DNA from: Paracidobacterium acidisoli
GTDB lineage: Bacteria > Acidobacteriota > Terriglobia > Terriglobales > Acidobacteriaceae
DNA length: 64,000 nucleotides
Direction: 5' to 3'
NCBI RefSeq assembly: GCF_003428625.2
Contig: NZ_QVQT02000004.1
Coordinates: 372,001 to 436,000, forward strand
Both the position numbers and the translations under genes were made by a program. This document shows positions 1 through 64,000 of the stretch, piece by piece. Numbering within the stretch: the stretch's first letter is position 1; each line of letters begins with the position of its first letter. Below the pieces are notes generated by a model, which saw nothing but the letters and a program-made list of their open reading frames with translations, searched no databases and was not told the origin of the DNA.

Positions 1-117
1 ACGCTGGGTGACCGCATCGGTGAGCGCATGCGGTCGCGGCTGGCAGAGATGTGCGTGGTGGTGGAAATGCGGGGCGAGGATTTCCGCCGCACGGTGGGCC
101 GCGCGCGGTTTGGGTGA
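1..117 (+). CDS. C-terminal end of an unidentified protein (5' truncated)
   Basis: An open frame enters from the left edge and ends at TGA 115-117, giving 38 residues rich in Arg, Glu and Val. It ends RTVGRARFG. The composition looks like real coding sequence and the frame is uninterrupted, but the piece is too short to assign to a family. The following 336 bases hold no gene. Confidence 0.45.
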
Positions 118-453
118 GAGCATCCCGGCTTCCCATTGGTGCAGGGCTGACTTTCTTTTCACTCTAAGCTTCTGTCGCGCGAAAACGCTCACTCGCGTTT
201 CGTTTTTCCAGATAATAGTTGAACTGCGCCGGGCTGAAGTTCCTTTCTCGCTCCCATCTCTTTCTGCTTTATCTCCGAGCAAAAGCCAGGGCATCTGCCC
301 GTGTTTTCTTCGTGTCACCCCTGACACGGCGTGTGTGCGCTGACACGTTCATCTTCCGCCTTTCATCCCATAATTCATTTATTTTCAGCAGTCCAGAGAG
401 TGGTCCGGACTGTGCAATCTGTCTCGCTGTTCGCGATTGCGGCGAGGTGGCAA
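118..453. other. Intergenic region upstream of the L,D-transpeptidase
   Basis: No convincing gene is seen here; the region is less GC-rich than its flanks. At 311-328 lies a perfect 7-bp inverted repeat, CGTGTCA-CCCC-TGACACG, and a third copy of TGACACG occurs at 341-347, 19 bases after the previous copy. CATAAT at 369-374 resembles a -10 box, but no clear -35 is present. AGTCC/GGACT (390-394, 407-411) can form a short hairpin. The repeated half-site may be a regulator-binding site for the downstream gene, which is inference. Confidence 0.35.
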
Positions 454-1092
454 ATGAGCAGACGGATGGGGAAGGCATGGTTGCTGATGGTTCTCTTTCT
501 GGTGATTTATCCCGATCAGACAGTACAGGCGCAGGACGGAAAGCAGGCTCAGACAGCTGAGGTAAAGCGGGTACTCGTGGTGAGCCTGCAGGACCGCAGG
601 CTGGCACTGGTTGAAAACGGTGAAGTGAAGAAGGTGTATGTGGTGGCGATAGGGACAGCATCGACGCCGAGCCCAGTGGGCACCTTTACGATCGTGACTC
701 GGGTGAGTAACCCCACGTATTACCACGATGGCGAAGTGCTGGCGCCGGGGCCGGGAAATCCGGTGGGAACGCGGTGGATGGGACTGAGCGTGAAGGGCTA
801 TGGAATTCACGGAACGAATGCTCCACGTTCGATCGGCCGGGCTACTTCGCACGGCTGCATCCGGATGGGACGTCGTGATCTGGAAGAGCTGTTTGCGCAG
901 GTGCGAACCGGCGATCAGGTAGAAATCATCGGCGAGCGTAATGCGGAGACGGTGGCCCTCTTCGGCGGGGCGGAGCCTGTGGCGAGCTCTGCGACTGAGG
1001 TTGCGGTGAAAGCTGCGCCGGAACCGGCACCTTCTGCCGGAGCAACGAGCGCTGTAGCGGCTCTTGCCGCCGCTATGCCGATAGGCCGGTAA
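454..1092 (+). CDS. L,D-transpeptidase (YkuD domain), exported
   Basis: A 212-residue protein that begins with a basic stretch and a hydrophobic segment (about residues 5-22), consistent with a signal peptide or membrane anchor. The YkuD fold follows (about 35-155) with the signature HGTN…SHGCIRM. His133 and Cys135 in SHGC are the expected catalytic residues. YkuD enzymes form 3-3 or Braun-type peptidoglycan cross-links through an acyl-Cys intermediate in the periplasm. The C-terminal 50 residues are Ala/Pro-rich and probably flexible. ATG 454 was chosen because it directly precedes the signal peptide and follows GAGGTGG; an upstream in-frame ATG at 331 would place a long non-signal extension in front. 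Class confident, exact substrate unknown. Confidence 0.85.
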   Translation: MSRRMGKAWLLMVLFLVIYPDQTVQAQDGKQAQTAEVKRVLVVSLQDRRLALVENGEVKKVYVVAIGTASTPSPVGTFTIVTRVSNPTYYHDGEVLAPGPGNPVGTRWMGLSVKGYGIHGTNAPRSIGRATSHGCIRMGRRDLEELFAQVRTGDQVEIIGERNAETVALFGGAEPVASSATEVAVKAAPEPAPSAGATSAVAALAAAMPIGR

Positions 1093-1128
1093 ACGGATTA
1101 CTGCACAGATCAGATGACGAGGGATGCG

Positions 1129-1323
1129 ATGGAGACGTTTGCAGAAGTGGTGAGCGTAGTAGGAGCCCTGCTGCTGAGTGTGTCGTGCGGGCTGCTGGTG
1201 GAGGAGCTGGTGTTTGGAGGCCTGGCCCGGTTGTTTTTCGCTCAACAGCCGAAGACAGGAAGTCCGGAAACGGGCAGGGAGCAGGAGCGGAAAAACGTGG
1301 AGGAGGAGAAATGCTTGCACTGA
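1129..1323 (+). CDS. Small single-pass membrane protein, partner of the SPFH gene
   Basis: A 64-residue product starting METFAEVVSVVGALLL. It has one hydrophobic helix (about residues 7-27), a second weak hydrophobic stretch and a charged Glu/Lys-rich tail. ATG 1129 is preceded by GAGGG at a good distance; ATG 1114 in the same frame is a poorer alternative. The gene overlaps the SPFH start at 1311 by 13 bases, so the two are probably co-translated. The first helix resembles the N-terminal helix of the SPFH protein (a V-x-G-x-LLL-x3-CG pattern in both). No family is recognised and the function is unknown. Confidence 0.6.
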   Translation: METFAEVVSVVGALLLSVSCGLLVEELVFGGLARLFFAQQPKTGSPETGREQERKNVEEEKCLH

Positions 1324-2756
1324 AGGAACTGCTGATGGTCGCGGGAGTGCTGCTGCTGGCTTTCGCATGCGGTATCACGTTGTATGACACATGGAGGATC
1401 TTCGCGCACCGGAGAAAGATGGTGCGCGGAGCAGAAGGAAGAACGGAGCAGGAACAGGTGGAGTTGAACAGGCTGGCTCCGCCGGAGGAAGTTCGCTGGC
1501 GCAGTTCGGTGGCGCTGGCGGTAGTGGGCTGCGTGCCGCTGCTCATGGCCGTGAGTATTGTGGTGGTTCCCAGCGGAATGGGTGGCGTGCGCGTCAGCCA
1601 GATGAGAGGTACGCTGCCGGGCACGCTGTATTCAGGGGTTCACATCATTGCCCCGCTGACAGAGAGTGTGCAGACCTTCAGTCTCCGGGACAAGCTGTTC
1701 ACGACCGGAGCGATGGAGAACGACGGTGTCCGGCCGGCCTCTGCTGCGCAAACAGCATTGGGCAAGAGCGGTGAACCAATACAAGCGGCGCAGACGCTCG
1801 ATGTGCAGTCGAAGGAAGGGCTAAATCTGGGGTTGGGAGTGACGGTACGCTATCGGCTCGACCCGCGGCGGCTGGATTACATCCAGTCACACCTGCCGCA
1901 GCCTGTGGACGAGCAGCTGGTGCCGGCGGTGGTGGCGAGCGCGTGGAGAGAGCTTGCGCCGCATTACACGGTGCGGGAAATCTTCAGCTCAAAGCGCGAA
2001 GAGGTGCGGGAGCTGGCAGCGGGCACGATTACGAAGAACCTGGCCGGAGACGGAATTCTCGTGGAAGAAGTGATGCTGCGGGATATTCAGCTGCCGCCGC
2101 AGTATGCACAGGGTCTGGAAAATCTGCTGCTGAAAGAACAGGAGGATGATCAGCTCAATGTGCAGACGGATATCCAGCAGAAGCAGGTGAAGATCGCTGA
2201 GCTGCAGGCCGAAGCGGAGGCCGCGCAGAAGGTGAAGGAAGCCGAGGGCGAGGCGAAGGCGAAAGTGGTTGAAGCAAAGGGTGAGTCGGACGCCATGCAG
2301 TTTACGTTGCCGCTGAAGCAAAAGCAGATCGAGCAGTCGAAGCTTGAGGCAGAGGCGCGCAAAGAAGCCACGATCGAGAATGCGGATGCGGAGGCGCAGG
2401 CCAAGGTAATAGACAGCAAGGCAGAGCTGCAGCGCCGCGAACTACTGGCTGAGGCTGAGGCGAACCGGATCCGTGTGACGGCTTCAGCCGACCAGGTGAG
2501 GATGCAGGGCGAGGCGAAGCTGCTGAACGAATCGCCGCTGCTCATCAACAAGATCATCGCGGAACGGCTGTCGGACAAGATCCAGGTGGTGATGGTTCCG
2601 TCAGACGGAAAATTCTTCTTCGCGAACGATGTCTTTCGAGGCATGACGGGTGCAGCAATGAAGCAGGAGATGGACCAGAATGGTGTTCCGGCAGGGTCGG
2701 GAGCGCCCTCCGGAGCAGCAATACCCATGCCGGAGCAGGACGCGGGGAATCGGTAG
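1311..2756 (+). CDS. SPFH/band-7 domain membrane protein (flotillin/stomatin-like)
   Basis: A 481-residue protein with an N-terminal membrane helix (about 6-25), a charged cytoplasmic stretch and a second helix (about 65-85). Next comes an SPFH domain (about 90-290) including LRDKLFTTGAMENDG and LDVQSKEGLNLGLGVTVRYR. A long Glu/Ala/Lys coiled coil (about 295-410) made of repeats such as EAEAAQKVKEAEGEAKAK follows, and then a Gly/Pro-rich tail. SPFH proteins oligomerise into membrane microdomain scaffolds or protease-regulating complexes. The start at ATG 1311 is fixed by AGGAGGAGA immediately upstream. The small gene at 1129-1323 is translationally coupled. The class is clear; the partner and client are not known. 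Confidence 0.88.
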   Translation: MLALKELLMVAGVLLLAFACGITLYDTWRIFAHRRKMVRGAEGRTEQEQVELNRLAPPEEVRWRSSVALAVVGCVPLLMAVSIVVVPSGMGGVRVSQMRGTLPGTLYSGVHIIAPLTESVQTFSLRDKLFTTGAMENDGVRPASAAQTALGKSGEPIQAAQTLDVQSKEGLNLGLGVTVRYRLDPRRLDYIQSHLPQPVDEQLVPAVVASAWRELAPHYTVREIFSSKREEVRELAAGTITKNLAGDGILVEEVMLRDIQLPPQYAQGLENLLLKEQEDDQLNVQTDIQQKQVKIAELQAEAEAAQKVKEAEGEAKAKVVEAKGESDAMQFTLPLKQKQIEQSKLEAEARKEATIENADAEAQAKVIDSKAELQRRELLAEAEANRIRVTASADQVRMQGEAKLLNESPLLINKIIAERLSDKIQVVMVPSDGKFFFANDVFRGMTGAAMKQEMDQNGVPAGSGAPSGAAIPMPEQDAGNR

Positions 2757-2825
2757 AGCTGGTTTAGGCGAGCCCGCTTCGATTTGGTTTTGAGCGGGCT
2801 CTCTGCAGTGGATGAGGCAGGGACC

Positions 2826-4148
2826 ATGGCAGTCAGACGTTATAATCCGCGAAAACAGATGATTTCGCCGACGAAAGTTCTGGCCGTAGTGCTGGCAGTA
2901 GTAGGGATGACGGTAGGATGGTTGCCGGCGGCCGCCGCCGCAGGCCAGACGCATGCGCCGGTTACCCGTGAGCAGTCCACTTCTGATCTGGCGAGACAGA
3001 TTGCCGCACTGACCGGGCCAGGGCTGGTAAAGCTGACGATCCGGAGCCGGTCTTTGCTGACGGCAGATGCGGTGACGGCGATTCGCCAGCTGCTCGACCG
3101 CGATCTGCGGGGCTTCGGCGTCACGCCTTCCGGATCAGACAGTGCGACGGCAGTTCGGGTGACGCTTTCGGAGAACAACACTGGCGGTCTTTGGGTGGCA
3201 GAGGTGCAGGAGGGCACAGAAGTACGCGTGACCATGGTCTCAGCCGACGCGGGAGCGGTGCAGGCAATACCCGTAGCGGCAGCCATTTCGCTGCGCAGAA
3301 CGCTGCTGCTGGTGCATAATGCAGAGCCGGTATTGGATGTTCTGGTAATAACTCCGGCGGGCGATAGCTCACGCTTGATCGTCCTCGAGCCGGAAAGAAT
3401 TGTGTCCTACGTGCTGACGGCGGGTACCTGGGTGAGAGATCAAGAGTTCGTCATCGGGCATACGCGGCCTTTTCCGCGGGATATGCGTGGACGGCTGATG
3501 GCGGGGCAGCAGCTGGGCGACGGAAATCTGTTCGACGCTTATTTGCCTGGCGTGGCGTGTGCAGGCCAGGAGAGCAACAGGAGGCTGGAGGTCGTCTGCA
3601 GCGACAGCGATGATCCTTGGCCTCTAGTAGAAAGCTCAGGCAGTGGTTTGGGCGCGAATACAGATCAGGGCCTGCAGCAGAAAGCTTTTTATAACGAGAC
3701 GCGGAATTATTTTACGGGCCTGCTGGCGCCTGGATTCGGTATGGAGCTGCCTCCGTTTTACGAGGCAGCCGCAATTGCGCGGCCGGGTGGGGCTGCTCTG
3801 CTGTTCGATGGAATGGATGGCAGAGTGCAGATGATGGAAAATCGCCGGCTGGTACCAGTGACGGGAGCGAACGACTGGGGAAGCGATCTGGCAACGGTGC
3901 ATACAGGCTGCGGGTCGGGCGCACAGATACTGGTCTCAGGGTCCGGCGCGGAAGCGACGGACAGTGTGCGGGCCTATGAGATTCCTGGACGCGAGGCAGA
4001 GCCGGTGAGCGCGCCGCTGGCGATGGAAGGTCCGGTGACGGCGATGTGGCCTGCGGGTGAGGGCGCGGGAAACGAAGGCGGTGCGACGGTGGTGGTGCAT
4101 GCGGCCACGGGATACGAGGTGTATCGTGTTACGGCGCTGTGCAATTAG
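2826..4148 (+). CDS. Secreted protein of unknown function
   Basis: A 440-residue protein with a basic N-terminus and a hydrophobic signal segment ending at AAAAAG (about residue 40). A mixed alpha/beta region follows, in which LLTADAVTAIRQLLDRDL is a probable helix, and the C-terminal half is rich in Gly and short beta strands. The middle contains four cysteines that could pair in the periplasm. ATG 2826 follows GAGGCAGGG. The gene overlaps the next one by 23 bases and heads a run of four overlapping genes, so it probably works with the binding protein and the two-component pair. The C-terminal half resembles a beta-propeller in rhythm, but no repeats could be defined. No family recognised. 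Confidence 0.7.
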   Translation: MAVRRYNPRKQMISPTKVLAVVLAVVGMTVGWLPAAAAAGQTHAPVTREQSTSDLARQIAALTGPGLVKLTIRSRSLLTADAVTAIRQLLDRDLRGFGVTPSGSDSATAVRVTLSENNTGGLWVAEVQEGTEVRVTMVSADAGAVQAIPVAAAISLRRTLLLVHNAEPVLDVLVITPAGDSSRLIVLEPERIVSYVLTAGTWVRDQEFVIGHTRPFPRDMRGRLMAGQQLGDGNLFDAYLPGVACAGQESNRRLEVVCSDSDDPWPLVESSGSGLGANTDQGLQQKAFYNETRNYFTGLLAPGFGMELPPFYEAAAIARPGGAALLFDGMDGRVQMMENRRLVPVTGANDWGSDLATVHTGCGSGAQILVSGSGAEATDSVRAYEIPGREAEPVSAPLAMEGPVTAMWPAGEGAGNEGGATVVVHAATGYEVYRVTALCN

Positions 4149-5472
4149 CGGGCTGATGCTGTGTTGTACTTTGGTTGCGAGTGCGAGGACCCGTCCGCAC
4201 TATGGTGGAACACTCCGCGTGGAGACGCAGGAAGATCCCTGGCAGACGGCGGACGGCATGGCGCGCAGACTGACTATGGATGGGTTGACGCGTCTGGACA
4301 CGGCAGGACAGGTAAGGGCGGCGCTGGCGACGGGATGGTCGTCGCAGAATGGAGAGCATCGCTGGGAGTTCCGGATTCGCCCCAATGTTCATTTTCATGA
4401 CGGTACCGCGCTGACGGCGGAGACAGTGGCGGCGTCTCTGACGCAGTCATGCCGTAGCGGCGCATGTCCATGGACAGCAGTGCAGGCCGTGGGACAAACG
4501 GTAGTGCTTACGAGCGATTCGCCGATGCCGGATCTGCCTGCACAGTTGGCGCGCGCAGAGTTTCTGATAGCACATTCCGATACGCAGGGCGCTCCGGACG
4601 GGACCGGGGTATTTCAGGTAACGGGCTTTGCCAACGGCGTGATGGCCTTTGCCGCGAACGACGATTACTGGAATGGACGGCCGTTTGTCGATGCAGTCGA
4701 GCTGCGGCCGAGACGCAGCATTCGCGATCAGTGGCTGGATCTGAGCATCGGGCGAGCCGATTTAGTGCAGGTGCCTCCGCAGATGCTGCATCAGGCGCAA
4801 CAGCAGCATATGGCGGTGACGGTTTCGGAGCCCGTGGAACTGGTAGCGTTGCAGCTCTCCGCGACGGGCGCGCTGGCGAATCCAAAACTGCGGGAAGCAG
4901 TTGCGCTGGCAGTAGACCGGAGCGCGCTGTACAACGTGATCTTTCAGAAGCAGGGCGAGATCACAGCCAGCCTGCTGCCGGAGGCGCTGAGCGGCTATGC
5001 ATTTTTGTTCGCGCCCGACCGTGACCTGAACCGGGCGGTAGCGTTGCGTGGAGGAGCGACGTCCTCTGTGCTGACGCTGGCAGCCGAGGATGGCGGCGCA
5101 GAGCTGCAGCTTGCAATCGAGCGGATTGCACTGAATCTGCGGGAGGCTGGTTTTCGCGCACAGGTGATGCCTGCGGCGCAAAGCGGCCAGGGGCAGCCGG
5201 ATATTCTGCTGCGGCGTGTTTCTCTCGAAGAGACGCAGGCTGGGGCGGCTCTGAACGAAATGCTCGAAAGCTTCGGGCAACATGGAACCGCATCCGGTAC
5301 AGATACCGCAGCACTCTACCGCGCTGAACGGGATTTTCTGGCCGGGCACACCGTGGTGCCGCTGTTGTGGCTGCCGCGTGCCTGGGCTGTGAGCGAACGG
5401 GTACGCGATCTGCGTTTGGCGGCGGACGGTAGCCCGCAGCTCTCCGACGCGGCGTCTGAGGACACGAAGTGA
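4126..5472 (+). CDS. Periplasmic solute-binding protein, SBP_bac_5 (peptide/nickel) family
   Basis: A 448-residue protein with a signal peptide (about 1-20, MLRRCAISGLMLCC…). The family pattern follows: HYGGTLRVE near the mature start, then RLTMDGLTRLD, FRIRPNVHFHDGTALTAETV and DRSALYNVIFQKQGEIT. Such proteins deliver oligopeptides, nickel or sugars to an ABC importer. It is about 50-100 residues shorter than most family members. GTG 4126 is chosen because GAGG lies six bases upstream and the signal peptide starts there. No permease or ATPase is nearby; instead the gene overlaps the sensor kinase by four bases (GTGA). A ligand-presenting role for the kinase is an inference. Confidence 0.78.
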   Translation: MLRRCAISGLMLCCTLVASARTRPHYGGTLRVETQEDPWQTADGMARRLTMDGLTRLDTAGQVRAALATGWSSQNGEHRWEFRIRPNVHFHDGTALTAETVAASLTQSCRSGACPWTAVQAVGQTVVLTSDSPMPDLPAQLARAEFLIAHSDTQGAPDGTGVFQVTGFANGVMAFAANDDYWNGRPFVDAVELRPRRSIRDQWLDLSIGRADLVQVPPQMLHQAQQQHMAVTVSEPVELVALQLSATGALANPKLREAVALAVDRSALYNVIFQKQGEITASLLPEALSGYAFLFAPDRDLNRAVALRGGATSSVLTLAAEDGGAELQLAIERIALNLREAGFRAQVMPAAQSGQGQPDILLRRVSLEETQAGAALNEMLESFGQHGTASGTDTAALYRAERDFLAGHTVVPLLWLPRAWAVSERVRDLRLAADGSPQLSDAASEDTK

Positions 5473-7313
5473 GCCTTCGGCAAAAGCTGCTGCTGATGTT
5501 TTCATTTACCGTGGCGCTGGCAGTGGCCGCTGTCGGATGGACAGTGTCAGTGCGGGTGCGAAAGGTTTTCGAGCGGCTCGATCAGGAGCAGACGCAGGTC
5601 TTTGTGAGCCAGTTCCGGCGCGAGTTTCAGCATCGTGCCGAAGATGTGACTGCGGCGCTCGATCGCATGGCGGCGAGTGACCGCATGACACGGATTGCCT
5701 TCGATCTGAGCCAGGGTGGTGACGCGGCGCAATATTTGACCGAGGCAGGAACGCTGGCACAGGAGTACCGGCTGGATTTTCTGGAGATTATCGGACCGAA
5801 TGGCGAGATCGTCTCCTCGGCGCAGTGGCCGGCGCGATTCGGATACAGAGAATCTGCCATTGCGGCAGCGGGACGGCCTCCCTTTCTGAAACAGGAGAAC
5901 CTGCCGGATGGAACATCGGAAACAGGTCTGTTTGCAGTGCGTGCAGTACGCGAGGCTGGGGCCGGAAGTGCTGCTGCGAACAGCGGAGTATTCGTTGTTG
6001 GCGGCACAAAGCTGGACCAGGAGTTTCTGGCGGATCTGCCGGTGCCGGCAGGAACGGAGGTTTATATCTACCGCAATGCCGGCAGTGCATTCGATGTTCG
6101 GAGCCTGACTGGCGCGGGCGGCATAGTGGCAGACGCTGCAAAGTACGAGATCCTAATCGACCGGGCCCGTTCGACGGGGAACGATGCGAGCGGTCCGGTC
6201 TATCTGACGAGCCGCCGCGAAGACAGCGTAAATGCGACGGCTATTCCGCTGAAGGCTGAAGACGGCAGCGTGATGGCCGTACTGGTGATCGCGAATTCCC
6301 GCCGCGGCATGGTGGAGGTACAGCAGCACATTCGGGCAATCGCTTATGGCGTCGCCGGTGGCGGAATTCTGTTTGCGATTGCGGCGAGTCTATGGATTGC
6401 AGCGCGCATTTCACGGCCTGTTGAGCGATTGGCACAGGCCGCAGCTGAGGTGGCCGAAGGCCGGTGGGATACGCAGGTAGAGGTACAGGCGCATGACGAG
6501 GTAGGTGCGCTGGCCGAGAGCTTTAACCGCATGACATCGCAGCTGGTTGAGCAGCGTGAACGGTTGGTGCAGAGCGAACGCGTAGCCGCATGGCGCGAAC
6601 TGGCGCGAAGGCTGGCGCACGAGCTGAAGAATCCGTTGTTTCCGCTCCAGCTCACGGTGGAAAATATGGTGCGCGCGCGCCAGTTTGCTCCGGAGCAGTT
6701 CGATGAGGTCTTTCAGGAGAGTACGGAGACGCTGAAGGCGGAGATTGCGAACCTGAAGGCGATCATCGGACGCTTCAGCGATTTCTCGAAGATGCCGAAG
6801 CCTCAGGAAGTGGAGATAGATGCTCGTGAAGTCATTCGGCGAGTGCTCGCGCTCTATGAACCGGTACTGAAAGAGCGCGATCATCCGATCGCACTGCGCG
6901 AGGAGATCGATAGGGAGCCACTGACCATTTCCGGTGATGCAGATCTGTTGCACCGGGCCTTGTCGAACCTGGTCCTGAACGCGATCGATGCGATGCCGGA
7001 GGGAGGGACACTGAACGTATCGGCATTGCGACGCGACAGTATGGTGCGGATTCGGATATCGGACACAGGCAAAGGCCTGACTCCCGAAGAGTGCGGGCGG
7101 CTGTTTACGCCGTACTACACAACAAAGGAGTATGGAACAGGGCTGGGCCTGGCGATTGTGCAGTCAGTGGTAGCAGATCACGGGGGAACGATCTCGGTCG
7201 AGAGCATGCCCGGAGCTGGCGCCACGTTTGTAATCGACCTGCCGGGGATTGACCATCCGGATAAAGATGCTTTCAGCACGGGTGCTGACGCAGAGAGAAA
7301 CCATGAGCAATAA
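5469..7313 (+). CDS. Sensor histidine kinase, NtrY-like (periplasmic sensor, HAMP, HisKA, HATPase)
   Basis: A 614-residue kinase. TM1 spans about 7-28, a large extracytoplasmic domain about 30-280, TM2 about 290-312 and HAMP about 313-365. The HisKA motif LAHELKNPLFPLQL contains phospho-acceptor His384. The HATPase domain has the N box NLVLNAIDAM, G1 DTGKGL and G2 GTGLGLAIVQ. It should autophosphorylate and transfer phosphate to the NtrC-type regulator encoded next (11-base overlap). GTG 5469 overlaps the stop of the binding-protein gene in GTGA. The kinase core is intact. The signal is unknown; the coupled binding protein suggests a periplasmic solute. Confidence 0.9.
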   Translation: MSLRQKLLLMFSFTVALAVAAVGWTVSVRVRKVFERLDQEQTQVFVSQFRREFQHRAEDVTAALDRMAASDRMTRIAFDLSQGGDAAQYLTEAGTLAQEYRLDFLEIIGPNGEIVSSAQWPARFGYRESAIAAAGRPPFLKQENLPDGTSETGLFAVRAVREAGAGSAAANSGVFVVGGTKLDQEFLADLPVPAGTEVYIYRNAGSAFDVRSLTGAGGIVADAAKYEILIDRARSTGNDASGPVYLTSRREDSVNATAIPLKAEDGSVMAVLVIANSRRGMVEVQQHIRAIAYGVAGGGILFAIAASLWIAARISRPVERLAQAAAEVAEGRWDTQVEVQAHDEVGALAESFNRMTSQLVEQRERLVQSERVAAWRELARRLAHELKNPLFPLQLTVENMVRARQFAPEQFDEVFQESTETLKAEIANLKAIIGRFSDFSKMPKPQEVEIDAREVIRRVLALYEPVLKERDHPIALREEIDREPLTISGDADLLHRALSNLVLNAIDAMPEGGTLNVSALRRDSMVRIRISDTGKGLTPEECGRLFTPYYTTKEYGTGLGLAIVQSVVADHGGTISVESMPGAGATFVIDLPGIDHPDKDAFSTGADAERNHEQ

Positions 7314-8670
7314 GGCAGAGATTCTGATTGTGGACGATGAGGCGAACACGCTGGCGACGTTGGCGCGTGCCTTTCGCCTGGCGGGGCACGAAGCGACAGT
7401 GTGCGATAACGCAGCTCGAGCCCTGGAGCTTGCATTGGCGCGGCCTTTCGATCTGATTTTGTCGGATGTGGTGATGCCGCGGAGAGATGGGCTGGCATTG
7501 CTGGACGATCTTAAGTCGAGTGGCATTGCCGCGCCGGTAGTGATGATGTCAGGTCAGGCGCACATTGAGATGGCCGTCAAAGCGACGCGGCTGGGCGCAC
7601 TGGACTTTCTGGAAAAACCGCTCTCGACCGACAAGCTGCTGCTGACCGTGGAAAATGCGCTGAAGCTGAAGCGCCTGGAGACAGAAAACAAAGATCTGCG
7701 GCGCCGCGTGGGCAGGCATGAAATGGTCTGGACGGGTGAAACGATGCGCCGTGTGATGTCACAGATCGAACGTGTGGCGGCGAGCGAGACGCGGCTATGC
7801 ATTTATGGTGAGACGGGAACGGGCAAAGAGCTTGTGGCAAGAACGGTGCATGACAGGAGTTCACGCGCTGGTGGACCCTTCGTAACGCTGAACTGCGGGG
7901 CGGTTCCCGCGGAATTGATCGAGTCGGAATTATTCGGACATGAGAAGGGATCGTTTACGGGCGCAGCGCAACGCCACGTGGGCCGTTTTGAACAGGCGCA
8001 TCACGGCACCCTGTTTCTGGATGAAATCGGTGATATGCCGGCGGCCATGCAGGCTAAGCTGCTGCGTGTGCTCGAAGATTGTGAGGTGGAACGCATCGGC
8101 GCTGATAAGTCGATCCACGTGGACGTGCGTGTGTTGGTGGCGACGCATCGCAACCTCGATGAGCTGGTGGAAGCGGGAGTTTTTCGCAGAGATCTGTACC
8201 ACCGAGTCGTGGTTTTTCCCGTGCAGCTTCCGGCGCTCCGGCAGCGCAAAGAAGACATTCCTGTGCTGGTGGAGCATTTCGTGTGTCAGGTGTGCGCGCA
8301 GAACGGATGGAAACCGGTGGAGTTTGCTGCGGAAGCAACAGAGACTCTCGCACGGTATGGCTGGCCCGGAAATATTCGGGAGCTGCGTAATGTAGTTGAA
8401 CGGCTCCTGCTGCTGGCCGATGGAGTGGTCGATGCGGCGGCGGTGAATCTGGCCCTGCCAGCCGCAAAGACATCGCCGGATAGAGCAGCTGGGGAAGATT
8501 CCAACAGTCCGCTGGCGGAGCGTGTCGCTGTGTTTGAACGGTCGACAGTACTCGCTGAGCTGGAGAGGCATCACCGTCATGTGACCAACACGGCGAAAGC
8601 GCTGGGGCTGGAGCGGAGCCATCTTTACAAGAAATGCCAGCAGCTCGGGATCGATCTTAAGGCGGAGTAA
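7303..8670 (+). CDS. NtrC-family sigma-54-dependent response regulator
   Basis: A 455-residue regulator. The receiver domain (1-120) has Asp55 in [13 protein letters not shown] as the expected phosphorylation site. The AAA+ domain (about 140-370) carries Walker A GETGTGKE and the sigma-54 contact loop GSFTGA, a common variant of GAFTGA. Walker B is [12 protein letters not shown] and the arginine-finger region also looks intact. A Fis-type HTH ends the protein ([18 protein letters not shown]). It should activate sigma-54 promoters on phosphorylation by the preceding kinase. ATG 7303 lies inside the end of the kinase gene; an upstream ATG at 7249 would add 18 residues not typical of a receiver domain. 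Target genes are unknown. Confidence 0.92.
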
Positions 8671-8739
8671 ATGCGGGCGGTGTTATAAGGCAGAGACGAA
8701 GATATCATCGAGTTGCCTGAGAAGGCAGCATGAGGATTT

Positions 8740-9585
8740 ATGGCGAAGCGAATAGACGCGCATCATCACCTGTGGCGCTACAGCACCGCGGAATATGGCT
8801 GGATCAGCGAGTCGATGCGCAGGCTCCGACAGGATTTCGGCCCAGCCGATCTGAAGCGGGAGATGGATGCGGCAGGAATCGATGGAGCCATTGTGGTGCA
8901 GGCGCAGCAAACGATCGCCGAAACCCGCGAACTGCTGGCATTGTCCGAGGCTCACAATTTTATAAGTGCAGTGGTGGGATGGTCGCCGATTGCGAGTGAA
9001 GGCCTTCCGTCAGTACTTGAAGATCTGACCGGGCATCCGAAGCTGCGCGGGCTGCGTCATGTGATTCAGGATGAGCCGGACGAGAATTTCATCCTGGGTG
9101 AAGCGTTTAATCGCGGCATTCGCGCTCTGCTGCCGACCGGCCTGGTGTACGAGATTCTGATTTACGAAAGGCATCTTCCGCAAACGATCGCATTCGTCGA
9201 TCGGCATCCGAACCAGATTTTTGTGCTGGATCACATCGGTAAGCCTCGCATCCGGGAAGGGCTTCTGTCGCCGTGGCGTGAACGAATGCGCGAGCTGGCG
9301 CGGCGCGAGAATGTGTATTGCAAAGTTTCCGGCATGGTGACTGAGGCAGACCAGCAAAGCTGGACCGAAGAGGAACTGCGGCCGTATTTCGATACGGTGC
9401 TGGAGGCATTTAGTGCGCGGCGGCTGATGATGGGCTCGGATTGGCCCGTGTGTCTGCTGGGGACGGAGTATACGAGTTGGTTTGCGATGCTCGACGCGTG
9501 GAGCTCCTCGATGAGCAACGCGGAGCGAGAGCGCTTTTCGGGCGGAACGGCAGAAGAGGTCTACGGGCTCAGCGCAGCAGGTTGA
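8740..9585 (+). CDS. Amidohydrolase family protein (TIM-barrel lactonase/decarboxylase type)
   Basis: A 281-residue metal-dependent hydrolase of the amidohydrolase_2 type. The metal-binding HHHLW motif is at residues 7-11. Later barrel ligands are the His of VLDHIGKPRI and the Asp of LMMGSDWPV near the C-terminus. Closest in architecture are L-fuconolactonase and L-rhamnono-lactonase-like enzymes that open sugar lactones in the cytoplasm. No sugar dehydrogenase or dehydratase lies next to it, so the substrate is not assigned. ATG 8740 follows TGAGGA. A strong terminator at 9643-9673 closes the transcript. Confidence 0.8.
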   Translation: MAKRIDAHHHLWRYSTAEYGWISESMRRLRQDFGPADLKREMDAAGIDGAIVVQAQQTIAETRELLALSEAHNFISAVVGWSPIASEGLPSVLEDLTGHPKLRGLRHVIQDEPDENFILGEAFNRGIRALLPTGLVYEILIYERHLPQTIAFVDRHPNQIFVLDHIGKPRIREGLLSPWRERMRELARRENVYCKVSGMVTEADQQSWTEEELRPYFDTVLEAFSARRLMMGSDWPVCLLGTEYTSWFAMLDAWSSSMSNAERERFSGGTAEEVYGLSAAG

Positions 9586-9642
9586 AGGGAATGGAGGTAC
9601 ACCTGGGCCGCTTGCGCACAAAGAAAGATTAGGAAGAATGAA

Positions 9643-9673
9643 AAGCCCGCCTGAGAAGGCGGGCTTTGTTTTT
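9643..9673 (+). terminator. Rho-independent terminator after the amidohydrolase gene
   Basis: AGCCCGCCT and AGGCGGGCT form a perfect 9-bp stem around a GAGA tetraloop, followed by TTGTTTTT. It lies 58 bases after the amidohydrolase stop and before the end of the convergent alcohol dehydrogenase, so it can also limit read-through into that gene. Confidence 0.92.
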
Positions 9674-9702
9674 AAAGGGGTGGGCTGTTACGTGCTGTGT
9701 GA

Positions 9703-10761
9703 TTATTTTCCGGCTTTCATATCGATGACAAAGCGATACTTGACGTCAGCTTTGACGACACGTTCGAAGGCTTCGTTGATTTGGCCGATGCCGATCATCT
9801 CGATGTCAGACGTGATGCCCTTCTCAGCGCAATAGTCGAGCATTTCCTGGGTTTCTGCCATGCCCCCAATAATCGATCCTGACATGTTGCGGCGTTTAAA
9901 GAGCAGATTGCCGGTGAAGATGACCGGAGGAGTATCAGGCAGACCGACCTGAGTATAAGTGGCGTCACGTTTCAGAGCGGTGATAAGCGGATCGATGGGA
10001 TGCGGTGCGGAGACAGTATCGAGAATGAAGTCGAAGGTGTTTTCCTGCTTCTTCATCGCATCAGTATCCTTTGAGATGACCACTTCGTCGGCGCCGAGAC
10101 GCTTCGCGTCCGCGATCTTCGACTCCGAAGTGGTGAACTGGACGACGTGCGCTCCGAAGGAATGTGCGAACTTGAGGGCCATGTGGCCAAGCCCGCCGAG
10201 TCCTACGACGCCGACCTTCATGTTCGGACCCACATTCCAGTGGCGCAGCGGCGAGTAGGTCGTGATGCCGGCGCAGAGCAGAGGGGCCACACCGGCCGGA
10301 TTGAGCTTCGGCGAGACACGATGAACGAAGTGCTCGTCGGCAACGATGTTCGTGGAATAGCCGCCCTGAGTCAGCTCACCGTACTTGTCATAGGCGCCAT
10401 ACGTAAGCGTGATACCACCCGTTGTCATGCCGACTTCGCAGTACTGTTCTTCACCGGCTTTGCAGCTGGAACATGTGCGGCAGGAGTCGACGATGACACC
10501 AACGCCGACGAGATCACCCACCTTAAATTTTGTGACCGCTGATCCGATGGCGGTGACGTGACCGATAATCTCATGACCAGGGACCATGGGATAGATGGCG
10601 TTCTTCCACTCATTGCGTGTGGAGTGGATGTCGGAGTGACAGACGCCGCAGTAGTCGATGTCGACCACAACGTCGTGTGCCTGTGGGTCGCGGCGGGTGA
10701 AGCTGTAAGGCGCCAGAGGCGTGGTGGCGTTCTGAGCGGCCCATCCCTGTGATTGGGTCAT
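9703..10761 (-). CDS. Zinc-dependent NAD(P) alcohol dehydrogenase (cinnamyl-alcohol/YahK type)
   Basis: A 352-residue medium-chain dehydrogenase. The catalytic zinc site is DYCGVCHSDIH and GHEIIGHV. The structural zinc site is the four-cysteine group in CRTCSSCKAGEEQYC. The Rossmann motif GLGGLGHMALKFA precedes the cofactor domain. These enzymes interconvert aldehydes and primary alcohols in the cytoplasm, usually with NADP in this subgroup. ATG 10761 follows GAGGAG at good spacing; an upstream in-frame ATG at 10860 would add 33 unrelated residues. The gene stands alone, divergent from the large sensor kinase. Confidence 0.88.
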   Translation of the reverse strand: MTQSQGWAAQNATTPLAPYSFTRRDPQAHDVVVDIDYCGVCHSDIHSTRNEWKNAIYPMVPGHEIIGHVTAIGSAVTKFKVGDLVGVGVIVDSCRTCSSCKAGEEQYCEVGMTTGGITLTYGAYDKYGELTQGGYSTNIVADEHFVHRVSPKLNPAGVAPLLCAGITTYSPLRHWNVGPNMKVGVVGLGGLGHMALKFAHSFGAHVVQFTTSESKIADAKRLGADEVVISKDTDAMKKQENTFDFILDTVSAPHPIDPLITALKRDATYTQVGLPDTPPVIFTGNLLFKRRNMSGSIIGGMAETQEMLDYCAEKGITSDIEMIGIGQINEAFERVVKADVKYRFVIDMKAGK

Positions 10762-11090
10762 GTAAATCTCCTCGGTTGGAAAGGTTTCCGAAAAACAGAG
10801 TCTAAGTATGAGCGAGGTGGAAATCCGGCCTGCAGCGATGAACAGTCTTTGGATGCGCAAGCCACCGGCCTCGCTTCATTACCGATAAGGAACGGTGCGG
10901 AGGATCGCGCTGTCGACTGTTGCTTCCGATTGTAAACAGGTTTCTGCAACAGGGTACGATCAGGGTGTTTTTCTGAAGTCAGCGGGAAGACACACGGCCG
11001 GATCAGGGATGGAAGGCGCGGCGTCTCCATCTTTTGATGGATGGCGTCCTCCTCCTGGCAGGAGTTTAGTATTCCTGAAGCACTCTTCTG
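10762..11090. other. Divergent intergenic region (alcohol dehydrogenase / sensor kinase)
   Basis: About 330 bases without a credible gene. The ribosome binding site of the alcohol dehydrogenase occupies the left end. Near the right end, TCCATC-TTTTG-ATGGA (11027-11041) and CTCCTG-GC-AGGAG (around 11050-11064) are two small inverted repeats just upstream of the kinase start. Promoters for both genes must lie here, but no clear -35/-10 pair is visible. Confidence 0.4.
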
Positions 11091-14000
11091 ATGGCCGAAC
11101 TGCGTCGAATCCTTTGTTTTCTGTGCGGAATCATCCTTGCGCTCGCCGCGCCTTCGGCAGCAGCGCTCGATCCGCATACCCCCCTGCGCCAGTATGGGTA
11201 TCAGTCATGGCAAACCGACACAGGTCTGCCACAGAACACGATTCACTGCATTGTGCAGGGTCACGACGGTTATCTCTGGATTGCGACTGAGGCTGGTCTG
11301 GTGCGCTTCGACGGCGAACAATTTGTTACCTGGACGAGACAGACCACACCACAGCTGCCGGGTGACCTGATCTATCACCTGATGGAGGACCATTCCGGCG
11401 CGCTGTGGATCAGCACGGCGGGCGGGCTGGCTCGCTGGCAGAATGGACAGCTTCGCAGCTTCGGTCAGTCAGACGGGTTGCCGCCAGGAGAGGTCTGGTC
11501 CACGTTTCAGGATAGCCGGGGCGCGATCTGGGCATTGACAGCGGCTGGACCTGCCCGTTTTGACGGGCAGCGATTTAAAGCAGCTGCGGGAGTGCAGACG
11601 TTGACAGCAGCAAGCGCGATGGTGGAGTCGCCGGGCGGCACGCTGTGGCTCGGCACGCCGCAGGGATTGATGCGTGGATCGGCGGCTGCCCCGGCGAAAT
11701 TTCAGCCAGTGGGAATTTCCGGCGAGGTGCAGGCGCTGGCACTCGATGCCCGCGGACAGCTATGGGTGGGCCTGCGTGGGGGGCTCGAACTATGTTCGGC
11801 AGACGGATGCCGGCCAGTACAGGCATCGGGTGGTGGAGGCGGACCATCGGTAAATGCCCTGATCGTCGGCGCGCAGGGAGAAATGTGGGTCGGCACGGAT
11901 GTGGGATTGATACGCGAAAGTGGCGGGCACCCTCATATATATACCGTGCAGGATGGACTGCCGGCCGATCACGTGAACCTTCTGTTTCGCGACCGCGAAG
12001 GCACACTATGGGCCGGAACCTCGCGTGGCCTGGCGCGGGTGATGAATGGAAAAATCGAAGAACTGTCCGGACCGGGAGAATTGCTGACAGCGTATGAGGA
12101 TCGGGAGGGAGATCTGTGGCTGGGCACGGAGTCAGGCGGGCTGAGCGTACTACGCGACCGGAAGTTTACCGCACTGACGTCGCAGGATGGACTCTCTGAT
12201 GATTATGTGCGAGCGATATACCAGCCGAAAAAGCTGCAGGCCGCGCCTGACAGCAGCGCGCCGGTATGGGTCGGAACCAATGCAGGCGGGATCAGCCGTT
12301 TTGAAGATGGGCAAGTGACTACACTGACCAGTGCGCAGGGACTTTCCAGCAATGTGGTACTGGCTCTGGGCGGGACGCCGGACGGCGATATGTGGGCCGG
12401 AACGCCGGATGGTCTGAATCGAATTCATGATCATGACGTGCACATTTTCACTTCAGCGGACGGACTGGCCGACGATTTTGTGCGCTCGCTTTACAGCGAC
12501 TCGCATGGCGCATTGTGGATTGGCACGCGACGTGGGCTCTCACGTTATGCACAGGGAAAATTCACGACCTACACCTCGCTCGACGGACTTGGTGCGGATA
12601 TGGTCGGGGCCATTCTGGAAGATCGGGCTGGTGATTTATGGATTGGCACGCTGGGTGGGCTTACGCGGTTGCAGAACGGTCACTTTCAGAATTTCACGCG
12701 GCAGAATGGTCTTTCAGACGACGTGGTGACGGCATTGCACGAGGATGCCGACGGAGTGCTCTGGATAGGGACCAACGACGGAGGACTGAATCGCTGGCGG
12801 GACGGAAAATTTGCAAGCCTCTCCCCACAGACGACAGGCTTGCCGAAGCGCATTCTGAGCATTCTGGAGGACACTAAAGGTTACCTGTGGCTGAGTTCGA
12901 CTGATGGCATCTATCGTGTGGCGAAGGCGGAGCTGAATCGATTTGCCGATCACGAAAGTAAGTCAGTGACCGTGGACCATTATGGCGTGGCAGAAGGAAT
13001 GCGCATCAGCGAGTGCAGCAGCGGCGGCCATCCGGCAGGCTGGCGCATAGCGGACGGGTCGCTTTGGTTTGCGACGCTGCGGGGCGTGGCGATGGTTGAT
13101 CCGGCGCATATGGCAATAAACCACATAGCTCCCCTGGTGGCAATTGAGCAGGTAAGCGTGGATGATGCCCCGGTGAATACTGCAGACGAGGCGCTCAGGA
13201 TAGCGCCCGGGCATATTCGCTATGAGTTTCGCTATGCGGGGCTAAGCTTCGTCTCACCGCAGAAGGTCCGTTACCGTTATAGACTCGACGGCTTCGATCA
13301 CGGATGGGTGGATGCGAATGGACGGCGCGCGGCGTATTACACCAATCTTCCACATGGGCAGTATGTGTTTCGCGTGATGGCACGCAATAACGATGGTGTG
13401 TGGAGCGAACAGGCGGCGGCCGTTGCATTCACAATTGAGCCGCACTTCTATCAGACGTTATGGTTTGAGCTGTTGGCCGCGCTGGGGTGCATCGTGCTGG
13501 GCTATGAGGCCTGGCGCTGGCGCATCCGGCGGGTAGAGTCGGAGTTTCAGGCCGTGCTGCGCGAGCGCACCCGCATCGCGCGAGAGATTCATGACACGCT
13601 GGCGCAGGGATTTGTCGCCGTCTCGGTGCAGCTCGAGATCGTTTCGCGACTGCTTCAGTCCTCTGCGGAGACTGCGAAGGCGCATCTGGAGAGTGCGCGT
13701 TCTCTGGTGCGCAGCAGTCTGGAAGATGCACGCACCTCGATCTGGGAGCTGCGGTCGCAGGGCGCCGCGCAGGAAGATCTGGCAGCGCGGATGAAGAAGA
13801 TGCTGCAGCAGGTGACGCAGCCGGCATCGATTCGTACGCAGATGCAGGTGAGCGGGACATATCGTGCGCTCGATCCCGCCGTCGAAGCGGAGCTGCTGCG
13901 CATTGCTCAGGAGGCGGTAGTGAACGCAGTGCGACATGCGGAGCCATCAGAGATACAGCTTCGGTTACGATTTGAGGAGCAGAGGGTGGAACTGTCGGTC

Positions 14001-14201
14001 AGCGACAACGGTAAAGGTTTTGCCGGGCCTCCTCCGAATGGAGGCAGCGGCCACTTCGGCCTGACAGGTATGCGTGAGCGAGCGGAAAAGATCGGTGGAA
14101 CGCTGACAGTGGATAGCCATCCGGGTGAAGGGACAAGAGTGCGGCTGACGGCTTCAATCGGCAACACGAATGGGGCAGGAGCGGTGAATCGAAAATGGTA
14201 A
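11091..14201 (+). CDS. Large sensor histidine kinase with two-component propeller (reg_prop), Y_Y_Y and HisKA_3 domains
   Basis: A 1036-residue protein. Signal peptide is about 1-25. Roughly a dozen reg_prop propeller repeats (about 30-620) follow with motifs of the form LWIGT…GL.RF, then a Y_Y_Y beta-sandwich (about 690-780, RYRYRLDGFDHGW…) and one membrane helix (about 790-812). The HisKA_3 box RTRIAREIHDTLAQGF has His834 as phospho-acceptor, and a HATPase domain ends the protein. Such kinases sense extracellular ligands, often carbohydrates in Bacteroidetes and Acidobacteria, and signal to LuxR-type regulators. The regulator gene overlaps the 3' end by seven bases. The ligand is unknown. 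Confidence 0.92.
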   Translation: MAELRRILCFLCGIILALAAPSAAALDPHTPLRQYGYQSWQTDTGLPQNTIHCIVQGHDGYLWIATEAGLVRFDGEQFVTWTRQTTPQLPGDLIYHLMEDHSGALWISTAGGLARWQNGQLRSFGQSDGLPPGEVWSTFQDSRGAIWALTAAGPARFDGQRFKAAAGVQTLTAASAMVESPGGTLWLGTPQGLMRGSAAAPAKFQPVGISGEVQALALDARGQLWVGLRGGLELCSADGCRPVQASGGGGGPSVNALIVGAQGEMWVGTDVGLIRESGGHPHIYTVQDGLPADHVNLLFRDREGTLWAGTSRGLARVMNGKIEELSGPGELLTAYEDREGDLWLGTESGGLSVLRDRKFTALTSQDGLSDDYVRAIYQPKKLQAAPDSSAPVWVGTNAGGISRFEDGQVTTLTSAQGLSSNVVLALGGTPDGDMWAGTPDGLNRIHDHDVHIFTSADGLADDFVRSLYSDSHGALWIGTRRGLSRYAQGKFTTYTSLDGLGADMVGAILEDRAGDLWIGTLGGLTRLQNGHFQNFTRQNGLSDDVVTALHEDADGVLWIGTNDGGLNRWRDGKFASLSPQTTGLPKRILSILEDTKGYLWLSSTDGIYRVAKAELNRFADHESKSVTVDHYGVAEGMRISECSSGGHPAGWRIADGSLWFATLRGVAMVDPAHMAINHIAPLVAIEQVSVDDAPVNTADEALRIAPGHIRYEFRYAGLSFVSPQKVRYRYRLDGFDHGWVDANGRRAAYYTNLPHGQYVFRVMARNNDGVWSEQAAAVAFTIEPHFYQTLWFELLAALGCIVLGYEAWRWRIRRVESEFQAVLRERTRIAREIHDTLAQGFVAVSVQLEIVSRLLQSSAETAKAHLESARSLVRSSLEDARTSIWELRSQGAAQEDLAARMKKMLQQVTQPASIRTQMQVSGTYRALDPAVEAELLRIAQEAVVNAVRHAEPSEIQLRLRFEEQRVELSVSDNGKGFAGPPPNGGSGHFGLTGMRERAEKIGGTLTVDSHPGEGTRVRLTASIGNTNGAGAVNRKW

Positions 14202-14833
14202 CAGAGATGGATACAATTACGATTTTGGTAGTCGATGATCACCACATCGTCCGGCAGGGCCTTGTGGCGCTGTTGAAGACCGTTCCGGGCTTTACAGTGA
14301 TGGCCGAAGCATCCGACGGCGCAGAAGCAGTGGACCTGTATGCAAAACATCACCCGGATGTCACTCTGATGGATCTGCGTCTTCCGAAGCTGGGCGGTGT
14401 GGATGCGATTGCGCGGATCAGGGAAAAGAATCCCGGGGCGCGCATTATCGTTCTTACAACCTTTGACGGCGATGAGGATATCTTTCGCGCTTTGCAGGCG
14501 GGAGCGAAAGGCTACCTGCTGAAAGGCATGGATACCGATGAGCTGACAGAGGCGATCCGCTCCGTGTATGCAGGAAAATCGCGTATTCCGGCGGTGGTGG
14601 CAGAGAAGCTGGCGGAGCGTATGAGCGGTCCTGCGCTGACAACGCGCGAGCTTGAGGTGCTGAGACTGATTGTAGGCGGACGCAGCAACAAGGAGATCGC
14701 AGGCGAACTGTTCATCTCAGAGGCCACAGTGAAGACACACATCAATAGTCTGCTGAGCAAGCTGGGCGTAACCGATCGCACACAGGCCGCGACAACGGCG
14801 CTGCAGCGGGGGATCGTACATCTTGATTCATGA
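14195..14833 (+). CDS. NarL/FixJ-family response regulator
   Basis: A 212-residue regulator. The receiver domain includes VVDDHHIVRQGL and Asp60 in TLMDLRLPKLGG. A LuxR-type HTH closes the protein (LTTRELEVLRLIVGG…SNKEIAGELFISEATVKTHI). It is the expected partner of the HisKA_3 kinase whose gene it overlaps by seven bases. ATG 14195 is preceded by GGTGA; ATG 14207 is a possible alternative. The following small secreted protein begins 13 bases after the stop and is probably in the same transcript. Confidence 0.92.
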   Translation: MVTEMDTITILVVDDHHIVRQGLVALLKTVPGFTVMAEASDGAEAVDLYAKHHPDVTLMDLRLPKLGGVDAIARIREKNPGARIIVLTTFDGDEDIFRALQAGAKGYLLKGMDTDELTEAIRSVYAGKSRIPAVVAEKLAERMSGPALTTRELEVLRLIVGGRSNKEIAGELFISEATVKTHINSLLSKLGVTDRTQAATTALQRGIVHLDS

Positions 14834-14846
14834 AGAGGGGCTTCCG

Positions 14847-15395
14847 ATGCGCCGTCCGGCGATGGATCGTGTACTGATCTGCAGATGGATAGTTCTGTTT
14901 CTGATGCTCGCCGGAAGCGCATGCGCGGCGGCGGCTCGCGACGCAAAAGCTTCGGAGTGGCGCACAGCGACAGACGTTGAGCTGAAATCGGTTCTGCCGG
15001 CGCGCGTCCCTGTGCGTCAGGAGCGGATTGAAACGGAAATGCGCACGGCATCCGGCATTACGGATGGTCACGGCAAATACATAGCGGGCGTCGTCATGAT
15101 CACGGCGGGCTATTCTGCTGATGGGAAGTACTCGCACTTCTTTCTGGTGCAGGCGCCGATGAAAGTAGGATCAATTCAGCTTGAGCCGGGTGAATACGTA
15201 CTTGGTTATGACCACCGTGGCGATGTGCTGGAAGTACGCTTTTATGAAGCGGCCACCGGCAAGCCTTTGGGCGAAGTAGATGCAACGCTGAATCCATCAA
15301 TCACCCGTGTAGAATCGTTTCGCATCTGGCCGCCCGCGGACCGCTCCGTGATTCAGATTGGCCGATTCACGTTCAGTTATCAGCCTGGAGAATAA
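14847..15395 (+). CDS. Exported protein of unknown function downstream of the two-component pair
   Basis: A 182-residue protein with a signal peptide (about 1-30, ending AGSACAAAA). The mature region looks mainly beta-strand (VVMITAGYSADGKYSHFFLVQ, GSIQLEPGEYVLGYDHRGDVLEV). ATG 14847 follows GAGGGG; a TTG at 14823 in the same frame is less likely because it delays the signal peptide. It lies 13 bases after the response regulator and 13 bases before the ferritin-VIT1 gene, so it may be the output or sensor accessory of the pair. No family is recognised. Confidence 0.68.
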   Translation: MRRPAMDRVLICRWIVLFLMLAGSACAAAARDAKASEWRTATDVELKSVLPARVPVRQERIETEMRTASGITDGHGKYIAGVVMITAGYSADGKYSHFFLVQAPMKVGSIQLEPGEYVLGYDHRGDVLEVRFYEAATGKPLGEVDATLNPSITRVESFRIWPPADRSVIQIGRFTFSYQPGE

Positions 15396-15408
15396 TTCGG
15401 GATACAGA

Positions 15409-16617
15409 ATGGCCGCAGAAAAAGAGACGTCTGCCCGACAACGCAAACTGCTTGCTGCGCTTGCCGAAAACTGGCAGGCGGAGATGAGCGGCTATTACAC
15501 GTACAACACACTCGCTTCGCGTGAGTCAGATCCGCTGAGGAGTAAAACCCTGCACCATCTGGCAAAAGCCGAGCTGGAGCACGCGGAGCTGTGGGCAAAG
15601 CGGATTGCGGAGCTGGGCGGCACGGCGCCAAAATATCGGGGCAGGCCGACAGGTGATGCAGATTCGATGGTGAACCGCATTGGCGGCTCGCAGATGGCGT
15701 TGCGCAGGCTCGAGATCGATGAGAGTCGCGCGATTGCTCACTACGGAAGGCAACTGCAGGAGCTGGGCGACGAGCCGAGCGTGGCCATTCTCCGCAAAGT
15801 GATCGAGGAGGAGAAAGAGCATTATTGTGAGCTGAGCGACCTGATCCGGCGCCGATATCCAAAGACCGTGGCTGCAGAGACCCCTCTGGCGGCAAAGGCC
15901 CAGCTTGAGGAGCTGCTCGCTAAGCGGAAGGACACCGGACGCCAGACTGCTGGGTGGATTGGTGACGCAATCTATGGAGTGAACGACGGACTGGGAGCGA
16001 TCTTCGGCATTGTCTCCGGTGTTTCGGGCGCTACGCTGGGCAACAGCCATTATGTGCTGCTGGCCGGCATCGCAGGCATGATCGCCAGCGCATTGTCGAT
16101 GGGATCGGGTGCATACCTGGCGGCGAAGAGCGAGCGTGAAATCTACGAGGCAGAAGTAGCCCGGGAACGCAACGCGATTCAGATGAACGGGCCCGAGGCA
16201 CGGGAGCTGATGTCGCTCTACTACCAGGTCAAGGGTCTCCCGGCCGAGGATGCCGATCGCGTGGTCGATCATCTGGTGCGCGATCCGGAGCAATTTCTAC
16301 GCGCTCTGACGACAGAGCGGCTGAACTCCACCGAGGAGGCGCTGCGCGATCCGCTTACCTCAGCCTTATCGGGCGCGCTTTCGACAGCTGTGGGAGCATT
16401 TATTCCGATCGTTCCCTTCTTTTTCCTGAGTGGCTATCCGGGAGTGATCGCCTCAGCAGTTGTTTCGCTGCTGGCACATTTCGCAGTAGGTGCTGCCAAG
16501 TCACTGATCACAGTACGCTCGTGGTGGGCCAGCGGTATGGAAATGACACTGGTCGGCGCGGTGGAAGGCGTGGTCACTTATGTAATCGGAATCGGCCTGG
16601 GGCGGCTGGGCGCATGA
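15409..16617 (+). CDS. Ferritin-like/VIT1 fusion membrane protein (MbfA-type iron/manganese transporter)
   Basis: A 402-residue protein. The N-terminal half (about 8-155) is a four-helix rubrerythrin/ferritin-like domain with iron-binding carboxylates: the Glu in WQAEMSGYYTYN, EHAELW, and EEEKEHYCEL. The C-terminal half (about 170-402) is a VIT1/CCC1 transporter domain, starting DAIYGVNDGLGAIFGIVSG and including MGSGAYLAAKSEREIYE. Er-VIT1 (MbfA) proteins export iron from the cytoplasm in several proteobacteria. ATG 15409 is the last start before the ferritin helix. The MarC gene overlaps its stop (ATGA), which suggests translational coupling. Confidence 0.88.
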   Translation: MAAEKETSARQRKLLAALAENWQAEMSGYYTYNTLASRESDPLRSKTLHHLAKAELEHAELWAKRIAELGGTAPKYRGRPTGDADSMVNRIGGSQMALRRLEIDESRAIAHYGRQLQELGDEPSVAILRKVIEEEKEHYCELSDLIRRRYPKTVAAETPLAAKAQLEELLAKRKDTGRQTAGWIGDAIYGVNDGLGAIFGIVSGVSGATLGNSHYVLLAGIAGMIASALSMGSGAYLAAKSEREIYEAEVARERNAIQMNGPEARELMSLYYQVKGLPAEDADRVVDHLVRDPEQFLRALTTERLNSTEEALRDPLTSALSGALSTAVGAFIPIVPFFFLSGYPGVIASAVVSLLAHFAVGAAKSLITVRSWWASGMEMTLVGAVEGVVTYVIGIGLGRLGA

Positions 16618-17294
16618 TCGACATTCGATCTGAGGTTATCTCCGCTGCAAAGGCGGTGGTGCTGGTTGTTGCGGCACTATTTCCGATCGTCAATCCGCTG
16701 GGAAGCGCGGCGATTTTTCTCAACATGGTCGGCGGAATCAGCCCGCAGACGCAGCGCGTCCTCTCACGAAAAATTGCAGGTTTCAGCTTTCTGCTCCTGC
16801 TGGGATCGTTGCTCTTCGGAGCAAAAGTGCTCCTGTTCTTCGGTGTATCACTCTATGCCGTGCAAATCGGTGGCGGTCTGATTGTGACGGCAACAGGATG
16901 GGCGCTGCTCAACCAGAGTGGCAGTGGAGCCTCCGCGCGTCCGGCAACAGAGGCAGACATTCTGGCAAATGCCTTTTATCCCTATACGCTGCCGATCACA
17001 GTTGGTCCGGGGTCCATTTCGGTTGCAGTGACACTCGGTGCGCATCTTCCCACAGAGCTGGGCGCACACTCGATCCTCTCTCCCGCTGTTTTCATTTCTG
17101 CTGTTGTGGGCATCGTGCTTGTCTGCATGATTATCTACATCTGCTACCGATATGCAGCAGCGGCGGAGCGGTTGCTGGGTTCATCGGGAACAACGGTTAT
17201 GATGCGCCTGTCTTCGTTCATCCTGCTCTGCATCGGCGTGCAGATCGTCGCCACTGGCGTTCGCGCGTATCTGCAGACGCTGAAGCCGTTCTAG
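16614..17294 (+). CDS. MarC family integral membrane protein
   Basis: A 226-residue protein with about six membrane helices. It has the family opening AALFPIVNPLGSAAIFLNMVGG and the conserved stretch AFYPYTLPITVGPGSISVAV. The MarC family (UPF0056) has no firmly established substrate. The start codon overlaps the stop of the ferritin-VIT1 gene in ATGA, so the two are likely made together. It ends just before a 9-bp inverted repeat. Confidence 0.87.
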   Translation: MIDIRSEVISAAKAVVLVVAALFPIVNPLGSAAIFLNMVGGISPQTQRVLSRKIAGFSFLLLLGSLLFGAKVLLFFGVSLYAVQIGGGLIVTATGWALLNQSGSGASARPATEADILANAFYPYTLPITVGPGSISVAVTLGAHLPTELGAHSILSPAVFISAVVGIVLVCMIIYICYRYAAAAERLLGSSGTTVMMRLSSFILLCIGVQIVATGVRAYLQTLKPF

Positions 17295-17307
17295 AGAATC
17301 AGAAAGC

Positions 17308-17330
17308 GCATCGCACGTTTGGTGCGATGC
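17308..17330. terminator. Inverted repeat between convergent genes, probable terminator
   Basis: GCATCGCAC and GTGCGATGC form a perfect 9-bp stem around a 5-base loop. It lies 13 bases after the MarC stop and 30 bases beyond the stop of the convergent gene at 17361. The T-tract is weak on both strands (GCTTTCT on the minus strand), so termination efficiency is uncertain. Confidence 0.55.
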
Positions 17331-17360
17331 ACTTCTGCGCTGCAATGTGTTCGTCGTTTT

Positions 17361-18152
17361 CTACTGCTTCACTGCGACAAAAGATACTGTCGTTCCATGC
17401 AGTTTGTCCTGCACAGTAATGTGCATGGTGTTCCCATCTGACTGCACGGTATTGAGTGAGACACTGATCACCTTTCCATCGCGCCTGTCCGTCTCTTCGA
17501 TGGAATGGTCGCCCCTCTTCGTAACCGAAACGCTGGTTGTTCCCGGATCACCTTTGTAGGGTGCCTCTGTGCCATCCAGCTTTGCCGTATAGTTTTGTCC
17601 GGTGGGAGTGGTCATAGTCAGGTTCTCGCCGTCGACCTTATAGGTGAAGAGCAGGCCGTTATCGGACATATTTTCGAAGCTCGATGTATGCCAGGAGCCC
17701 GAGATAGCATGCGAGCCGGATGGCCCTTTGGCTAACAGCGTTGCCGTTCCTTTGCCGGTCACCGGATCGCTGTTCGTGTTGCTGCTGTCGGTAAATTCGA
17801 AGGTAGCTGTCTTTCCGTCAGGCGCTACCATCACTTTTGACGTAGCCACAACTTTTCCCGCTTTTTTATCAGTCTCCTGAACGGTATGATCATCGATCAC
17901 CTCAACAGCGACGGTGTCGAAGTAAGGATGACCGGTCACCGCGTGATCCTGTCCATCTGCCTGAACACGAATCGGAGGTGCGCAGGTCTTACATTCGTAT
18001 TGGCCATTCTGCAGCAGAAAGACGTCAGGCTTTTTCGGCATCTGTACTTTGCTCAGATCGATCTTCCATGTTCCATCGAGCACGCTCTGCGCTGTTGCAG
18101 GAATGGGCATCAGCAAGCCCAGCAGCAATCCTGTGAATACCAGATTTTTCAT
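17361..18152 (-). CDS. Secreted protein of unknown function
   Basis: A 263-residue protein with a clear signal peptide (MKNLVFTGLLLGLLMPIPATAQ). The mature part is mostly beta and contains internally similar segments. GHPYFDTVAVEVIDDHTVQETDKKAGKVV and a later region with TKRGDHSIEETDRRDGKVI share a …IEETD-x2-x-GKV pattern, which suggests two copies of a lipocalin-like fold. The start TWKIDLSKVQM is typical of acidobacterial secreted proteins I cannot name. Two cysteines (CKTC) may form a disulphide. ATG 18152 is chosen because it begins the signal peptide and follows GTGAGGG. Confidence 0.72.
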   Translation of the reverse strand: MKNLVFTGLLLGLLMPIPATAQSVLDGTWKIDLSKVQMPKKPDVFLLQNGQYECKTCAPPIRVQADGQDHAVTGHPYFDTVAVEVIDDHTVQETDKKAGKVVATSKVMVAPDGKTATFEFTDSSNTNSDPVTGKGTATLLAKGPSGSHAISGSWHTSSFENMSDNGLLFTYKVDGENLTMTTPTGQNYTAKLDGTEAPYKGDPGTTSVSVTKRGDHSIEETDRRDGKVISVSLNTVQSDGNTMHITVQDKLHGTTVSFVAVKQ

Positions 18153-18325
18153 ACCAGCCCTCACTTTCGGTCTGGATCGCGGCCTGAAGATCCCGGGAGG
18201 TAGGTCCGGTCCAGCCCGGCGAACATTATGCGCCACCCAGGCAAGGCTGCGTGGAAAATAGAGCCGTAGTTCGTTTGGGTAGGGGGAGGCGGTTGCGAGG
18301 ATGGATCTGCGGTTTGAGCTGAGTC

Positions 18326-18357
18326 AAAAAGAAAAGGCCCCATGCAGACAGGGCCCT
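18326..18357 (-). terminator. Terminator of the tricorn-like peptidase gene
   Basis: On the minus strand AGGGCCC pairs with GGGCCTT (7 bp, one G-U) around a 10-base loop and is followed by TTTTCTTTTT. It starts 17 bases after the peptidase stop. Confidence 0.82.
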
Positions 18358-18373
18358 CCAGTGCGAACAAGAC

Positions 18374-21300
18374 TCAGTGCGTGCCGAGACCATCGTGCTG
18401 ATGGTAGTCCGGATAAGGCGGCTTTGGATAAATGGGCAATGGATGCTCTTTGAGCTGCCCGGTGACGTACTCGACGGCGCGGTCCAGCTGCGGGTCGTGG
18501 CCGGCGGCTACCGATTTGGGATCGTATTCGACCTCGATATCGGGCGTGATGCCGTGATTCTCAACCTCAAAAGAGCCGGTCAGTCCGTAAAGAGCAGTGC
18601 GTGGAGCCGTAATACGTCCCCCATCGAGCAGAACGGGATAGCCACCGATGCCGACCAGACCGCCCCAGGTGCGCTCGCCGATGAGTGGCCCCAGCCCCGC
18701 TTTGCGGAAATACCACGGCATGAGATCTCCGCCTGAGCCGGCCGACTGATTGATGAGCATGGCCTTGGGCCCAAAGATGGCTCCCGCCGGATCGGTAACC
18801 GGATCGCCTTCGCGGGTCTCGTAGTTGCTCATCGGAACGCGGCGAAGGGTATCGATGACAGAGTCGGCGATCTGGCCGCCTTCGTTGTATCGTTCATCGA
18901 TAATGACCGCTTTTTTATCGACCTGGGCATAGAAATAGCGGTTGAAGCTGATAAAACCGCCGCCGCCCGTATTGGGCATGTAGACATAAGCGACCTGACT
19001 GTGGGTCATCGCATCCACTTTGCGGCGGTTGGCTTCGATGAAGGCAAGATTGCGCAGCCCGTGTTCAGATTCGACAGTAACAACGGTGACGTCGCGCCCA
19101 CCGGAGCCATCGGCATTCTGGCCAACATGCAGAACAACCTGTTTTCCGGCGGTGCCTTCGAAGAAACTGTAAAGGTTATCGGTGGCGCGCAGATCCCGTC
19201 CATTCACGGCGAGAAGATATTCGCCCTCTTTTACATTCACGCCAGGCTGGGTAAGCGGCGCGTGCAGCGAGGGATTCCAGTTCTCTCCGTTGTAGATACG
19301 GGCGAAGCGATAGCGGCCGTTTTCAAGGGAGTAATCGGCGCCGAGCAGGCCGGTGTGCGGAGAGTGGTCAGGTTCATTCGGGCCGCGCACAAACATGTGC
19401 CCAACGGTGATCTCACCCAGCATTTCTTCGAAAAGATAGTCGAGCTCATCGCGCGAACCAATGCCATCGAGCCAGGGCCGGTAACGCGCTTCCGCCTTGG
19501 CAAGGTCGAGACCGTGGTGGCCGGGGTCGTAGAAGAAGTCGCGCTCGATGCGCCAGGTTTCGTGATACATCTGGCGCCATTCCGCCCGGGGATCTTCGGT
19601 GGCCTGCATCCCGCCGAGATTAAGTGGTTTGCCGGCCGAAGCATCTGTCGCGCCAGGTTTAAGCTCATCGGCCCCGGCGATGAGCCACGCCTCTCCCTTT
19701 TTATAAAGAAGCTTTTCGCCGTTGAAGGAAACAGTGAAAGCGTCGACGTTGCGCAGCACTTCGTCCGTGTCGCGTTTTTCCAGGTTGAAGCGCCACAGCG
19801 AGCGGATGCCCGCACCGTCTCCATGCGATGGATTGGCGAACGGTGAGCCTTCTGCAAGATAGAGCACGCCCTCTTTGCCGGTTGCGATGGCAATGTAGTT
19901 GCGCGGAGGAATGGGCAGAGCAAGAATGCGCTGATCGATGCCGTCGAAGTCGATCTTCACCGTGGGCAGCTTCGGCTCCTCCTTCTTTGCCTCGTCCTTG
20001 CTGCCGGACTTCTCGTCGGGTTTCTTCGCTTCATCGCCGGCTGCGGGCTTCTGGTCTTTATCTTTGTCCTTGTCTTTATCCTTCGCTTCGTCCTTTTTGG
20101 CGTTTTCGTCGTCGCTCTCCGGCGGGATCGGTGAAGGCAGATCCTTCGAAAGAACAACGACGTAAGCGCTGCTGGTAGCGGCACGATCGAGGCTGGACAG
20201 ATCGAAGCCATCAACAGAAGGGCCGATATTGGTGCTGGCGATGAAATAGAGGTATTTGCCGTTGCGGTCAAAGGCGAGATCGCCGACGTCGCTCATGCCA
20301 TCGGTAATCTGTGTGCTTTTTTGCGTGTCGAGGGAATAAAGATAAATGGCATGCATGAAGTTATGCAGCGTTTTGAGGTAGGCGACCCATTTGCCGTCGG
20401 GTGACCAGTGAGCGTTAGCTGCATTGCCAAAGCCTTCATAGTTGTCGGTGTCAATTTTGACCGGATGCCCGCTTTCGATATCGACATACCAGAGGTTGAG
20501 TTTCTTGTCGCCATAGAGAAGACGCTTCGAGTCAGGTGACCAGCGGGGCGAGTAGAAGAAGCTCGCGCCCGGGCCGAGATCGATCACCTTCGGCGCGGCG
20601 AGGCCGTTCTGCGCGCGAAGAAAGAGCTGGTACTCGCCGGATGCATCGCTGAAATAAGCAATGGTTTTACCGTCGGGTGACCAGGAGGGGTCGCGTTCGG
20701 CAGCATTCGAGGTATTGGTGAGATTACGTGTATCGCCCTTTTCGGCGGGGACGGTGAAGATATCCCCACGCGCTTCAAAGACAGCACGCTGGCCGGTCGG
20801 CGAAATCTCCGCATTCAGGATGGCGTGAGGATCGATGATGGCAAGATGCGGCTCGAGTGCGGGTAGTTCGCCGCGGAGTGTGATGTCTACGACGTGTTCG
20901 GCATTGGCTGCGATGTCATAGAGATGAATGCTGCCGAATTGCTCATACACGATGCCGCCCGGTCCGGCGCTGGCCGATTTCAGATCGAAGCCCTTGTTCT
21001 CCACCAGCTGCTGTACCTGCTTCGACTTCGTGTCATAGGAAAAGAGAGTGACAGGGCCATTGCGATCGGAGAGGAAATATACCTTGTCGCCCATCCACAT
21101 GGGATTCGAGTCATTGGAATTTTCGCGCGGCACTTTCGTCAGATCGAGTGAGGCCAGATCGACAATCCACACCGGCTCCGTCTGCCCGCCGCGATAGCGC
21201 TTCCACGCCTTCTGCCACTGATTGAAGGGGGTGTAGGCGATCTGCTTGCCGTCCGGCGAGAGCGAGCCGCTGTCAGCGGAAGGGAGCGCGTACTCCGTCG

Positions 21301-21736
21301 GCAGACCGCTGCCGTCTGCGCGGATATGGTAGAGCTTGTCGAAATCGTTCCAGCTCGTGCGTCCGCTGAGGAAAAGAAGCTCCCTCCCGTCAGGCGTCCA
21401 TCCGGCGATGATGTCGGGTCCGGGATGGTATGTAATGCGATGCGGCACGCCGCCGTTTGCAGGGATAGTGTAGACATCGATATTGCCGTTTACGCGCGCC
21501 GAGTATGCCAGCGTGTAGCCGTCGGGCGAAAAGAATGGTCCGGCAATGACGGATGCGCTCGAGGTCAGCCGCTCCGCTTCGCCCCCGTTGCGGGAGACCG
21601 TCCAGATATCGTCAGCATGTCGAAAGGCGATCTGGTCGCGGCTAAGCGAGGGGTTGAGCAGAAGCAGTGGTTCGGCCATGGCGGCGACGGGCAGGAGCAA
21701 CAACGCGAACAGGCCGGTACGAATGAGACGGCTCAC
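18374..21736 (-). CDS. Tricorn-like S41 peptidase, exported
   Basis: A 1120-residue protein. Signal peptide about 1-21 (LFALLLLPVAAMAEP). WD40-like PD40 propeller repeats (about 25-540, SPDGK motifs) are followed by a very charged linker (about 540-590, with alternating KDKDKDKD) and the C-terminal tricorn core. The core has a His in DPGHHGLDL, a PDZ-like region, and nucleophile Ser1001 in QSAGSGGDLMPW. Tricorn proteases trim oligopeptides; the signal peptide places this one outside the cytoplasm. GTG 21736 is preferred because GGAGG lies four bases before it and the signal peptide begins there. It stands alone with its own terminator. Confidence 0.87.
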   Translation of the reverse strand: MSRLIRTGLFALLLLPVAAMAEPLLLLNPSLSRDQIAFRHADDIWTVSRNGGEAERLTSSASVIAGPFFSPDGYTLAYSARVNGNIDVYTIPANGGVPHRITYHPGPDIIAGWTPDGRELLFLSGRTSWNDFDKLYHIRADGSGLPTEYALPSADSGSLSPDGKQIAYTPFNQWQKAWKRYRGGQTEPVWIVDLASLDLTKVPRENSNDSNPMWMGDKVYFLSDRNGPVTLFSYDTKSKQVQQLVENKGFDLKSASAGPGGIVYEQFGSIHLYDIAANAEHVVDITLRGELPALEPHLAIIDPHAILNAEISPTGQRAVFEARGDIFTVPAEKGDTRNLTNTSNAAERDPSWSPDGKTIAYFSDASGEYQLFLRAQNGLAAPKVIDLGPGASFFYSPRWSPDSKRLLYGDKKLNLWYVDIESGHPVKIDTDNYEGFGNAANAHWSPDGKWVAYLKTLHNFMHAIYLYSLDTQKSTQITDGMSDVGDLAFDRNGKYLYFIASTNIGPSVDGFDLSSLDRAATSSAYVVVLSKDLPSPIPPESDDENAKKDEAKDKDKDKDKDQKPAAGDEAKKPDEKSGSKDEAKKEEPKLPTVKIDFDGIDQRILALPIPPRNYIAIATGKEGVLYLAEGSPFANPSHGDGAGIRSLWRFNLEKRDTDEVLRNVDAFTVSFNGEKLLYKKGEAWLIAGADELKPGATDASAGKPLNLGGMQATEDPRAEWRQMYHETWRIERDFFYDPGHHGLDLAKAEARYRPWLDGIGSRDELDYLFEEMLGEITVGHMFVRGPNEPDHSPHTGLLGADYSLENGRYRFARIYNGENWNPSLHAPLTQPGVNVKEGEYLLAVNGRDLRATDNLYSFFEGTAGKQVVLHVGQNADGSGGRDVTVVTVESEHGLRNLAFIEANRRKVDAMTHSQVAYVYMPNTGGGGFISFNRYFYAQVDKKAVIIDERYNEGGQIADSVIDTLRRVPMSNYETREGDPVTDPAGAIFGPKAMLINQSAGSGGDLMPWYFRKAGLGPLIGERTWGGLVGIGGYPVLLDGGRITAPRTALYGLTGSFEVENHGITPDIEVEYDPKSVAAGHDPQLDRAVEYVTGQLKEHPLPIYPKPPYPDYHQHDGLGTH

Positions 21737-21971
21737 AGTGCCTCCGAAAAGCCAGACTGGCAAGCAGAGATGTGCTGGTCAGTGTACATGGTCCTGTGGG
21801 GATTGCCATGGGAGAAGTTCGGAGATGCGATGAGCGTTAAATGGAGCCAAAGACTGTGTGGGGAGACAGGGGTACCCGTATCTGGCGAAGGCAAAGCCTG
21901 CTCTTATCGCCTTGTCGATTCACGTCAGGCCCATCCTCTGCGTTTGTGGCGCGCAAAGGATGGGCGACAGG

Positions 21972-22844
21972 TTATCCGAGGAGGGACTTAAAATCCATAG
22001 CGCCTTCGGACGGGTTTTCATAGGCGGTGGCTACGGTCACCGGCTCCCAGCGTTGATACTCCTCCAGTTCGGACTGGAACTTGGCGCGGATGAGGTGAAG
22101 CGCATCGGCTCCAAGGGCGAGGCGAAGCGGTGGCTCTTCGGAATCCACAGCCTGGATCATAGCCTCAGCGGCGCGGGCAGGATCGCCAAATACGGCGTTC
22201 TCAAAAGCCTTAAGCAGCGCCTCATAGACGGGGCTATAGGCTGGGATCCGTTCGGCGCTCGCCAGAGAGCGGGTGGCAAAGTCGGTCTTGAATCCGCCTG
22301 GTTCGACGATGGTGACCTTAATGCCCAACCCCGCGACCTCTTTGGCCAGGGCTTCGGAGATGCCTTCAATGGCATATTTGGTGCCGTGATACAGGCCGAA
22401 ACCAGGAAAGCTTACCTGGCCGCCCACAGACGTAACGTTGAGGATGTGACCCGATTTCTGCTCGCGCAGCAAAGGAAGCACAGCCCGGGTGACATGAAGC
22501 AGGCCAAAGAGGTTGGTCTCGAACTGGTCACGAATCTGTGCGTCGCTCACTTCCTCAAGAGCGCCAAGAAGGCCGTAACCAGCGTTGTTAACCAGCACGT
22601 CAATTCGCCCGAATGCGTCAACAGCAGCCTGCACGGCAGCTTTCACCTGTGCCTGATCTGTCACGTCGAGGCGCACGGCGCGGGCGTGCTCAGGATATTG
22701 CTGTTGCAGGTCCGTGACGGACTCCGGTTTGCGGGCGGTCGCGACAACGCGGTCGCCCTTGGCCAGCGCGGCCTCGGCAAGACGGCGGCCAAAGCCGGTG
22801 GAGGCCCCGGTGATAAACCACACGCGTGATTTGCCTGTACTCAT
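21972..22844 (-). CDS. Short-chain dehydrogenase/reductase (classical SDR)
   Basis: A 290-residue SDR. The cofactor motif TGASTGFG is near the N-terminus, NNAG is in LVNNAGYGLLGAL, the catalytic Ser lies in LNVTSVGG, and YHGTK supplies Tyr and Lys. Arg after the first glycine motif and ARKPES suggest NADP. The substrate cannot be read from sequence. ATG 22844 is the only start fitting the Rossmann motif. An AT-rich near-palindrome 100-123 bases upstream looks like a repressor operator, but no regulator gene is adjacent. Confidence 0.87.
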   Translation of the reverse strand: MSTGKSRVWFITGASTGFGRRLAEAALAKGDRVVATARKPESVTDLQQQYPEHARAVRLDVTDQAQVKAAVQAAVDAFGRIDVLVNNAGYGLLGALEEVSDAQIRDQFETNLFGLLHVTRAVLPLLREQKSGHILNVTSVGGQVSFPGFGLYHGTKYAIEGISEALAKEVAGLGIKVTIVEPGGFKTDFATRSLASAERIPAYSPVYEALLKAFENAVFGDPARAAEAMIQAVDSEEPPLRLALGADALHLIRAKFQSELEEYQRWEPVTVATAYENPSEGAMDFKSLLG

Positions 22845-22943
22845 GAGTTCTGATTCCTTTCCGATCGAGGGTTATTGTCGGGAGATTCTGCTGTTCGCAG
22901 CACTTTCATCTACCCATCAGGAGAGATGCGAGCCAGCTATACG

Positions 22944-22967
22944 AATAGATCGAACGATCATTCTATT
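22944..22967. promoter_or_regulatory. Operator-like imperfect palindrome upstream of the SDR gene
   Basis: The 24 bases start AATAGA and end TCTATT, which are exact reverse complements. The interior GATCG-AA-CGATC is also palindromic, with a one-base offset. Layout and size fit a TetR-type dimer site. It is 100 bases upstream of the SDR start on the minus strand. No regulator gene is next to it, so the protein that would bind is unknown. Confidence 0.45.
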
Positions 22968-23073
22968 GGGTTCAAAAATTCTCCGAGTCTTGTGAAGAGA
23001 ATCACGCGAACATGACCGGAATGCTCTGCTGCCGGATAAAAGAGTATTGAAGGATGAAAACGGCCGACGCTGA

Positions 23074-23958
23074 TTATGGCTTGCGAAAGCGTTCGGAGAG
23101 GCGGAACTGATTGGCGCGGTCGAATTCGCTGCGCAGCTCCGGAGTCTTCAGGTTTTCGCGGATGTGTGCAAGGCGCTGTTCGAGTGCGAGCAGGGAGTGG
23201 GTGATGGCTTCGGTATTGGTATAGGCGACGTCACGCCACATGGAAAATGGGCTTGAGCCGAGGCGTGTCATCTCGCGCAGGGCCCGGCCACCGATCGGGA
23301 GCAGCGTATCGTCAGCGCTGAACTCGTCTTCCAGAAGGGCGCTGAGCGCGGTTGAGACGAACTGCGGCAGATGACTGATCCATGCGCACAGCACATCGTG
23401 ACGCGCCGCGTCCATGTCGATCACGCGGCTGCCGATCTTTGCAATCCATGCACGCCATTCGTCGGCCAGGAGTCGCGCGGTCGGATTCATCTGCTCAGAA
23501 CGAGCGCACTCCGTAAATAGCCAGACGGCATCCTGAAAGAGCGCCGCGTCGGCGTTTTGCGCACCGCCCACTTCTTTGCCCGCCATCGGATGTCCCGGCA
23601 AAAATCCAGGCTGCCCCTGACCGTTATAGCGCTGCGTGGCATGCTCGCAGAGCGCACCTTTCACGCTGCCTGCGTCGGTGACAAGCTGATGCTCGCGAAG
23701 CACCGGGGCCAGCTTTTCCAGCCACTCAAGAATGGTAAAAACCGGACCGGCCAGAAGGATCACATCGCTTTGCTCGGCTGCCGTGAACGGCTCTTCGACC
23801 GTAACGGTAACGGCGCCGATGCTCAGTGCGGCAGCCGACTGCGAAGGGTTCGGGTCCCAACCAAAAATCGTGCCGTGAAAGCCATGCGAGCGCAGCGCAA
23901 GTCCCACGGAGGCTCCGATGAGCCCCGTGCCGAGAATGGCGATGCGCTCGATGGGCAT
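23074..23958 (-). CDS. tyrA: Prephenate (or arogenate) dehydrogenase
   Basis: A 294-residue monofunctional TyrA. The dinucleotide motif GTGLIGASVGLAL is at residues 10-22, TDAGSVKG follows, and the conserved catalytic His lies in LPGHPMAGKE. It oxidatively decarboxylates prephenate to 4-hydroxyphenylpyruvate, the tyrosine branch of aromatic synthesis. It belongs with aroF and chorismate mutase upstream but is separated from them by vapBC. Only 47 bases lie between the vapC stop and this start and no separate promoter is visible, so it may be read from the vapBC promoter. No ACT domain is present. Confidence 0.9.
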   Translation of the reverse strand: MPIERIAILGTGLIGASVGLALRSHGFHGTIFGWDPNPSQSAAALSIGAVTVTVEEPFTAAEQSDVILLAGPVFTILEWLEKLAPVLREHQLVTDAGSVKGALCEHATQRYNGQGQPGFLPGHPMAGKEVGGAQNADAALFQDAVWLFTECARSEQMNPTARLLADEWRAWIAKIGSRVIDMDAARHDVLCAWISHLPQFVSTALSALLEDEFSADDTLLPIGGRALREMTRLGSSPFSMWRDVAYTNTEAITHSLLALEQRLAHIRENLKTPELRSEFDRANQFRLSERFRKP

Positions 23959-24005
23959 GGTTTCGAGCTTAAAGCATTTCAGACAAGGGTGTATCCGATG
24001 AGCGG

Positions 24006-24374
24006 TCAGGACAGATCGGCAAGCACGCCCACGGCTTTTGCGCTATCCCGCAGAGCGGTATCACGCGTCCATAACCGCGTTCCTGGTGTCAGCAGGCAGG
24101 ACAGGATCAGATGCGCATCGATCAGACCAATGCCTTTTGCGTAAAGGGAGCGCGTCTCGATCATGTGCCGCACTTCGCCGGTCTGCGCGACCGTTACCTG
24201 CCGCAGCGAATCAAGCTCATAGAGTCTCGCCTGCCGATTTCGCAGCGAGCCCAGGGCAATCTCAGCAGCGATGAACGGGTGCATTACGATCTGATCGCGG
24301 CTGAGCCGCTTCTGCATTTCCGGATTCGCATTGCGCAGATGATCGATCCAGACGGAAGTGTCGGCCAGGATCAC
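24006..24374 (-). CDS. vapC: VapC-type PIN-domain toxin ribonuclease
   Basis: A 122-residue PIN domain protein starting MILADTSVWIDHLR. The acidic metal-binding set is complete: Asp5, Glu38 (FIAAEIALG), Asp86 (GLIDAHLI) and Asp105 (WTRDTALRD). VapC toxins cleave RNA, often initiator tRNA, with Mg or Mn. The gene overlaps the antitoxin by four bases (ATGA), the usual TA arrangement, so the toxin looks functional. It lies between aroF and tyrA. Confidence 0.92.
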   Translation of the reverse strand: MILADTSVWIDHLRNANPEMQKRLSRDQIVMHPFIAAEIALGSLRNRQARLYELDSLRQVTVAQTGEVRHMIETRSLYAKGIGLIDAHLILSCLLTPGTRLWTRDTALRDSAKAVGVLADLS

Positions 24375-24568
24375 AGTCCGTCAGCCTTTCTGCGCGGAAT
24401 ATCCTCCAGATCGGGCTCGGTCCCCCCCGCGGCTGCCAGCCTGCGCGACGCCTCTGCATGGATCAGCGCCTTCAGCGCCTCCCGCAGCAGAGCCGTTCTT
24501 TCTGTCAGCCCCGTAAACTCCTGGGCCCTGCGTACCAGATCATCGTCAAGCGCTACGGAAGCTCGCAT
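24371..24568 (-). CDS. vapB: VapB-type antitoxin (ribbon-helix-helix)
   Basis: A 65-residue protein. The N-terminal half (RASVALDDDLVRRAQEFTG and the following helix with ALLREALKALI) fits the VapB/RHH_5 antitoxin pattern: one beta strand for DNA binding and two helices. The acidic C-terminal tail (EPDLEDIPRRK) would wrap the toxin. Its start is 12 bases downstream of a perfect 16-bp inverted repeat, which fits autoregulation by the VapBC complex. The RBS is AGGTGA. Confidence 0.88.
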   Translation of the reverse strand: MRASVALDDDLVRRAQEFTGLTERTALLREALKALIHAEASRRLAAAGGTEPDLEDIPRRKADGL

Positions 24569-24580
24569 GGTTCACCTAAT

Positions 24581-24616
24581 CACCTATTTTATCACCATTT
24601 GGTGATAAAATAGGTG
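24581..24616 (-). promoter_or_regulatory. Perfect 16-bp inverted repeat operator/promoter of vapBC
   Basis: CACCTATTTTATCACC and GGTGATAAAATAGGTG are exact reverse complements separated by ATTT. TAAAAT inside the right arm (in minus-strand reading) matches five of six -10 bases, so a bound VapBC complex would cover the promoter. A shorter echo, CACCTAAT, lies at 24573-24580 between the repeat and the antitoxin start. The function is inferred from position and symmetry. Confidence 0.8.
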
Positions 24617-24648
24617 CAATCTGACCAAAATAGTGCTCAATGCGGCAA

Positions 24649-24680
24649 AGCCGCCCGGGGTGCGCTTTCCCCGAACGGCT
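24649..24680 (-). terminator. Stem-loop between aroF and the vapBC promoter
   Basis: A 12-bp stem (two G-U pairs) with an 8-base loop lies 23-54 bases beyond the aroF stop. No good T-run follows on the minus strand, so it may be a weak or factor-assisted terminator. It would partly separate aroF transcription from vapBC-tyrA. Confidence 0.5.
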
Positions 24681-24702
24681 TCTGCCCAGTCCTTACTTAC
24701 GG

Positions 24703-25722
24703 CTAACGGATGCTGCGGCCCACGGCTGAAGCAATCACGCGCAGCTCATCCATCAGCTTTGCAAACTGCTCCGGAAAGAGCGACTGCGCACCGTCGGAGA
24801 GCGCCTTGTCCGGGTTAGGATGCACCTCCATCAGCAGCCCGTCGCCGCCGGCAGCCACCGTGGCCCGCGCCATCGCCGGAACCTTATCGCGCAGGCCCAC
24901 ACCGTGGGATGGATCGCCGAGAATCGGCAGGTGCGACAACTTCTTCACGACCGGGATCGCCGAGATGTCCATCGTGTTACGGGTATAGGTCTCAAAGGTG
25001 CGGATGCCGCGCTCGCAAAGCATCACGTCATAGTTGCCGCCAGAGAGAATGTACTCCGCCGACAGCAGAAGTTCTTCGATGGTGGCTGCGATGCCGCGCT
25101 TCAGCAGCACCGGTTTGCGCACCTGCCCGATCTCGCGCAGCAGGTTGAAGTTCTGCATGTTGCGTGCGCCGACCTGAAAGACATCGACGTACGGCATCAT
25201 CAGCTCGATCTGCGAAATCTCCATCACTTCGCTGATGATCAGCAGCCCGGTCGCGTCGCCCACTTCGCGCAGCAGCTCCAGCCCGGCCAGCCCCATGCCC
25301 TGGAACGAGTACGGCGAGCTGCGCGGTTTGAACGCTCCCCCGCGCAGAAATTTCGCGCCACCCGCTTTAACGAAATGGGCAGCGGCAAAGATCTGTTCGC
25401 GGCTTTCGACTGAACATGGCCCAGCCATCACCGCAACTTCATTTCCTCCGACGGTTACGCCATTCGGAAAACGCACAATCGTGCCTTCCGGGCGAAAGCT
25501 GCGTCCTGCCAGCTTGTAGGGCGACGAGATGCGGATCACTTCCGCCACACCGGAAAAGACCTCAAAATCTTTATGATCGAACGGTCCCGGCGTTCCCACC
25601 CCTGCAAGAATCGTCTGCACCGTTCCCGTGGTGCGGTGCACGTTGAATCCCACTTCGATCATTCGTTCCACAACGGCCTGAATCTCTTCTTCCGTCGCTC
25701 GGTCCTGCATCGCTACGATCAT
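24703..25722 (-). CDS. aroF: 3-deoxy-7-phosphoheptulonate synthase (DAHP synthase, type I-beta with ferredoxin-like N-domain)
   Basis: A 339-residue enzyme. The N-terminal ACT/ferredoxin-like domain (1-70) starts [20 protein letters not shown]. The TIM barrel has [34 protein letters not shown] and [13 protein letters not shown], which hold the PEP, E4P and metal ligands. It condenses PEP and erythrose-4-phosphate, the entry step of the shikimate pathway. The start overlaps the chorismate mutase stop by four bases, and coupling of the two genes is common. The N-domain is a likely site for feedback regulation. Confidence 0.93.
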
Positions 25723-26036
25723 TTTTCCCGTTCCTCGCGCGGTTCCTCCGCGCCGTTCTTCTGTGACGCCAGTTCATTCCGCTGCAGCGCCCGCATTACG
25801 TCGATGATGCGTTCGTAGATGTGCACCAGTTCGATATCGGGCAATGGCCCGGGATTGAAGGCTCTCACATTCTCGAAAACCAGGCGCTCGCGGTTCGGTT
25901 CGTATACGGGCAGTGACGTGGTCCGCTTCAACCTGCCGATCTGTTGCGCCGCCGCTGCGCGCTCGCTGATCAGGGCCACGATCTGCCGGTCCAGCTCGTC
26001 GATCTTCAGTCGCCACTCTGCAATGTCCATATTCAT
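25719..26036 (-). CDS. Chorismate mutase (AroQ class)
   Basis: A 105-residue all-helical AroQ-type mutase. It contains [20 protein letters not shown], the Arg/Lys pair of [18 protein letters not shown], and a final helix with IDVMRALQ. It converts chorismate to prephenate for phenylalanine and tyrosine. The last 20 residues are highly charged. Its stop overlaps the aroF start, and trpA begins 67 bases upstream, so the trp and aro genes read as one block. No prephenate dehydratase is fused or nearby. Confidence 0.88.
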
Positions 26037-26103
26037 TCCTCAAAGCGCACGCGGGTGCGCCGACAGGTTCTTAAACAATTCACCGTATACGAAAAAGAGG
26101 ATT

Positions 26104-26883
26104 TTAGCGGGCCTGCAGCTCGGGCTGGCGCAGGCCCCTGATAAATCGCGCAATGGAGCTGGGTGCTTCCTCGCGTCCCGCCTGCTCGATCGTGGCCACC
26201 AGCGCGCTGCCGACAACAGCCGCATCGGCAAACTCGCCCACTGCGGCAAAGTGCTCGGCATTCGAGACGCCAAAACCGACGGCAATAGGCAGATCGGTAT
26301 AACGGCGCAGCCGCTTCACCAGATTTTCCGCGTCCGACGCCAGCGCCTTCTGCGTGCCCGTAATGCCCACACGCGAAATGGCATAGACAAAGCCCTGCGA
26401 CGCCGCGGCGATCTTCTCCAGCCGCTCATCGGGACTCGTCGGCGCAGCCAGAAAGACCGGCGCAAGATGATGCTGGTGCAGGTATTTCAGATACTCACCC
26501 GCTTCGTCGACGATCATGTCGGTGGCCAGCACGCCGTCCACGCCTGCCTCCTCGGCGGCTGTGCAGAAGCGCTCCAGTCCGTAGCGCAGAATTGGATTGT
26601 AATAAGAAAAGATGATCAGCCCGGCATCCGGACGCTCGCGGCGCAGCTCACCGGCCAGCGCCAGCACATTGCCGAGCGTCGTCCCGTTCTTTACGGCACG
26701 CTCGCTCGCCCGCTGAATCACCGGACCATCCGCCAGCGGATCGCTGAAGGGCACGCCCAGCTCGATCACATCGGCTCCCGCATCGATCGCTGCCAGTGCA
26801 ATTTCGCGCGAGGCTGCCAGATCGGGATCGCCCGCGGTGAGATAGGCCACGAGACCGGGTCGGGATGTGAAGCGAATCGGCAT
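26104..26883 (-). CDS. trpA: Tryptophan synthase alpha chain
   Basis: A 259-residue TIM barrel. The catalytic Glu lies in DVIELGVPFSDPLADGPVIQ, with the second acidic residue in PFSDPLADG. LIIFSYYNP and VGFGVSNAEH (phosphate site) are also present. It cleaves indole-3-glycerol phosphate to indole, which passes to TrpB. It follows trpB by 30 bases in the same direction. The start MPIRF is slightly short at the N-terminus compared with enteric TrpA, which is usual for many phyla. Confidence 0.95.
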   Translation of the reverse strand: MPIRFTSRPGLVAYLTAGDPDLAASREIALAAIDAGADVIELGVPFSDPLADGPVIQRASERAVKNGTTLGNVLALAGELRRERPDAGLIIFSYYNPILRYGLERFCTAAEEAGVDGVLATDMIVDEAGEYLKYLHQHHLAPVFLAAPTSPDERLEKIAAASQGFVYAISRVGITGTQKALASDAENLVKRLRRYTDLPIAVGFGVSNAEHFAAVGEFADAAVVGSALVATIEQAGREEAPSSIARFIRGLRQPELQAR

Positions 26884-26913
26884 CAGTCTTTCTAAAAACT
26901 TTTGCTGAAAATC

Positions 26914-28116
26914 TTATGCGCCCTTCAGGTTCAGCTCGCGCGACAGAATACCCATATCCTTATCGCCGCGCCCTGAAATATTCACCATCAGTATGTCACG
27001 CCGCGAGAGGGTCGGCGCAAGCCGGATGCACTCTGCCACAGCATGCGCGCTTTCGAGCGCGGGCAGAATCCCTTCGGTGCGCGCCAGCGTTACGGTTGCT
27101 TCCAGCGCTTGCGTATCCGTCGCCGATACATATTCCGCGCGTCCTGAATCGTGCAGCTGCGCATGCTCCGGACCGATCGAGGCATAATCCAGCCCCGCCG
27201 AAACCGAATGCGTCAGCGCAATCTGCCCCGCATCGTCCTGCAGCACGTAAGAGAATGCCCCCTGCAGCACGCCGGGCGCTCCGCCCTGAAAGCGCGCCGC
27301 ATGTTCTCCCAGTACTGTGCCGCGTCCACCTGCTTCGACGCCAATCAGCCGAACGTCCTTATCGGGAATAAATTCATAGAACGCGCCGATGGCGTTCGAT
27401 CCGCCGCCCACGCAGGCGATCACCGCGTTCGGCAGTCGTCCTTCTTTTTCAAGAAACTGCTCCCGCGCCTCGCGGCTGATCACGCGATGAAAGTCGCGCA
27501 CCATCGCCGGATAGGGATGCGCCCCGAGCACGCTGCCCAGAAGATAATGCGTGGTCCGGACGTTCGTGACCCAGTCCCGCATCGCTTCGTTGATCGCGTC
27601 CTTGAGCGTCTTCGAGCCCGAATCGACGCCGCGCACCTCCGCACCGAGCAGCCGCATGCGGTAGACATTCAGCTCCTGCCGCCGCATGTCCTCTTCGCCC
27701 ATGTAGACCACGCATTCCAGCCCAAACAACGCGCAGACCGTCGCCGTCGCCACGCCGTGCTGCCCCGCGCCCGTCTCGGCGATGATGCGCTTCTTGCCCA
27801 TGCGCAGCGCCAGCAGCCCCTGACCGATGCAGTTGTTGATTTTGTGCGCGCCGGTGTGCAGCAGGTCTTCGCGCTTGAGATAAATCTTTGCGCCGCCCAG
27901 CTGCTCGGTCAGGCGCGAGGCAAAGTACAGCGGCGTGGGACGGCCAACATAGTCGCGCAGCAGCCCATCGAGCTTCGCGTGAAAGTCCGGATCGGCCTGC
28001 GCCTCGGCGTAAGCGTGCTCCAGCTCATCGAGCGCCGCAACCAGCGTTTCGGGAACATAGCGTCCGCCGTAGATGCCGAAGCGACCTGTGGATGTACCAG
28101 GAACTGTAGTGGCCAT
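26914..28116 (-). CDS. trpB: Tryptophan synthase beta chain
   Basis: A 400-residue PLP enzyme of the TrpB1 class. The PLP lysine lies in [28 protein letters not shown] is the loop over the substrate, and [13 protein letters not shown] binds the PLP phosphate. It joins indole and serine to tryptophan. It lies 21 bases after trpF and 30 bases before trpA, in the classical order for this cluster. N-terminal [22 protein letters not shown] is normal for the family. Confidence 0.96.
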
Positions 28117-28137
28117 AAATGCCTCTGTTTTTAAGGG

Positions 28138-28857
28138 TCAGCGATTTCGCGGGGAATGGCAACCCCCGGTATATGTGTGGGCCGGTTCAGGAAGGACCTG
28201 TATTTTTGCGAAAGCCCCACGGGCAGCGGCCACAAAGGCTTTCACCTTCTCCGGATCTTTCTTTCCCGGCGCGGACTCGACCCCCGTCACCACATCCACC
28301 CCCCAGGGACGCAGCGTGCGAATCGCCTCGGCCACGTTCTGCGGATTCAGCCCGCCCGCAGCCACCAGATGTTTGGAAGCCCCGGCAAATGCGCTTCGCG
28401 CCGCCTGCCAGTCAAAGGCAATGCCGGTCCCGCCCACCGCCGTCGCCGTGCGCGAATCGACCAGAACCGCATCGATCGCCGGATTCGTCTGCACTGCCTG
28501 AATCTGCTCTGCAAGATCGTCGCCGTAGTGCAGCACCTGCAGAATCCGCGGTTGTATCCCTCGCGCCGTCAGATGATCGCGCAGGCGCACCGCCAGAGCC
28601 GGGTCGCCGTTCTGGTGAAGCTGCACGCCGGTCAGCCCGCACTCGACCATGGTGTGAACCATCTCCTCGAAGCCCGCATCGACAAAGACACCGATTTTTT
28701 CAAGACTTTCCGGCAGGTGCGGCACAATGCGGCATACCTGCTCCGCTGTCACCTGCCTCCGGCTGGCCGCAAAGATAAACCCAATCGCATGCGCCCCGGC
28801 GTGAGCGGCGAGCTGCGCATCGTCAAGACTGGTGTTGCCGCAAAGCTTGATCCACAT
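28138..28857 (-). CDS. trpF: Phosphoribosylanthranilate isomerase
   Basis: A 239-residue barrel with the family opening WIKLCGNTSLDDAQLA (the catalytic Cys is in LCGNT) and IGFIFAASRR. The catalytic Asp is in AVLVDSRT, and the phosphate loop is VAAGGLNPQNV. It performs the Amadori rearrangement in tryptophan synthesis. It sits nine bases after trpC and 21 before trpB. At 239 residues it is slightly longer than usual because of a tail after ARGAFAKI. Confidence 0.93.
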   Translation of the reverse strand: MWIKLCGNTSLDDAQLAAHAGAHAIGFIFAASRRQVTAEQVCRIVPHLPESLEKIGVFVDAGFEEMVHTMVECGLTGVQLHQNGDPALAVRLRDHLTARGIQPRILQVLHYGDDLAEQIQAVQTNPAIDAVLVDSRTATAVGGTGIAFDWQAARSAFAGASKHLVAAGGLNPQNVAEAIRTLRPWGVDVVTGVESAPGKKDPEKVKAFVAAARGAFAKIQVLPEPAHTYTGGCHSPRNR

Positions 28858-28866
28858 AGCCGCTCC

Positions 28867-29673
28867 TCACGCCTGTTGCGGAACCGCTTCCGCAGCCGAC
28901 TGCAGCAGCGAAGTCAGCGCTGCGCCCGGATCGGGCTGTCTCATGAACGACTCGCCGATCAGGAAAGCGTGGAATCCAGCGGCGCGCAGCCGGTTCAGGT
29001 GGTCGGCAGTATGAATGCCGCTCTCCGCTACGTGCACCGCGCCTTTGGGCAGATCCGCCGCCAGATCGAGCGACCGCTCCAGCGTGACGTGAAACGTCTT
29101 CAGGTCGCGATTGTTCACGCCATAGGCATCGCAGCCCAGGTCGCGCACCCGCGCCAGCTCTTCCGCGTCGTGCACCTCACACAGCACGTCGAGCTTCCAT
29201 TCGTGAGCAAAAGCGGTAAATCGCGCCAGCTCCCCATCGGTCAGCGCGGCAGCAATCAGCAGAATCGCATCCGCCCGATATGCCCGCGCTTCGACAATCT
29301 GATACTCATCGACGATGAAATCCTTGCGCAGACAAGGAATCGACGTCGCCTTCGATGCAATTTCCAAATTGTGCAGACTGCCCTGAAAGAAGGGCTCATC
29401 GGTCAGCACCGAGAGCACCGCTGCGCCGGCAGCTTCCAGCCTCTGCGCCAGTGTTTTCGGATCGAACTCCGCCCGGATCAGCCCCTTCGACGGCGAAGCC
29501 TTTTTCAGCTCGGCAATAATCGCCGGGCCGGTACTCGATCTCTCCCGCAGCGCCCGGGCAAACCCGCGCGGCGTATGTTCCGCCGTCAGCCGCTCCAGTT
29601 CGTCGAGACGGACGTTCTCTTTGAGCTCCGCAACCGTAGCGCGTGTGGTGGCGAGAATGCGTTCGAGATGCAA
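28867..29673 (-). CDS. trpC: Indole-3-glycerol phosphate synthase
   Basis: A 268-residue barrel. IIAELKKASPSKG carries the first catalytic Lys, CLRKDFIVDEYQI the second, and GVNNRDLKTF and VAESGIHTADH the phosphate region. It closes the indole ring in tryptophan synthesis. The start is TTG at 29673, after GGGAG; the next residues (HLERILATTRATVAEL) match family N-termini and no ATG is available. It is the first gene of the trpCFBA-mutase-aroF block. TATACT lies 17-22 bases upstream. Confidence 0.94.
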   Translation of the reverse strand: MHLERILATTRATVAELKENVRLDELERLTAEHTPRGFARALRERSSTGPAIIAELKKASPSKGLIRAEFDPKTLAQRLEAAGAAVLSVLTDEPFFQGSLHNLEIASKATSIPCLRKDFIVDEYQIVEARAYRADAILLIAAALTDGELARFTAFAHEWKLDVLCEVHDAEELARVRDLGCDAYGVNNRDLKTFHVTLERSLDLAADLPKGAVHVAESGIHTADHLNRLRAAGFHAFLIGESFMRQPDPGAALTSLLQSAAEAVPQQA

Positions 29674-29689
29674 AGTTGGCTCCCTTTCC

Positions 29690-29695
29690 AGTATA
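29690..29695 (-). promoter_or_regulatory. Candidate -10 element (TATACT) for the trp block
   Basis: TATACT matches five of six -10 bases and lies 17 bases before the TTG start of trpC. No good -35 hexamer is seen at 16-19 bases upstream, and the predicted 5' leader would be very short. A weak call based on one hexamer. No Trp-rich leader peptide is present in the 148 bases upstream. Confidence 0.3.
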
Positions 29696-29821
29696 GCGAC
29701 CGCACGCCCACGGATGGTTCACCGCAGGCGTTGCGCTGATGGCATTCTGCTGGATGTATGAATAGTCCGTATCTGCCTGATTTTCGGCTGGCCGGAACAA
29801 TTCAGCAGCAGGCGGTCTGGA

Positions 29822-31039
29822 TCAGCCCGAAATCCCTATCTTCTTCGCGGTTTTTTCGAGAATCTCCAGTGCCTGGTCGATCTGCGGACGGGTATGCTCG
29901 CTGGTCATGATCGTGCGAATGCGCGCCTTGCCCTCGGCCACGGTGGGGAAGGCGATGCCGGTCGCCATCAGTCCCGCGTCGAACAGCGCCCGCGAGAAGT
30001 CCATCGTCAGCCGCCCATCGCCGATGATGATCGGCGTAATCGGCGTTTCGCTCGCAGGGGTGGTCACCCCGCCAATGTTGAATCCCAGCCGGCCCAGCTC
30101 GCCCTTGAAGTAGCGCGTGTTGTCCCACAGCCGCTCGATGCGCTCCGGTTCCGACTCCAGCAGGTCGAAGGCCGCAATACAGGTCGCCGTCACCGACGGC
30201 GGATGCGAGGTAGAGAAGAGAAACGGCCGCGCCCGGTGGCAGAGGTAATCGATCAGGTCCTTCGATCCGCAGACATAGCCTCCGATCGCTCCGATCGCCT
30301 TCGACAGCGTCCCCACCTGGATATCCACGCGCCCGTGGCAGTTAAAGTGATCGATGCTGCCCCGTCCGTTCCGCCCCAGCACGCCTGAGGCATGCGCGTC
30401 ATCGACCATCATGATGGCGCCGTACTTGTCCGCCAGGTCAGCCAGCTTGTCGACCGGTCCGATATCCCCGTCCATCGAAAAGACGCCGTCGGTAATGATC
30501 AGTTTTCGCCCCGGCTCATTCGCCACTTCCTTCAACAGTTCCTCAGCGTGGTCGACGTCTTTGTGCCGGAAGACCTTGATCTTCGCCCGCGAGAGCCGCG
30601 CTCCGTCGATGATCGAGGCGTGGTTCAGCTCATCGGAGAGGATGAAGTCGTCTTTGCCCAGAATCGACGAGACCGTTCCCGCATTCGCCGTAAACCCGCT
30701 CTGGAAGACCACGCAGGCTTCGACATTCTTGAAGCGGGCAATCTTTTCCTCCAGCTCCATGTGGATCTTCATCGTTCCGGCGATGGTTCGGACCGCTCCC
30801 GGCCCGACGCCGTAGTCTTTGATCGCCTGGATCGCCGCCTCGCGCAGCTTCGGGTGATTGCAGAAGCCGAGGTAGTTATTCGACGCGAGGTTGATGACCT
30901 GCTTCCCGTCGTAGACCGAAACCGGTTCCTGCACCCCGTTCAGCACACGCAGGTGAAAGTACGTGCCCTTCCGCTTCAGCTCATCGAGCTGCGCGGTCAG
31001 GTGTCGAAGCTGCGGACGGGCGGAAAGCGCGGTAGTCAT
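29822..31039 (-). CDS. kbl: Glycine C-acetyltransferase (2-amino-3-ketobutyrate CoA ligase) or related alpha-oxoamine synthase
   Basis: A 405-residue fold-type I PLP enzyme. The N-terminal SNNYLGFCNHPKL is family-typical, the PLP lysine is in VGTLSKAIGAIGGYV, and IMMVDDAHASGVLG holds the PLP Asp and His. Family members join an acyl-CoA to an amino acid: Kbl (glycine plus acetyl-CoA), BioF or Spt. The strength of the Kbl-like features (ARPFLFSTSHPPSV) favours Kbl, but no threonine dehydrogenase is adjacent. It lies 148 bases upstream of trpC, in the same direction. Confidence 0.8.
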   Translation of the reverse strand: MTTALSARPQLRHLTAQLDELKRKGTYFHLRVLNGVQEPVSVYDGKQVINLASNNYLGFCNHPKLREAAIQAIKDYGVGPGAVRTIAGTMKIHMELEEKIARFKNVEACVVFQSGFTANAGTVSSILGKDDFILSDELNHASIIDGARLSRAKIKVFRHKDVDHAEELLKEVANEPGRKLIITDGVFSMDGDIGPVDKLADLADKYGAIMMVDDAHASGVLGRNGRGSIDHFNCHGRVDIQVGTLSKAIGAIGGYVCGSKDLIDYLCHRARPFLFSTSHPPSVTATCIAAFDLLESEPERIERLWDNTRYFKGELGRLGFNIGGVTTPASETPITPIIIGDGRLTMDFSRALFDAGLMATGIAFPTVAEGKARIRTIMTSEHTRPQIDQALEILEKTAKKIGISG

Positions 31040-31170
31040 AACGAATCGGCCTCAAAAGAAAAATGACTAACTCAGCATCGTAACGCGAACCGGGCGGCTC
31101 GGGCAGCGAACCGGTCCCCAGCTGCATCCCAAAAGTCGGACTGTGCGAGATGAAAGGATGAACGAAGCTA

Positions 31171-31983
31171 ATGCTGAAAAAAGCAGCAGGATGGAGTGTG
31201 ACGGTGGCAATGATGGCAATATTGCTGGCCGCCGGTTGCGGGAGACATGCAGGCCACACCGCTGCCAGCGAGCAGCCGTCCACGCCGGCTCAAAGTACCC
31301 CGGCTTCGGGTCTGCCAGCCGCGTCCCCGCCCGCATCCACCAGCCAGCCCAGCCAACCGGCAAATGGCCAGTCCGCAAACTCTGCCGCTCCGGTGGCCGC
31401 CCCTGCGGGGAACGCCCCTTACACGCCGCCGTTGCAGCAGCGTGACGCCGGGCAGAAGCCGTCGCCGGTGGCTGCCGGCGTCGTTGTTCCTGATGAAACC
31501 GAGCTGAGCATTCGTCTCGACCAGCACATCAGCGTCAAGACCTCTCAGGCGGGTGACAAATTCTCCGGCACCATCGTTCATCCGATAGTGGTGAACGGGC
31601 TTACGGCCATTCCTGCCGGCTCGCAGGCAGAAGGTGTGGTGCTGCGCTCGCATCGGCGCGGACACTTCAAAGGGCGCTCGATTCTGCAGCTTACCCTCAC
31701 CGGTCTCGACGTGAATGGCCGGCACTATCAGATCGACACCCGCAGCCTGATGCGCACGAAAAAAGGCAAAGGCAGGCGGACAGCGGCGTTTATCGGCGGA
31801 GGCTCCGGCCTCGGCATGCTCATCGGAGGGGTAGCTACCGGCGGCGTTGGCCTGGTGGTTGGTGGCCTGAGCGGAGCGGGCGCCGGAACGCTGGGTGCAG
31901 CCTTTACCGGCAACCGCGATATCAATCTTCCAGCGGAATCGATCGTTCGATTCCGGCTCTCGCAGCCGATCCAGCTGCAATAG
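31171..31983 (+). CDS. Lipoprotein with glycine-zipper-like segment, unknown function
   Basis: A 270-residue protein with a lipoprotein signal (AILLAAGCGRHAG; Cys23 is the predicted lipidation site) and a Pro/Ser/Ala-rich linker to about residue 105. A beta-rich domain follows (VVPDETELSIRLDQHISVKT…GDKFSGTIVHP), of a kind found in conserved acidobacterial lipoproteins. Then comes a glycine-rich hydrophobic stretch (about 205-240, GGGSGLGMLIGGVATGG) that could insert in a membrane, and the end LPAESIVRFRLSQPIQLQ. It stands between divergent kbl and the Ig-like protein. Function unknown. Confidence 0.7.
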   Translation: MLKKAAGWSVTVAMMAILLAAGCGRHAGHTAASEQPSTPAQSTPASGLPAASPPASTSQPSQPANGQSANSAAPVAAPAGNAPYTPPLQQRDAGQKPSPVAAGVVVPDETELSIRLDQHISVKTSQAGDKFSGTIVHPIVVNGLTAIPAGSQAEGVVLRSHRRGHFKGRSILQLTLTGLDVNGRHYQIDTRSLMRTKKGKGRRTAAFIGGGSGLGMLIGGVATGGVGLVVGGLSGAGAGTLGAAFTGNRDINLPAESIVRFRLSQPIQLQ

Positions 31984-32219
31984 CGCCGTACACAGCCACC
32001 TGGCGGCGGGTATTTATGTTCAATCGCTAATCGGCGCTGAAAGAGGACATTCTGCATCGATTTGTAGGCTTTCCGCTATGGTGAAAGCCGATTCTTTTTC
32101 AATTGTCCGAGCGGAGTGTGCCTTCCTGGCGAGGAGTTTGCCCCGGCTCAGATACAATGGTTTTCTGGTGGCACAGACGCAGCCGCCTGATGTTTCGAGA
32201 GAGCAGAGTAACGGGACGA

Positions 32220-33233
32220 ATGAATTTGCAGTTGTCTTTGCACTTGCCTTTGCGGTTGTCCGGGCAGAAGTTGGGCAGACGGATGCGCCGCCTGGCCATG
32301 AATTTTGGATTTCCCGCCGGTGTGGCCGTGCTGGCCATGGCTGTCGCTGCTCCGGTGTGGGGGCAGACAACGACCCGTACGCAGCTTTCTGCTTCAACAG
32401 AAAGCGACAACGGCGCGACAAAGACAGTTCTGACCGCCCATGTAGGTGATGCAATGGGTGGCTCGCTGTCGGAAGGCTCTATAAGCTTCGAGACGGCAAA
32501 GGGCTCGGTTGGCTCGGCGTTCGTGCAGAACGGCGTAGCCTCTCTGGCTTTGGACCAGTTGCCGCAGGGGATCAGCAGCGTGACGGCGGTCTATCATCCT
32601 GCCGGAAGCTATGCGGCCTCCTCGGCCAGTGCCTCGGTTACCCCCGCGCCCGCAAGCACAACTCCTTCCTTCTCAGTGACCGGCAGCCCCACCTCGCTTT
32701 CGGTGTCGCCTGGTGATTTCGGAACCACCATCCTCACGATTACCTCGTCAAACGGCTTTTCGCAGGCTGTAAATCTCTCCTGCTCGAGCCTGCCGGCTGA
32801 GTCCACGTGCAATTTCAATACAACGCCGGTGACACCAACGGCCAGCGGCGCTGGTCAATCGGTGACCAGTACGCTGCAGATCAGCACTGAGGCCCCCTCA
32901 GGTGCCATGCAGGATCTGCCCGGCTTTGGTAAAAGCACGTCAGGCATTGCCTACGCCATCCTGATTCCGGGCATACTGGCGCTGGCCGGGCTCGGAGCAT
33001 TGCGCCGAAAGAACTTCGGGAGTTTCCGGGTGCTGGGTATTGTCCTGCTGCTGGGCGCAGGCGTGCTGGGAACAAGCGGATGCGCGGCGCGGTACTGGTA
33101 CAACCACCGGCCTCCCTCGCCGAACAGTGGTACCCCGGCTGGAACCTACACGGTAGTCGTAGCGGCCTATTCATCAAACGGAACCAGCGTGCAAAACGCA
33201 ACTCCGCTGAACATTACCCTGACAGTTAAGTAA
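32220..33233 (+). CDS. Exported Ig-like protein with paired C-terminal membrane segments
   Basis: A 337-residue protein. The signal/anchor segment is at about 25-50 (FPAGVAVLAMAVAAPVWGQ). Ser/Thr-rich Ig-like beta domains follow (about 55-150 and 165-230), including NGFSQAVNLSCSSLPAESTC with a Cys pair. The hydrophobic AILIPGILALAGLGALRRKN (about 246-265) follows, then a second hydrophobic segment ending TSGCAA, and finally TPAGTYTVVVAAYSS…LTVK. That last part looks like the end of an Ig-like domain placed after the membrane segments. ATG 32220 was chosen among several in-frame starts and is uncertain; 32283 is an alternative. Confidence 0.65.
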   Translation: MNLQLSLHLPLRLSGQKLGRRMRRLAMNFGFPAGVAVLAMAVAAPVWGQTTTRTQLSASTESDNGATKTVLTAHVGDAMGGSLSEGSISFETAKGSVGSAFVQNGVASLALDQLPQGISSVTAVYHPAGSYAASSASASVTPAPASTTPSFSVTGSPTSLSVSPGDFGTTILTITSSNGFSQAVNLSCSSLPAESTCNFNTTPVTPTASGAGQSVTSTLQISTEAPSGAMQDLPGFGKSTSGIAYAILIPGILALAGLGALRRKNFGSFRVLGIVLLLGAGVLGTSGCAARYWYNHRPPSPNSGTPAGTYTVVVAAYSSNGTSVQNATPLNITLTVK

Positions 33234-33255
33234 TCCGCTGGAAAAATCCGGGAAA

Positions 33256-34815
33256 TCAGTGCGGCAGTTCGCAGACAGCGACTGCCGCGTTTTTGTATGG
33301 GCATGGAAACGACGTGACGGCGCCGGGTGCAAGCAGCAGCCACGTAACGCCGTGCGAGCGCAGTTTGGGCAGCCGTTCGGCATCGCTCATCAGGTCGATT
33401 CCGGTCTGGGCCGCTCTCTCCTGTGCCCAGCGGGCAGCCAGGTGCGGAAAGACCACAACCACTCCGCCATCCTTGTCGTCGGCGAGATGGTCGCGGCCGG
33501 TAATGGCGCGGAAGCCCTGTGCATCTTCTCCCGGAAGGTAGACCAGACGGGGATTGAAGGCGAAGACGGCATCGTGCGGGGTATGACCGCCGATCCAGAG
33601 AAAGGCCTGCTGCCAGGGGCTGGAAGGCGCTGTAAAGGGCCATTCGACGAAATTGGAGCTGCCGTACGTCTGATGCTGTCCCAGAGACAGCGCGATAGCA
33701 GGGATGAGAAAGCAGAGCGCCGCCCATCGGGTGTGTGGAATAAGCCAGCCAGCCGCCCCGCCGAGAAGCAAAACGCCAAGGGCGTAGATGAGGTGGAAGC
33801 TGCGTAAAGGCTGAAGCGGGGCCAGCAGATAGGGTCCGGAAGCCGGAACGAAAAGAGCAGCAACGATCAGGCTGGCGGAACCGGTGAGCAGACAGCTGAT
33901 CGAGAGCCCACCAATGGCAGCGGATCGCCTGAACCTCCAGGCCGCCCATGCAAACAGCAGCAGGGGCAGAACGAGACCGAGGATTTCATACCATCGCCAT
34001 CGGGCGAGAAGCAGATAAGTATGACTGGGCAGCAGCGTCGCCTGACGCCAGGCTGCGCTCGTGGGCGCATGATGCGATACGCCGAGAGCCAGAAAAAACG
34101 CGGCAGCGAAGGCGGCAACGCCCCCGATTGCAACGAGAGCGGCCAGGCTCATTCTGCCAGCCTGCACCAGGACTTGCAGAATCAGGAAGGCAATGAGGAA
34201 CGCTGCCATAAGCGGATGCAGCAGCGCCGCCAGTGCAGCGAAGCATGCCATGCGCAGCCACGCGCAGTCGAGGCAGGCGGCAACGGCAAAGAGGCCGCAG
34301 GGCGTTGAAAAGGAGCGCGCCGTCACATACGGGTCCATCAGCACAAGCGCCGTTCCGGCGACAGGCAGCGTAAAGCAGGCGGCCGCCATGATGACTGCGC
34401 CGAACCTTTGCGCCGGAGTGGCGAAAAGCCGTGAAGCGAGCTGGAAGCAGGCGAGCAGAAATAAAAAGATGGATGCGAGGTGCGCGGCGAGAAGCACCCA
34501 CGGCAGCGGGATATAGCTGAGGCGCACGAAGGCAGCCATGCCGTGCGCAAAGATCGACAGATGCGTGTGGGCCAGCACAAAGGCGGCATCGGCAGGGTAG
34601 AGCGTAGGGTCGAGCAGCCTGCGAATGCCGGCTACATAAATGTCGGCATCGTCGGCGAAGGGATGATATCCGGAGAGAAACAGAACGATAACAGTGAGCG
34701 GCAGAAGCCGAAGAATCCGGCTCCATGAAAAAAGCGGCAGCGCGGCTGAGGGTTTAGAGAGCGGCGATGGCAATCGGCTATGCTCTCCGCCGGACACTGG
34801 ATTCAAGCCACGCAT
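33256..34815 (-). CDS. Polytopic membrane protein of unknown function
   Basis: About 519 residues with roughly ten hydrophobic helices (RILRLLPLTVIVLFLSG, VLLAAHLASIFLFLLA, and so on) and a soluble C-terminal part of about 110 residues. A short motif after the first helix (YHPFADDADIYVAGIRR), with two acidic residues in an extracytoplasmic loop, recalls GT-C membrane glycosyltransferase-like proteins, but this is not firm. ATG 34815 overlaps the tetR stop by 38 bases; GTG 34797 or a later start is possible. It is in line behind tetR on the minus strand. No family is recognised. Confidence 0.62.
   Translation of the reverse strand: MRGLNPVSGGEHSRLPSPLSKPSAALPLFSWSRILRLLPLTVIVLFLSGYHPFADDADIYVAGIRRLLDPTLYPADAAFVLAHTHLSIFAHGMAAFVRLSYIPLPWVLLAAHLASIFLFLLACFQLASRLFATPAQRFGAVIMAAACFTLPVAGTALVLMDPYVTARSFSTPCGLFAVAACLDCAWLRMACFAALAALLHPLMAAFLIAFLILQVLVQAGRMSLAALVAIGGVAAFAAAFFLALGVSHHAPTSAAWRQATLLPSHTYLLLARWRWYEILGLVLPLLLFAWAAWRFRRSAAIGGLSISCLLTGSASLIVAALFVPASGPYLLAPLQPLRSFHLIYALGVLLLGGAAGWLIPHTRWAALCFLIPAIALSLGQHQTYGSSNFVEWPFTAPSSPWQQAFLWIGGHTPHDAVFAFNPRLVYLPGEDAQGFRAITGRDHLADDKDGGVVVVFPHLAARWAQERAAQTGIDLMSDAERLPKLRSHGVTWLLLAPGAVTSFPCPYKNAAVAVCELPH
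33261..33294 (+). terminator. Terminator of the Ig-like protein gene, inside the convergent gene
   Basis: GCGGCAGT and ACTGCCGC form a perfect 8-bp stem around a 12-base loop and are followed by GTTTTT. The element lies within the last 13 codons of the convergent membrane-protein gene, so the sequence serves both as coding and as terminator. Confidence 0.78.
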
Positions 34816-35371
34816 CAAGATGCTCACGGGCAGCACGCAGGGCGCGATGACGCTTCTCCATCCGGCTGATGGCAGCTGCCCCTTCAAGCAGCGAGATGAT
34901 CAGCGAAGCGGCCTCGTCGGGGTCGATCCTGTCCTCGATCTCTCCCTTTTCCCTGCCCTCGGTAAGAATGCCACCGAGCAGATTCTGCCAGTTTTGCAGC
35001 GCGCGGCGCGCGCGGGCGCGGAGCACAGGGCTGCCGTCGTCATCGTTGTCGAGCGCCGTATTGAGCAGCGGGCAGCCGCCGGGAAAGGATGGTGCTGATA
35101 TGAAGTTCTCGATATGCAGCTTCAGTCTGTCGACACTGTTGGCGATTTTGGTGAGGCGATGGCTCCGTCTCAGACAGGTATCCTGCCACGCATAGTCGAA
35201 AGCCTCGGCGGCAAGCAGCTCTTTGGTGGGAAAGTACCGGTAAATACTGGCTTTTTCTAGGCCGGTTGCTTCCACGATGTCCTGCATGGAACAGCCTTCG
35301 TACCCTTTGCGATTGAAGAGCTGCGCGGATTTTTCGATGATTCTCTGCCGCGTTTCAGCGCCTTTGCTCAT
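34778..35371 (-). CDS. TetR family transcriptional regulator
   Basis: A 197-residue regulator. The N-terminal HTH is QRIIEKSAQLFNRKGYEGC…IVEATGLEKASIYRYFPTKE, and a TetR_C-type helical domain contains the conserved Cys in GGCPLLNTALDNDD. The combination with a neighbouring SDR is typical of repressors such as YxaF/LmrA types. A perfect TetR-style palindrome (36312-36325) lies upstream of the SDR gene next door, which is the likely target. No copy of the palindrome was found in front of tetR itself. The effector is unknown. Confidence 0.9.
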   Translation of the reverse strand: MSKGAETRQRIIEKSAQLFNRKGYEGCSMQDIVEATGLEKASIYRYFPTKELLAAEAFDYAWQDTCLRRSHRLTKIANSVDRLKLHIENFISAPSFPGGCPLLNTALDNDDDGSPVLRARARRALQNWQNLLGGILTEGREKGEIEDRIDPDEAASLIISLLEGAAAISRMEKRHRALRAAREHLDAWLESSVRRRA

Positions 35372-35509
35372 GAGGCCCTTCAGCGATTCAGCCGCCTGGG
35401 AAAAACAATCTCGCTCTTTCCGAGGCTATTCGTAACCGGGAAAAACTACCAGCGTGAGAACGAGGCTGCTGCAGCCAGCGGCAGCCCCTTTTTCACAGGC
35501 TGAAAATTC

Positions 35510-36250
35510 TTACCAGGGCAGTTCCTCACCAAGATGAATAAAACGGCCGCTCGGCGCATCCGCAGCCAGCAGTGCCGCAGCAACACTGGTCTGTGCGCCC
35601 TCAGGAATTTCCATCGGTGCGGCATCTGTACCCATGTCGGTCTTGACCCAGCCAGGGTGCACAGAAGTGACCTTGATCGGGGTATCCCGCAGCTCCCAGG
35701 CAAGATGAACGGTCCACGCGTTGAGCGCGGTCTTCGAGGAGTTATAGGCAAACTTCTTGAAGGAATAAATAGGGCTGGACGGATCGGCGTGCAGCGTAAG
35801 GGAGCCGAGAATACTGGAAAGGTTAACGATGCGTCCTGCGGGACTCTTCTTCAGCAGCGGCAGCAGCGCATGCGTAAGCAGAACGACGGAAAATACGTTG
35901 GTCTCATAAACGCCCTGCAGCTCTGCCTCCGGCGTTTCGCTCACGGTGGGCTTGAACAAATCGCTTTCGCCGACGGCTGCGATGCCCGCATTGTTGATGA
36001 GGATATCGAGCTTGCCGAATTGCCTGCTGAACCAGTCCGCAGCCGCGGTACGGTCAGAAGCTTTGGTGACGTCGAGCTGAATGCCATAGGCGTCGATGCC
36101 TTCCGCCTTCAGCTTTGCCGCAGCCTCTTCAGCGGCCCCTCGCTGCCGTGCGGCGAGCACGACGGTAACACCTTTTTGTCCCAGCTGGCGGGCGGTTTCA
36201 AAACCCAGTCCGCGATTAGCTCCGGTAATGAGAGCGACTTTGTCTGCCAT
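35510..36250 (-). CDS. Short-chain dehydrogenase/reductase, likely TetR-controlled
   Basis: A 246-residue classical SDR. The cofactor motif TGANRGLGFETAR and NNAG in LINNAGIAAVG are present. The catalytic Ser is in VNLSSILGS, and Tyr and Lys are in YNSSKTALN. The PGWVKTDMG motif is typical of carbonyl-reductase-like SDRs. Basic residues after strand 2 (AARQRG) suggest NADPH. It lies 138 bases upstream of tetR in the same direction, with the palindrome in its promoter region. Confidence 0.88.
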   Translation of the reverse strand: MADKVALITGANRGLGFETARQLGQKGVTVVLAARQRGAAEEAAAKLKAEGIDAYGIQLDVTKASDRTAAADWFSRQFGKLDILINNAGIAAVGESDLFKPTVSETPEAELQGVYETNVFSVVLLTHALLPLLKKSPAGRIVNLSSILGSLTLHADPSSPIYSFKKFAYNSSKTALNAWTVHLAWELRDTPIKVTSVHPGWVKTDMGTDAAPMEIPEGAQTSVAAALLAADAPSGRFIHLGEELPW

Positions 36251-36311
36251 GGAAATGGCCTCCTGTTGCGTATGAGATGTGGGGTGGGTGCACGCGGGAT
36301 TCAGATATTTC

Positions 36312-36325
36312 CTACCGATCGGTAG
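36312..36325 (-). promoter_or_regulatory. TetR-type operator palindrome
   Basis: CTACCGATCGGTAG is a perfect 14-bp palindrome, 62 bases upstream of the SDR start. On the minus strand TTAAAA precedes it and AAATAT follows, so it could sit between a weak -35 and -10. Binding by the neighbouring TetR protein is inferred from position and symmetry. Confidence 0.68.
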
Positions 36326-36378
36326 CTTTTTAACATAAAAATTACGCAGCGTGCCGCAAAGAAACAGATTTCTCCGGC

Positions 36379-37338
36379 TTAGGCTGGTGAGCTATCAGGG
36401 GCTTCGAGCTCGGAGGCAAGCCACTCCATGATTTGTCCGGCTATTAAAAGATTATCGCCGAAGCCCTGAAACCAGTGAACATCGGGCTCTTTGCGGAACC
36501 AGGTCAGCTGGCGTTTTGCGTAATTGCGATGACCCTGCTGCGCGTGGGAGATGGCATCGGAAAGAGAGAGTTCGCCGCGCAGAACGGCCCGCGCCTGGCG
36601 ATAGCCGAGGGAATCAAAGGCGCGGGGCGCGTCGCCATATCGGGCAACGAGGCTGCGGGTTTCTTCGATCAGTCCGCCGGAAAATTCAGCGGAAAACATC
36701 TGTGCGGCGCGTGTATTGATGCGCTCGTAGAGCTGTCGTCTTGGAGGATTGAGACCGATGCGAAGAATACGATAGCCGGTCAGTGGATCGCGCCCTGCCT
36801 GCCACGCCTCGGTGATTGGCTCACGCCCGGCGAGACAGACTTCAATGGCGCGAATGAGCTTCGGCGTATCGTTTGCGTGGATGCGCTGCGCGGCTTTCGC
36901 GTCAAGGCGCATCAGCAGTCGATGCAGCCATCCGGCGCCCCGACGTTCAGCACTGTGCTGAAGTCGGAATCGGATTTCCACGGAGCGCTGCGGTCCCGCG
37001 AAGAGACCGTCGAGAAGCGCGCGAAGATAAAGGCCCGTCCCTCCGGTGACGACAGGCAGTCTTCCCCGGCTGGTAATGTCGGCAATGGCCTCACGCGCCA
37101 GCCGGCTATAGTCGCCGGCGGTGGAGTGCTCGTCCGGGGCATAGATATCGATCAGGTGATGCGGCACGCTCTGGCGTTCGGCAAGAGTGGGCTTGGCAGT
37201 ACCGTTTTCCATCTCGCGGTAGACGGCAACCGAATCACAGCTGACGATCTCTCCATTGAAATGTCTGGCCAGATTCAGAGAAAGTGCTGTCTTGCCGCTG
37301 GCCGTGGGTCCGAGCAGGACGACGAGAGGTCTATCCAT
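36379..37338 (-). CDS. miaA: tRNA dimethylallyltransferase
   Basis: A 319-residue enzyme. The P-loop GPTASGKTALS is at residues 10-20. VSCDSVAVYREM carries the catalytic Asp, the DMAPP/tRNA region contains HHLIDI, and VTGGTGLYLRALLDGLF is also present. Near the end, ISHAQQGHRNYAKRQLTWFRKE matches the family core. It transfers dimethylallyl to A37 of tRNAs reading UNN codons. ATG 37338 begins the strand before the P-loop. It stands alone between the SDR and the his region. Confidence 0.95.
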   Translation of the reverse strand: MDRPLVVLLGPTASGKTALSLNLARHFNGEIVSCDSVAVYREMENGTAKPTLAERQSVPHHLIDIYAPDEHSTAGDYSRLAREAIADITSRGRLPVVTGGTGLYLRALLDGLFAGPQRSVEIRFRLQHSAERRGAGWLHRLLMRLDAKAAQRIHANDTPKLIRAIEVCLAGREPITEAWQAGRDPLTGYRILRIGLNPPRRQLYERINTRAAQMFSAEFSGGLIEETRSLVARYGDAPRAFDSLGYRQARAVLRGELSLSDAISHAQQGHRNYAKRQLTWFRKEPDVHWFQGFGDNLLIAGQIMEWLASELEAPDSSPA

Positions 37339-37777
37339 GGAATTATGTCGCCGGTTTCAGGCTAACAAAGACAAAGCTGGACAAAAAGGTTTCCTGAAGG
37401 TCACGCGGGCCTGAGGGTTTGCCTCAGGCCCGGACACAACGAGAAAACAGCAGGGATGAAAAGTTTCCGCCAGCCATGCAGTAATAAGCCGAGAAATGCA
37501 GGCTCCTCGGAGCGGCCGGCCTCAAACTTACTGTCGCGAGCCAGTGCTCTGTTCTGCGCACATGTATTCGCGATACACACAGAATTACGCACAGAATGAA
37601 TTCAGCGAATAGCACTCCAGCCGCTTTGGAAATACTTTTGAGGATAATCTGATAACACAGACGGGTGAGCGGAGAATACCTTTAAACGGGCTGGCGCTTC
37701 ATCGTAGGTACACTATAGAAGCGCAGTTAAATATGCGGATTTCGCACATCGGTCTCTTTTCCTCTGTTGTCAGGGAG
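37339..37777. other. Intergenic region between miaA and the his promoter
   Basis: About 440 bases without a gene. At 37406-37432 CGGGCCTGAGG-GTTTG-CCTCAGGCCCG forms a perfect 11-bp stem without a T-run, placed upstream of miaA. TGTAT-TCGCG-ATACA near 37563 is a second short inverted repeat. The right part is AT-richer and leads into the his promoter. No ORF longer than about 60 codons with a sensible start or composition was seen. Confidence 0.4.
37406..37432. repeat. Perfect 11-bp inverted repeat (stem-loop)
   Basis: The 11-bp arms are exact reverse complements around a GTTTG loop. There is no T-run on either strand, and no gene ends here (miaA starts 68 bases to the left on the other strand). 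It may be a remnant terminator of a lost gene or a structured untranslated element of miaA mRNA. Confidence 0.6.
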
Positions 37778-37805
37778 TTGACAGGCGAAAGGCAGAGCGG
37801 ATAAC
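37778..37805 (+). promoter_or_regulatory. Candidate promoter of the his operon
   Basis: TTGACA (37778-37783) matches the -35 consensus fully. GATAAC (37800-37805), after a 16-base spacer, matches four of six -10 bases. Transcription would start near 37812, just ahead of the leader peptide. Spacing is acceptable but the -10 is imperfect. An alternative -10 (TAACGT, 18-base spacer) is weaker. Confidence 0.55.
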
Positions 37806-37816
37806 GTTGCTGACAG

Positions 37817-37897
37817 ATGCAGATTCGCATGCACCACCGCCATCACCACCATCATCACGTGATGAACGTGCCAGCGAACTTCTGCAGCCCGAGATAG
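37817..37897 (+). CDS. hisL: Histidine operon leader peptide
   Basis: A 26-residue peptide, MQIRMHHRHHHHHHVMNVPA plus FCSPR-type tail, ending at TAG 37895-37897. Eight of the nine codons at 37832-37858 encode histidine. This resembles the enteric HisL peptide, in which ribosome stalling at His codons when charged tRNA-His is scarce controls termination. It lies 97 bases upstream of hisI, between a TTGACA promoter and a hairpin/T-run. ATG 37829, in the same frame, could be the real start. The reading as a leader peptide rests on composition and position; there is no SD sequence of note. Confidence 0.82.
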   Translation: MQIRMHHRHHHHHHVMNVPANFCSPR

Positions 37898-37923
37898 CAA
37901 CAGCCAATTCGAGGATTTCGCAG

Positions 37924-37958
37924 AGCCTGCCGGCGCGAACAGCACTGGCGGGCTTTTT
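37924..37958 (+). terminator. Attenuator terminator upstream of hisI
   Basis: AGCCTGCCGG pairs with CTGGCGGGCT (10 bp with two G-U pairs) around an 11-base loop, followed by TTTT. It lies 26 bases after the leader stop and 36 bases before hisI. TGCCAG at 37869-37874, inside the leader frame just after the His codons, is complementary (one G-U) to CTGGCG at 37945-37950 in the 3' arm. It could form an antiterminator when the ribosome stalls. That pairing is by eye and not folded. Confidence 0.75.
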
Positions 37959-37993
37959 GCATTTTCAGGCAATTCGCAAAAGGATAGTGGGAG

Positions 37994-38350
37994 ATGACCG
38001 AGATCAGGATCGACTTCGCAAAGATGGATGGACTGACGCCAGGCATCGTGCAGCACGCACGGACCGGCCAGGTGCTGATGACCGGCTTTCTGAATGAGGA
38101 AAGCTATCGCAAAACGCTCGAAACCGGCTTCGTCACATTCTGGAGCCGCACCCGGCAGAAGTTGTGGATGAAGGGCGAAACCAGTGGAAATCGTCTGCGT
38201 GTGGTGGAAGCGCTGACCGACTGTGACCAGGATACCCTGCTCTTTCGTGTCGAGGTGGAAGGGGATGGCCTGGTGTGCCACGAGGGTACTGTGAGCTGTT
38301 TTACGCGCCCGATTGCGCTGCAGGCACCGGCAGCGGAGGTGCAGGCATGA
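37994..38350 (+). CDS. hisI: Phosphoribosyl-AMP cyclohydrolase
   Basis: A 118-residue monofunctional cyclohydrolase. [18 protein letters not shown] and the metal/active segment [15 protein letters not shown] with the following cysteine ([12 protein letters not shown]) match the family. It opens the purine ring of phosphoribosyl-AMP in step 3 of histidine synthesis. Unlike the enteric fused HisIE it lacks the HisE domain, and no hisE gene is present in the window. It is the first structural gene; its stop overlaps the hisG start (ATGA). Confidence 0.94.
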
Positions 38351-39222
38351 GCCAGAAAATCCGTCTCGGCATTCCCAAGGGCAGCCTGCAGGACGCAACG
38401 ATAGCTCTGTTTGAGCGTGCCGGTTGGCGCATCTACGCCAATGGCCGCTCCTATTTTCCGACCATCGACGATCCGGAGATTGAGTGCATGTTGATTCGCG
38501 CGCAGGAGATGGCGCGCTATGTCGATCACGGCGTGCTGGATACGGGCCTGACCGGCATCGATTGGGTAATCGAAAGTGGTCTGGATGTCGAGAGCGTGAC
38601 CAGCCTTGTGTATTCCAAGCAAAGCCGTAAAGGCGTGCGCTGGGTGCTGGCTGTCCCGGAAGATTCTCCTTATCAGCGCGCCGAGGATCTGAGCGGGAAG
38701 ATCATCGCGACAGAATTGGTGGAAGTAACGAAGCGCTATTTTGCGCAGAAGAATGTCCCGGTCAAGGTGGAATTCAGCTGGGGCGCGACGGAAGTAAAGC
38801 CGCCCACACTGGCCGACGCCATTGTGGAAGTGACCGAGACGGGGAGCTCGTTGCGGGCCAATCGCCTGCGCATTATCGAAACGGTGCTGGAAAGCGAAAC
38901 GCGGCTGATTGCCAATCGCACGGCCTATAAAGACGAGTGGAAGAAGCAGAAAATCGACAGTCTGGCGCTGATGCTGAAGGGCGCGATTGCCGCTCAGGGT
39001 CAGGTTGGGCTGATGCTGAATGTGTCGAAGGAGAACCTGCCGACGGTGCTGTCGGTGCTGCCTGCACTCAACTCGCCGACCATTTCGGAGCTGAGCGATT
39101 CGAAGTGGGTCGCGGTCAACACGATTCTCGAAGAGAGCGTGGTGCGTGACGTGATTCCGCGCCTGAAAGCGGCACAGGCGACTGGAATCGTGGAATATCC
39201 GTTGAACAAGGTGGTGCTGTGA
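38347..39222 (+). CDS. hisG: ATP phosphoribosyltransferase (long form)
   Basis: A 291-residue long-form His[22 protein letters not shown] is the family N-terminus, [15 protein letters not shown] and [19 protein letters not shown] the phosphate-binding core. The C-terminal ACT-like regulatory domain (about 220-291) makes HisZ unnecessary. It catalyses the first, feedback-controlled step from ATP and PRPP. ATG 38347 overlaps the hisI stop, and its own stop overlaps hisD (GTGA). Confidence 0.96.
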
Positions 39223-40475
39223 AGCTGCTGCGCAGCGGAAGCAGTGCGGCTCGGGAGCGCCTGGATGCGCTCACCGACCGCCGCAATGCGGGCTATGAGC
39301 GCGCAATGCCTGTGGCCCGGCGCATCGTCGACAGTGTGCGTCGCGGTGGCGATGCGGCACTGCTGCGGCACCGCACAAAGCTCGACGGCATTTCGTCGCA
39401 GGTGCCGTTACGAGTCTCAGAAGACGAGATGCGTGCCGCATGGGAGGCCGGTTCAGCTGAAGTCAGAGCGGCGCTGAAGACGGCGGCCAAAAATATCCGC
39501 GCCTTTGCTGAGCGGCAGCGCCCGCGCGACTGGGATATGCGTCCCGCTCCGGGCGTAATGACCGGGCAGCGCGTAAAGCCGCTCGATGCGGTGGGCTGCT
39601 ACGTGCCGAGCGGCCGCTATCCGTTGCCTTCCACGTTGTTGATGACTGCGATCCCGGCGCAGGTTGCCGGGGTGCCGAGAATTGCCGCAGTGTCACCGCG
39701 GCCGGCGCGGGAGACGCTGGCAGCCGCGCACCTGCTGGGTGTGACGGAATTCTATCGCGTGGGCGGTGCGCAGGCTGTGGCGGCATTGGCCTATGGAACG
39801 GAGAGCCTGCCACGGGTAGACAAAATTGTTGGTCCCGGTAATGCCTACGTGACGGCGGCAAAGAAGCTCGTGGCCTTCGATTGCGGCATCGACATGCTGG
39901 CCGGGCCGACAGAGATCGTCGTGACCAGCGAAGCCGGCGACGCAGTCGCGATTGCGGCAGATCTGATTGCACAGGCAGAGCATGACCCGGACGCGGTGGC
40001 GATCCTTCTGACCAGCAATGCAGAGCTGGCAAAGGCAGTGGCGATCGAGGTCAGGCAAAGAGTCCGGAGCAATAAGATCGCGGCTGAAGCGATAGCGCGA
40101 AATGGCACAGTCGTTATCACTAAAACGCCGGAAGAGGCGCGTGAAATGACAAACCGGATCGCTCCGGAGCATCTGACGATCGACAGTGAAGCAGATCTTG
40201 CATGGGTACGCAATGCCGGATCAGTGTTCGTCGGGCACTTGTCGGCTCAGCCGCTTGGCGATTACGTCTCCGGACCAAACCATACGCTGCCGACCAGCGG
40301 CCTGGCGCGGCTGCGCGGAGGCCTGAGCGTGATGGATTTTGTGAAGCTGATTACAGTACAGCAATACAGCGCGGAAGGGATAAAGCGGCTCGGGCCTGCC
40401 GGGATCGTATTGGCGAAGGCCGAAGGTCTGATGGGCCATGCGGAAGCGATTCGCGCAAGGGGGATCGATGGCTGA
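39219..40475 (+). CDS. hisD: Histidinol dehydrogenase
   Basis: A 418-residue zinc enzyme. Diagnostic segments are [47 protein letters not shown] and AEHDPDAVA, plus the His in [32 protein letters not shown] is near the C-terminus. It oxidises histidinol to histidine in two NAD-dependent steps. GTG 39219 overlaps the hisG stop; the gene overlaps hisC by eight bases. Confidence 0.96.
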
Positions 40476-41562
40476 GGTAAAAGCAGCAGGGCCGATACTT
40501 TCCTCGACCGTGCGGCGCATGAAGGAATACCACCCGCCGTTAGGCGATCGCAGCGGCCTGCGGCTGGACTTCAATGAAAATACCTTTGCCTGCTCGCCGC
40601 GCGTGCTGGAAACGCTTGGACATATTTCGCGCGCGGATCTGACGAAATATCCTGAGCGTGAGCCGGTGGAGAGGCTGGTGGCGAAACATCTTGGGCTGGA
40701 GCCAGCGCAGGTCCTGCTGACGAACGGCGTGGATGAAGCCATTCATGTGCTGTGCCAGACGTATCTCGATGCCGGCAGTGAGTTGCTGCTGCCTGTCCCG
40801 ACGTATTCCATGTATGAAGTCTATGCATCGGGGACAGAAACGCGTGTGTTGCGGGTCCAGGCTGGTAATGACTTTGCGTTTCCCGTGCAGCAGGTGCTCG
40901 ATTCCATTACTCCGGCGACGAGGCTGATTGCGATTGCGAATCCCAATAGCCCGACGGGGCAGGCTGTGCGCCGCGAGGATCTGCTCGCCGTGATTGAGGC
41001 TGCCCCCCACGCGGCAGTGCTGTTGGACGAAGCATACTTCCATTTCTTTGGCGAAACCGCGATGGATCTGGTCGGCCGCGTGCCAAATGTAATTGTCGCG
41101 CGTACCTTTTCAAAGGCTTATGGACTCGCCGGGCTTCGCCTGGGTGTGCTGGCTGCCGCGGAAGAGCAGATGCAGTGGATGCGGCGCGCCATTTCGCCAT
41201 ACAGCGTGAACGCGCTGGCGCTGGCCTGCCTGCCGTCGGCGATCGAAGACAGTGCGTACCTTGACTGGTATGTCAGCGAAGTCTTGGCCTCCCGCACCCT
41301 GTTCGAATCTGCACTGACGCGACTGGATGTGCCGTACTGGCCGTCGCGTGCAAATTTTGTCCTCGCAAATATTGGTTCAAAGCATCAGGAGTTTGCCGCA
41401 GCGATGCGCAGACGCAATGTGCTGGTGCGGGATCGATCGAGCGATCCTGGCTGTGACGGGTGTGTGCGTATCACGGTAGGAACGCGCGAACATACCGAGC
41501 TGGGCATAGCGGCGCTTGAGGAATCGCTGCGAGAAATAGGCTGGATGAAAGGCGAAGCATGA
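40468..41562 (+). CDS. hisC: Histidinol-phosphate aminotransferase
   Basis: A 364-residue PLP aminotransferase. [16 protein letters not shown] is the family start, [10 protein letters not shown] and [12 protein letters not shown] are the PLP-contact motifs, and the PLP lysine is in [16 protein letters not shown]. It converts imidazole acetol phosphate to histidinol phosphate. ATG 40468 lies within the end of hisD; the stop overlaps hisB (ATGA). Confidence 0.94.
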
Positions 41563-42161
41563 AAAAGGCAGCAAAACGAACGGGCTCTATCGATCGCAAA
41601 ACAGCGGAGACCCAGATTTCTCTGAAGCTGACGATCGAGGGAGCGGGCCGTTACAAGGTATCGACGGGGATCAGATTTTTCGATCACATGCTCGAATTGT
41701 TTACGCGCCATGGTGCCTTCGACCTGGAGTTGACCTGCAAAGGTGACTTGGATGTAGACCAGCATCACACTGTGGAAGATGTGGGGATCGCGCTGGGCGA
41801 GGCCTTCGATAAGGCATTGGGCGATAAGCGCGGCATTCTGCGCGCGGGATATTTCCTGATGACGATGGACGAGACGCTGGGTATCGCTGCTGTCGATCTC
41901 AGTGGCCGCGTGGCATCGGTGATTGATACGAAGGTGAAGACGCGTCTGGTAGGCGATCTGCAGTCGGAGCTGGTAGACGATTTCTTTGAAGGGTTTTCGC
42001 GAGGCGCACGGGCAAATGTGCATGTAAAGACGATGTACGGCCGTTCAAATCATCACAAGGTCGAGGCACTGTTCAAGGCCTTCGCACGAGCGCTGCGCGT
42101 GGCGTGCTCGCGTGATCCGCAGCTTGGTGAGATGCTGCCCAGCACCAAAGGATTGCTGTAA
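41559..42161 (+). CDS. hisB: Imidazoleglycerol-phosphate dehydratase
   Basis: A 200-residue monofunctional dehydratase. Manganese-binding motifs are [35 protein letters not shown] and [18 protein letters not shown]. It has no histidinol-phosphatase domain, so that activity must come from a separate gene not in the window. It removes water from imidazoleglycerol phosphate. The stop overlaps the hisH start by one base (TAATG). Confidence 0.96.
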
Positions 42162-42769
42162 TGGGTGCTGGTGTGATCGCTGTCGTCGACTATAAAGCGG
42201 GTAACCTCACGTCGGTGATGAAGGCACTCCATGTGGCTGGAGCCAAAGCAGTACTCACCGAAGATCCAGATGTTGTCCGCCGAGCGGTGAAGATCGTCCT
42301 CCCCGGTGTCGGGCACTTTGCGGCGACTTCATTCCTGGCGGAGCACGGGCTGAAAGAGGCAATCGAGGAGCGGATTCGCGCCGGAGCACCTTTCCTCGGA
42401 ATCTGCGTGGGACTGCAGTGGCTGTTTGCAGGAAGTACGGAAGCGCCGGGGTATGAAGGACTGAGCACGTTTCCACAGCTTTGCGATCGTTTTGCCCCCG
42501 GGAAAAAAGTTCCACATGTCGGATGGAATTCACTCGCAATTCGTGAAGGATCGCAGCTCTTTGCCGGAATCGAAGATGGAAGCTTCGTATATTTCACTCA
42601 CTCTTATCGCGCTCCCGTAATCAACGAGACTGCCGCTGTGACAAATTATGATGAACCATTCACCGCTGCAGTGGAGCGCGGAAACGTGATGGGCGTACAG
42701 TTCCATCCCGAAAAATCAGGCGCGGCAGGTCTGCACTTGCTGGAGAACTTTGTGAGGCTGGCATGCTGA
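42161..42769 (+). CDS. hisH: Imidazole glycerol phosphate synthase, glutamine amidotransferase subunit
   Basis: A 202-residue class I amidotransferase. The nucleophile Cys is in [11 protein letters not shown], and the His and Glu of the triad are in [14 protein letters not shown]. It releases ammonia from glutamine and channels it to HisF. It directly precedes hisF with a 7-base overlap, which suits a 1:1 complex. Confidence 0.96.
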
Positions 42770-43524
42770 CGAAGCGCATTATTGCCTGTCTGGATGTAAA
42801 CGCTGGCCGCGTAGTCAAGGGCGTACAGTTCGTGGATCTGGTAGATGCCGGCGACCCGGCGGAGCTGGCAGCGCGGCACGCAGCAGCGGGTGCGGATGAG
42901 ATTGTGCTGCTCGATATCACCGCAACGCACGAGCGCCGCGGCACGCTTATCGATACGGTGCGCCGCACTGCACAGCGCCTTTTCGTTCCATTCACCGTCG
43001 GCGGAGGCATTCGCACCGCGGATGATGCCGGAGCAGTCTTCGATGCCGGAGCGGATAAGGTCAGCATCAACTCTGCCGCTTTAGCCCGTCCCGCTCTGAT
43101 TGGTGAGATCGGAGCGAAGTTCGGCGCGCAGGCCGTGATCGTTGCTATCGATGCGCGCCGCAAAGGAGAAAGCGCCGAAGTCTATATTGAAGGCGGACGA
43201 AAGCCGACAGGTCGTGGAGTGGTGGAGTGGGCACGTGAAGCCGAGGATCGCGGTGCCGGCGAGATTCTGCTGACCTCCATGGATGCAGACGGCACCCGTG
43301 CCGGTTTCGATTGTGAGATCACCGCCATGGTAGGCGAAGCTGTGCAGATTCCAGTGATTGCTTCCGGCGGTGCGGGTAACGCCGCGCACTTTACGCAGGT
43401 CTTCCGCGAGGGCAGGGCCGACGCGGCGCTTGCAGCAAGTATCTTCCACTTTGGGATATCGGATGCGCGCATGCTGAAGGAAGAGCTGGCAAAGGATGGA
43501 GTTCCAGTGAGGCTGCCATGTTAA
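42763..43524 (+). CDS. hisF: Imidazole glycerol phosphate synthase, cyclase subunit
   Basis: A 253-residue TIM barrel starting [20 protein letters not shown]; the Asp in CLDV is one catalytic acid, and the second is in [20 protein letters not shown] and [11 protein letters not shown] hold the phosphates. It cyclises PRFAR with ammonia from HisH to give IGP and AICAR. Here hisF precedes hisA, the reverse of the enteric B-H-A-F order. Confidence 0.96.
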
Positions 43525-44201
43525 TTCCTTCAATTGATCTGATGGGCGGACGTATTGTGCAGCTGGTGCGTGGTGAAAAGCTGAAGCTCGCCTTCGACGA
43601 TTTCGATTACTGGATCGAACGGTTCTCCTCATATCCCCTCGTTCAGCTTATTGATCTGGACGCAGCGATGCGGCAGGGAGAGAACACGGTGCTGATCGAG
43701 CAGATCGCGCGGCGGCTGCCCTGTCAGGTGGGCGGCGGCATCCGAACGGCGGAACAGGCGCAGAGACTGATCGATGCGGGAGCGAAACGCGTGATCTTTG
43801 GATCGGTGTTATTTCGCGCCGATGCTGTTTTGCCTGTGGATACGGAAATGGCAGCATCTCTGTCTGCGGTTTTGACCGCGGAACGAGTCGTCGCCAGTAT
43901 CGATACAAAGGGCGGTAAGGTTGCCATCCGTGGCTGGAAAGAGCAAACAGAGGTAACGCCGGAACAGGCGATTACCGCACTTGAGCCATATTGCAGTGCA
44001 TTTCTGTATACGCATGTGGATACAGAGGGCACAATGCAGGGGTTTCCACTGCCGGTGGCGCGGGAGCTGCGCGCTCTGACCCAGCGGCAGTTGATTGTCG
44101 CCGGAGGCATTCGCGAACAGGCAGAGATCGATGCGCTGGAAGCGATTGATGTCGACGCGGTTGCAGGTATGGCCGTGTACTCCGGCCTGCTGGCTACCTG
44201 A
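43518..44201 (+). CDS. hisA: Phosphoribosylformimino-AICAR-phosphate isomerase
   Basis: A 227-residue half-barrel pair related to His[18 protein letters not shown] has the first catalytic Asp, [17 protein letters not shown] the second, and [10 protein letters not shown] and [11 protein letters not shown] the phosphate loops. It isomerises ProFAR to PRFAR. It is slightly shorter than typical HisA (about 240). Last gene of the operon; its end overlaps a convergent small ORF by eight bases. Confidence 0.94.
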
Positions 44202-44358
44202 CCTGCTCGCGGCGTCGATAAAGAATGCCCACCACGATAAAAGCCGCAGCGGCCACCGCTGAGGCTATAGCACTGGATCGATGTCCCCGTACGGCGGCCA
44301 GAACGGTATCGGCCGTCCAGAAGAAAGCGAGTGCAAACCAGAGATAAGAAGGGCGCAT
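44194..44358 (-). CDS. Small two-helix membrane protein, unknown
   Basis: A 54-residue product, MRPSYLWFALAFFWTADTVL to the tail YRRREQVR, with two hydrophobic helices and a basic C-terminus. ATG 44358 follows GAAAGAGAA; ATG 44397 is an alternative. Its 3' end overlaps the hisA stop tail-to-tail by eight bases. Composition fits a membrane protein rather than chance, but the antisense location near gene ends keeps this tentative. Confidence 0.45.
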   Translation of the reverse strand: MRPSYLWFALAFFWTADTVLAAVRGHRSSAIASAVAAAAFIVVGILYRRREQVR

Positions 44359-44464
44359 TTCTCTTTCATGATAAATATCTGCCGCCGCCGCTACCATTTT
44401 CCGATATCTGGAGTAAGCTGATACGTCCGGCGTAGCCGGGTGATTCAGGACTGCGAGCACGGCA

Positions 44465-45640
44465 ATGGTGACCAGGAAGAATGAAATACGGGTAGCGAAG
44501 CGGCTTGATGAGGTCGGATTTTCCGATATCGTCCAGATTCGGAACAGAGTGCTCGAACTGCGCACCGCCGGTCAGGTAGTGCACGCATTTCACGGTGGCG
44601 AGCCATTTTTCGAGACACCGGAAGCCATCAAATACGCCATGATGCGTGCTCTGGTTGAGAATCGGACGAAATATGCCGAATCTTCGGGTATTGCACCTTT
44701 GCGTGAGGCGATCGCAGACAAGCTGAAAACCAAAAACAGCCTCGATGCAGGTATTGAGGATGTCATGATTACCGCGGGCGGCGCACATGCGCTGTATGCG
44801 GCCTTTCAGTCAGTGCTCGATCCCGGCGACGACGTGTTGCTGTTCTCGCCATACTGGACACCGATCCGCGACATGATCACCGTTGCCGAGGCGAGACCGC
44901 TGCTGATACCCACAGCGACAGCCAGACGCAATGGTTTGACGAAAACGCTGGAGCACTTCACGACACCGAAGGCGCGGGCGATTTACTACAATACGCCGCA
45001 GAACCCTTCGGGTGTGGTCTTCTCACGCGCAGAGGCCGAAGAGGTTGCGGCCTTTGCGCGTGCTCATAATCTGATCGTCATTGCTGACGAAGCCTATGAG
45101 GATCTTGTCTACGAAGGCGAGCATGTTTCCATTGCCTCTCTTCCCGGCATGGCAGAGCGGACGATTACGGCGTATACCTTCTCAAAAACTTACGGCATGA
45201 CAGGATGGCGTATCGGCTATGCGGTTGCAAAAGAGCCGTTCATGACAGCGGTGCGCAAGATTGTGCTCTATTCGTCCAATGGAGTATCGACACCTACGCA
45301 ATGGGCGGCTCTGAAGGCGCTCGCTCTTTCGCGCAGTATGATCGACGCAAGGCGAGAGGAGTATCGGCAGCGGCGTGATCTGCTTGTGAAAGGGCTGAAC
45401 GAGGCAGGCCTTGAATGCGAAACACCAGAGGGCGCGTTCTATGCATTTCCCAGTGTGACAAAGATTCACAAAGACAGCCGTCGGGCAGCAGCTCTGCTGC
45501 TCGATAAAGCACATGTCGTTACGGTACCCGGAGTTGTGTTTGGCGCACAGGGTGAAGGGCATCTTCGCTTCGGTTATGCGGTCTCTCCTGAATCCATCGA
45601 AGCTGGACTTGAGGCTCTGCATCGATTTGTAAAAGGGTGA
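44465..45640 (+). CDS. Class I/II PLP aminotransferase (aspartate/aromatic type)
   Basis: A 391-residue aminotransferase of fold type I. FHGGEPFFETPEAI, NTPQNPSGVVFSRAE, VIADEAYEDLVYEG and the PLP lysine in YTFSKTYGMTGWRIGYAVA match the AspAT-Ibeta group, which includes aspartate, aromatic and prephenate aminotransferases. The conserved Arg near the C-terminus is in HLRFGYAVS. Substrate not assigned. ATG 44465 has a poor ribosome site, so a later start is possible. It stands alone after the his operon. Confidence 0.85.
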   Translation: MVTRKNEIRVAKRLDEVGFSDIVQIRNRVLELRTAGQVVHAFHGGEPFFETPEAIKYAMMRALVENRTKYAESSGIAPLREAIADKLKTKNSLDAGIEDVMITAGGAHALYAAFQSVLDPGDDVLLFSPYWTPIRDMITVAEARPLLIPTATARRNGLTKTLEHFTTPKARAIYYNTPQNPSGVVFSRAEAEEVAAFARAHNLIVIADEAYEDLVYEGEHVSIASLPGMAERTITAYTFSKTYGMTGWRIGYAVAKEPFMTAVRKIVLYSSNGVSTPTQWAALKALALSRSMIDARREEYRQRRDLLVKGLNEAGLECETPEGAFYAFPSVTKIHKDSRRAAALLLDKAHVVTVPGVVFGAQGEGHLRFGYAVSPESIEAGLEALHRFVKG

Positions 45641-45816
45641 CGGATTCCTGAAAAGTGCATGCTGAAGGGATATTTTTTAGTCATTTGTCACAAATTCAGC
45701 TTGCCTGACAGTGAAGAGATATTAATTTCTGCATCCGAAACGGAATTCAGGGCGTCCATTGTTTGACGGGATTTGTGCAGAATAAGGCTTCCGTCTACGG
45801 AACGACCCCCTTCATT

Positions 45817-46608
45817 ATGTCTTTATCCAGACGCTTTCTTTTCAGAACTCCAGTTATCGCAGCTTTTATCTTCCTTTTGGCAACCGCGCAGGTATGGGCG
45901 CAGGATGTCGCCAAAGTGGATAGCGCCGGCTTACCGGATGCGCCCGATGCAGTCCTGGCGCAACAGCAAAACCAGCATCAGAATTCCACAAATGCATCGG
46001 CAACCAGTGACACAGACGGAAAACAGACGAAGCGCATTCTCGGCATTGTGCCGAACTTTCGTTCCGTTTCCGCCAATGTAAAGCTGCCTCCGCAGACGGT
46101 AAAGGAGAAGTTTATCGGAGCTACCGAGGACAGCTTCGACTATTCTTCGTTCATCTTTGCGGGCCTTCTGGCGGGCGTGGCACAGGCGGAGGGTTCCTAT
46201 CCTGAATTTCACCAGGGCGCGGCTGGTTATGCGCGTTATTACTGGCATACCTTCGCCGATCAGGCGGATGAAAATTATCAGGTGGAATTTTTCTGGCCGG
46301 TCGCTACGCATGAAGATCCTCGCTATTACACGCTCGGCCACGGCGGATTTTTCAAACGGACCGCATACTCCTTCAGCCGCATTCTCATTACGCGCACGGA
46401 CTCGGGCAGAGAGACCGTGAATATTTCAGAGATTGCGGGAGCGGGCAGCGCTGCGGGTATTTCCGACCTGTACTATCCCTCGGGCGAGCGCTCATGGACG
46501 AAGACTGGGCAGCGCTGGGTGACTAGTGTGAGCCTTGACGGCGCGACCTTTATCTTCAAGGAATTCTGGCCTGACATTAACGGCGCAATCTTTCATCAGA
46601 AAAATTGA
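45817..46608 (+). CDS. Exported protein of unknown function
   Basis: A 263-residue protein with a signal peptide (FRTPVIAAFIFLLATAQVWAQ, ending near residue 28), a low-complexity Gln/Asn/Ser stretch (about 40-70), and a domain starting ILGIVPNFRSVSAN. It is rich in aromatic residues (AGYARYYWHTFADQADENY, EDPRYYTLGHGG) and may be a membrane-associated outer-membrane protein. The stretch VWAQ…DAPDAV recurs in acidobacterial exported proteins. ATG 45817 is preferred over TTG 45763. A terminator follows at 46630. Confidence 0.7.
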   Translation: MSLSRRFLFRTPVIAAFIFLLATAQVWAQDVAKVDSAGLPDAPDAVLAQQQNQHQNSTNASATSDTDGKQTKRILGIVPNFRSVSANVKLPPQTVKEKFIGATEDSFDYSSFIFAGLLAGVAQAEGSYPEFHQGAAGYARYYWHTFADQADENYQVEFFWPVATHEDPRYYTLGHGGFFKRTAYSFSRILITRTDSGRETVNISEIAGAGSAAGISDLYYPSGERSWTKTGQRWVTSVSLDGATFIFKEFWPDINGAIFHQKN

Positions 46609-46629
46609 TGCTTTCGGATGTTGCAGAAG

Positions 46630-46655
46630 AGCCGCTCCGTTGTGAGCGGCTTTTC
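46630..46655 (+). terminator. Terminator after the exported-protein gene
   Basis: AGCCGCTC and GAGCGGCT form a perfect 8-bp stem around a 6-base loop, followed by TTTC. It begins 22 bases after the stop. Confidence 0.85.
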
Positions 46656-46732
46656 TGTGTCTGCCCTTCGGTGTATCGGCGGCAACGAATTAGGATGAAA
46701 TAAGTTACATACTGTGAGGAGAAAGGACCCCC

Positions 46733-47698
46733 ATGCTGAAGGTTGGAGTGCCGGATTCCGTTTCACCTGAGCTGCTGAAGAAGTTTCCCAAAGAGGTTTC
46801 CCTCGTACGCCTGCCCTCTGATCCGAAGCAGGATTATGAGATCGACTTTTGGGTGCTGCCCCTGTTTGAAAAGCCGGCAAAAGCTATCTGGCCTCACCTG
46901 AAGGGTGTCCGTGTGGCGCAGTCCTGTCTGGCAGGAATTGACTGGATTCGCCGATTGATCCCCGAAGATATTACGTTATGCGATGGTCAGGGCATTCATA
47001 CCATCAGTACGGCGGAATGGGCAGTAACGGCGACGCTGGCGGCGCTGAAATATCTTCCCTTCTATTTTGAGCTGCAGCATGAGCAGAGCTGGTCACGCCG
47101 TAAAGACGGCGAAGAACATTATCGTAGTTTGCATCCGGACACGGCTCCTGCATTTCCTCCGGTGATGTTTGAAGAAGTGCATGGGAAAAAGGTCCTGATC
47201 GTCGGTTACGGATCGATCGGACAGGCGATCGAGGAGCGGTTGCTGCCCTTCGGTGTGGAAATAGTGCGTGTGGCGCGCAGCGCACGAGAGGGTGTTGCGA
47301 GCGTAAATCAATTGTCGGAGTTGTTGCCGCAGGCCGATGTCGTGATTCTGATCGTACCGCTGACAAAGGAGACCGAAGGGCTCATGGGCGCTAAGGAACT
47401 CGCGCTGATGAAGCAGGGAGCGCTGCTGGTGAATGCCGCGCGGGGTCCGGTGCTCGATACGGATGCATTACTGGCTGCATTGCAGTCCAGACGCATTCAG
47501 GCGGCTCTGGATGTGACCGATCCCGAGCCGTTGCCGGACGGACATCCGCTGTGGAGTGCGCCGAATGTGATGATCACGCCGCATGTCGCCAGCTCTACGC
47601 CCATGTTCATGGTACGGGCGATGGAACTTGCGGCAGCACAGGTAGGGCGTTATCTTCGCGGAGAACCGCTGATCAACATTGTGACGGGCGATTACTGA
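46733..47698 (+). CDS. D-2-hydroxyacid dehydrogenase family protein
   Basis: A 321-residue NAD-linked dehydrogenase. The Rossmann motif VLIVGYGSIGQAI is central. Catalytic Arg (VNAARGPVLDTDALL), Glu (DVTDPEPLPDG) and His (ITPHVASSTP) are all present. The family reduces 2-oxoacids or oxidises D-2-hydroxyacids in the cytoplasm. ATG 46733 is preceded by GAGGAG at long spacing. It ends seven bases into the convergent lactate-oxidase-type gene. Substrate not assigned. Confidence 0.85.
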   Translation: MLKVGVPDSVSPELLKKFPKEVSLVRLPSDPKQDYEIDFWVLPLFEKPAKAIWPHLKGVRVAQSCLAGIDWIRRLIPEDITLCDGQGIHTISTAEWAVTATLAALKYLPFYFELQHEQSWSRRKDGEEHYRSLHPDTAPAFPPVMFEEVHGKKVLIVGYGSIGQAIEERLLPFGVEIVRVARSAREGVASVNQLSELLPQADVVILIVPLTKETEGLMGAKELALMKQGALLVNAARGPVLDTDALLAALQSRRIQAALDVTDPEPLPDGHPLWSAPNVMITPHVASSTPMFMVRAMELAAAQVGRYLRGEPLINIVTGDY

Positions 47699-50628
47699 GA
47701 AGACTGGCGGCCGCTGATAGCCTCCGCAAAGTGGATGGCGCGGCGGTCTGTATTTTGTGCAATCTGCTCGCGGCAGCTAAAGCCATCCGACACGATCAGT
47801 GTTTGCGACGAGGCTTTTCGTGCGGCGGGCAGCAGCACGCGCTCGCCGAGCGTTTGCGAGATCGCAAATTTCTCTTTTTCAAAACCAAAGGGGCCGGCCA
47901 TGCCGCAGCAGCCGGAGTCGAGCAGCTCGACTTCCGCACCGGTGCGTCGCAGGAGCTCGACTTCGTCTGTCATTTTCATGAGCGACCGATGATGACAGTG
48001 GCCGTGCAGAAGAATCTTTTGTCCCGCACGCTGTGCCGGTTGGAAATCAGGCGCATGGCGCGCTAGGAACTGACTGAGCAGCATGCTTTGATCGTGGAGT
48101 CGGCGAGCCCGCTCGTTGTCAGGAAAGAAGTTCATCAGTTCGTCGCGAAAGACGCTGGCGCAGCTCGGCTCAAGAAAGAGGAAGGGCATGCCGGCGTCGA
48201 TCTGCGGTGCCAGGTAATGCATAGTGCGAAGCAGATATTCGCGGGCCTGGCGCAGAAATCCGAAGTCGTAGAGCGGGCGGCCGCAGCAGACGTGCCGGCT
48301 GGGAATATCCACCGTAAAGCCTGCGTCCGTAAGCACCTGCTCGGCGGCCACGAGAGACTGCGGGTGGTAATAGTTGTTCCACGTGTCAGGCCACAGGAGC
48401 ACGGTTTGTTTCGTGGTTTCTGTCCGCAGCCGTTTACGGCTGCGTTGAAAGTTGCGTGGCGCAAAAAGGGGCAGGTTTCGCTGCGGCGCAACGCCGAGAG
48501 CCGTTTTCATTGCATGAGAGAGCAGTGGCATGCGCAGTGCGATGTTCGCCGCGCCTGGGCCAAAGGCGGGGATGAGAGACGTGAGGTGCGCCCAGCGATC
48601 CATAAAACCGAAAGCATAATGCTGCAGTCTGCGTGGGTGCTCGCCATAATAATGGGCGAGAAATTCGGCTTTGTACGTCGCCATGTCGACGCTGACCGGA
48701 CACTCGGTTTTACAGGCTTTGCAGGAGAGGCAAAGATCGAGCGCTCCATGTACGGCTTCGTTTTGCCATCCCGGATCGAGTACATGGCCTTCCATCAGCT
48801 CCCAGAGAAGATGAGCGCGTCCACGGGTTGAGTGCTTCTCTTCCTGCGTGGCCATATAGCTGGGACACATCGTGCCGCTGCCCTCTTTCCGGCATGCACC
48901 GACGCCAACACAGCGAAGCGTGGCTTCCCCGAATGAGCCGTGGTCTTCAGGAAAACGAAAGAAGGTCTCCGGACTCTTCGATTTGTATCCCGCACCGAGG
49001 CGCAGATTCTCAGCCAGTCCATATACCTCGATGGGATCGACGACCTTGCCGGGGTTCATCCGATTCTCCGGGTCCCATAGCGCCTTAAACTCACGGAAGG
49101 CCTGCATGATCTCAGCACCGAACATCTTTGGAAGCAGCGCAGCGCGCGACTGCCCGTCGCCGTGTTCACCGGAGAGCGATCCGCCATGCTCAAGTACAAG
49201 ATCGGCAGCGCGATCGATGAACTCTGTATAGTTGCGGATGCCGGCTTCGCTCTCCATGTCGAAGTTCATGCGCAGATGCACGCACCCCTGACCGAAATGG
49301 CCATACATGGGGCTGCGGTAGCCATATTCCTTCATCAACGTAAAGATTCGGCGAAGATAGGAGCCCAGTTGTTCAGGAGGCACCGCCGAATCCTCCCAGC
49401 CTTCCCACCCATGCGGCTCGCCGGGAACAAACACCGTTGCACCCAGGCCAGATTCCCGCACATGCCAGACGCGCTGTGCCTCGCTGCCGGCATAGATCAC
49501 GCCCTTCGGCGACGCGGGCAGCTTTGGTGCGTCAGCAAGGAAATCGCGTGCCATGGCGTCGACTTCGGCATCGCTATCCGCGCCGAACTCGACGAGAAGA
49601 AAGCCGTGTCCTTCAGGCAGCAAAGCCACATCGTCCACGGCAAGATTCTTGCGGCGCATAAAGTCGAGCAGCATCTGATCTACGCCTTCAAGCCCGATGG
49701 GATGGTATTCGAGGATGGCGGGCACCGCATCTGCGGAGATAAAGCTGTCGGGAAATCCCAGTACGACCAGGCGGCGGCATTGCGGGCTCGGCTTCAGATC
49801 CAGCGTGGCGCGCAGCACGGTCACCAGCGTGCCTTCGCTGCCTACTAGCGCTCGCGCCACATGAAAGCCGTTCTCCGGCAGCAGCTCATCCAGGTTATAG
49901 CCGGAGACGCGGCGAGGAATCTTTGGAAAACGGCGGCGGATTTCATTCGCGTACCGGTCGCGAAGCTGCCGCATCCCGGAGTAAATCTGTGCAGAGCGGC
50001 CTCCACGGGCGAGAATGGCCTCGTATTCGGCATCGCTGGTCGCGCCGACGGTGAGACGCGTGCCATCGCAGAGCAGAACGTCGAGTGAGTGAATGTTATC
50101 GACGGTCTTGCCGCCCATGAGGGCATGCGTGCCGCAGGAGTTGTTGCCGATCATACCCCCGATGGTGCAGCGGCTGTGTGTCGCCGGATCGGGCGCAAAG
50201 GTCAGCTTGTGCTCTTCGGCGGCCTCGCGTACCCGGTCGAGCACAATGCCCGGTTCGACGACGGCAAGACGCTTTTCCGGATCAAGCGAAAGAATATTTC
50301 GCATGTACTTCGAAAAGTCGAGCACAACAGCCGCATTGCAGCACTGCCCGGCCAGGCTGGTGCCCCCGCCACGCGACAGGATCGGCGCGCTGAAGTCGCG
50401 GCAGGCGGCAACGATGGCAATCACGTCGTCGATATCGCGGGGAACGGCAAGGCCGATGGGAACCTGGCGGTAATTTGAGGCATCCGTAGCGTACAGCGCG
50501 CGTGAGCCGGGGTCGAAGCGGACTTCGCCCCGAATAGTAGCGCGCAGTCGCTCTTCAAGTGCCTGGGAGGAGCGGAACTGTTCGTGCGGATGCTTCGTGT
50601 TGCCGAGAATGGGCAGTAGAGAAGACAA
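47692..50628 (-). CDS. FAD-linked oxidase fused to Fe-S/CCG domains (D-lactate dehydrogenase type)
   Basis: A 978-residue fusion. The FAD-binding PCMH domain (about 40-270, APILSRGGGTSLAGQCCN) is followed by the FAD-oxidase C-terminal domain, including EHGDGQSR and RMNPGKV. Two Fe4S4 clusters are indicated by CVGVGACRKEGSGTMCPSY and CLSCKACKTECP. Two CCG (heterodisulphide-reductase-like) domains contain HVCCGRPLYDFG and DSGCCGMAGPFG. Such proteins oxidise D-lactate, glycolate or 2-hydroxyglutarate and pass electrons to the membrane chain. The start appears to be TTG 50628, just after the symporter stop; no earlier ATG fits. Confidence 0.87.
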   Translation of the reverse strand: MSSLLPILGNTKHPHEQFRSSQALEERLRATIRGEVRFDPGSRALYATDASNYRQVPIGLAVPRDIDDVIAIVAACRDFSAPILSRGGGTSLAGQCCNAAVVLDFSKYMRNILSLDPEKRLAVVEPGIVLDRVREAAEEHKLTFAPDPATHSRCTIGGMIGNNSCGTHALMGGKTVDNIHSLDVLLCDGTRLTVGATSDAEYEAILARGGRSAQIYSGMRQLRDRYANEIRRRFPKIPRRVSGYNLDELLPENGFHVARALVGSEGTLVTVLRATLDLKPSPQCRRLVVLGFPDSFISADAVPAILEYHPIGLEGVDQMLLDFMRRKNLAVDDVALLPEGHGFLLVEFGADSDAEVDAMARDFLADAPKLPASPKGVIYAGSEAQRVWHVRESGLGATVFVPGEPHGWEGWEDSAVPPEQLGSYLRRIFTLMKEYGYRSPMYGHFGQGCVHLRMNFDMESEAGIRNYTEFIDRAADLVLEHGGSLSGEHGDGQSRAALLPKMFGAEIMQAFREFKALWDPENRMNPGKVVDPIEVYGLAENLRLGAGYKSKSPETFFRFPEDHGSFGEATLRCVGVGACRKEGSGTMCPSYMATQEEKHSTRGRAHLLWELMEGHVLDPGWQNEAVHGALDLCLSCKACKTECPVSVDMATYKAEFLAHYYGEHPRRLQHYAFGFMDRWAHLTSLIPAFGPGAANIALRMPLLSHAMKTALGVAPQRNLPLFAPRNFQRSRKRLRTETTKQTVLLWPDTWNNYYHPQSLVAAEQVLTDAGFTVDIPSRHVCCGRPLYDFGFLRQAREYLLRTMHYLAPQIDAGMPFLFLEPSCASVFRDELMNFFPDNERARRLHDQSMLLSQFLARHAPDFQPAQRAGQKILLHGHCHHRSLMKMTDEVELLRRTGAEVELLDSGCCGMAGPFGFEKEKFAISQTLGERVLLPAARKASSQTLIVSDGFSCREQIAQNTDRRAIHFAEAISGRQSSQ

Positions 50629-50631
50629 AAA

Positions 50632-52149
50632 TTAAACCTGCTGTGCCGCGGGATAGGCCGCATCGGTGGCATCGGCTCCTCGCGGATGACCAAGAGCGTC
50701 CATAAACAGGGTAATCCCGGCGGAGACGATCAGGTTAACGAGGAGAGCCGGAACAGCTGCATAGACCATATACGTATGATGCGTCCCCAGATGGAGAGGG
50801 AAGATGGAGCTTTTCAGATCGCGGGCCAGCGCCATGCCGGTTCCGGTGAGCATGCCGGCAGCCCATCCACATAACAGCGCGCGGCCGTGGAACCAGCGGG
50901 TATAGATGCCGAGGACGACAGCGGGAAAGAGCTGGGCGATCCAGATGCCGCCGAGCAGCTGCAGTTCAATGGCGTACTGCGATTTGACGCCGAGAACAAA
51001 AATCAGCGCGCCGAATTTGACGACCAGAGAGACGATCTTCGCCTGGGACGCTTCCTGCTGCGGTGTCATACGGCCGCGATGCAGCTCGCCGTAAAGGTTG
51101 CGCGTGAATAAATTGGCCGACGCAATCGACATGATCGCCGCCGGAACCAGCGCGCCGATGCCGATAGCCGCCAGACAAAAGCCGGAGAACCATTCAGGAA
51201 AGAAGCGGGTAAAGAGCGTCGGCACCACGCTCGAGGTATCCGTGGTGCGAATGCCCGCCGCCAGAGCAGCAAAACCGAGCAGGGCGATCAGCGTCAGCAG
51301 CAGATTGTATGCAGGCAGCAGAGCCGCGTTGCGGCGCAGGACCTTTCCGCTCGATGCACTGAGCACCCCCGTTGCCGTATGCGGATAGAGCACGATGGCA
51401 ATGGCCGATCCAATAGCCAGCGTGGAGTAGCTGAAGTACTGCGAAGGCGGCAGGATGATGGATGCAGGCGGTTTGTGCAGCGCAAGGGCTCCGGCCGCTG
51501 CATGGAAGATGTGGCCATAGCCTCCGAGCCTTGCCGGCAGAACAAACAGGGCGGCAAGAACCATGAGGTAGAGCATGATGTCTTTCACGATGGCGATGGC
51601 TGCCGGCGCGCGCAGGCCGCTGGTATAGGTGTACGCGGCCAGAATGACAAAGGCGGCAATCAGCGGCCATTCGCCATGAATGCCGAGGGCGGCGATGACC
51701 TCCTGAATACCGATCAGCTGCAGGGCAATGTAGGGCATGGTCGCCAGAATTCCGGTGACGGCAATGGCCATGGCCAGCCAGCGGCTGCCGAAGCGGCCGC
51801 GCACAAAGTCCGCGAGCGTGACATAGCCATGACGGTGACAAACCTTCCAGAGCCGCGGCAGCACCAGCATCATGTACGGGTAAAGCAGAATGCAGTAAGG
51901 GATAGCGAAAAAGCCATAGGCGCCGGCGCCGTAGAGCGCGGCAGGCACGGCAATGATGGTGTATGCGGTGTAGAAATCGCCGCCGATGAGAAACCAGGTG
52001 ACCACCGTGCCGAATCGCCGTCCGGCAAGCCCCCACTCTTCGAGACTATGAAGGTCGGCACGCTTCCACCGGGCGGCCAGGAAGCCGGCCAGGGTGACGA
52101 GCAGAAAGCAGAGGACAAAAACGGTGATCGAGACGGCGTGAATAGTCAT
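50632..52149 (-). CDS. Sodium:solute symporter family permease (monocarboxylate type)
   Basis: About 505 residues with 12-13 membrane helices. TWFLIGGDFYTAYTIIAVPAALY is the first family block, and PYIALQLIGIQEVI and VVPTLFTRFFPEWFSGFC follow. This pattern resembles MctP-like monocarboxylate (lactate, pyruvate) transporters within the SSS family. It lies four bases upstream of the FAD/Fe-S oxidase, in the same direction, so import plus oxidation of lactate is the best reading (inference). ATG 52149 is chosen; TTG 52158 is an alternative. Confidence 0.82.
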   Translation of the reverse strand: MTIHAVSITVFVLCFLLVTLAGFLAARWKRADLHSLEEWGLAGRRFGTVVTWFLIGGDFYTAYTIIAVPAALYGAGAYGFFAIPYCILLYPYMMLVLPRLWKVCHRHGYVTLADFVRGRFGSRWLAMAIAVTGILATMPYIALQLIGIQEVIAALGIHGEWPLIAAFVILAAYTYTSGLRAPAAIAIVKDIMLYLMVLAALFVLPARLGGYGHIFHAAAGALALHKPPASIILPPSQYFSYSTLAIGSAIAIVLYPHTATGVLSASSGKVLRRNAALLPAYNLLLTLIALLGFAALAAGIRTTDTSSVVPTLFTRFFPEWFSGFCLAAIGIGALVPAAIMSIASANLFTRNLYGELHRGRMTPQQEASQAKIVSLVVKFGALIFVLGVKSQYAIELQLLGGIWIAQLFPAVVLGIYTRWFHGRALLCGWAAGMLTGTGMALARDLKSSIFPLHLGTHHTYMVYAAVPALLVNLIVSAGITLFMDALGHPRGADATDAAYPAAQQV

Positions 52150-52230
52150 CTCCGGCAAGCTGAAAGTTACGGATACAGCGAAGTCTGTCCCATCAGCTTA
52201 CCGTCTTCGTGGAAAGGCGGCCAGCAGCTT

Positions 52231-52791
52231 TCAGCGCAGCGGGCCGGAGCCGGGCCATTCGTAAGCGACGACTCCAAGATCGTTCAGCATCTGCATAGCC
52301 GCTTCCACATTGCGCCGCACCTGAGGACGGTCGGCACGAGAAGCGGCGGGATCTTCCTCAATGGCGATCACGCGTCCATAGGGCCACATATTTTCCGGCA
52401 GTGCGGAGAGAGCTTCCGGCAGGTCAGACAGGCGCAGGGTCAGCTCGCGTTTGCGGGCTCCGGCGGGCCGCAGCAGGTTATCGGGAGTAATATCGCTGCC
52501 GCCTGGTTCGGGATAAATCACACGCAGCGTCACGTTGCTGCGGCTGACAATGAGAAACGGATTATTCCAGCTCTGCAGGGTGTGGATGCCCATGTAGCGG
52601 CTCTTGGCCGGCGGCGGGATCTGGTCAAGGTCCTGACGGTCCTGGTCGATCACACTGGTTGTCGAGACTTTCGGCTGTGGTGCCGGTGCAGCAGTGGCAG
52701 AGCTGTTTCCGCCGGAGCGTGAACAGGCGGTGAAAGCTGTGAAGGCAAACAGCGCGGCGGGAAAAACGATTCGACGGGTAAGTCTGGTCAT
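52231..52791 (-). CDS. Lipoprotein of unknown function
   Basis: A 186-residue lipoprotein. Signal MTRLTRRIVFPAALFAFTAF ends at a lipobox with Cys23 (AFTAC). A Ser/Pro/Ala linker leads to a soluble domain (SRYMGIHTLQSWNNPFLIVS and following) of mixed alpha/beta character. Upstream ATGs in the frame are not compatible with a signal peptide. It lies 81 bases upstream of the symporter, same direction. Function unknown. Confidence 0.66.
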   Translation of the reverse strand: MTRLTRRIVFPAALFAFTAFTACSRSGGNSSATAAPAPQPKVSTTSVIDQDRQDLDQIPPPAKSRYMGIHTLQSWNNPFLIVSRSNVTLRVIYPEPGGSDITPDNLLRPAGARKRELTLRLSDLPEALSALPENMWPYGRVIAIEEDPAASRADRPQVRRNVEAAMQMLNDLGVVAYEWPGSGPLR

Positions 52792-52876
52792 GCAGAGAGT
52801 TCGCGGGGAAGCGTCCAGGTACACTGCCAGAATACCCAGGCCAGGACGGATTGGAAGAGCGGATTTGGCGAGAGGG

Positions 52877-53659
52877 TTACTTTCCTGACCACTCCGCCGG
52901 ACGCTTTTCGAGAAAGGCCCTGGTTCCCTCGGCTTTATCTGCGGTCGCGCAGCACAGACCGAAGAGCGAGGCCTCGAGCGCCAGCGCCTCATCGAGCGGC
53001 AGGTCATATCCTGCGTGCACTGCGGTCAGGCACTGCTGAACGGCGATCGGTGCCACATGCGCGATAGCCTGCGCAAGCTCCATGCCACGGGCCAGCAGGT
53101 CGGCAGCCGGTACCACTTCGTCGACCAGGCCGATGCCGAATGCAGCGGCAGCGGAGATCATTTCGCCGGTCAGGATCAGCTTCAGTGCGGCTCCCTTGCC
53201 GACAAGACGCGGCAGGCGCTGTGTGCCGCCATAACCGGGGATGAGGCCGAGTTTCACCTCTGGCTGACCGAGGCGCGCTGTTTCGCTTGCAATGCGAAAG
53301 GATGCGGCAAGGGCCAGCTCGCAGCCGCCTCCGAGCGCAAATCCGTTGATGCAGGCGATGACCGGCTTGCCGAGGGTTTCGAGCTTTGCAAAGATGCGCT
53401 GCCCGCGAGCGGCCAGTTGCTGGCCTTCCAGAGCCGAGAGTACGGCCAGCTCCTGAATGTCGGCTCCGGCGGCAAAGGCCTTTTCGCCGGCTCCGGTAAG
53501 CAGCGCGACTCGGACCGCCTCGTTTGCCGCGACCTCATCGAGAACCGCATCGAGCTCTGCGAGCGTAGCGCGGTTCAGTGCATTGAGCACCTTCGGGCGG
53601 TTCAGAGTGATGACGGCAATGCTGTCGCGAATTTCGAGCAGGATATTTTCGTAAGTCAT
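52877..53659 (-). CDS. Enoyl-CoA hydratase/isomerase family protein (crotonase)
   Basis: A 260-residue crotonase. FAAGADIQEL forms the oxyanion pocket, and NGFALGGGCELALAASFRIAS and RLGQPEVKLGLIPGYGGTQR carry two glutamates 20 residues apart, as in catalytic hydratases. It probably hydrates short-chain 2-enoyl-CoA in fatty-acid or amino-acid degradation. ATG 53659 is chosen because MTYENILLEIRD is the usual N-terminus. No other beta-oxidation gene is next to it. Confidence 0.88.
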   Translation of the reverse strand: MTYENILLEIRDSIAVITLNRPKVLNALNRATLAELDAVLDEVAANEAVRVALLTGAGEKAFAAGADIQELAVLSALEGQQLAARGQRIFAKLETLGKPVIACINGFALGGGCELALAASFRIASETARLGQPEVKLGLIPGYGGTQRLPRLVGKGAALKLILTGEMISAAAAFGIGLVDEVVPAADLLARGMELAQAIAHVAPIAVQQCLTAVHAGYDLPLDEALALEASLFGLCCATADKAEGTRAFLEKRPAEWSGK

Positions 53660-53861
53660 GGCTTTTCCGGGCCGAACGAGTGAGTGTAACAGGTCTGGGA
53701 GGGACTCATCTGCGACTCCGCCGTATATCAGGCAGATAGAATATCGGTAATTTTTCCGGATTCTGCGTCTGAGCACGATGCGGCATCATCCGCACGATTC
53801 ATCCGGCTGAAACATGACGTTCATTTATGCGGGCATCTTCCCTGTCATGTGAGGTGCCTCC

Positions 53862-55241
53862 ATGGCCGACGTCATCACACGCGATTTCACCGAAATGGAT
53901 AATGCGGGAATCTCCAGCCACCACTGGAAGATCATGCTCATCTCCGGCATGGGCTTTTTCACGGACGCCTACGATCTTTTCATCATCGGTGTTGTCATGT
54001 CGCTGCTGAAGCCGATGTGGCACGTGGGCAAGGTGGAAGAAAGCCTGGTTGAATCGACCGCATTGCTGGCCTCGGCCTTCGGAGCGCTGCTCTTCGGCCG
54101 GGTAGCGGATATGCTGGGGCGCAAGCGTATCTATGGCGTGGAAGTGCTGGTATTAGCTGCAGGAGCCATCGCCTGCGCCTTTTCTCCCAATATCTGGTGG
54201 CTGATCGGTCTGCGCTTCATTCTCGGCATCGGTATCGGTGGTGATTATCCGGTTTCCGCCACCATCATGAGCGAATATGCCGGCAAAGCTTCGCGAGGCA
54301 TGCTTGTCACTCTTGTCTTTGCGATGCAGGCGGCCGGGCTGATTCTCGGACCGCTCTTCGCCTCGGCGCTGCTTTCCACCAGTCTGCCGCACGACATCAT
54401 CTGGCGCGTTCTCGTCTCCTTCGGGGCTGTGCCCGCGCTGGCTGTTTACTGGCAGCGGCGTCATCTCCAGGAAACGCCGCGCTTTCTGGCAGCCTCCGGC
54501 AAAGAGGAAGACCACCGGGGCCGGCTGGCGAATGCGAAGCACTTCGACAGCGGAAAGCATTCGGTCTCTTTCTGGGACGGCTTTCATCGCCTGGTAAATG
54601 ACAACAGACTTCTTGTGCGTCTCGTGGGAACGAGCGCCGCATGGTTCTTTATGGACGCGGCTTACTACGGCAACACGGTTTCCAGTCCGCTGGTTCTTTC
54701 GGCGCTCAACAGTGATCACACTCTGCTGCAGAAGACGCTCACGCAGCTCGGCATTTTTGCTATCTTTGCGGCGCCGGGCTATGCCGTCTCCGCGCTGACC
54801 ATGGACCGGCTGGGGCGCAAGACGATTCAGGCACTCGGCTTCGGGATGATGGGCATCAGCTTTGCTGTGCTCGCGCTGGTTCCCGGCCTTGAAAAGACGG
54901 CGATTCCCTTCCTTACCGTGTATGGGCTCAGCTTCTTCTTTACCGAGTTCGGACCGAATGCAACGACCTTCGTTTATCCGTCCGAGATCTTCCCGGTGCA
55001 TGTGCGAACCACCGGACATGGTATTGCTGCCGCAATGGGCAAACTGGGCGGCTTTCTGGGAGTCTTCATCTTTCCGTTTCTGCTGCACTGGAAGGGGCTT
55101 CTCGGCGCTGAATCGGCGGCTGCCATTGTCAGTGTGCTTGGCCTGATCGTTACGCTGACAATGCTTCCGGAGACAAGGGGCAGAAGCCTTGAAGATATCT
55201 CCTCGGAGCCGCCTGCCTGGACGGAAAAGTCAGCAGCCTGA
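53862..55241 (+). CDS. Major facilitator superfamily transporter (phosphate/sugar porter type)
   Basis: A 459-residue protein with 12 membrane helices. GMGFFTDAYDLFIIGVV in the first helices, GRVADMLGRKRIYG after helix 2 and GIGIGGDYPVSATIMSEYA are the PHS/sugar-porter signatures. The central loop carries SGKEEDHRGRLANA. Candidate substrates are phosphate, sugars or organic acids; the exact one is not readable. ATG 53862 follows GAGG. Confidence 0.85.
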   Translation: MADVITRDFTEMDNAGISSHHWKIMLISGMGFFTDAYDLFIIGVVMSLLKPMWHVGKVEESLVESTALLASAFGALLFGRVADMLGRKRIYGVEVLVLAAGAIACAFSPNIWWLIGLRFILGIGIGGDYPVSATIMSEYAGKASRGMLVTLVFAMQAAGLILGPLFASALLSTSLPHDIIWRVLVSFGAVPALAVYWQRRHLQETPRFLAASGKEEDHRGRLANAKHFDSGKHSVSFWDGFHRLVNDNRLLVRLVGTSAAWFFMDAAYYGNTVSSPLVLSALNSDHTLLQKTLTQLGIFAIFAAPGYAVSALTMDRLGRKTIQALGFGMMGISFAVLALVPGLEKTAIPFLTVYGLSFFFTEFGPNATTFVYPSEIFPVHVRTTGHGIAAAMGKLGGFLGVFIFPFLLHWKGLLGAESAAAIVSVLGLIVTLTMLPETRGRSLEDISSEPPAWTEKSAA

Positions 55242-55350
55242 GCATCGCATGGAACGGTGAAAGAAACGGCGCACCGCGCTCGTGCTCCCGGTAAGATAAA
55301 AAGCGGCTTTCTGTACTGCGGATTCGTATATCCGTCCCCCGGGAGATTCG

Positions 55351-56049
55351 ATGAGCGCAGCATTTCGCAGGTGTGTTGCCATTATTCCAGTGTCTTTCGC
55401 TGTTCTGCTTGTTGCCGGTTGCCGGTCTGTCGCCGGCTTCTCATCGGCGACAGAGGTCAGAGTGATTGACGCTTCGTATCACGCGCCGGCGCTCAATGTG
55501 AGCATCGGTGGATCTCCCATTGCCGCGAATATCGTTCAGGGCAGCATCACAAACTACGCCATTCTCGGTGTACAGACGTCGCAGGCTCAGGTGTATCCCG
55601 TCAAATCAACAACGGCAGCAATTTCCGTGTCAGGAGCCTTTGGAGCCAGCGAACAGCATTCCGTCTATATCACTGACACAGCTTCCGGCTATACGGCAAC
55701 GGTTCTGGAGGATCAGAACACGGCAGCGCCTTCCGGTTATGCTTCCGTGCGCTTTCTGCAGCAGGCCATTGCGACCGGACCGGTCGATATCTATCTTGTG
55801 CCCAGTGACAGCACCCTGGCCGACACCAAAGCCGTTCTCGCCGGTACCGCTGCGGGAACGGCGACAAACTATATCAATGTCCCCGCAGATAGCTACACCC
55901 TGGTTGTAACCGCTGCCGGCAGCATCACCTCGAAATACACTGCATCGTTGACGCTCAATGGTGGTGCTGTGCGTACGCTGCTCATCATGGACCAACAGCT
56001 GACCAATAACCCCCCGGTCACAGTGGTAACCGGTAACGATCTGAATTAG
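55351..56049 (+). CDS. DUF4397-type lipoprotein
   Basis: A 232-residue lipoprotein with signal RRCVAIIPVSFAVLLVAGC (Cys24 predicted). Two similar beta-sandwich halves follow. TEVRVIDASYHAPALNVSIG and ASVRFLQQAIATGPVDIYLV are the openings of each, in the VRVVHASPDAPAVDVYVDG style of DUF4397. The binding or catalytic role of DUF4397 is not established. It is followed by a hairpin terminator that overlaps the end of convergent ada. Confidence 0.75.
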   Translation: MSAAFRRCVAIIPVSFAVLLVAGCRSVAGFSSATEVRVIDASYHAPALNVSIGGSPIAANIVQGSITNYAILGVQTSQAQVYPVKSTTAAISVSGAFGASEQHSVYITDTASGYTATVLEDQNTAAPSGYASVRFLQQAIATGPVDIYLVPSDSTLADTKAVLAGTAAGTATNYINVPADSYTLVVTAAGSITSKYTASLTLNGGAVRTLLIMDQQLTNNPPVTVVTGNDLN

Positions 56050-56080
56050 GCGCTGGCCATTTACTGCAGCGCCGTCTTTT
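56049..56080 (+). terminator. Terminator after the DUF4397 gene
   Basis: GGCGCTG and CAGCGCC form a 7-bp stem around an 11-base loop, then GTCTTTT. The stem overlaps the stop codon of the lipoprotein and reaches into the last codons of the convergent ada gene. Confidence 0.6.
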
Positions 56081-57131
56081 CGATCTCCAGCAGCTTCTTT
56101 TTTCGCTCCACTCCCCAGCGATAGCCGGTGAATGAGCCATTGCTGCCGATGACGCGATGGCAGGGGATGACGACGGCTGCCGGGTTCGAGGCACATGCCC
56201 GGGCCACAGCACGCACCGCGGAGGGCTGTCCCAGAGAGCGGGCTACCTCGGCATAGCTGCGGGTTTCACCGCGCGGAATCCTGCGCAGCGCCTCCCAGAC
56301 ACGCATCTGAAAAGCCGTGGCGCGCAGATCGAGAGACAGGTCGAGCGCCGCCGGGTGCTCGGTCATCTGAGAAAGAACCTGCTCAAGCAGCCCGTCGAGA
56401 TCATTGCCCGGCGACAGCTGCGCCGCCGGAAACTGCTCGTGAAGCTGCTGCTTCAGCTCTTCGGCGCTTTCTCCAGGAATGACCGTGCAGAGCCCGCGCT
56501 CCGTTGCGGCGATCAATATCTTTCCCAGAGGCGAAGTGCCGATGGTGTAGCGAATCTGCTGACCCCGTCCGCCGGCGCGATACTGGCCGGGCTGCATGCC
56601 CAGTTGACCGCTCTCATAGGCGCGGCCCGGGCCGGAATAGCCCGCTTCATACACCGCATCGGTGACGCGCATCTCCCCGCCTGCCAGCTCGCGCCGAAAG
56701 GCCTGCCCGCGAAGCTGCCGCTGATACTGTGCCGGGCTCACGCCCATCACCCGCTGAAAGAGCCGCTGAATCGTGAACGGGCTGATGCCGGCGATCCGGC
56801 CCAGCTCATCGAGTTTCACCTGCCGGTCCGCATGGCTTCGCAGATACGCAGCCAGCTTTTCGGCCATCACCGCTTCGGCATGACGCTCTTCGGGACGGCA
56901 GCGGCGGCAGGGACGAAAACCTGCGGAGGCAGCGGCCGGAACATCCGGGAAAAAGACGACATTCTCTCGCGCCGGACGCCGGCTGGGGCAGGAGGGCCGG
57001 CAAAAAATGCCTGTTGTCTTCACCGCATAGACAAACGAGCCATCGGCGCTTCCGTCACGCTGCGCGACGGCTCGCCACGCCTCGGCATCGTTCAGATCTG
57101 CTGTATTCATGGGAATTGCAGCCGTTGCCAT
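56061..57131 (-). CDS. ada: Bifunctional Ada: methylphosphotriester-binding regulator and O6-methylguanine-DNA methyltransferase
   Basis: A 356-residue Ada. The N-terminal zinc/methylphosphotriester domain has four cysteines (FCRPSCPSRR and CRRC). An AraC-type HTH follows (LDELGRIAGISPFTIQRLFQ), then a linker (about 170-190) and the MGMT domain with the acceptor Cys324 in VIPCHRVIG. It repairs alkylated DNA and activates the adaptive response when methylated. ATG 57131 is selected because the MATAAIPMNTAD start leads directly into the zinc domain. Stand-alone here, with no alkA or alkB next to it. Confidence 0.94.
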   Translation of the reverse strand: MATAAIPMNTADLNDAEAWRAVAQRDGSADGSFVYAVKTTGIFCRPSCPSRRPARENVVFFPDVPAAASAGFRPCRRCRPEERHAEAVMAEKLAAYLRSHADRQVKLDELGRIAGISPFTIQRLFQRVMGVSPAQYQRQLRGQAFRRELAGGEMRVTDAVYEAGYSGPGRAYESGQLGMQPGQYRAGGRGQQIRYTIGTSPLGKILIAATERGLCTVIPGESAEELKQQLHEQFPAAQLSPGNDLDGLLEQVLSQMTEHPAALDLSLDLRATAFQMRVWEALRRIPRGETRSYAEVARSLGQPSAVRAVARACASNPAAVVIPCHRVIGSNGSFTGYRWGVERKKKLLEIEKTALQ

Positions 57132-57302
57132 ATCGTATCTCCATTCTGTCTGTATGTATGCTTCTGATTCCTGGCTTCGACTTTCCGATCCCAGGCTCAT
57201 ATCTGGAGCTATCTTTGCAGCGGCCGGAATAAAAAACACTCCGATTCCTGCGTTCAAAGTGGCACGCAGAAGGCATCCAAACAAAAATGCAGGAGGTGGA
57301 GC

Positions 57303-57512
57303 ATGAAGGAAAAAACCAGCAAAAATACCACTGTCAGCGAACACGAAAAGAACAACGAGGGTGGGCGCGAGTTTGGGCACGTTCATGAACCCACACAGGC
57401 ACAAATGGCCAGCAAAAACACAGGTCTCGCCGACAATTCGGGGCAATCCGACAGGCAACCGCCCAGCCATCCCGTCGAACAGCATCATCCCATGAAGAAA
57501 AAAAGCGCCTGA
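57303..57512 (+). CDS. Small, highly hydrophilic protein, unknown
   Basis: A 69-residue product rich in Lys, Glu, Asn, Gln, Ser and Pro, with five His and no hydrophobic segment; probably disordered. GGAGGTGG lies seven bases before ATG 57303, one of the best ribosome sites in the window. A hairpin follows the stop. The reading frame composition differs from the flanking genes, as expected for a disordered protein, and no family is recognised. Confidence 0.6.
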   Translation: MKEKTSKNTTVSEHEKNNEGGREFGHVHEPTQAQMASKNTGLADNSGQSDRQPPSHPVEQHHPMKKKSA

Positions 57513-57523
57513 TCGGGCACTTC

Positions 57524-57551
57524 AGGGCGGAAAGGCTCTGCCTTCCGCCCT
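57524..57551 (+). terminator. Stem-loop after the small hydrophilic gene
   Basis: AGGGCGGAA(A)GG and CCTTCCGCCCT pair over 11 bp with one bulge and a 5-base loop, 12 bases after the stop. No T-run follows, so it is a probable but unproven terminator. Confidence 0.45.
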
Positions 57552-57626
57552 CGCCTCAGATCGAATCTCTCCATACATCTTGTACAGCCAATAGATCTGA
57601 ACCAAACGGTTTTACCGGCACCGTTG

Positions 57627-57779
57627 TCAGAAATGCCACCACCCTGCCGGAAAGACAGTGTGGATTCCTGCGCGCCAGAGAGCAAAGGCTGCAATCGCAG
57701 CCGCGATCAGCAGCAGACCTGCAATCTGCCGCCGGTGCAGTCTGCGATGTGCTTCCAGTCTTTCGCCTGTGGCAGGCAG
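57627..57779 (-). CDS. Small membrane protein downstream of tonB, apparent CTG start
   Basis: Directly after the tonB stop, in the same frame, an open frame of 50 codons ends at TGA 57627-57629. It encodes HRRLHRRQIAGLLLIAAAI and continues through a hydrophobic helix to HTVFPAGWWHF. That is a single membrane helix preceded by a basic stretch, with a Trp-rich end. No ATG, GTG or TTG is in frame. CTG 57779 is six bases after AGGAG (which includes the last tonB codons), so CTG initiation is the simplest reading; TAG read-through of tonB is an alternative. The arrangement looks non-random. Confidence 0.5.
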   Translation of the reverse strand: MPATGERLEAHRRLHRRQIAGLLLIAAAIAAFALWRAGIHTVFPAGWWHF

Positions 57780-57782
57780 AGC

Positions 57783-58859
57783 CTACTCCTGACCGGGACG
57801 AATGTTGTAGAGGAAGTAGAAACGCAGATCGAGCGAAGGCCCGTGGAAGGCTTTGGGCAGTGGCGGGTAAGGCGCAGCGCCGGTAATCCCGCCCCAGGCG
57901 GCTCGGTCGAGCGAGACATCGCCGGAAGGCAGCTCGAGGATCATCGCCCTGACCGTGCCATCGGGCAAAATGCTGAAGCGGATACCGACCTGCCCCTGCT
58001 TCATCAGCGGGGGACGCGCGGACTCAGGAATCTGCGGATACCAGGAGCGTTTGGTCATGGCGATGACCTGCTGAATATAGGGACCAAAGTCGACGCCCTG
58101 AGTATCGCTGAGAACCTCCACAGCTCCGTTGATACCCGGATGCTGAAGCGGTGCATTCTGCCCATCGTCGCCGCCGAACTGGCCGATACCGCCGCGGGAG
58201 GCCTGACGCATCGCCTGCTGAATCTGTTCGTTCGGATTGCTGGGACCGGCCCGGAAGTTCGGTACAGGAGCGGATGGCGCTTCCAGCTTTGCCTGATTAT
58301 TCTGCGGAAGCGGTTGTGCCGGCGGTGTTTGCGGGCGAGTCTGCGCAACCTGGGGCTGTGCCGGCGCAGGAATATTCGGCATTGCCGGTGCATTGGACTG
58401 TTGCTGAGACGGCTCGGGGACGGGCTTTGGTGGTCCCGCGCGGCGCATGGCCTCGAGCTGCTGCAGCGTTTTCTGATCCAGCGTGGGGCGCTTCGTCTCG
58501 GCAATGCGGTCGTGATCTGAGATGGGGGCCGGAGTCTTCGGCTTCACCTGCTTCAGCGCATCGGACGGCAGGTCGAGATAGGTCATGTCCTTCTGGCGGT
58601 CTTTCAGCACGATCGAAGGATCGACCACGCGGACGTGATAGATGTATTTCGGCCCGTAGATCAGATACCAGGCCACCAGCATGTGGATGATGAGCGCAAT
58701 CCAGATCTTTTCGCGCAGACTGGTCCACGAGCGGCTGCCCTCCAGCTCCTCGATGACATGGAGAAGATCGCTGTGGTCGAGATCCTCGTAGCGGTTGCGC
58801 CCGCGGAGAACAGGCGGTTCCTCGGGAGGAGTACTGGTTGGCACTTCTGTGATTGGCAT
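57783..58859 (-). CDS. tonB: TonB-like energy transducer
   Basis: A 358-residue protein. A cytoplasmic N-terminus (1-50) precedes one membrane helix (about 52-72, [17 protein letters not shown]). A long Pro/Gln-rich periplasmic region (about 120-240) follows, and then a TonB C-terminal domain (about 265-358) with [23 protein letters not shown] and PPLPKAFHG. Such proteins transmit the proton gradient to outer-membrane receptors. No exbB/exbD or receptor is adjacent. The unusually long N-terminal cytoplasmic segment sets it apart from enteric TonB. It ends at TAG directly before the small CTG ORF. Confidence 0.85.
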
Positions 58860-59099
58860 TCTGGTCTGGTTTCAGTACGCTGCGCCCGGCATGGACGCGA
58901 CCGTTCTCCGTTGCGCGAAGGATACTCGCCACGCGCGTTTCATATCCAGGTCTTCGACTCTGCTGAACATTGGTTATTTCGCTTCCGCAGCGAAAATCGA
59001 TTGCACAACGTTCTCATGGTCGGGGAAGTGTACGAAACACGCTCCTCTTATTCTCTCATTGAACCGGAACAATTCGCAGGCTTTTGTACAATCGGAACC

Positions 59100-59621
59100 A
59101 TGACTTCCGTGGCTGTCATTACCGTCAGCGACTCCTGTTTTCGTGGTCTCCGGGAGGATCTTTCGGGGCCAGCCGTCGCTCAGGAACTGACGGCACAAGG
59201 GTTTGACGTAAATCTTCTCCTGACGGTAGAAGACGAAAAATCGGTAATCGAAGACGCACTGCGCGGTTTGGCAGCCAACGCGCGGTTGGTAGTGACGACC
59301 GGAGGTACGGGAATTGGAGCGAGAGATGTGACTCCCGAGGCCACTCGGGCAGTATGCGAGCGCCTGCTCGATGGCATTGCTGAGACAATGCGCGCTGCCG
59401 GTCTGCAGGAGACGAAATTTGCCCCACTCAGCCGCAGCGTTTGCGGAACGCTGGGTAAGTCGCTGATTCTGAACCTGCCAGGAAATCCCCGTGGCGCCGT
59501 TACCTCCCTCCGCGCCGTGCTTCCACTGGTCCCCCATGCGCTGGATCTGCTGGCTGGCCGGACGGCACACGAGGCTGCCATCGGTAAGCCTGCAGATAAT
59601 GCAGGCAGAGGAGCGGCTTGA
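59100..59621 (+). CDS. mog: Molybdopterin adenylyltransferase (Mog/MoaB family)
   Basis: A 173-residue MoCF-fold protein. [13 protein letters not shown] is the family opening, [19 protein letters not shown] the substrate loop, and [14 protein letters not shown] the second conserved loop. It adenylates molybdopterin before molybdenum insertion. ATG 59100 fits the family N-terminus; the open frame extends upstream without a plausible start. The stop overlaps the TTG start of the DedA/VTT gene. Confidence 0.9.
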
Positions 59622-60244
59622 AGCACCTGACGGCATTATTTATCCGGTATAAAGCCCTTCTGCTCAAAATACTCGCCCCAATGGGGATCTGGGGTATGGG
59701 TGCGGTGGCCTTTCTCGACTCCAGTTCCATTCCCGTGCCGATGGATCTGATCATGGCTGGCTATGCCTGGGCAGATCGCCGCCATTTTTACCTCTACGTA
59801 CTGCTGGCGTCTGCCGGCTCGGCGCTGGGCGGGCTGATCCCCTTCTTCCTGGGACGCGCCGGCGGTGAGCTCTTTCTATTAAATAGAGTCGAGCGGGCCC
59901 GCTTCGAGCAGCTTCGCGACCGTTTTGAGCGGCAGGAGTTTCTGGCGCTCCTGGTGCCTTCTCTGCTGCCCCCGCCCACTCCCTGGAAGCTGTTTGTCTT
60001 TGGCGCAGGTGTCTTTGAGATGCGGACCGTCAACTTCATGCTGGCGGTTTTCCTGGGACGGCTCATCCGCTTCGGCATCGAAGCCGGACTGACCGTGCTC
60101 TACGGACCACAGATCGTGACCATGATGGGTGTGCTGGCCAAGCGCCATCTGGTGGCAACTCTCGTGGTACTTACACTGCTCTTTGCCGCTCTGGCGTGGT
60201 ATATGTGGCAGAAAATGAAGAGCAAAGCGCCTGTAGCGAAATAA
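59618..60244 (+). CDS. DedA/VTT (SNARE-associated) family membrane protein
   Basis: A 208-residue protein with about five hydrophobic segments. [20 protein letters not shown] and the re-entrant FLGRAGGEL stretch match the VTT domain, as does the Pro-rich [12 protein letters not shown]. DedA-type proteins influence membrane lipid flipping (for example undecaprenyl phosphate) and envelope integrity. The start is TTG 59618 after AGAGGAGC, overlapping the mog stop. Substrate not assigned. Confidence 0.85.
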
Positions 60245-60320
60245 AAGACTCGTCTGCCGCCGATTCGACGATCCGAACATCTATCCGGCTGTGAATCGCT
60301 CCCTGCCGCCTTATCGCGAC

Positions 60321-61775
60321 TTAGATTCTCTCCGCGGCAAAACGCCTGGCAGCCTCCCGGCCCTCGCGAATCATATCCGGCAGGCCAACACCGTGATAAG
60401 CATTTCCAATAAGAGCCAGGCCGGAAAAACTTTCAGTAATGGAGGCGAGACGCTTCATGCGGTCCAGATGGCCCACGGCATACTGCGGCAGCGAGCGCGG
60501 CCAGCGCCGAACGATCGCAACGGCGGGTCTGGGAAGCGGGCTCCCCGATGGCTGAAGAATCGTGGCAAGCTGGTGCTGAGCGAGGGCGGCCAGGTGATCA
60601 TCGGAGTGAGAAAGCAGTGCTGGAGCCGCATCTCCGCCATAAAATGCGCGAAGGATGCGGGCACCCGGAGCAGCGCGGTGCGGAAACTTCTGATCGACGA
60701 AGGTGCAGGCCAGAAGCGAGGGCTCGCTGCTTCGATTTTGTGCCGGATCTGGCGGAACGAGAAAACCGAAGCCGGGCGGAATGTGAAACGCTGAAGCGTT
60801 TTCCGGAGAGAAGGCGAGCGCGACAACAATCGCCGAAGTCGCTTCCATGTCGAGCAGAGTGCCGAACGCAGGATCGAGCGGAGCAAGCAGCCTGCGCGTC
60901 ACGTGTGCCGGTGTGGCGAGGATGAGGCGGTCGTACGATTCGCTGCCGGAGGCAGTCCTGATGGTCCAGGTATCTCCGGCGCGGGCAATTGAGATAACTT
61001 CGGACCCGAGGCGAATCGACGCTGGCGGAATGTCGGGGACCATCCTGTCGATAAAGGTTTGCAGGCCGGAGCGCAGTGAGGTAAAGACAGAAATCGCGCG
61101 GTCCGCTGAAGGCCTTCGCTTCTCCATCGCGAGGATGAGACTGCCATGTTCGCGTTCCATGCGTACGAACGCAGGCATCACAGCGCGAACGCTGAGGGTC
61201 TCGACGCTGCCGCCAAAGACGCCCGCGAGGAGCGGACCAGCGAGCGAGCGGGTGACCTCTTCGCCGAAGTGCCGGCGAACAAAGGCGGCGACAGATTCAT
61301 CCTCGCCGTCTTTCAGCGCAGAACGCTTCAGCTCTTCGGCACGGCCAGGTTCGCTTTCATACGCGGCAATGGCGGCGGAAGTAAAAAGTGGTGAATGGCG
61401 GACAGCATCGAGAGCAGATCCGGTGCCCTCCGGAACCATCATGCGCATCTGGCTGGGCATCGGGATGAGCTGGCCGTCACGAAAGATATACGTTCGGCGC
61501 TGCTCATCCTTTGAAGCAATGATTTCAGATTCGTCCATCTCGGAGCAGAGCTCGGCAGCCAGCTCCCGCGCCCACGGTTTTTCGCTGACCCAGGAGTCGG
61601 CCCCGCATTCGAGAACGAAGCCATTTTCCCGATGGGTCTCGACGATACCGCCGAAGCGATGGGATGCCTCATAAAGAGTGAAGTCAATCGGGCTTCCCGC
61701 TGCCTGCTCTCGCGCAAGCTGCCAGGCAGCCGTGGTGCCGCTGAGCCCGCCTCCGACGACAGCAATCCGGATCAT
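60321..61775 (-). CDS. hemY: Oxygen-dependent protoporphyrinogen/coproporphyrinogen oxidase
   Basis: A 484-residue FAD enzyme. The dinucleotide motif AVVGGGLSGTTAAWQL is at the N-terminus, and GADSWVSEKPWA and FGGSVETLSVRAVMP are family positions. ALIGNAYHGVGLPDMIREGR near the C-terminus holds FAD. It oxidises protoporphyrinogen IX, or coproporphyrinogen III in the coproporphyrin branch, with oxygen. Which branch is used cannot be settled here. ATG 61775 is right before the FAD motif. Third gene of hemE-hemH-hemY. Confidence 0.9.
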   Translation of the reverse strand: MIRIAVVGGGLSGTTAAWQLAREQAAGSPIDFTLYEASHRFGGIVETHRENGFVLECGADSWVSEKPWARELAAELCSEMDESEIIASKDEQRRTYIFRDGQLIPMPSQMRMMVPEGTGSALDAVRHSPLFTSAAIAAYESEPGRAEELKRSALKDGEDESVAAFVRRHFGEEVTRSLAGPLLAGVFGGSVETLSVRAVMPAFVRMEREHGSLILAMEKRRPSADRAISVFTSLRSGLQTFIDRMVPDIPPASIRLGSEVISIARAGDTWTIRTASGSESYDRLILATPAHVTRRLLAPLDPAFGTLLDMEATSAIVVALAFSPENASAFHIPPGFGFLVPPDPAQNRSSEPSLLACTFVDQKFPHRAAPGARILRAFYGGDAAPALLSHSDDHLAALAQHQLATILQPSGSPLPRPAVAIVRRWPRSLPQYAVGHLDRMKRLASITESFSGLALIGNAYHGVGLPDMIREGREAARRFAAERI

Positions 61776-61863
61776 GGCATCCTGCTCGTGGCTGAAAAAT
61801 GGATTCGAATATCCAGGCGAAGAATGAGGCAGCTCTGCTGAAAGCGGCAAAGCTTTCCGGACG

Positions 61864-62841
61864 TCATCGAACACCCCAGGTATCGAGGGTGCTGCGGGCG
61901 AGATCTGCGAGCGCAGCAGTGAGCAGGGGCGAGTTATTCAGCGATTCGGGGCGCCGCAGAGTCATGCCCAGATTAGCGGCGAACTCCCGGAAGCCGATAT
62001 CGATGTCGTAGAGAATCTCCACATGATCGCAAAGGAAGCCGATCGGATCGACGATGATGTTTCGTACGCCCTGACGCTCGAGAGCCGTGAGAGTGTCCTC
62101 GACGGTGGGGCCGAGCCAGGGACCTCCGGACATGCCCTGGCTCTGGAAGGCAAAAAAACATTGATCGGGAGCGAGGCCGGCGCGTTCGGCGACGAGGGAT
62201 GCCGTGCGCTTTGCCTCGACGGCATAAGGATCAGGCGGCAGCGGCGCAGTGCCAGGGTCGGACGGAGACGGCGAAAGCACGGTTCGGCAGGGAACGCTGT
62301 GTGCGGTGAAGAGCACGGGAACAGGCGATCCGGTTTCCGCGACGAAGGGATCGAGGACAGCCCGCAGACGCTCGGCAAAGGCGTCGACTAAGAGAGGGTG
62401 ATCGGCCCAGCCTTCGATGAAATGAATCTGCAGCGCGTGTCCGGCAGCATCCTGCTCAGGACCGGCAGCCGTGAAAACAGCTTTGCGATACAGACCCACG
62501 CTGGTGCGCGAATTCTGCGGAGCGAGGCAAAGCGTAACGGCGCGGTGGATGCCGTCGGCCTTCATCTGCGCGATGACATCGGCAATATACGGCTTCCAGT
62601 TGCGCATGCCGACATAAACCGGCAGACAGAGCTCATCCCGCAGCAGCCGCGCCTGTTCAAGCGTGAGAGCAGTAAGTGGACTACCTCCCACGAGCGAGAA
62701 CCGGTGGCTGACCTCTTCGATTACGGCAGGAGGCATGGGGCGTCCGCCGGTGATGTTGCTGAGATACTGCGGAATCTCCTCGACGGAATCGGGCGTGCCA
62801 TGCGCGAGCAGGAGGACAGCCGTGCCGGAGTTATGAGACAT
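61864..62841 (-). CDS. hemH: Ferrochelatase
   Basis: A 325-residue chelatase. LLLAHGTPDSVEEIPQYLSN begins the fold. The catalytic His is in VLFTAHSVPCRT, and the acidic partner is in IGFLCDHVEILYDIDIGF. It inserts ferrous iron into a porphyrin (protoporphyrin or coproporphyrin). ATG 62841 overlaps the hemE stop by 11 bases. No cysteine cluster for an Fe-S is evident. Confidence 0.92.
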   Translation of the reverse strand: MSHNSGTAVLLLAHGTPDSVEEIPQYLSNITGGRPMPPAVIEEVSHRFSLVGGSPLTALTLEQARLLRDELCLPVYVGMRNWKPYIADVIAQMKADGIHRAVTLCLAPQNSRTSVGLYRKAVFTAAGPEQDAAGHALQIHFIEGWADHPLLVDAFAERLRAVLDPFVAETGSPVPVLFTAHSVPCRTVLSPSPSDPGTAPLPPDPYAVEAKRTASLVAERAGLAPDQCFFAFQSQGMSGGPWLGPTVEDTLTALERQGVRNIIVDPIGFLCDHVEILYDIDIGFREFAANLGMTLRRPESLNNSPLLTAALADLARSTLDTWGVR

Positions 62842-63931
62842 GAGCAGCCTCCGGCACATGCTCCCTGGAGTTGTATTCCCGCACGAATTTCACCACAGCC
62901 TGAACGTTTTCAACCGGAGTTCCGGGCACGATGCCATGGCCGAGATTGAAGATGTGGCCAGGCCTGCCCGCTGCCTGATGGAGGATGTGATGCACCCGTT
63001 TGCGCAACAGCTCAGGTTCGGCGAAGAGGGTGATGGGATCAAGATTGCCCTGGACGGCACAGGCGTAATCGAGATTCCGCCAGGCGTGATCCAGCGGTGT
63101 TCGCCAGTCGAGGCCGAGCACGTCGGCGCCCGTTTCGCGCATGGAAGGGAGCAGGCTGGCGGTATCGACGCCGAAGTAGATGATAGGCACACCGTAGGAT
63201 TGCACTTCTCGGACGAGACTCTTTGTAACCGGAAGTACGAACTCGCGATAGTCCTCGATGCTGAGCGCACCGGACCAGCTGTCGAAGATCTGAATAACGT
63301 CGGCTCCGGCCTCGACCTGCTGGCGCGCAAATGCCGAAAGGACGGTAACCAGCTTGTCCAGCAGGCGCTGCCAGACGGCGAGCTGACGGTACATCAGAGT
63401 TTTGGTCTCGATGTAATTTCGTGACCCTCCCCCCTCAATCATGTAGCTGGCTAGGGTAAAGGGAGCCCCGCAAAAGCCGATAATGCCGAGAGTATCTGCG
63501 GAATCAGCACCACCGCGCACGCGGAAGTGCGTACATACCTTTTCGATCGCTTCGGCGACATAGCTGAGCTCTTCAGCGCGGTCGGTGCGCAGGCGGTCAA
63601 CATCGTCGGCGGTACGAATGGGATGATGGATGACCGGACCCTCTCCCGCCTGGAACTCGAAATCGAGCCCCATCGGCGTGAAGGGCAGCAGCAGATCGGC
63701 AAAGATAATGGCCGCATCGACGCCAAGCTTTTCCGCCGCGGTAATGGTCACTTCGGCGGCAAGCTCTGGCCTTCGGCAAATTTCGAGCAGCGTATGGTGA
63801 CGGCGTACCGCCATGTATTCAGGCATATAGCGGCCGGCCTGACGCAGAAACCAGACCGGGGTGCGGTCGACGGGACGGCGCAGGCACGCGCGGACGAAAC
63901 GGCTGACGGGAGTGGATTGTTTTTCCTGCAT
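62831..63931 (-). CDS. hemE: Uroporphyrinogen decarboxylase
   Basis: A 366-residue barrel. PVWFLRQAGRYMPEY is the signature, IIFADLLLPFTPMGLDFEF holds the substrate-binding acids, and GFCGAPFTLASYMIEG follows. It decarboxylates uroporphyrinogen III to coproporphyrinogen III. ATG 63931 gives a usual family N-terminus; an upstream in-frame ATG at 63967 is less likely. It is the first gene of a three-gene haem unit, with hemH overlapping its end. Confidence 0.95.
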   Translation of the reverse strand: MQEKQSTPVSRFVRACLRRPVDRTPVWFLRQAGRYMPEYMAVRRHHTLLEICRRPELAAEVTITAAEKLGVDAAIIFADLLLPFTPMGLDFEFQAGEGPVIHHPIRTADDVDRLRTDRAEELSYVAEAIEKVCTHFRVRGGADSADTLGIIGFCGAPFTLASYMIEGGGSRNYIETKTLMYRQLAVWQRLLDKLVTVLSAFARQQVEAGADVIQIFDSWSGALSIEDYREFVLPVTKSLVREVQSYGVPIIYFGVDTASLLPSMRETGADVLGLDWRTPLDHAWRNLDYACAVQGNLDPITLFAEPELLRKRVHHILHQAAGRPGHIFNLGHGIVPGTPVENVQAVVKFVREYNSREHVPEAAHVS

Positions 63932-64000
63932 GAGGGTAACAGAAAAGGTTAGCAGGGACCGAGGCAAAACGCAGAGTGCCGGGCGTCTCTGAATAGACCG

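Follow-up and report, generated by a model that had tools for sequence, protein, structure and literature searches.

The window analysed here, a 64,000-nucleotide stretch of the Paracidobacterium acidisoli genome, carries a his operon on its plus strand (37994-44201), and the region between this operon and its upstream neighbour holds a short open reading frame (ORF) with a run of histidine codons, preceded by a promoter element and followed by a hairpin with a T-run (Table 1). The genes downstream of this leader are those of histidine biosynthesis, and their NCBIfam matches agree with the order I-G-D-C-B-H-F-A given by a first-pass annotation of the sequence, with a HisA match below its curated cut-off (162.5 against 228.95 bits). 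The same annotation had described a TTGACA promoter element, a 26-codon frame with eight histidine codons in nine, a 10-bp hairpin plus T-run 26 bases past the stop codon and hisI shortly thereafter, and all of these can be read directly from the DNA; the hairpin has 10 pairs, two of them G-U, and a loop of 11 nt, and hisI begins 35 nt beyond the T-run. Its suggestion of an acidobacterial source was also sound, the relatives of HisI being Acidipila, Edaphobacter, Granulicella, Terriglobus and Terracidiphilus. The window's promoter and hairpin are both absent from the output of a generic promoter/terminator scan, which considers loops of 3-8 nt only.

Table 1. Features of the his leader and its surroundings, in positions of the window.
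Feature	Position	Strand	Basis
miaA, upstream neighbour	36379-37338	-	NCBIfam match
-35 element TTGACA	37778..37783	+	read directly
Probable -10 element TAACGT; spacer 18, end 9 nt before leader ATG	37802..37807	+	TANNNT position in relatives
His leader peptide ORF, 26 codons; ATG 37817, stop TAG 37897; translation MQIRMHHRHHHHHHVMNVPANFCSPR (26 aa)	37817..37897	+	read directly; counterpart in 139/141 family loci
Region 1, TGCAGATTCGC, 5' arm of hairpin enclosing His codons	37818..37828	+	fold of window RNA
Regulatory codons, 8 His in 9 codons	37832..37858	+	read directly
Region 2; antiterminator strand CGTGCCAGCG 37867-37876; 3' arm of hairpin 1:2 at 37874-37878 and 37881-37886	37867..37886	+
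Region 3; terminator 5' arm 37924-37933; antiterminator partner TGCCGGCGCG 37928-37937	37924..37937	+
Terminator hairpin and T-run; arms 37924-37933 (AGCCTGCCGG) and 37945-37954 (CTGGCGGGCT)	37924-37958	+	read directly
Region 4; terminator 3' arm 37945-37954 and T-run 37954-37958	37945..37958	+	read directly, conservation, fold
hisI, first operon gene	37994..38350	+	NCBIfam NF000768, 131.7 bits against cut-off 126
hisG, hisD, hisC, hisB, hisH, hisF, hisA	38347..44201	+	NCBIfam matches

Within the family (Acidobacteriaceae), HisI was found in 70 of 100 genomes, at 72 places including the window's own. Sixty of the other 71 places were fetched with up to 1 kb of upstream sequence, the remaining 11 being left out, and a further 80 loci came with names (Acidipila, Edaphobacter, Granulicella, Terriglobus, Terracidiphilus, Silvibacterium and many MAGs), some genomes being common to both sets. 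Of the 141 family loci, window included, 139 have a His leader ahead of hisI, with 5-8 His in ten codons and a stop codon 63-206 nt before hisI; the two loci lacking a leader lie near contig ends, with only 48 and 138 nt of upstream sequence. The first-pass annotation had named the loss of the His run in relatives as grounds for abandoning its reading, and the relatives were found to have kept it. The family loci contain 127 distinct leader segments. A HisI match was absent in 30 of the 100 family genomes, 21 of which belong to the 74 genomes with a completeness of 90% or more and a contamination of 5% or less.

The His pattern CAYCAYNNNCAYCAYCAYCAYCAY occurs once in the 5.0-Mb genome of P. 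acidisoli, at the his leader, and the reversed-pattern control does not occur there. Across the family the pattern was found in 33 of 100 genomes, where it sits at his leaders, yet in several genomes it lies also or only away from the his operon; due to these matches, and to the presence of the control pattern in 5 of the 100, the pattern by itself is not specific. Tracts of this type away from the same genome's HisI place are located at G017:C1:1213167-1213193, G096:C42:7354-7383 and G042:C120:11139-11171. The His codons of the 127 family leaders comprise 535 CAT and 350 CAC, a mixture that would be expected if the amino acid, not the base, is kept, and the median run has 7 His. The zero differences at codon positions 1 and 2 arise by construction, as the rows were picked by amino acid, and are not used as evidence. 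Around trpE, ilvB and leuA in the P. acidisoli genome, no Trp-rich or Leu/Ile/Val-rich short ORF was found on the gene's strand within 1.5 kb on each side, a check in which the leuA match is under its cut-off and the genes are possibly not the first in their operons.

The RNA from 37814 to 37960 folds at -56.5 kcal/mol (z -4.17; none of 200 shuffles as stable) into two hairpins, one enclosing the His codons and the other the terminator. All 139 family leaders have a stem with a T-run between the leader stop codon and hisI, and 136 of these score above the best of 139 shuffled spacers. In the family, a GTGTCRGCGG-like segment after the His run (region 2) is complementary to the 5' arm of the terminator (region 3). 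In 121 of 127 leaders region 2 keeps the reading frame of the His run, and in 91 of the 127 it lies 9 nt past the final His codon. In the window, the 2:3 helix has 9 of 10 pairs, with an A-C mismatch at 37873/37931. For the pairing counts L062 and L153 were dropped, leaving 125 of the 127 rows, and across the ten pairs, in 103 distinct combinations, 89.5% are standard. Swapping region 3 between species lowers this to 84.8% (sd 0.5; maximum of 1000 swaps 86.2%), in a procedure that ignores relatedness, and sliding the two strands by -2 to +3 columns yields 31-54%. Pair 5 occurs as G-C in 62 of the distinct combinations, G-T in 22, A-T in 14 and a non-standard form in 5, and pair 7 as T-A in 42, C-G in 36, T-G in 13 and a non-standard form in 12. 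When covariation is judged on a HisI+HisG tree (102 of 107 rows), supported branches provide 4-6 independent comparisons per test, too few for significance; the partner changes the same way in 1.2-2.5 of these on average and the opposite way in 0-0.2, with no difference in the rest. A smaller HisI+HisG tree (61 of 66 rows) also offers too few independent comparisons, and many partners are unchanged, as G-U pairs allow.

The 1:2 duplex was assessed by pairing region 2 with the leader from 21 nt before the His run to the end of the run, and native combinations average -14.55 kcal/mol in the family compared to -13.52 for swapped ones (sd of 20 means 0.14). The predicted RNA layout is the classical 1:2 / 2:3 / 3:4 attenuator plan. 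Many family leaders have Arg or Gly in place of His at the third codon of the run (HHRHHHHH, HHGHHHHH), and the leaders of L218, L228 and L204 are grouped with these; such a codon may conceivably have a role in hairpin 1:2 or in the tuning of stalling.

The promoter is placed close to the leader start codon in most family leaders. TTGAC occurs 36-45 nt before the ATG and 16-19 nt from a TANNNT in 114 of the 127 leaders, an arrangement present in 1 of 2540 shuffled upstream sequences, and the -10 element ends 6-16 nt before the ATG in these 114 (8-10 nt in 95 of them). An SD-like 4-mer stands before the ATG in 12 of 127 leaders, compared to 75 of 113 for the ATG of hisI. As the -10 element ends so near the AUG and SD-like motifs are rare, the His leader ORF is probably leaderless or nearly so, and transcription in the window would be expected to start at about 37813-37815. 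By eye, many leaders of other acidobacterial families have a similar promoter-ATG spacing. In a survey of leaderless bacterial genes, such genes are marked by a TANNNT some 12 bp ahead of the start, and the 3 acidobacterial genomes included all had leaderless genes, at a mean of 13.3% of genes (PMC3160421).

In the phylum as a whole, 190 of 297 genomes have a HisI match, and 60 loci of other acidobacterial families, picked from the matches and not at random, were inspected. hisI stands directly before a long-form hisG in 27 of the 60, and a His leader precedes hisI in 26 of these 27, including the leader of L242 (4 His in 10), which was recognised by eye; in the exception, L222, the open frame extends up to hisI. 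The 26 leaders are spread over ten family codes besides that of the window, bringing the leader to eleven acidobacterial family codes. A clear GC stem with a T-run follows the leader in 24 of the 26; in the other two, L199 and L200, the His leader is followed by a GC-rich hairpin with no clear T-run, in which they differ from L235, a locus of the same family code. Duplexes were computed for 30 of the 31 non-family leaders provided, L199 being omitted for want of a terminator; among the 30, the more stable duplex is 2:3 in 27 and 2:4 in 3, and 2:3 beats shuffles at p<0.05 in 13 of the 30 only. His-rich short ORFs also occur before hisG in the hisG-first operons of one other family (L208:1415-1528, L214:3439-3597 and L216:16880-16981 on the minus strand), with a clear terminator only in L216, and about 1 kb before hisG in another (L218:2489-2602 and L228:16680-16781 on the minus strand). 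Two hairpins lie downstream of the ORFs in this latter family, and the L218 leader is followed by the gene of a HisZ relative, below its curated cut-off. For the remaining 28 of the 33 loci that are not of the hisI-hisG type, the scan gave no leader before a his gene, several of these stretches being without an operon start.

Three features of a leader-peptide attenuator were found at this locus: ahead of the operon, a short ORF, translated by prediction, in which codons for the amino acid that the operon produces form a run; a predicted intrinsic terminator between that ORF and the first gene; and a putative alternative antiterminator formed by the terminator 5' arm and the segment just past the control codons. 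We are confident that the element is a ribosome-mediated transcription attenuator of the his operon, a reading in which the computed parts, conservation, complementarity and folds would be joined to ribosome stalling, readthrough and a histidine response. The stalling mechanism of enteric his leaders, which the first-pass annotation had carried over to this locus, gains support from the conservation of the His run, of the terminator and of the position before hisI. Transcription would start almost at the leader AUG, and a ribosome would load on the near-leaderless RNA and translate the His run behind RNA polymerase. When charged tRNA-His is ample, the ribosome would run over region 2 to the stop codon; with region 2 covered or folded back on region 1, regions 3 and 4 would form the terminator and transcription would end near 37958. 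Under a shortage of charged tRNA-His, it would stall on the His codons, keeping hairpin 1:2 open and region 2 free to capture region 3 before region 4 is made, so that no terminator would form and hisIGDCBHFA would be transcribed.

Fold predictions for the family leaders are consistent with these steps. If the ribosome is placed on the first His codon and the RNA stops short of region 4, 2:3 forms with P>0.5 in 119 of 125 leaders; if the ribosome is placed at the stop codon, it is the terminator that forms, with P>0.5 in 125 of 125, and untranslated RNA also favours the terminator (median P 1.0). The first-pass annotation had suggested folding the RNA with part of the leader sequestered. In RNA that includes region 4, the equilibrium prediction is the terminator even when the ribosome is stalled (median P 0.99). 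For this reason the switch must be kinetic, with the choice made during transcription, as it is in attenuators in general.

Other readings of the same parts need to be weighed. The His-rich ORF could encode a small trans-acting protein, either metal binding or comparable to peTrpL of Sinorhizobium, which acts in trans according to PMC7298713, and the hairpin would then be the ordinary terminator of a short gene. This is very improbable given that the leader keeps its position before hisI within the family and beyond, and that the ORF itself contains region 2, whose complementarity to the terminator 5' arm is something a plain terminator does not need; a trans role of the leader peptide could, nonetheless, exist in addition to attenuation. 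Attenuation might also act at hisI translation or via Rho rather than an intrinsic terminator, for which the GC-rich hairpins of L199 and L200 speak, but the T-run stem that lies before hisI in the window as in each of the 139 family leaders, and the distance from the window's T-run to the hisI ATG, make this most unlikely. A His tract that lies by chance near a constitutive terminator is scarcely conceivable: the same His pattern does occur away from his operons in some family genomes, but the arrangement is conserved within and beyond the family and the pattern is found a single time in the P. acidisoli genome.

A different pairing within the attenuator was proposed by the first-pass annotation, in which TGCCAG, just after the His codons, would pair with the terminator 3' arm (2:4). 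The complementarity itself is there, as GCCAG matches CTGGC of that arm, and in the window 2:4 comes to -12.4 and 2:3 to -14.8 kcal/mol, the latter being the 13th weakest of 125. The conserved partner of region 2 is, however, the 5' arm, and 124 of 125 family leaders have a 2:3 duplex more stable than their 2:4 duplex (means -20.0 vs -12.1 kcal/mol), the exception being L129. The 2:4 pairing was rejected as the antiterminator, and we regard it as highly improbable.

With ribosome-mediated attenuation through 2:3 as the preferred reading, the textbook feedback switch very probably also works in the Acidobacteriota, where no description was found. No acidobacterial his leader appears among the literature matches listed, and an earlier prediction is possible in subscription literature (Lopatovskaya et al. 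2010, cited in PMC4833913). What is notable about the element is its predicted near-leaderless start and its spread through the phylum. We lean, by a modest degree, towards an old, phylum-wide, leaderless his attenuator that would be ancestral to the hisI-first acidobacterial lineages and independent in origin of the proteobacterial one, with an SD-less start on an AUG-initiated transcript; the hisG- and hisZ-first leaders (L208, L214, L216; L218, L228) would then derive from transfer or independent origin. If the attenuator is leaderless, ribosome and polymerase would be coupled from the first nucleotides, and a natural family of probably leaderless attenuators would offer a system for the study of ribosome-RNA polymerase coupling in the absence of a 5' UTR. 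Additionally, a regulatory element can now be annotated before many his operons that have none in Rfam terms.

Rfam provided nothing relevant, and RF00514 (His_leader) matches neither the window at gathering score nor 37700-38050 at E<=10; the element is predicted to work like a His leader but lies outside the RF00514 family. The E. coli trp attenuator follows a four-segment plan, and the same plan explains the acidobacterial leader data. The element resembles the enteric hisL attenuator in its His-run leader peptide, its mutually exclusive terminator and antiterminator and the his biosynthesis operon downstream. It differs in having region 1 as well as region 2 inside the leader ORF and a start that is probably near-leaderless, and in that the first gene is hisI, while the enteric his operon begins with hisG. 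In the Firmicutes, two reports describe predicted His leaders in the B. cereus group, Peptostreptococcaceae and Erysipelotrichales (2022, PMC9413887) and a hisS/hisZ leader in bacilli (2010, PMC2965389). These likewise combine a predicted leader with a terminator and antiterminator and have no RF00514 match, but they have three to five His in a row in scattered lineages, in contrast to the median of 7 and the eleven family codes of the Acidobacteriota. The 5' end of the Sinorhizobium meliloti trpL attenuator RNA (rnTrpL/peTrpL) is located at the leader AUG, as is probably nearly the case here, though in that leader Trp takes the place of His and the 5' end is reported (PMC7298713), whereas the acidobacterial leader carries His codons and its 5' end is predicted from promoter position. 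As every single feature has a precedent, the acidobacterial leader extends a known kind of attenuator and does not found a new one.
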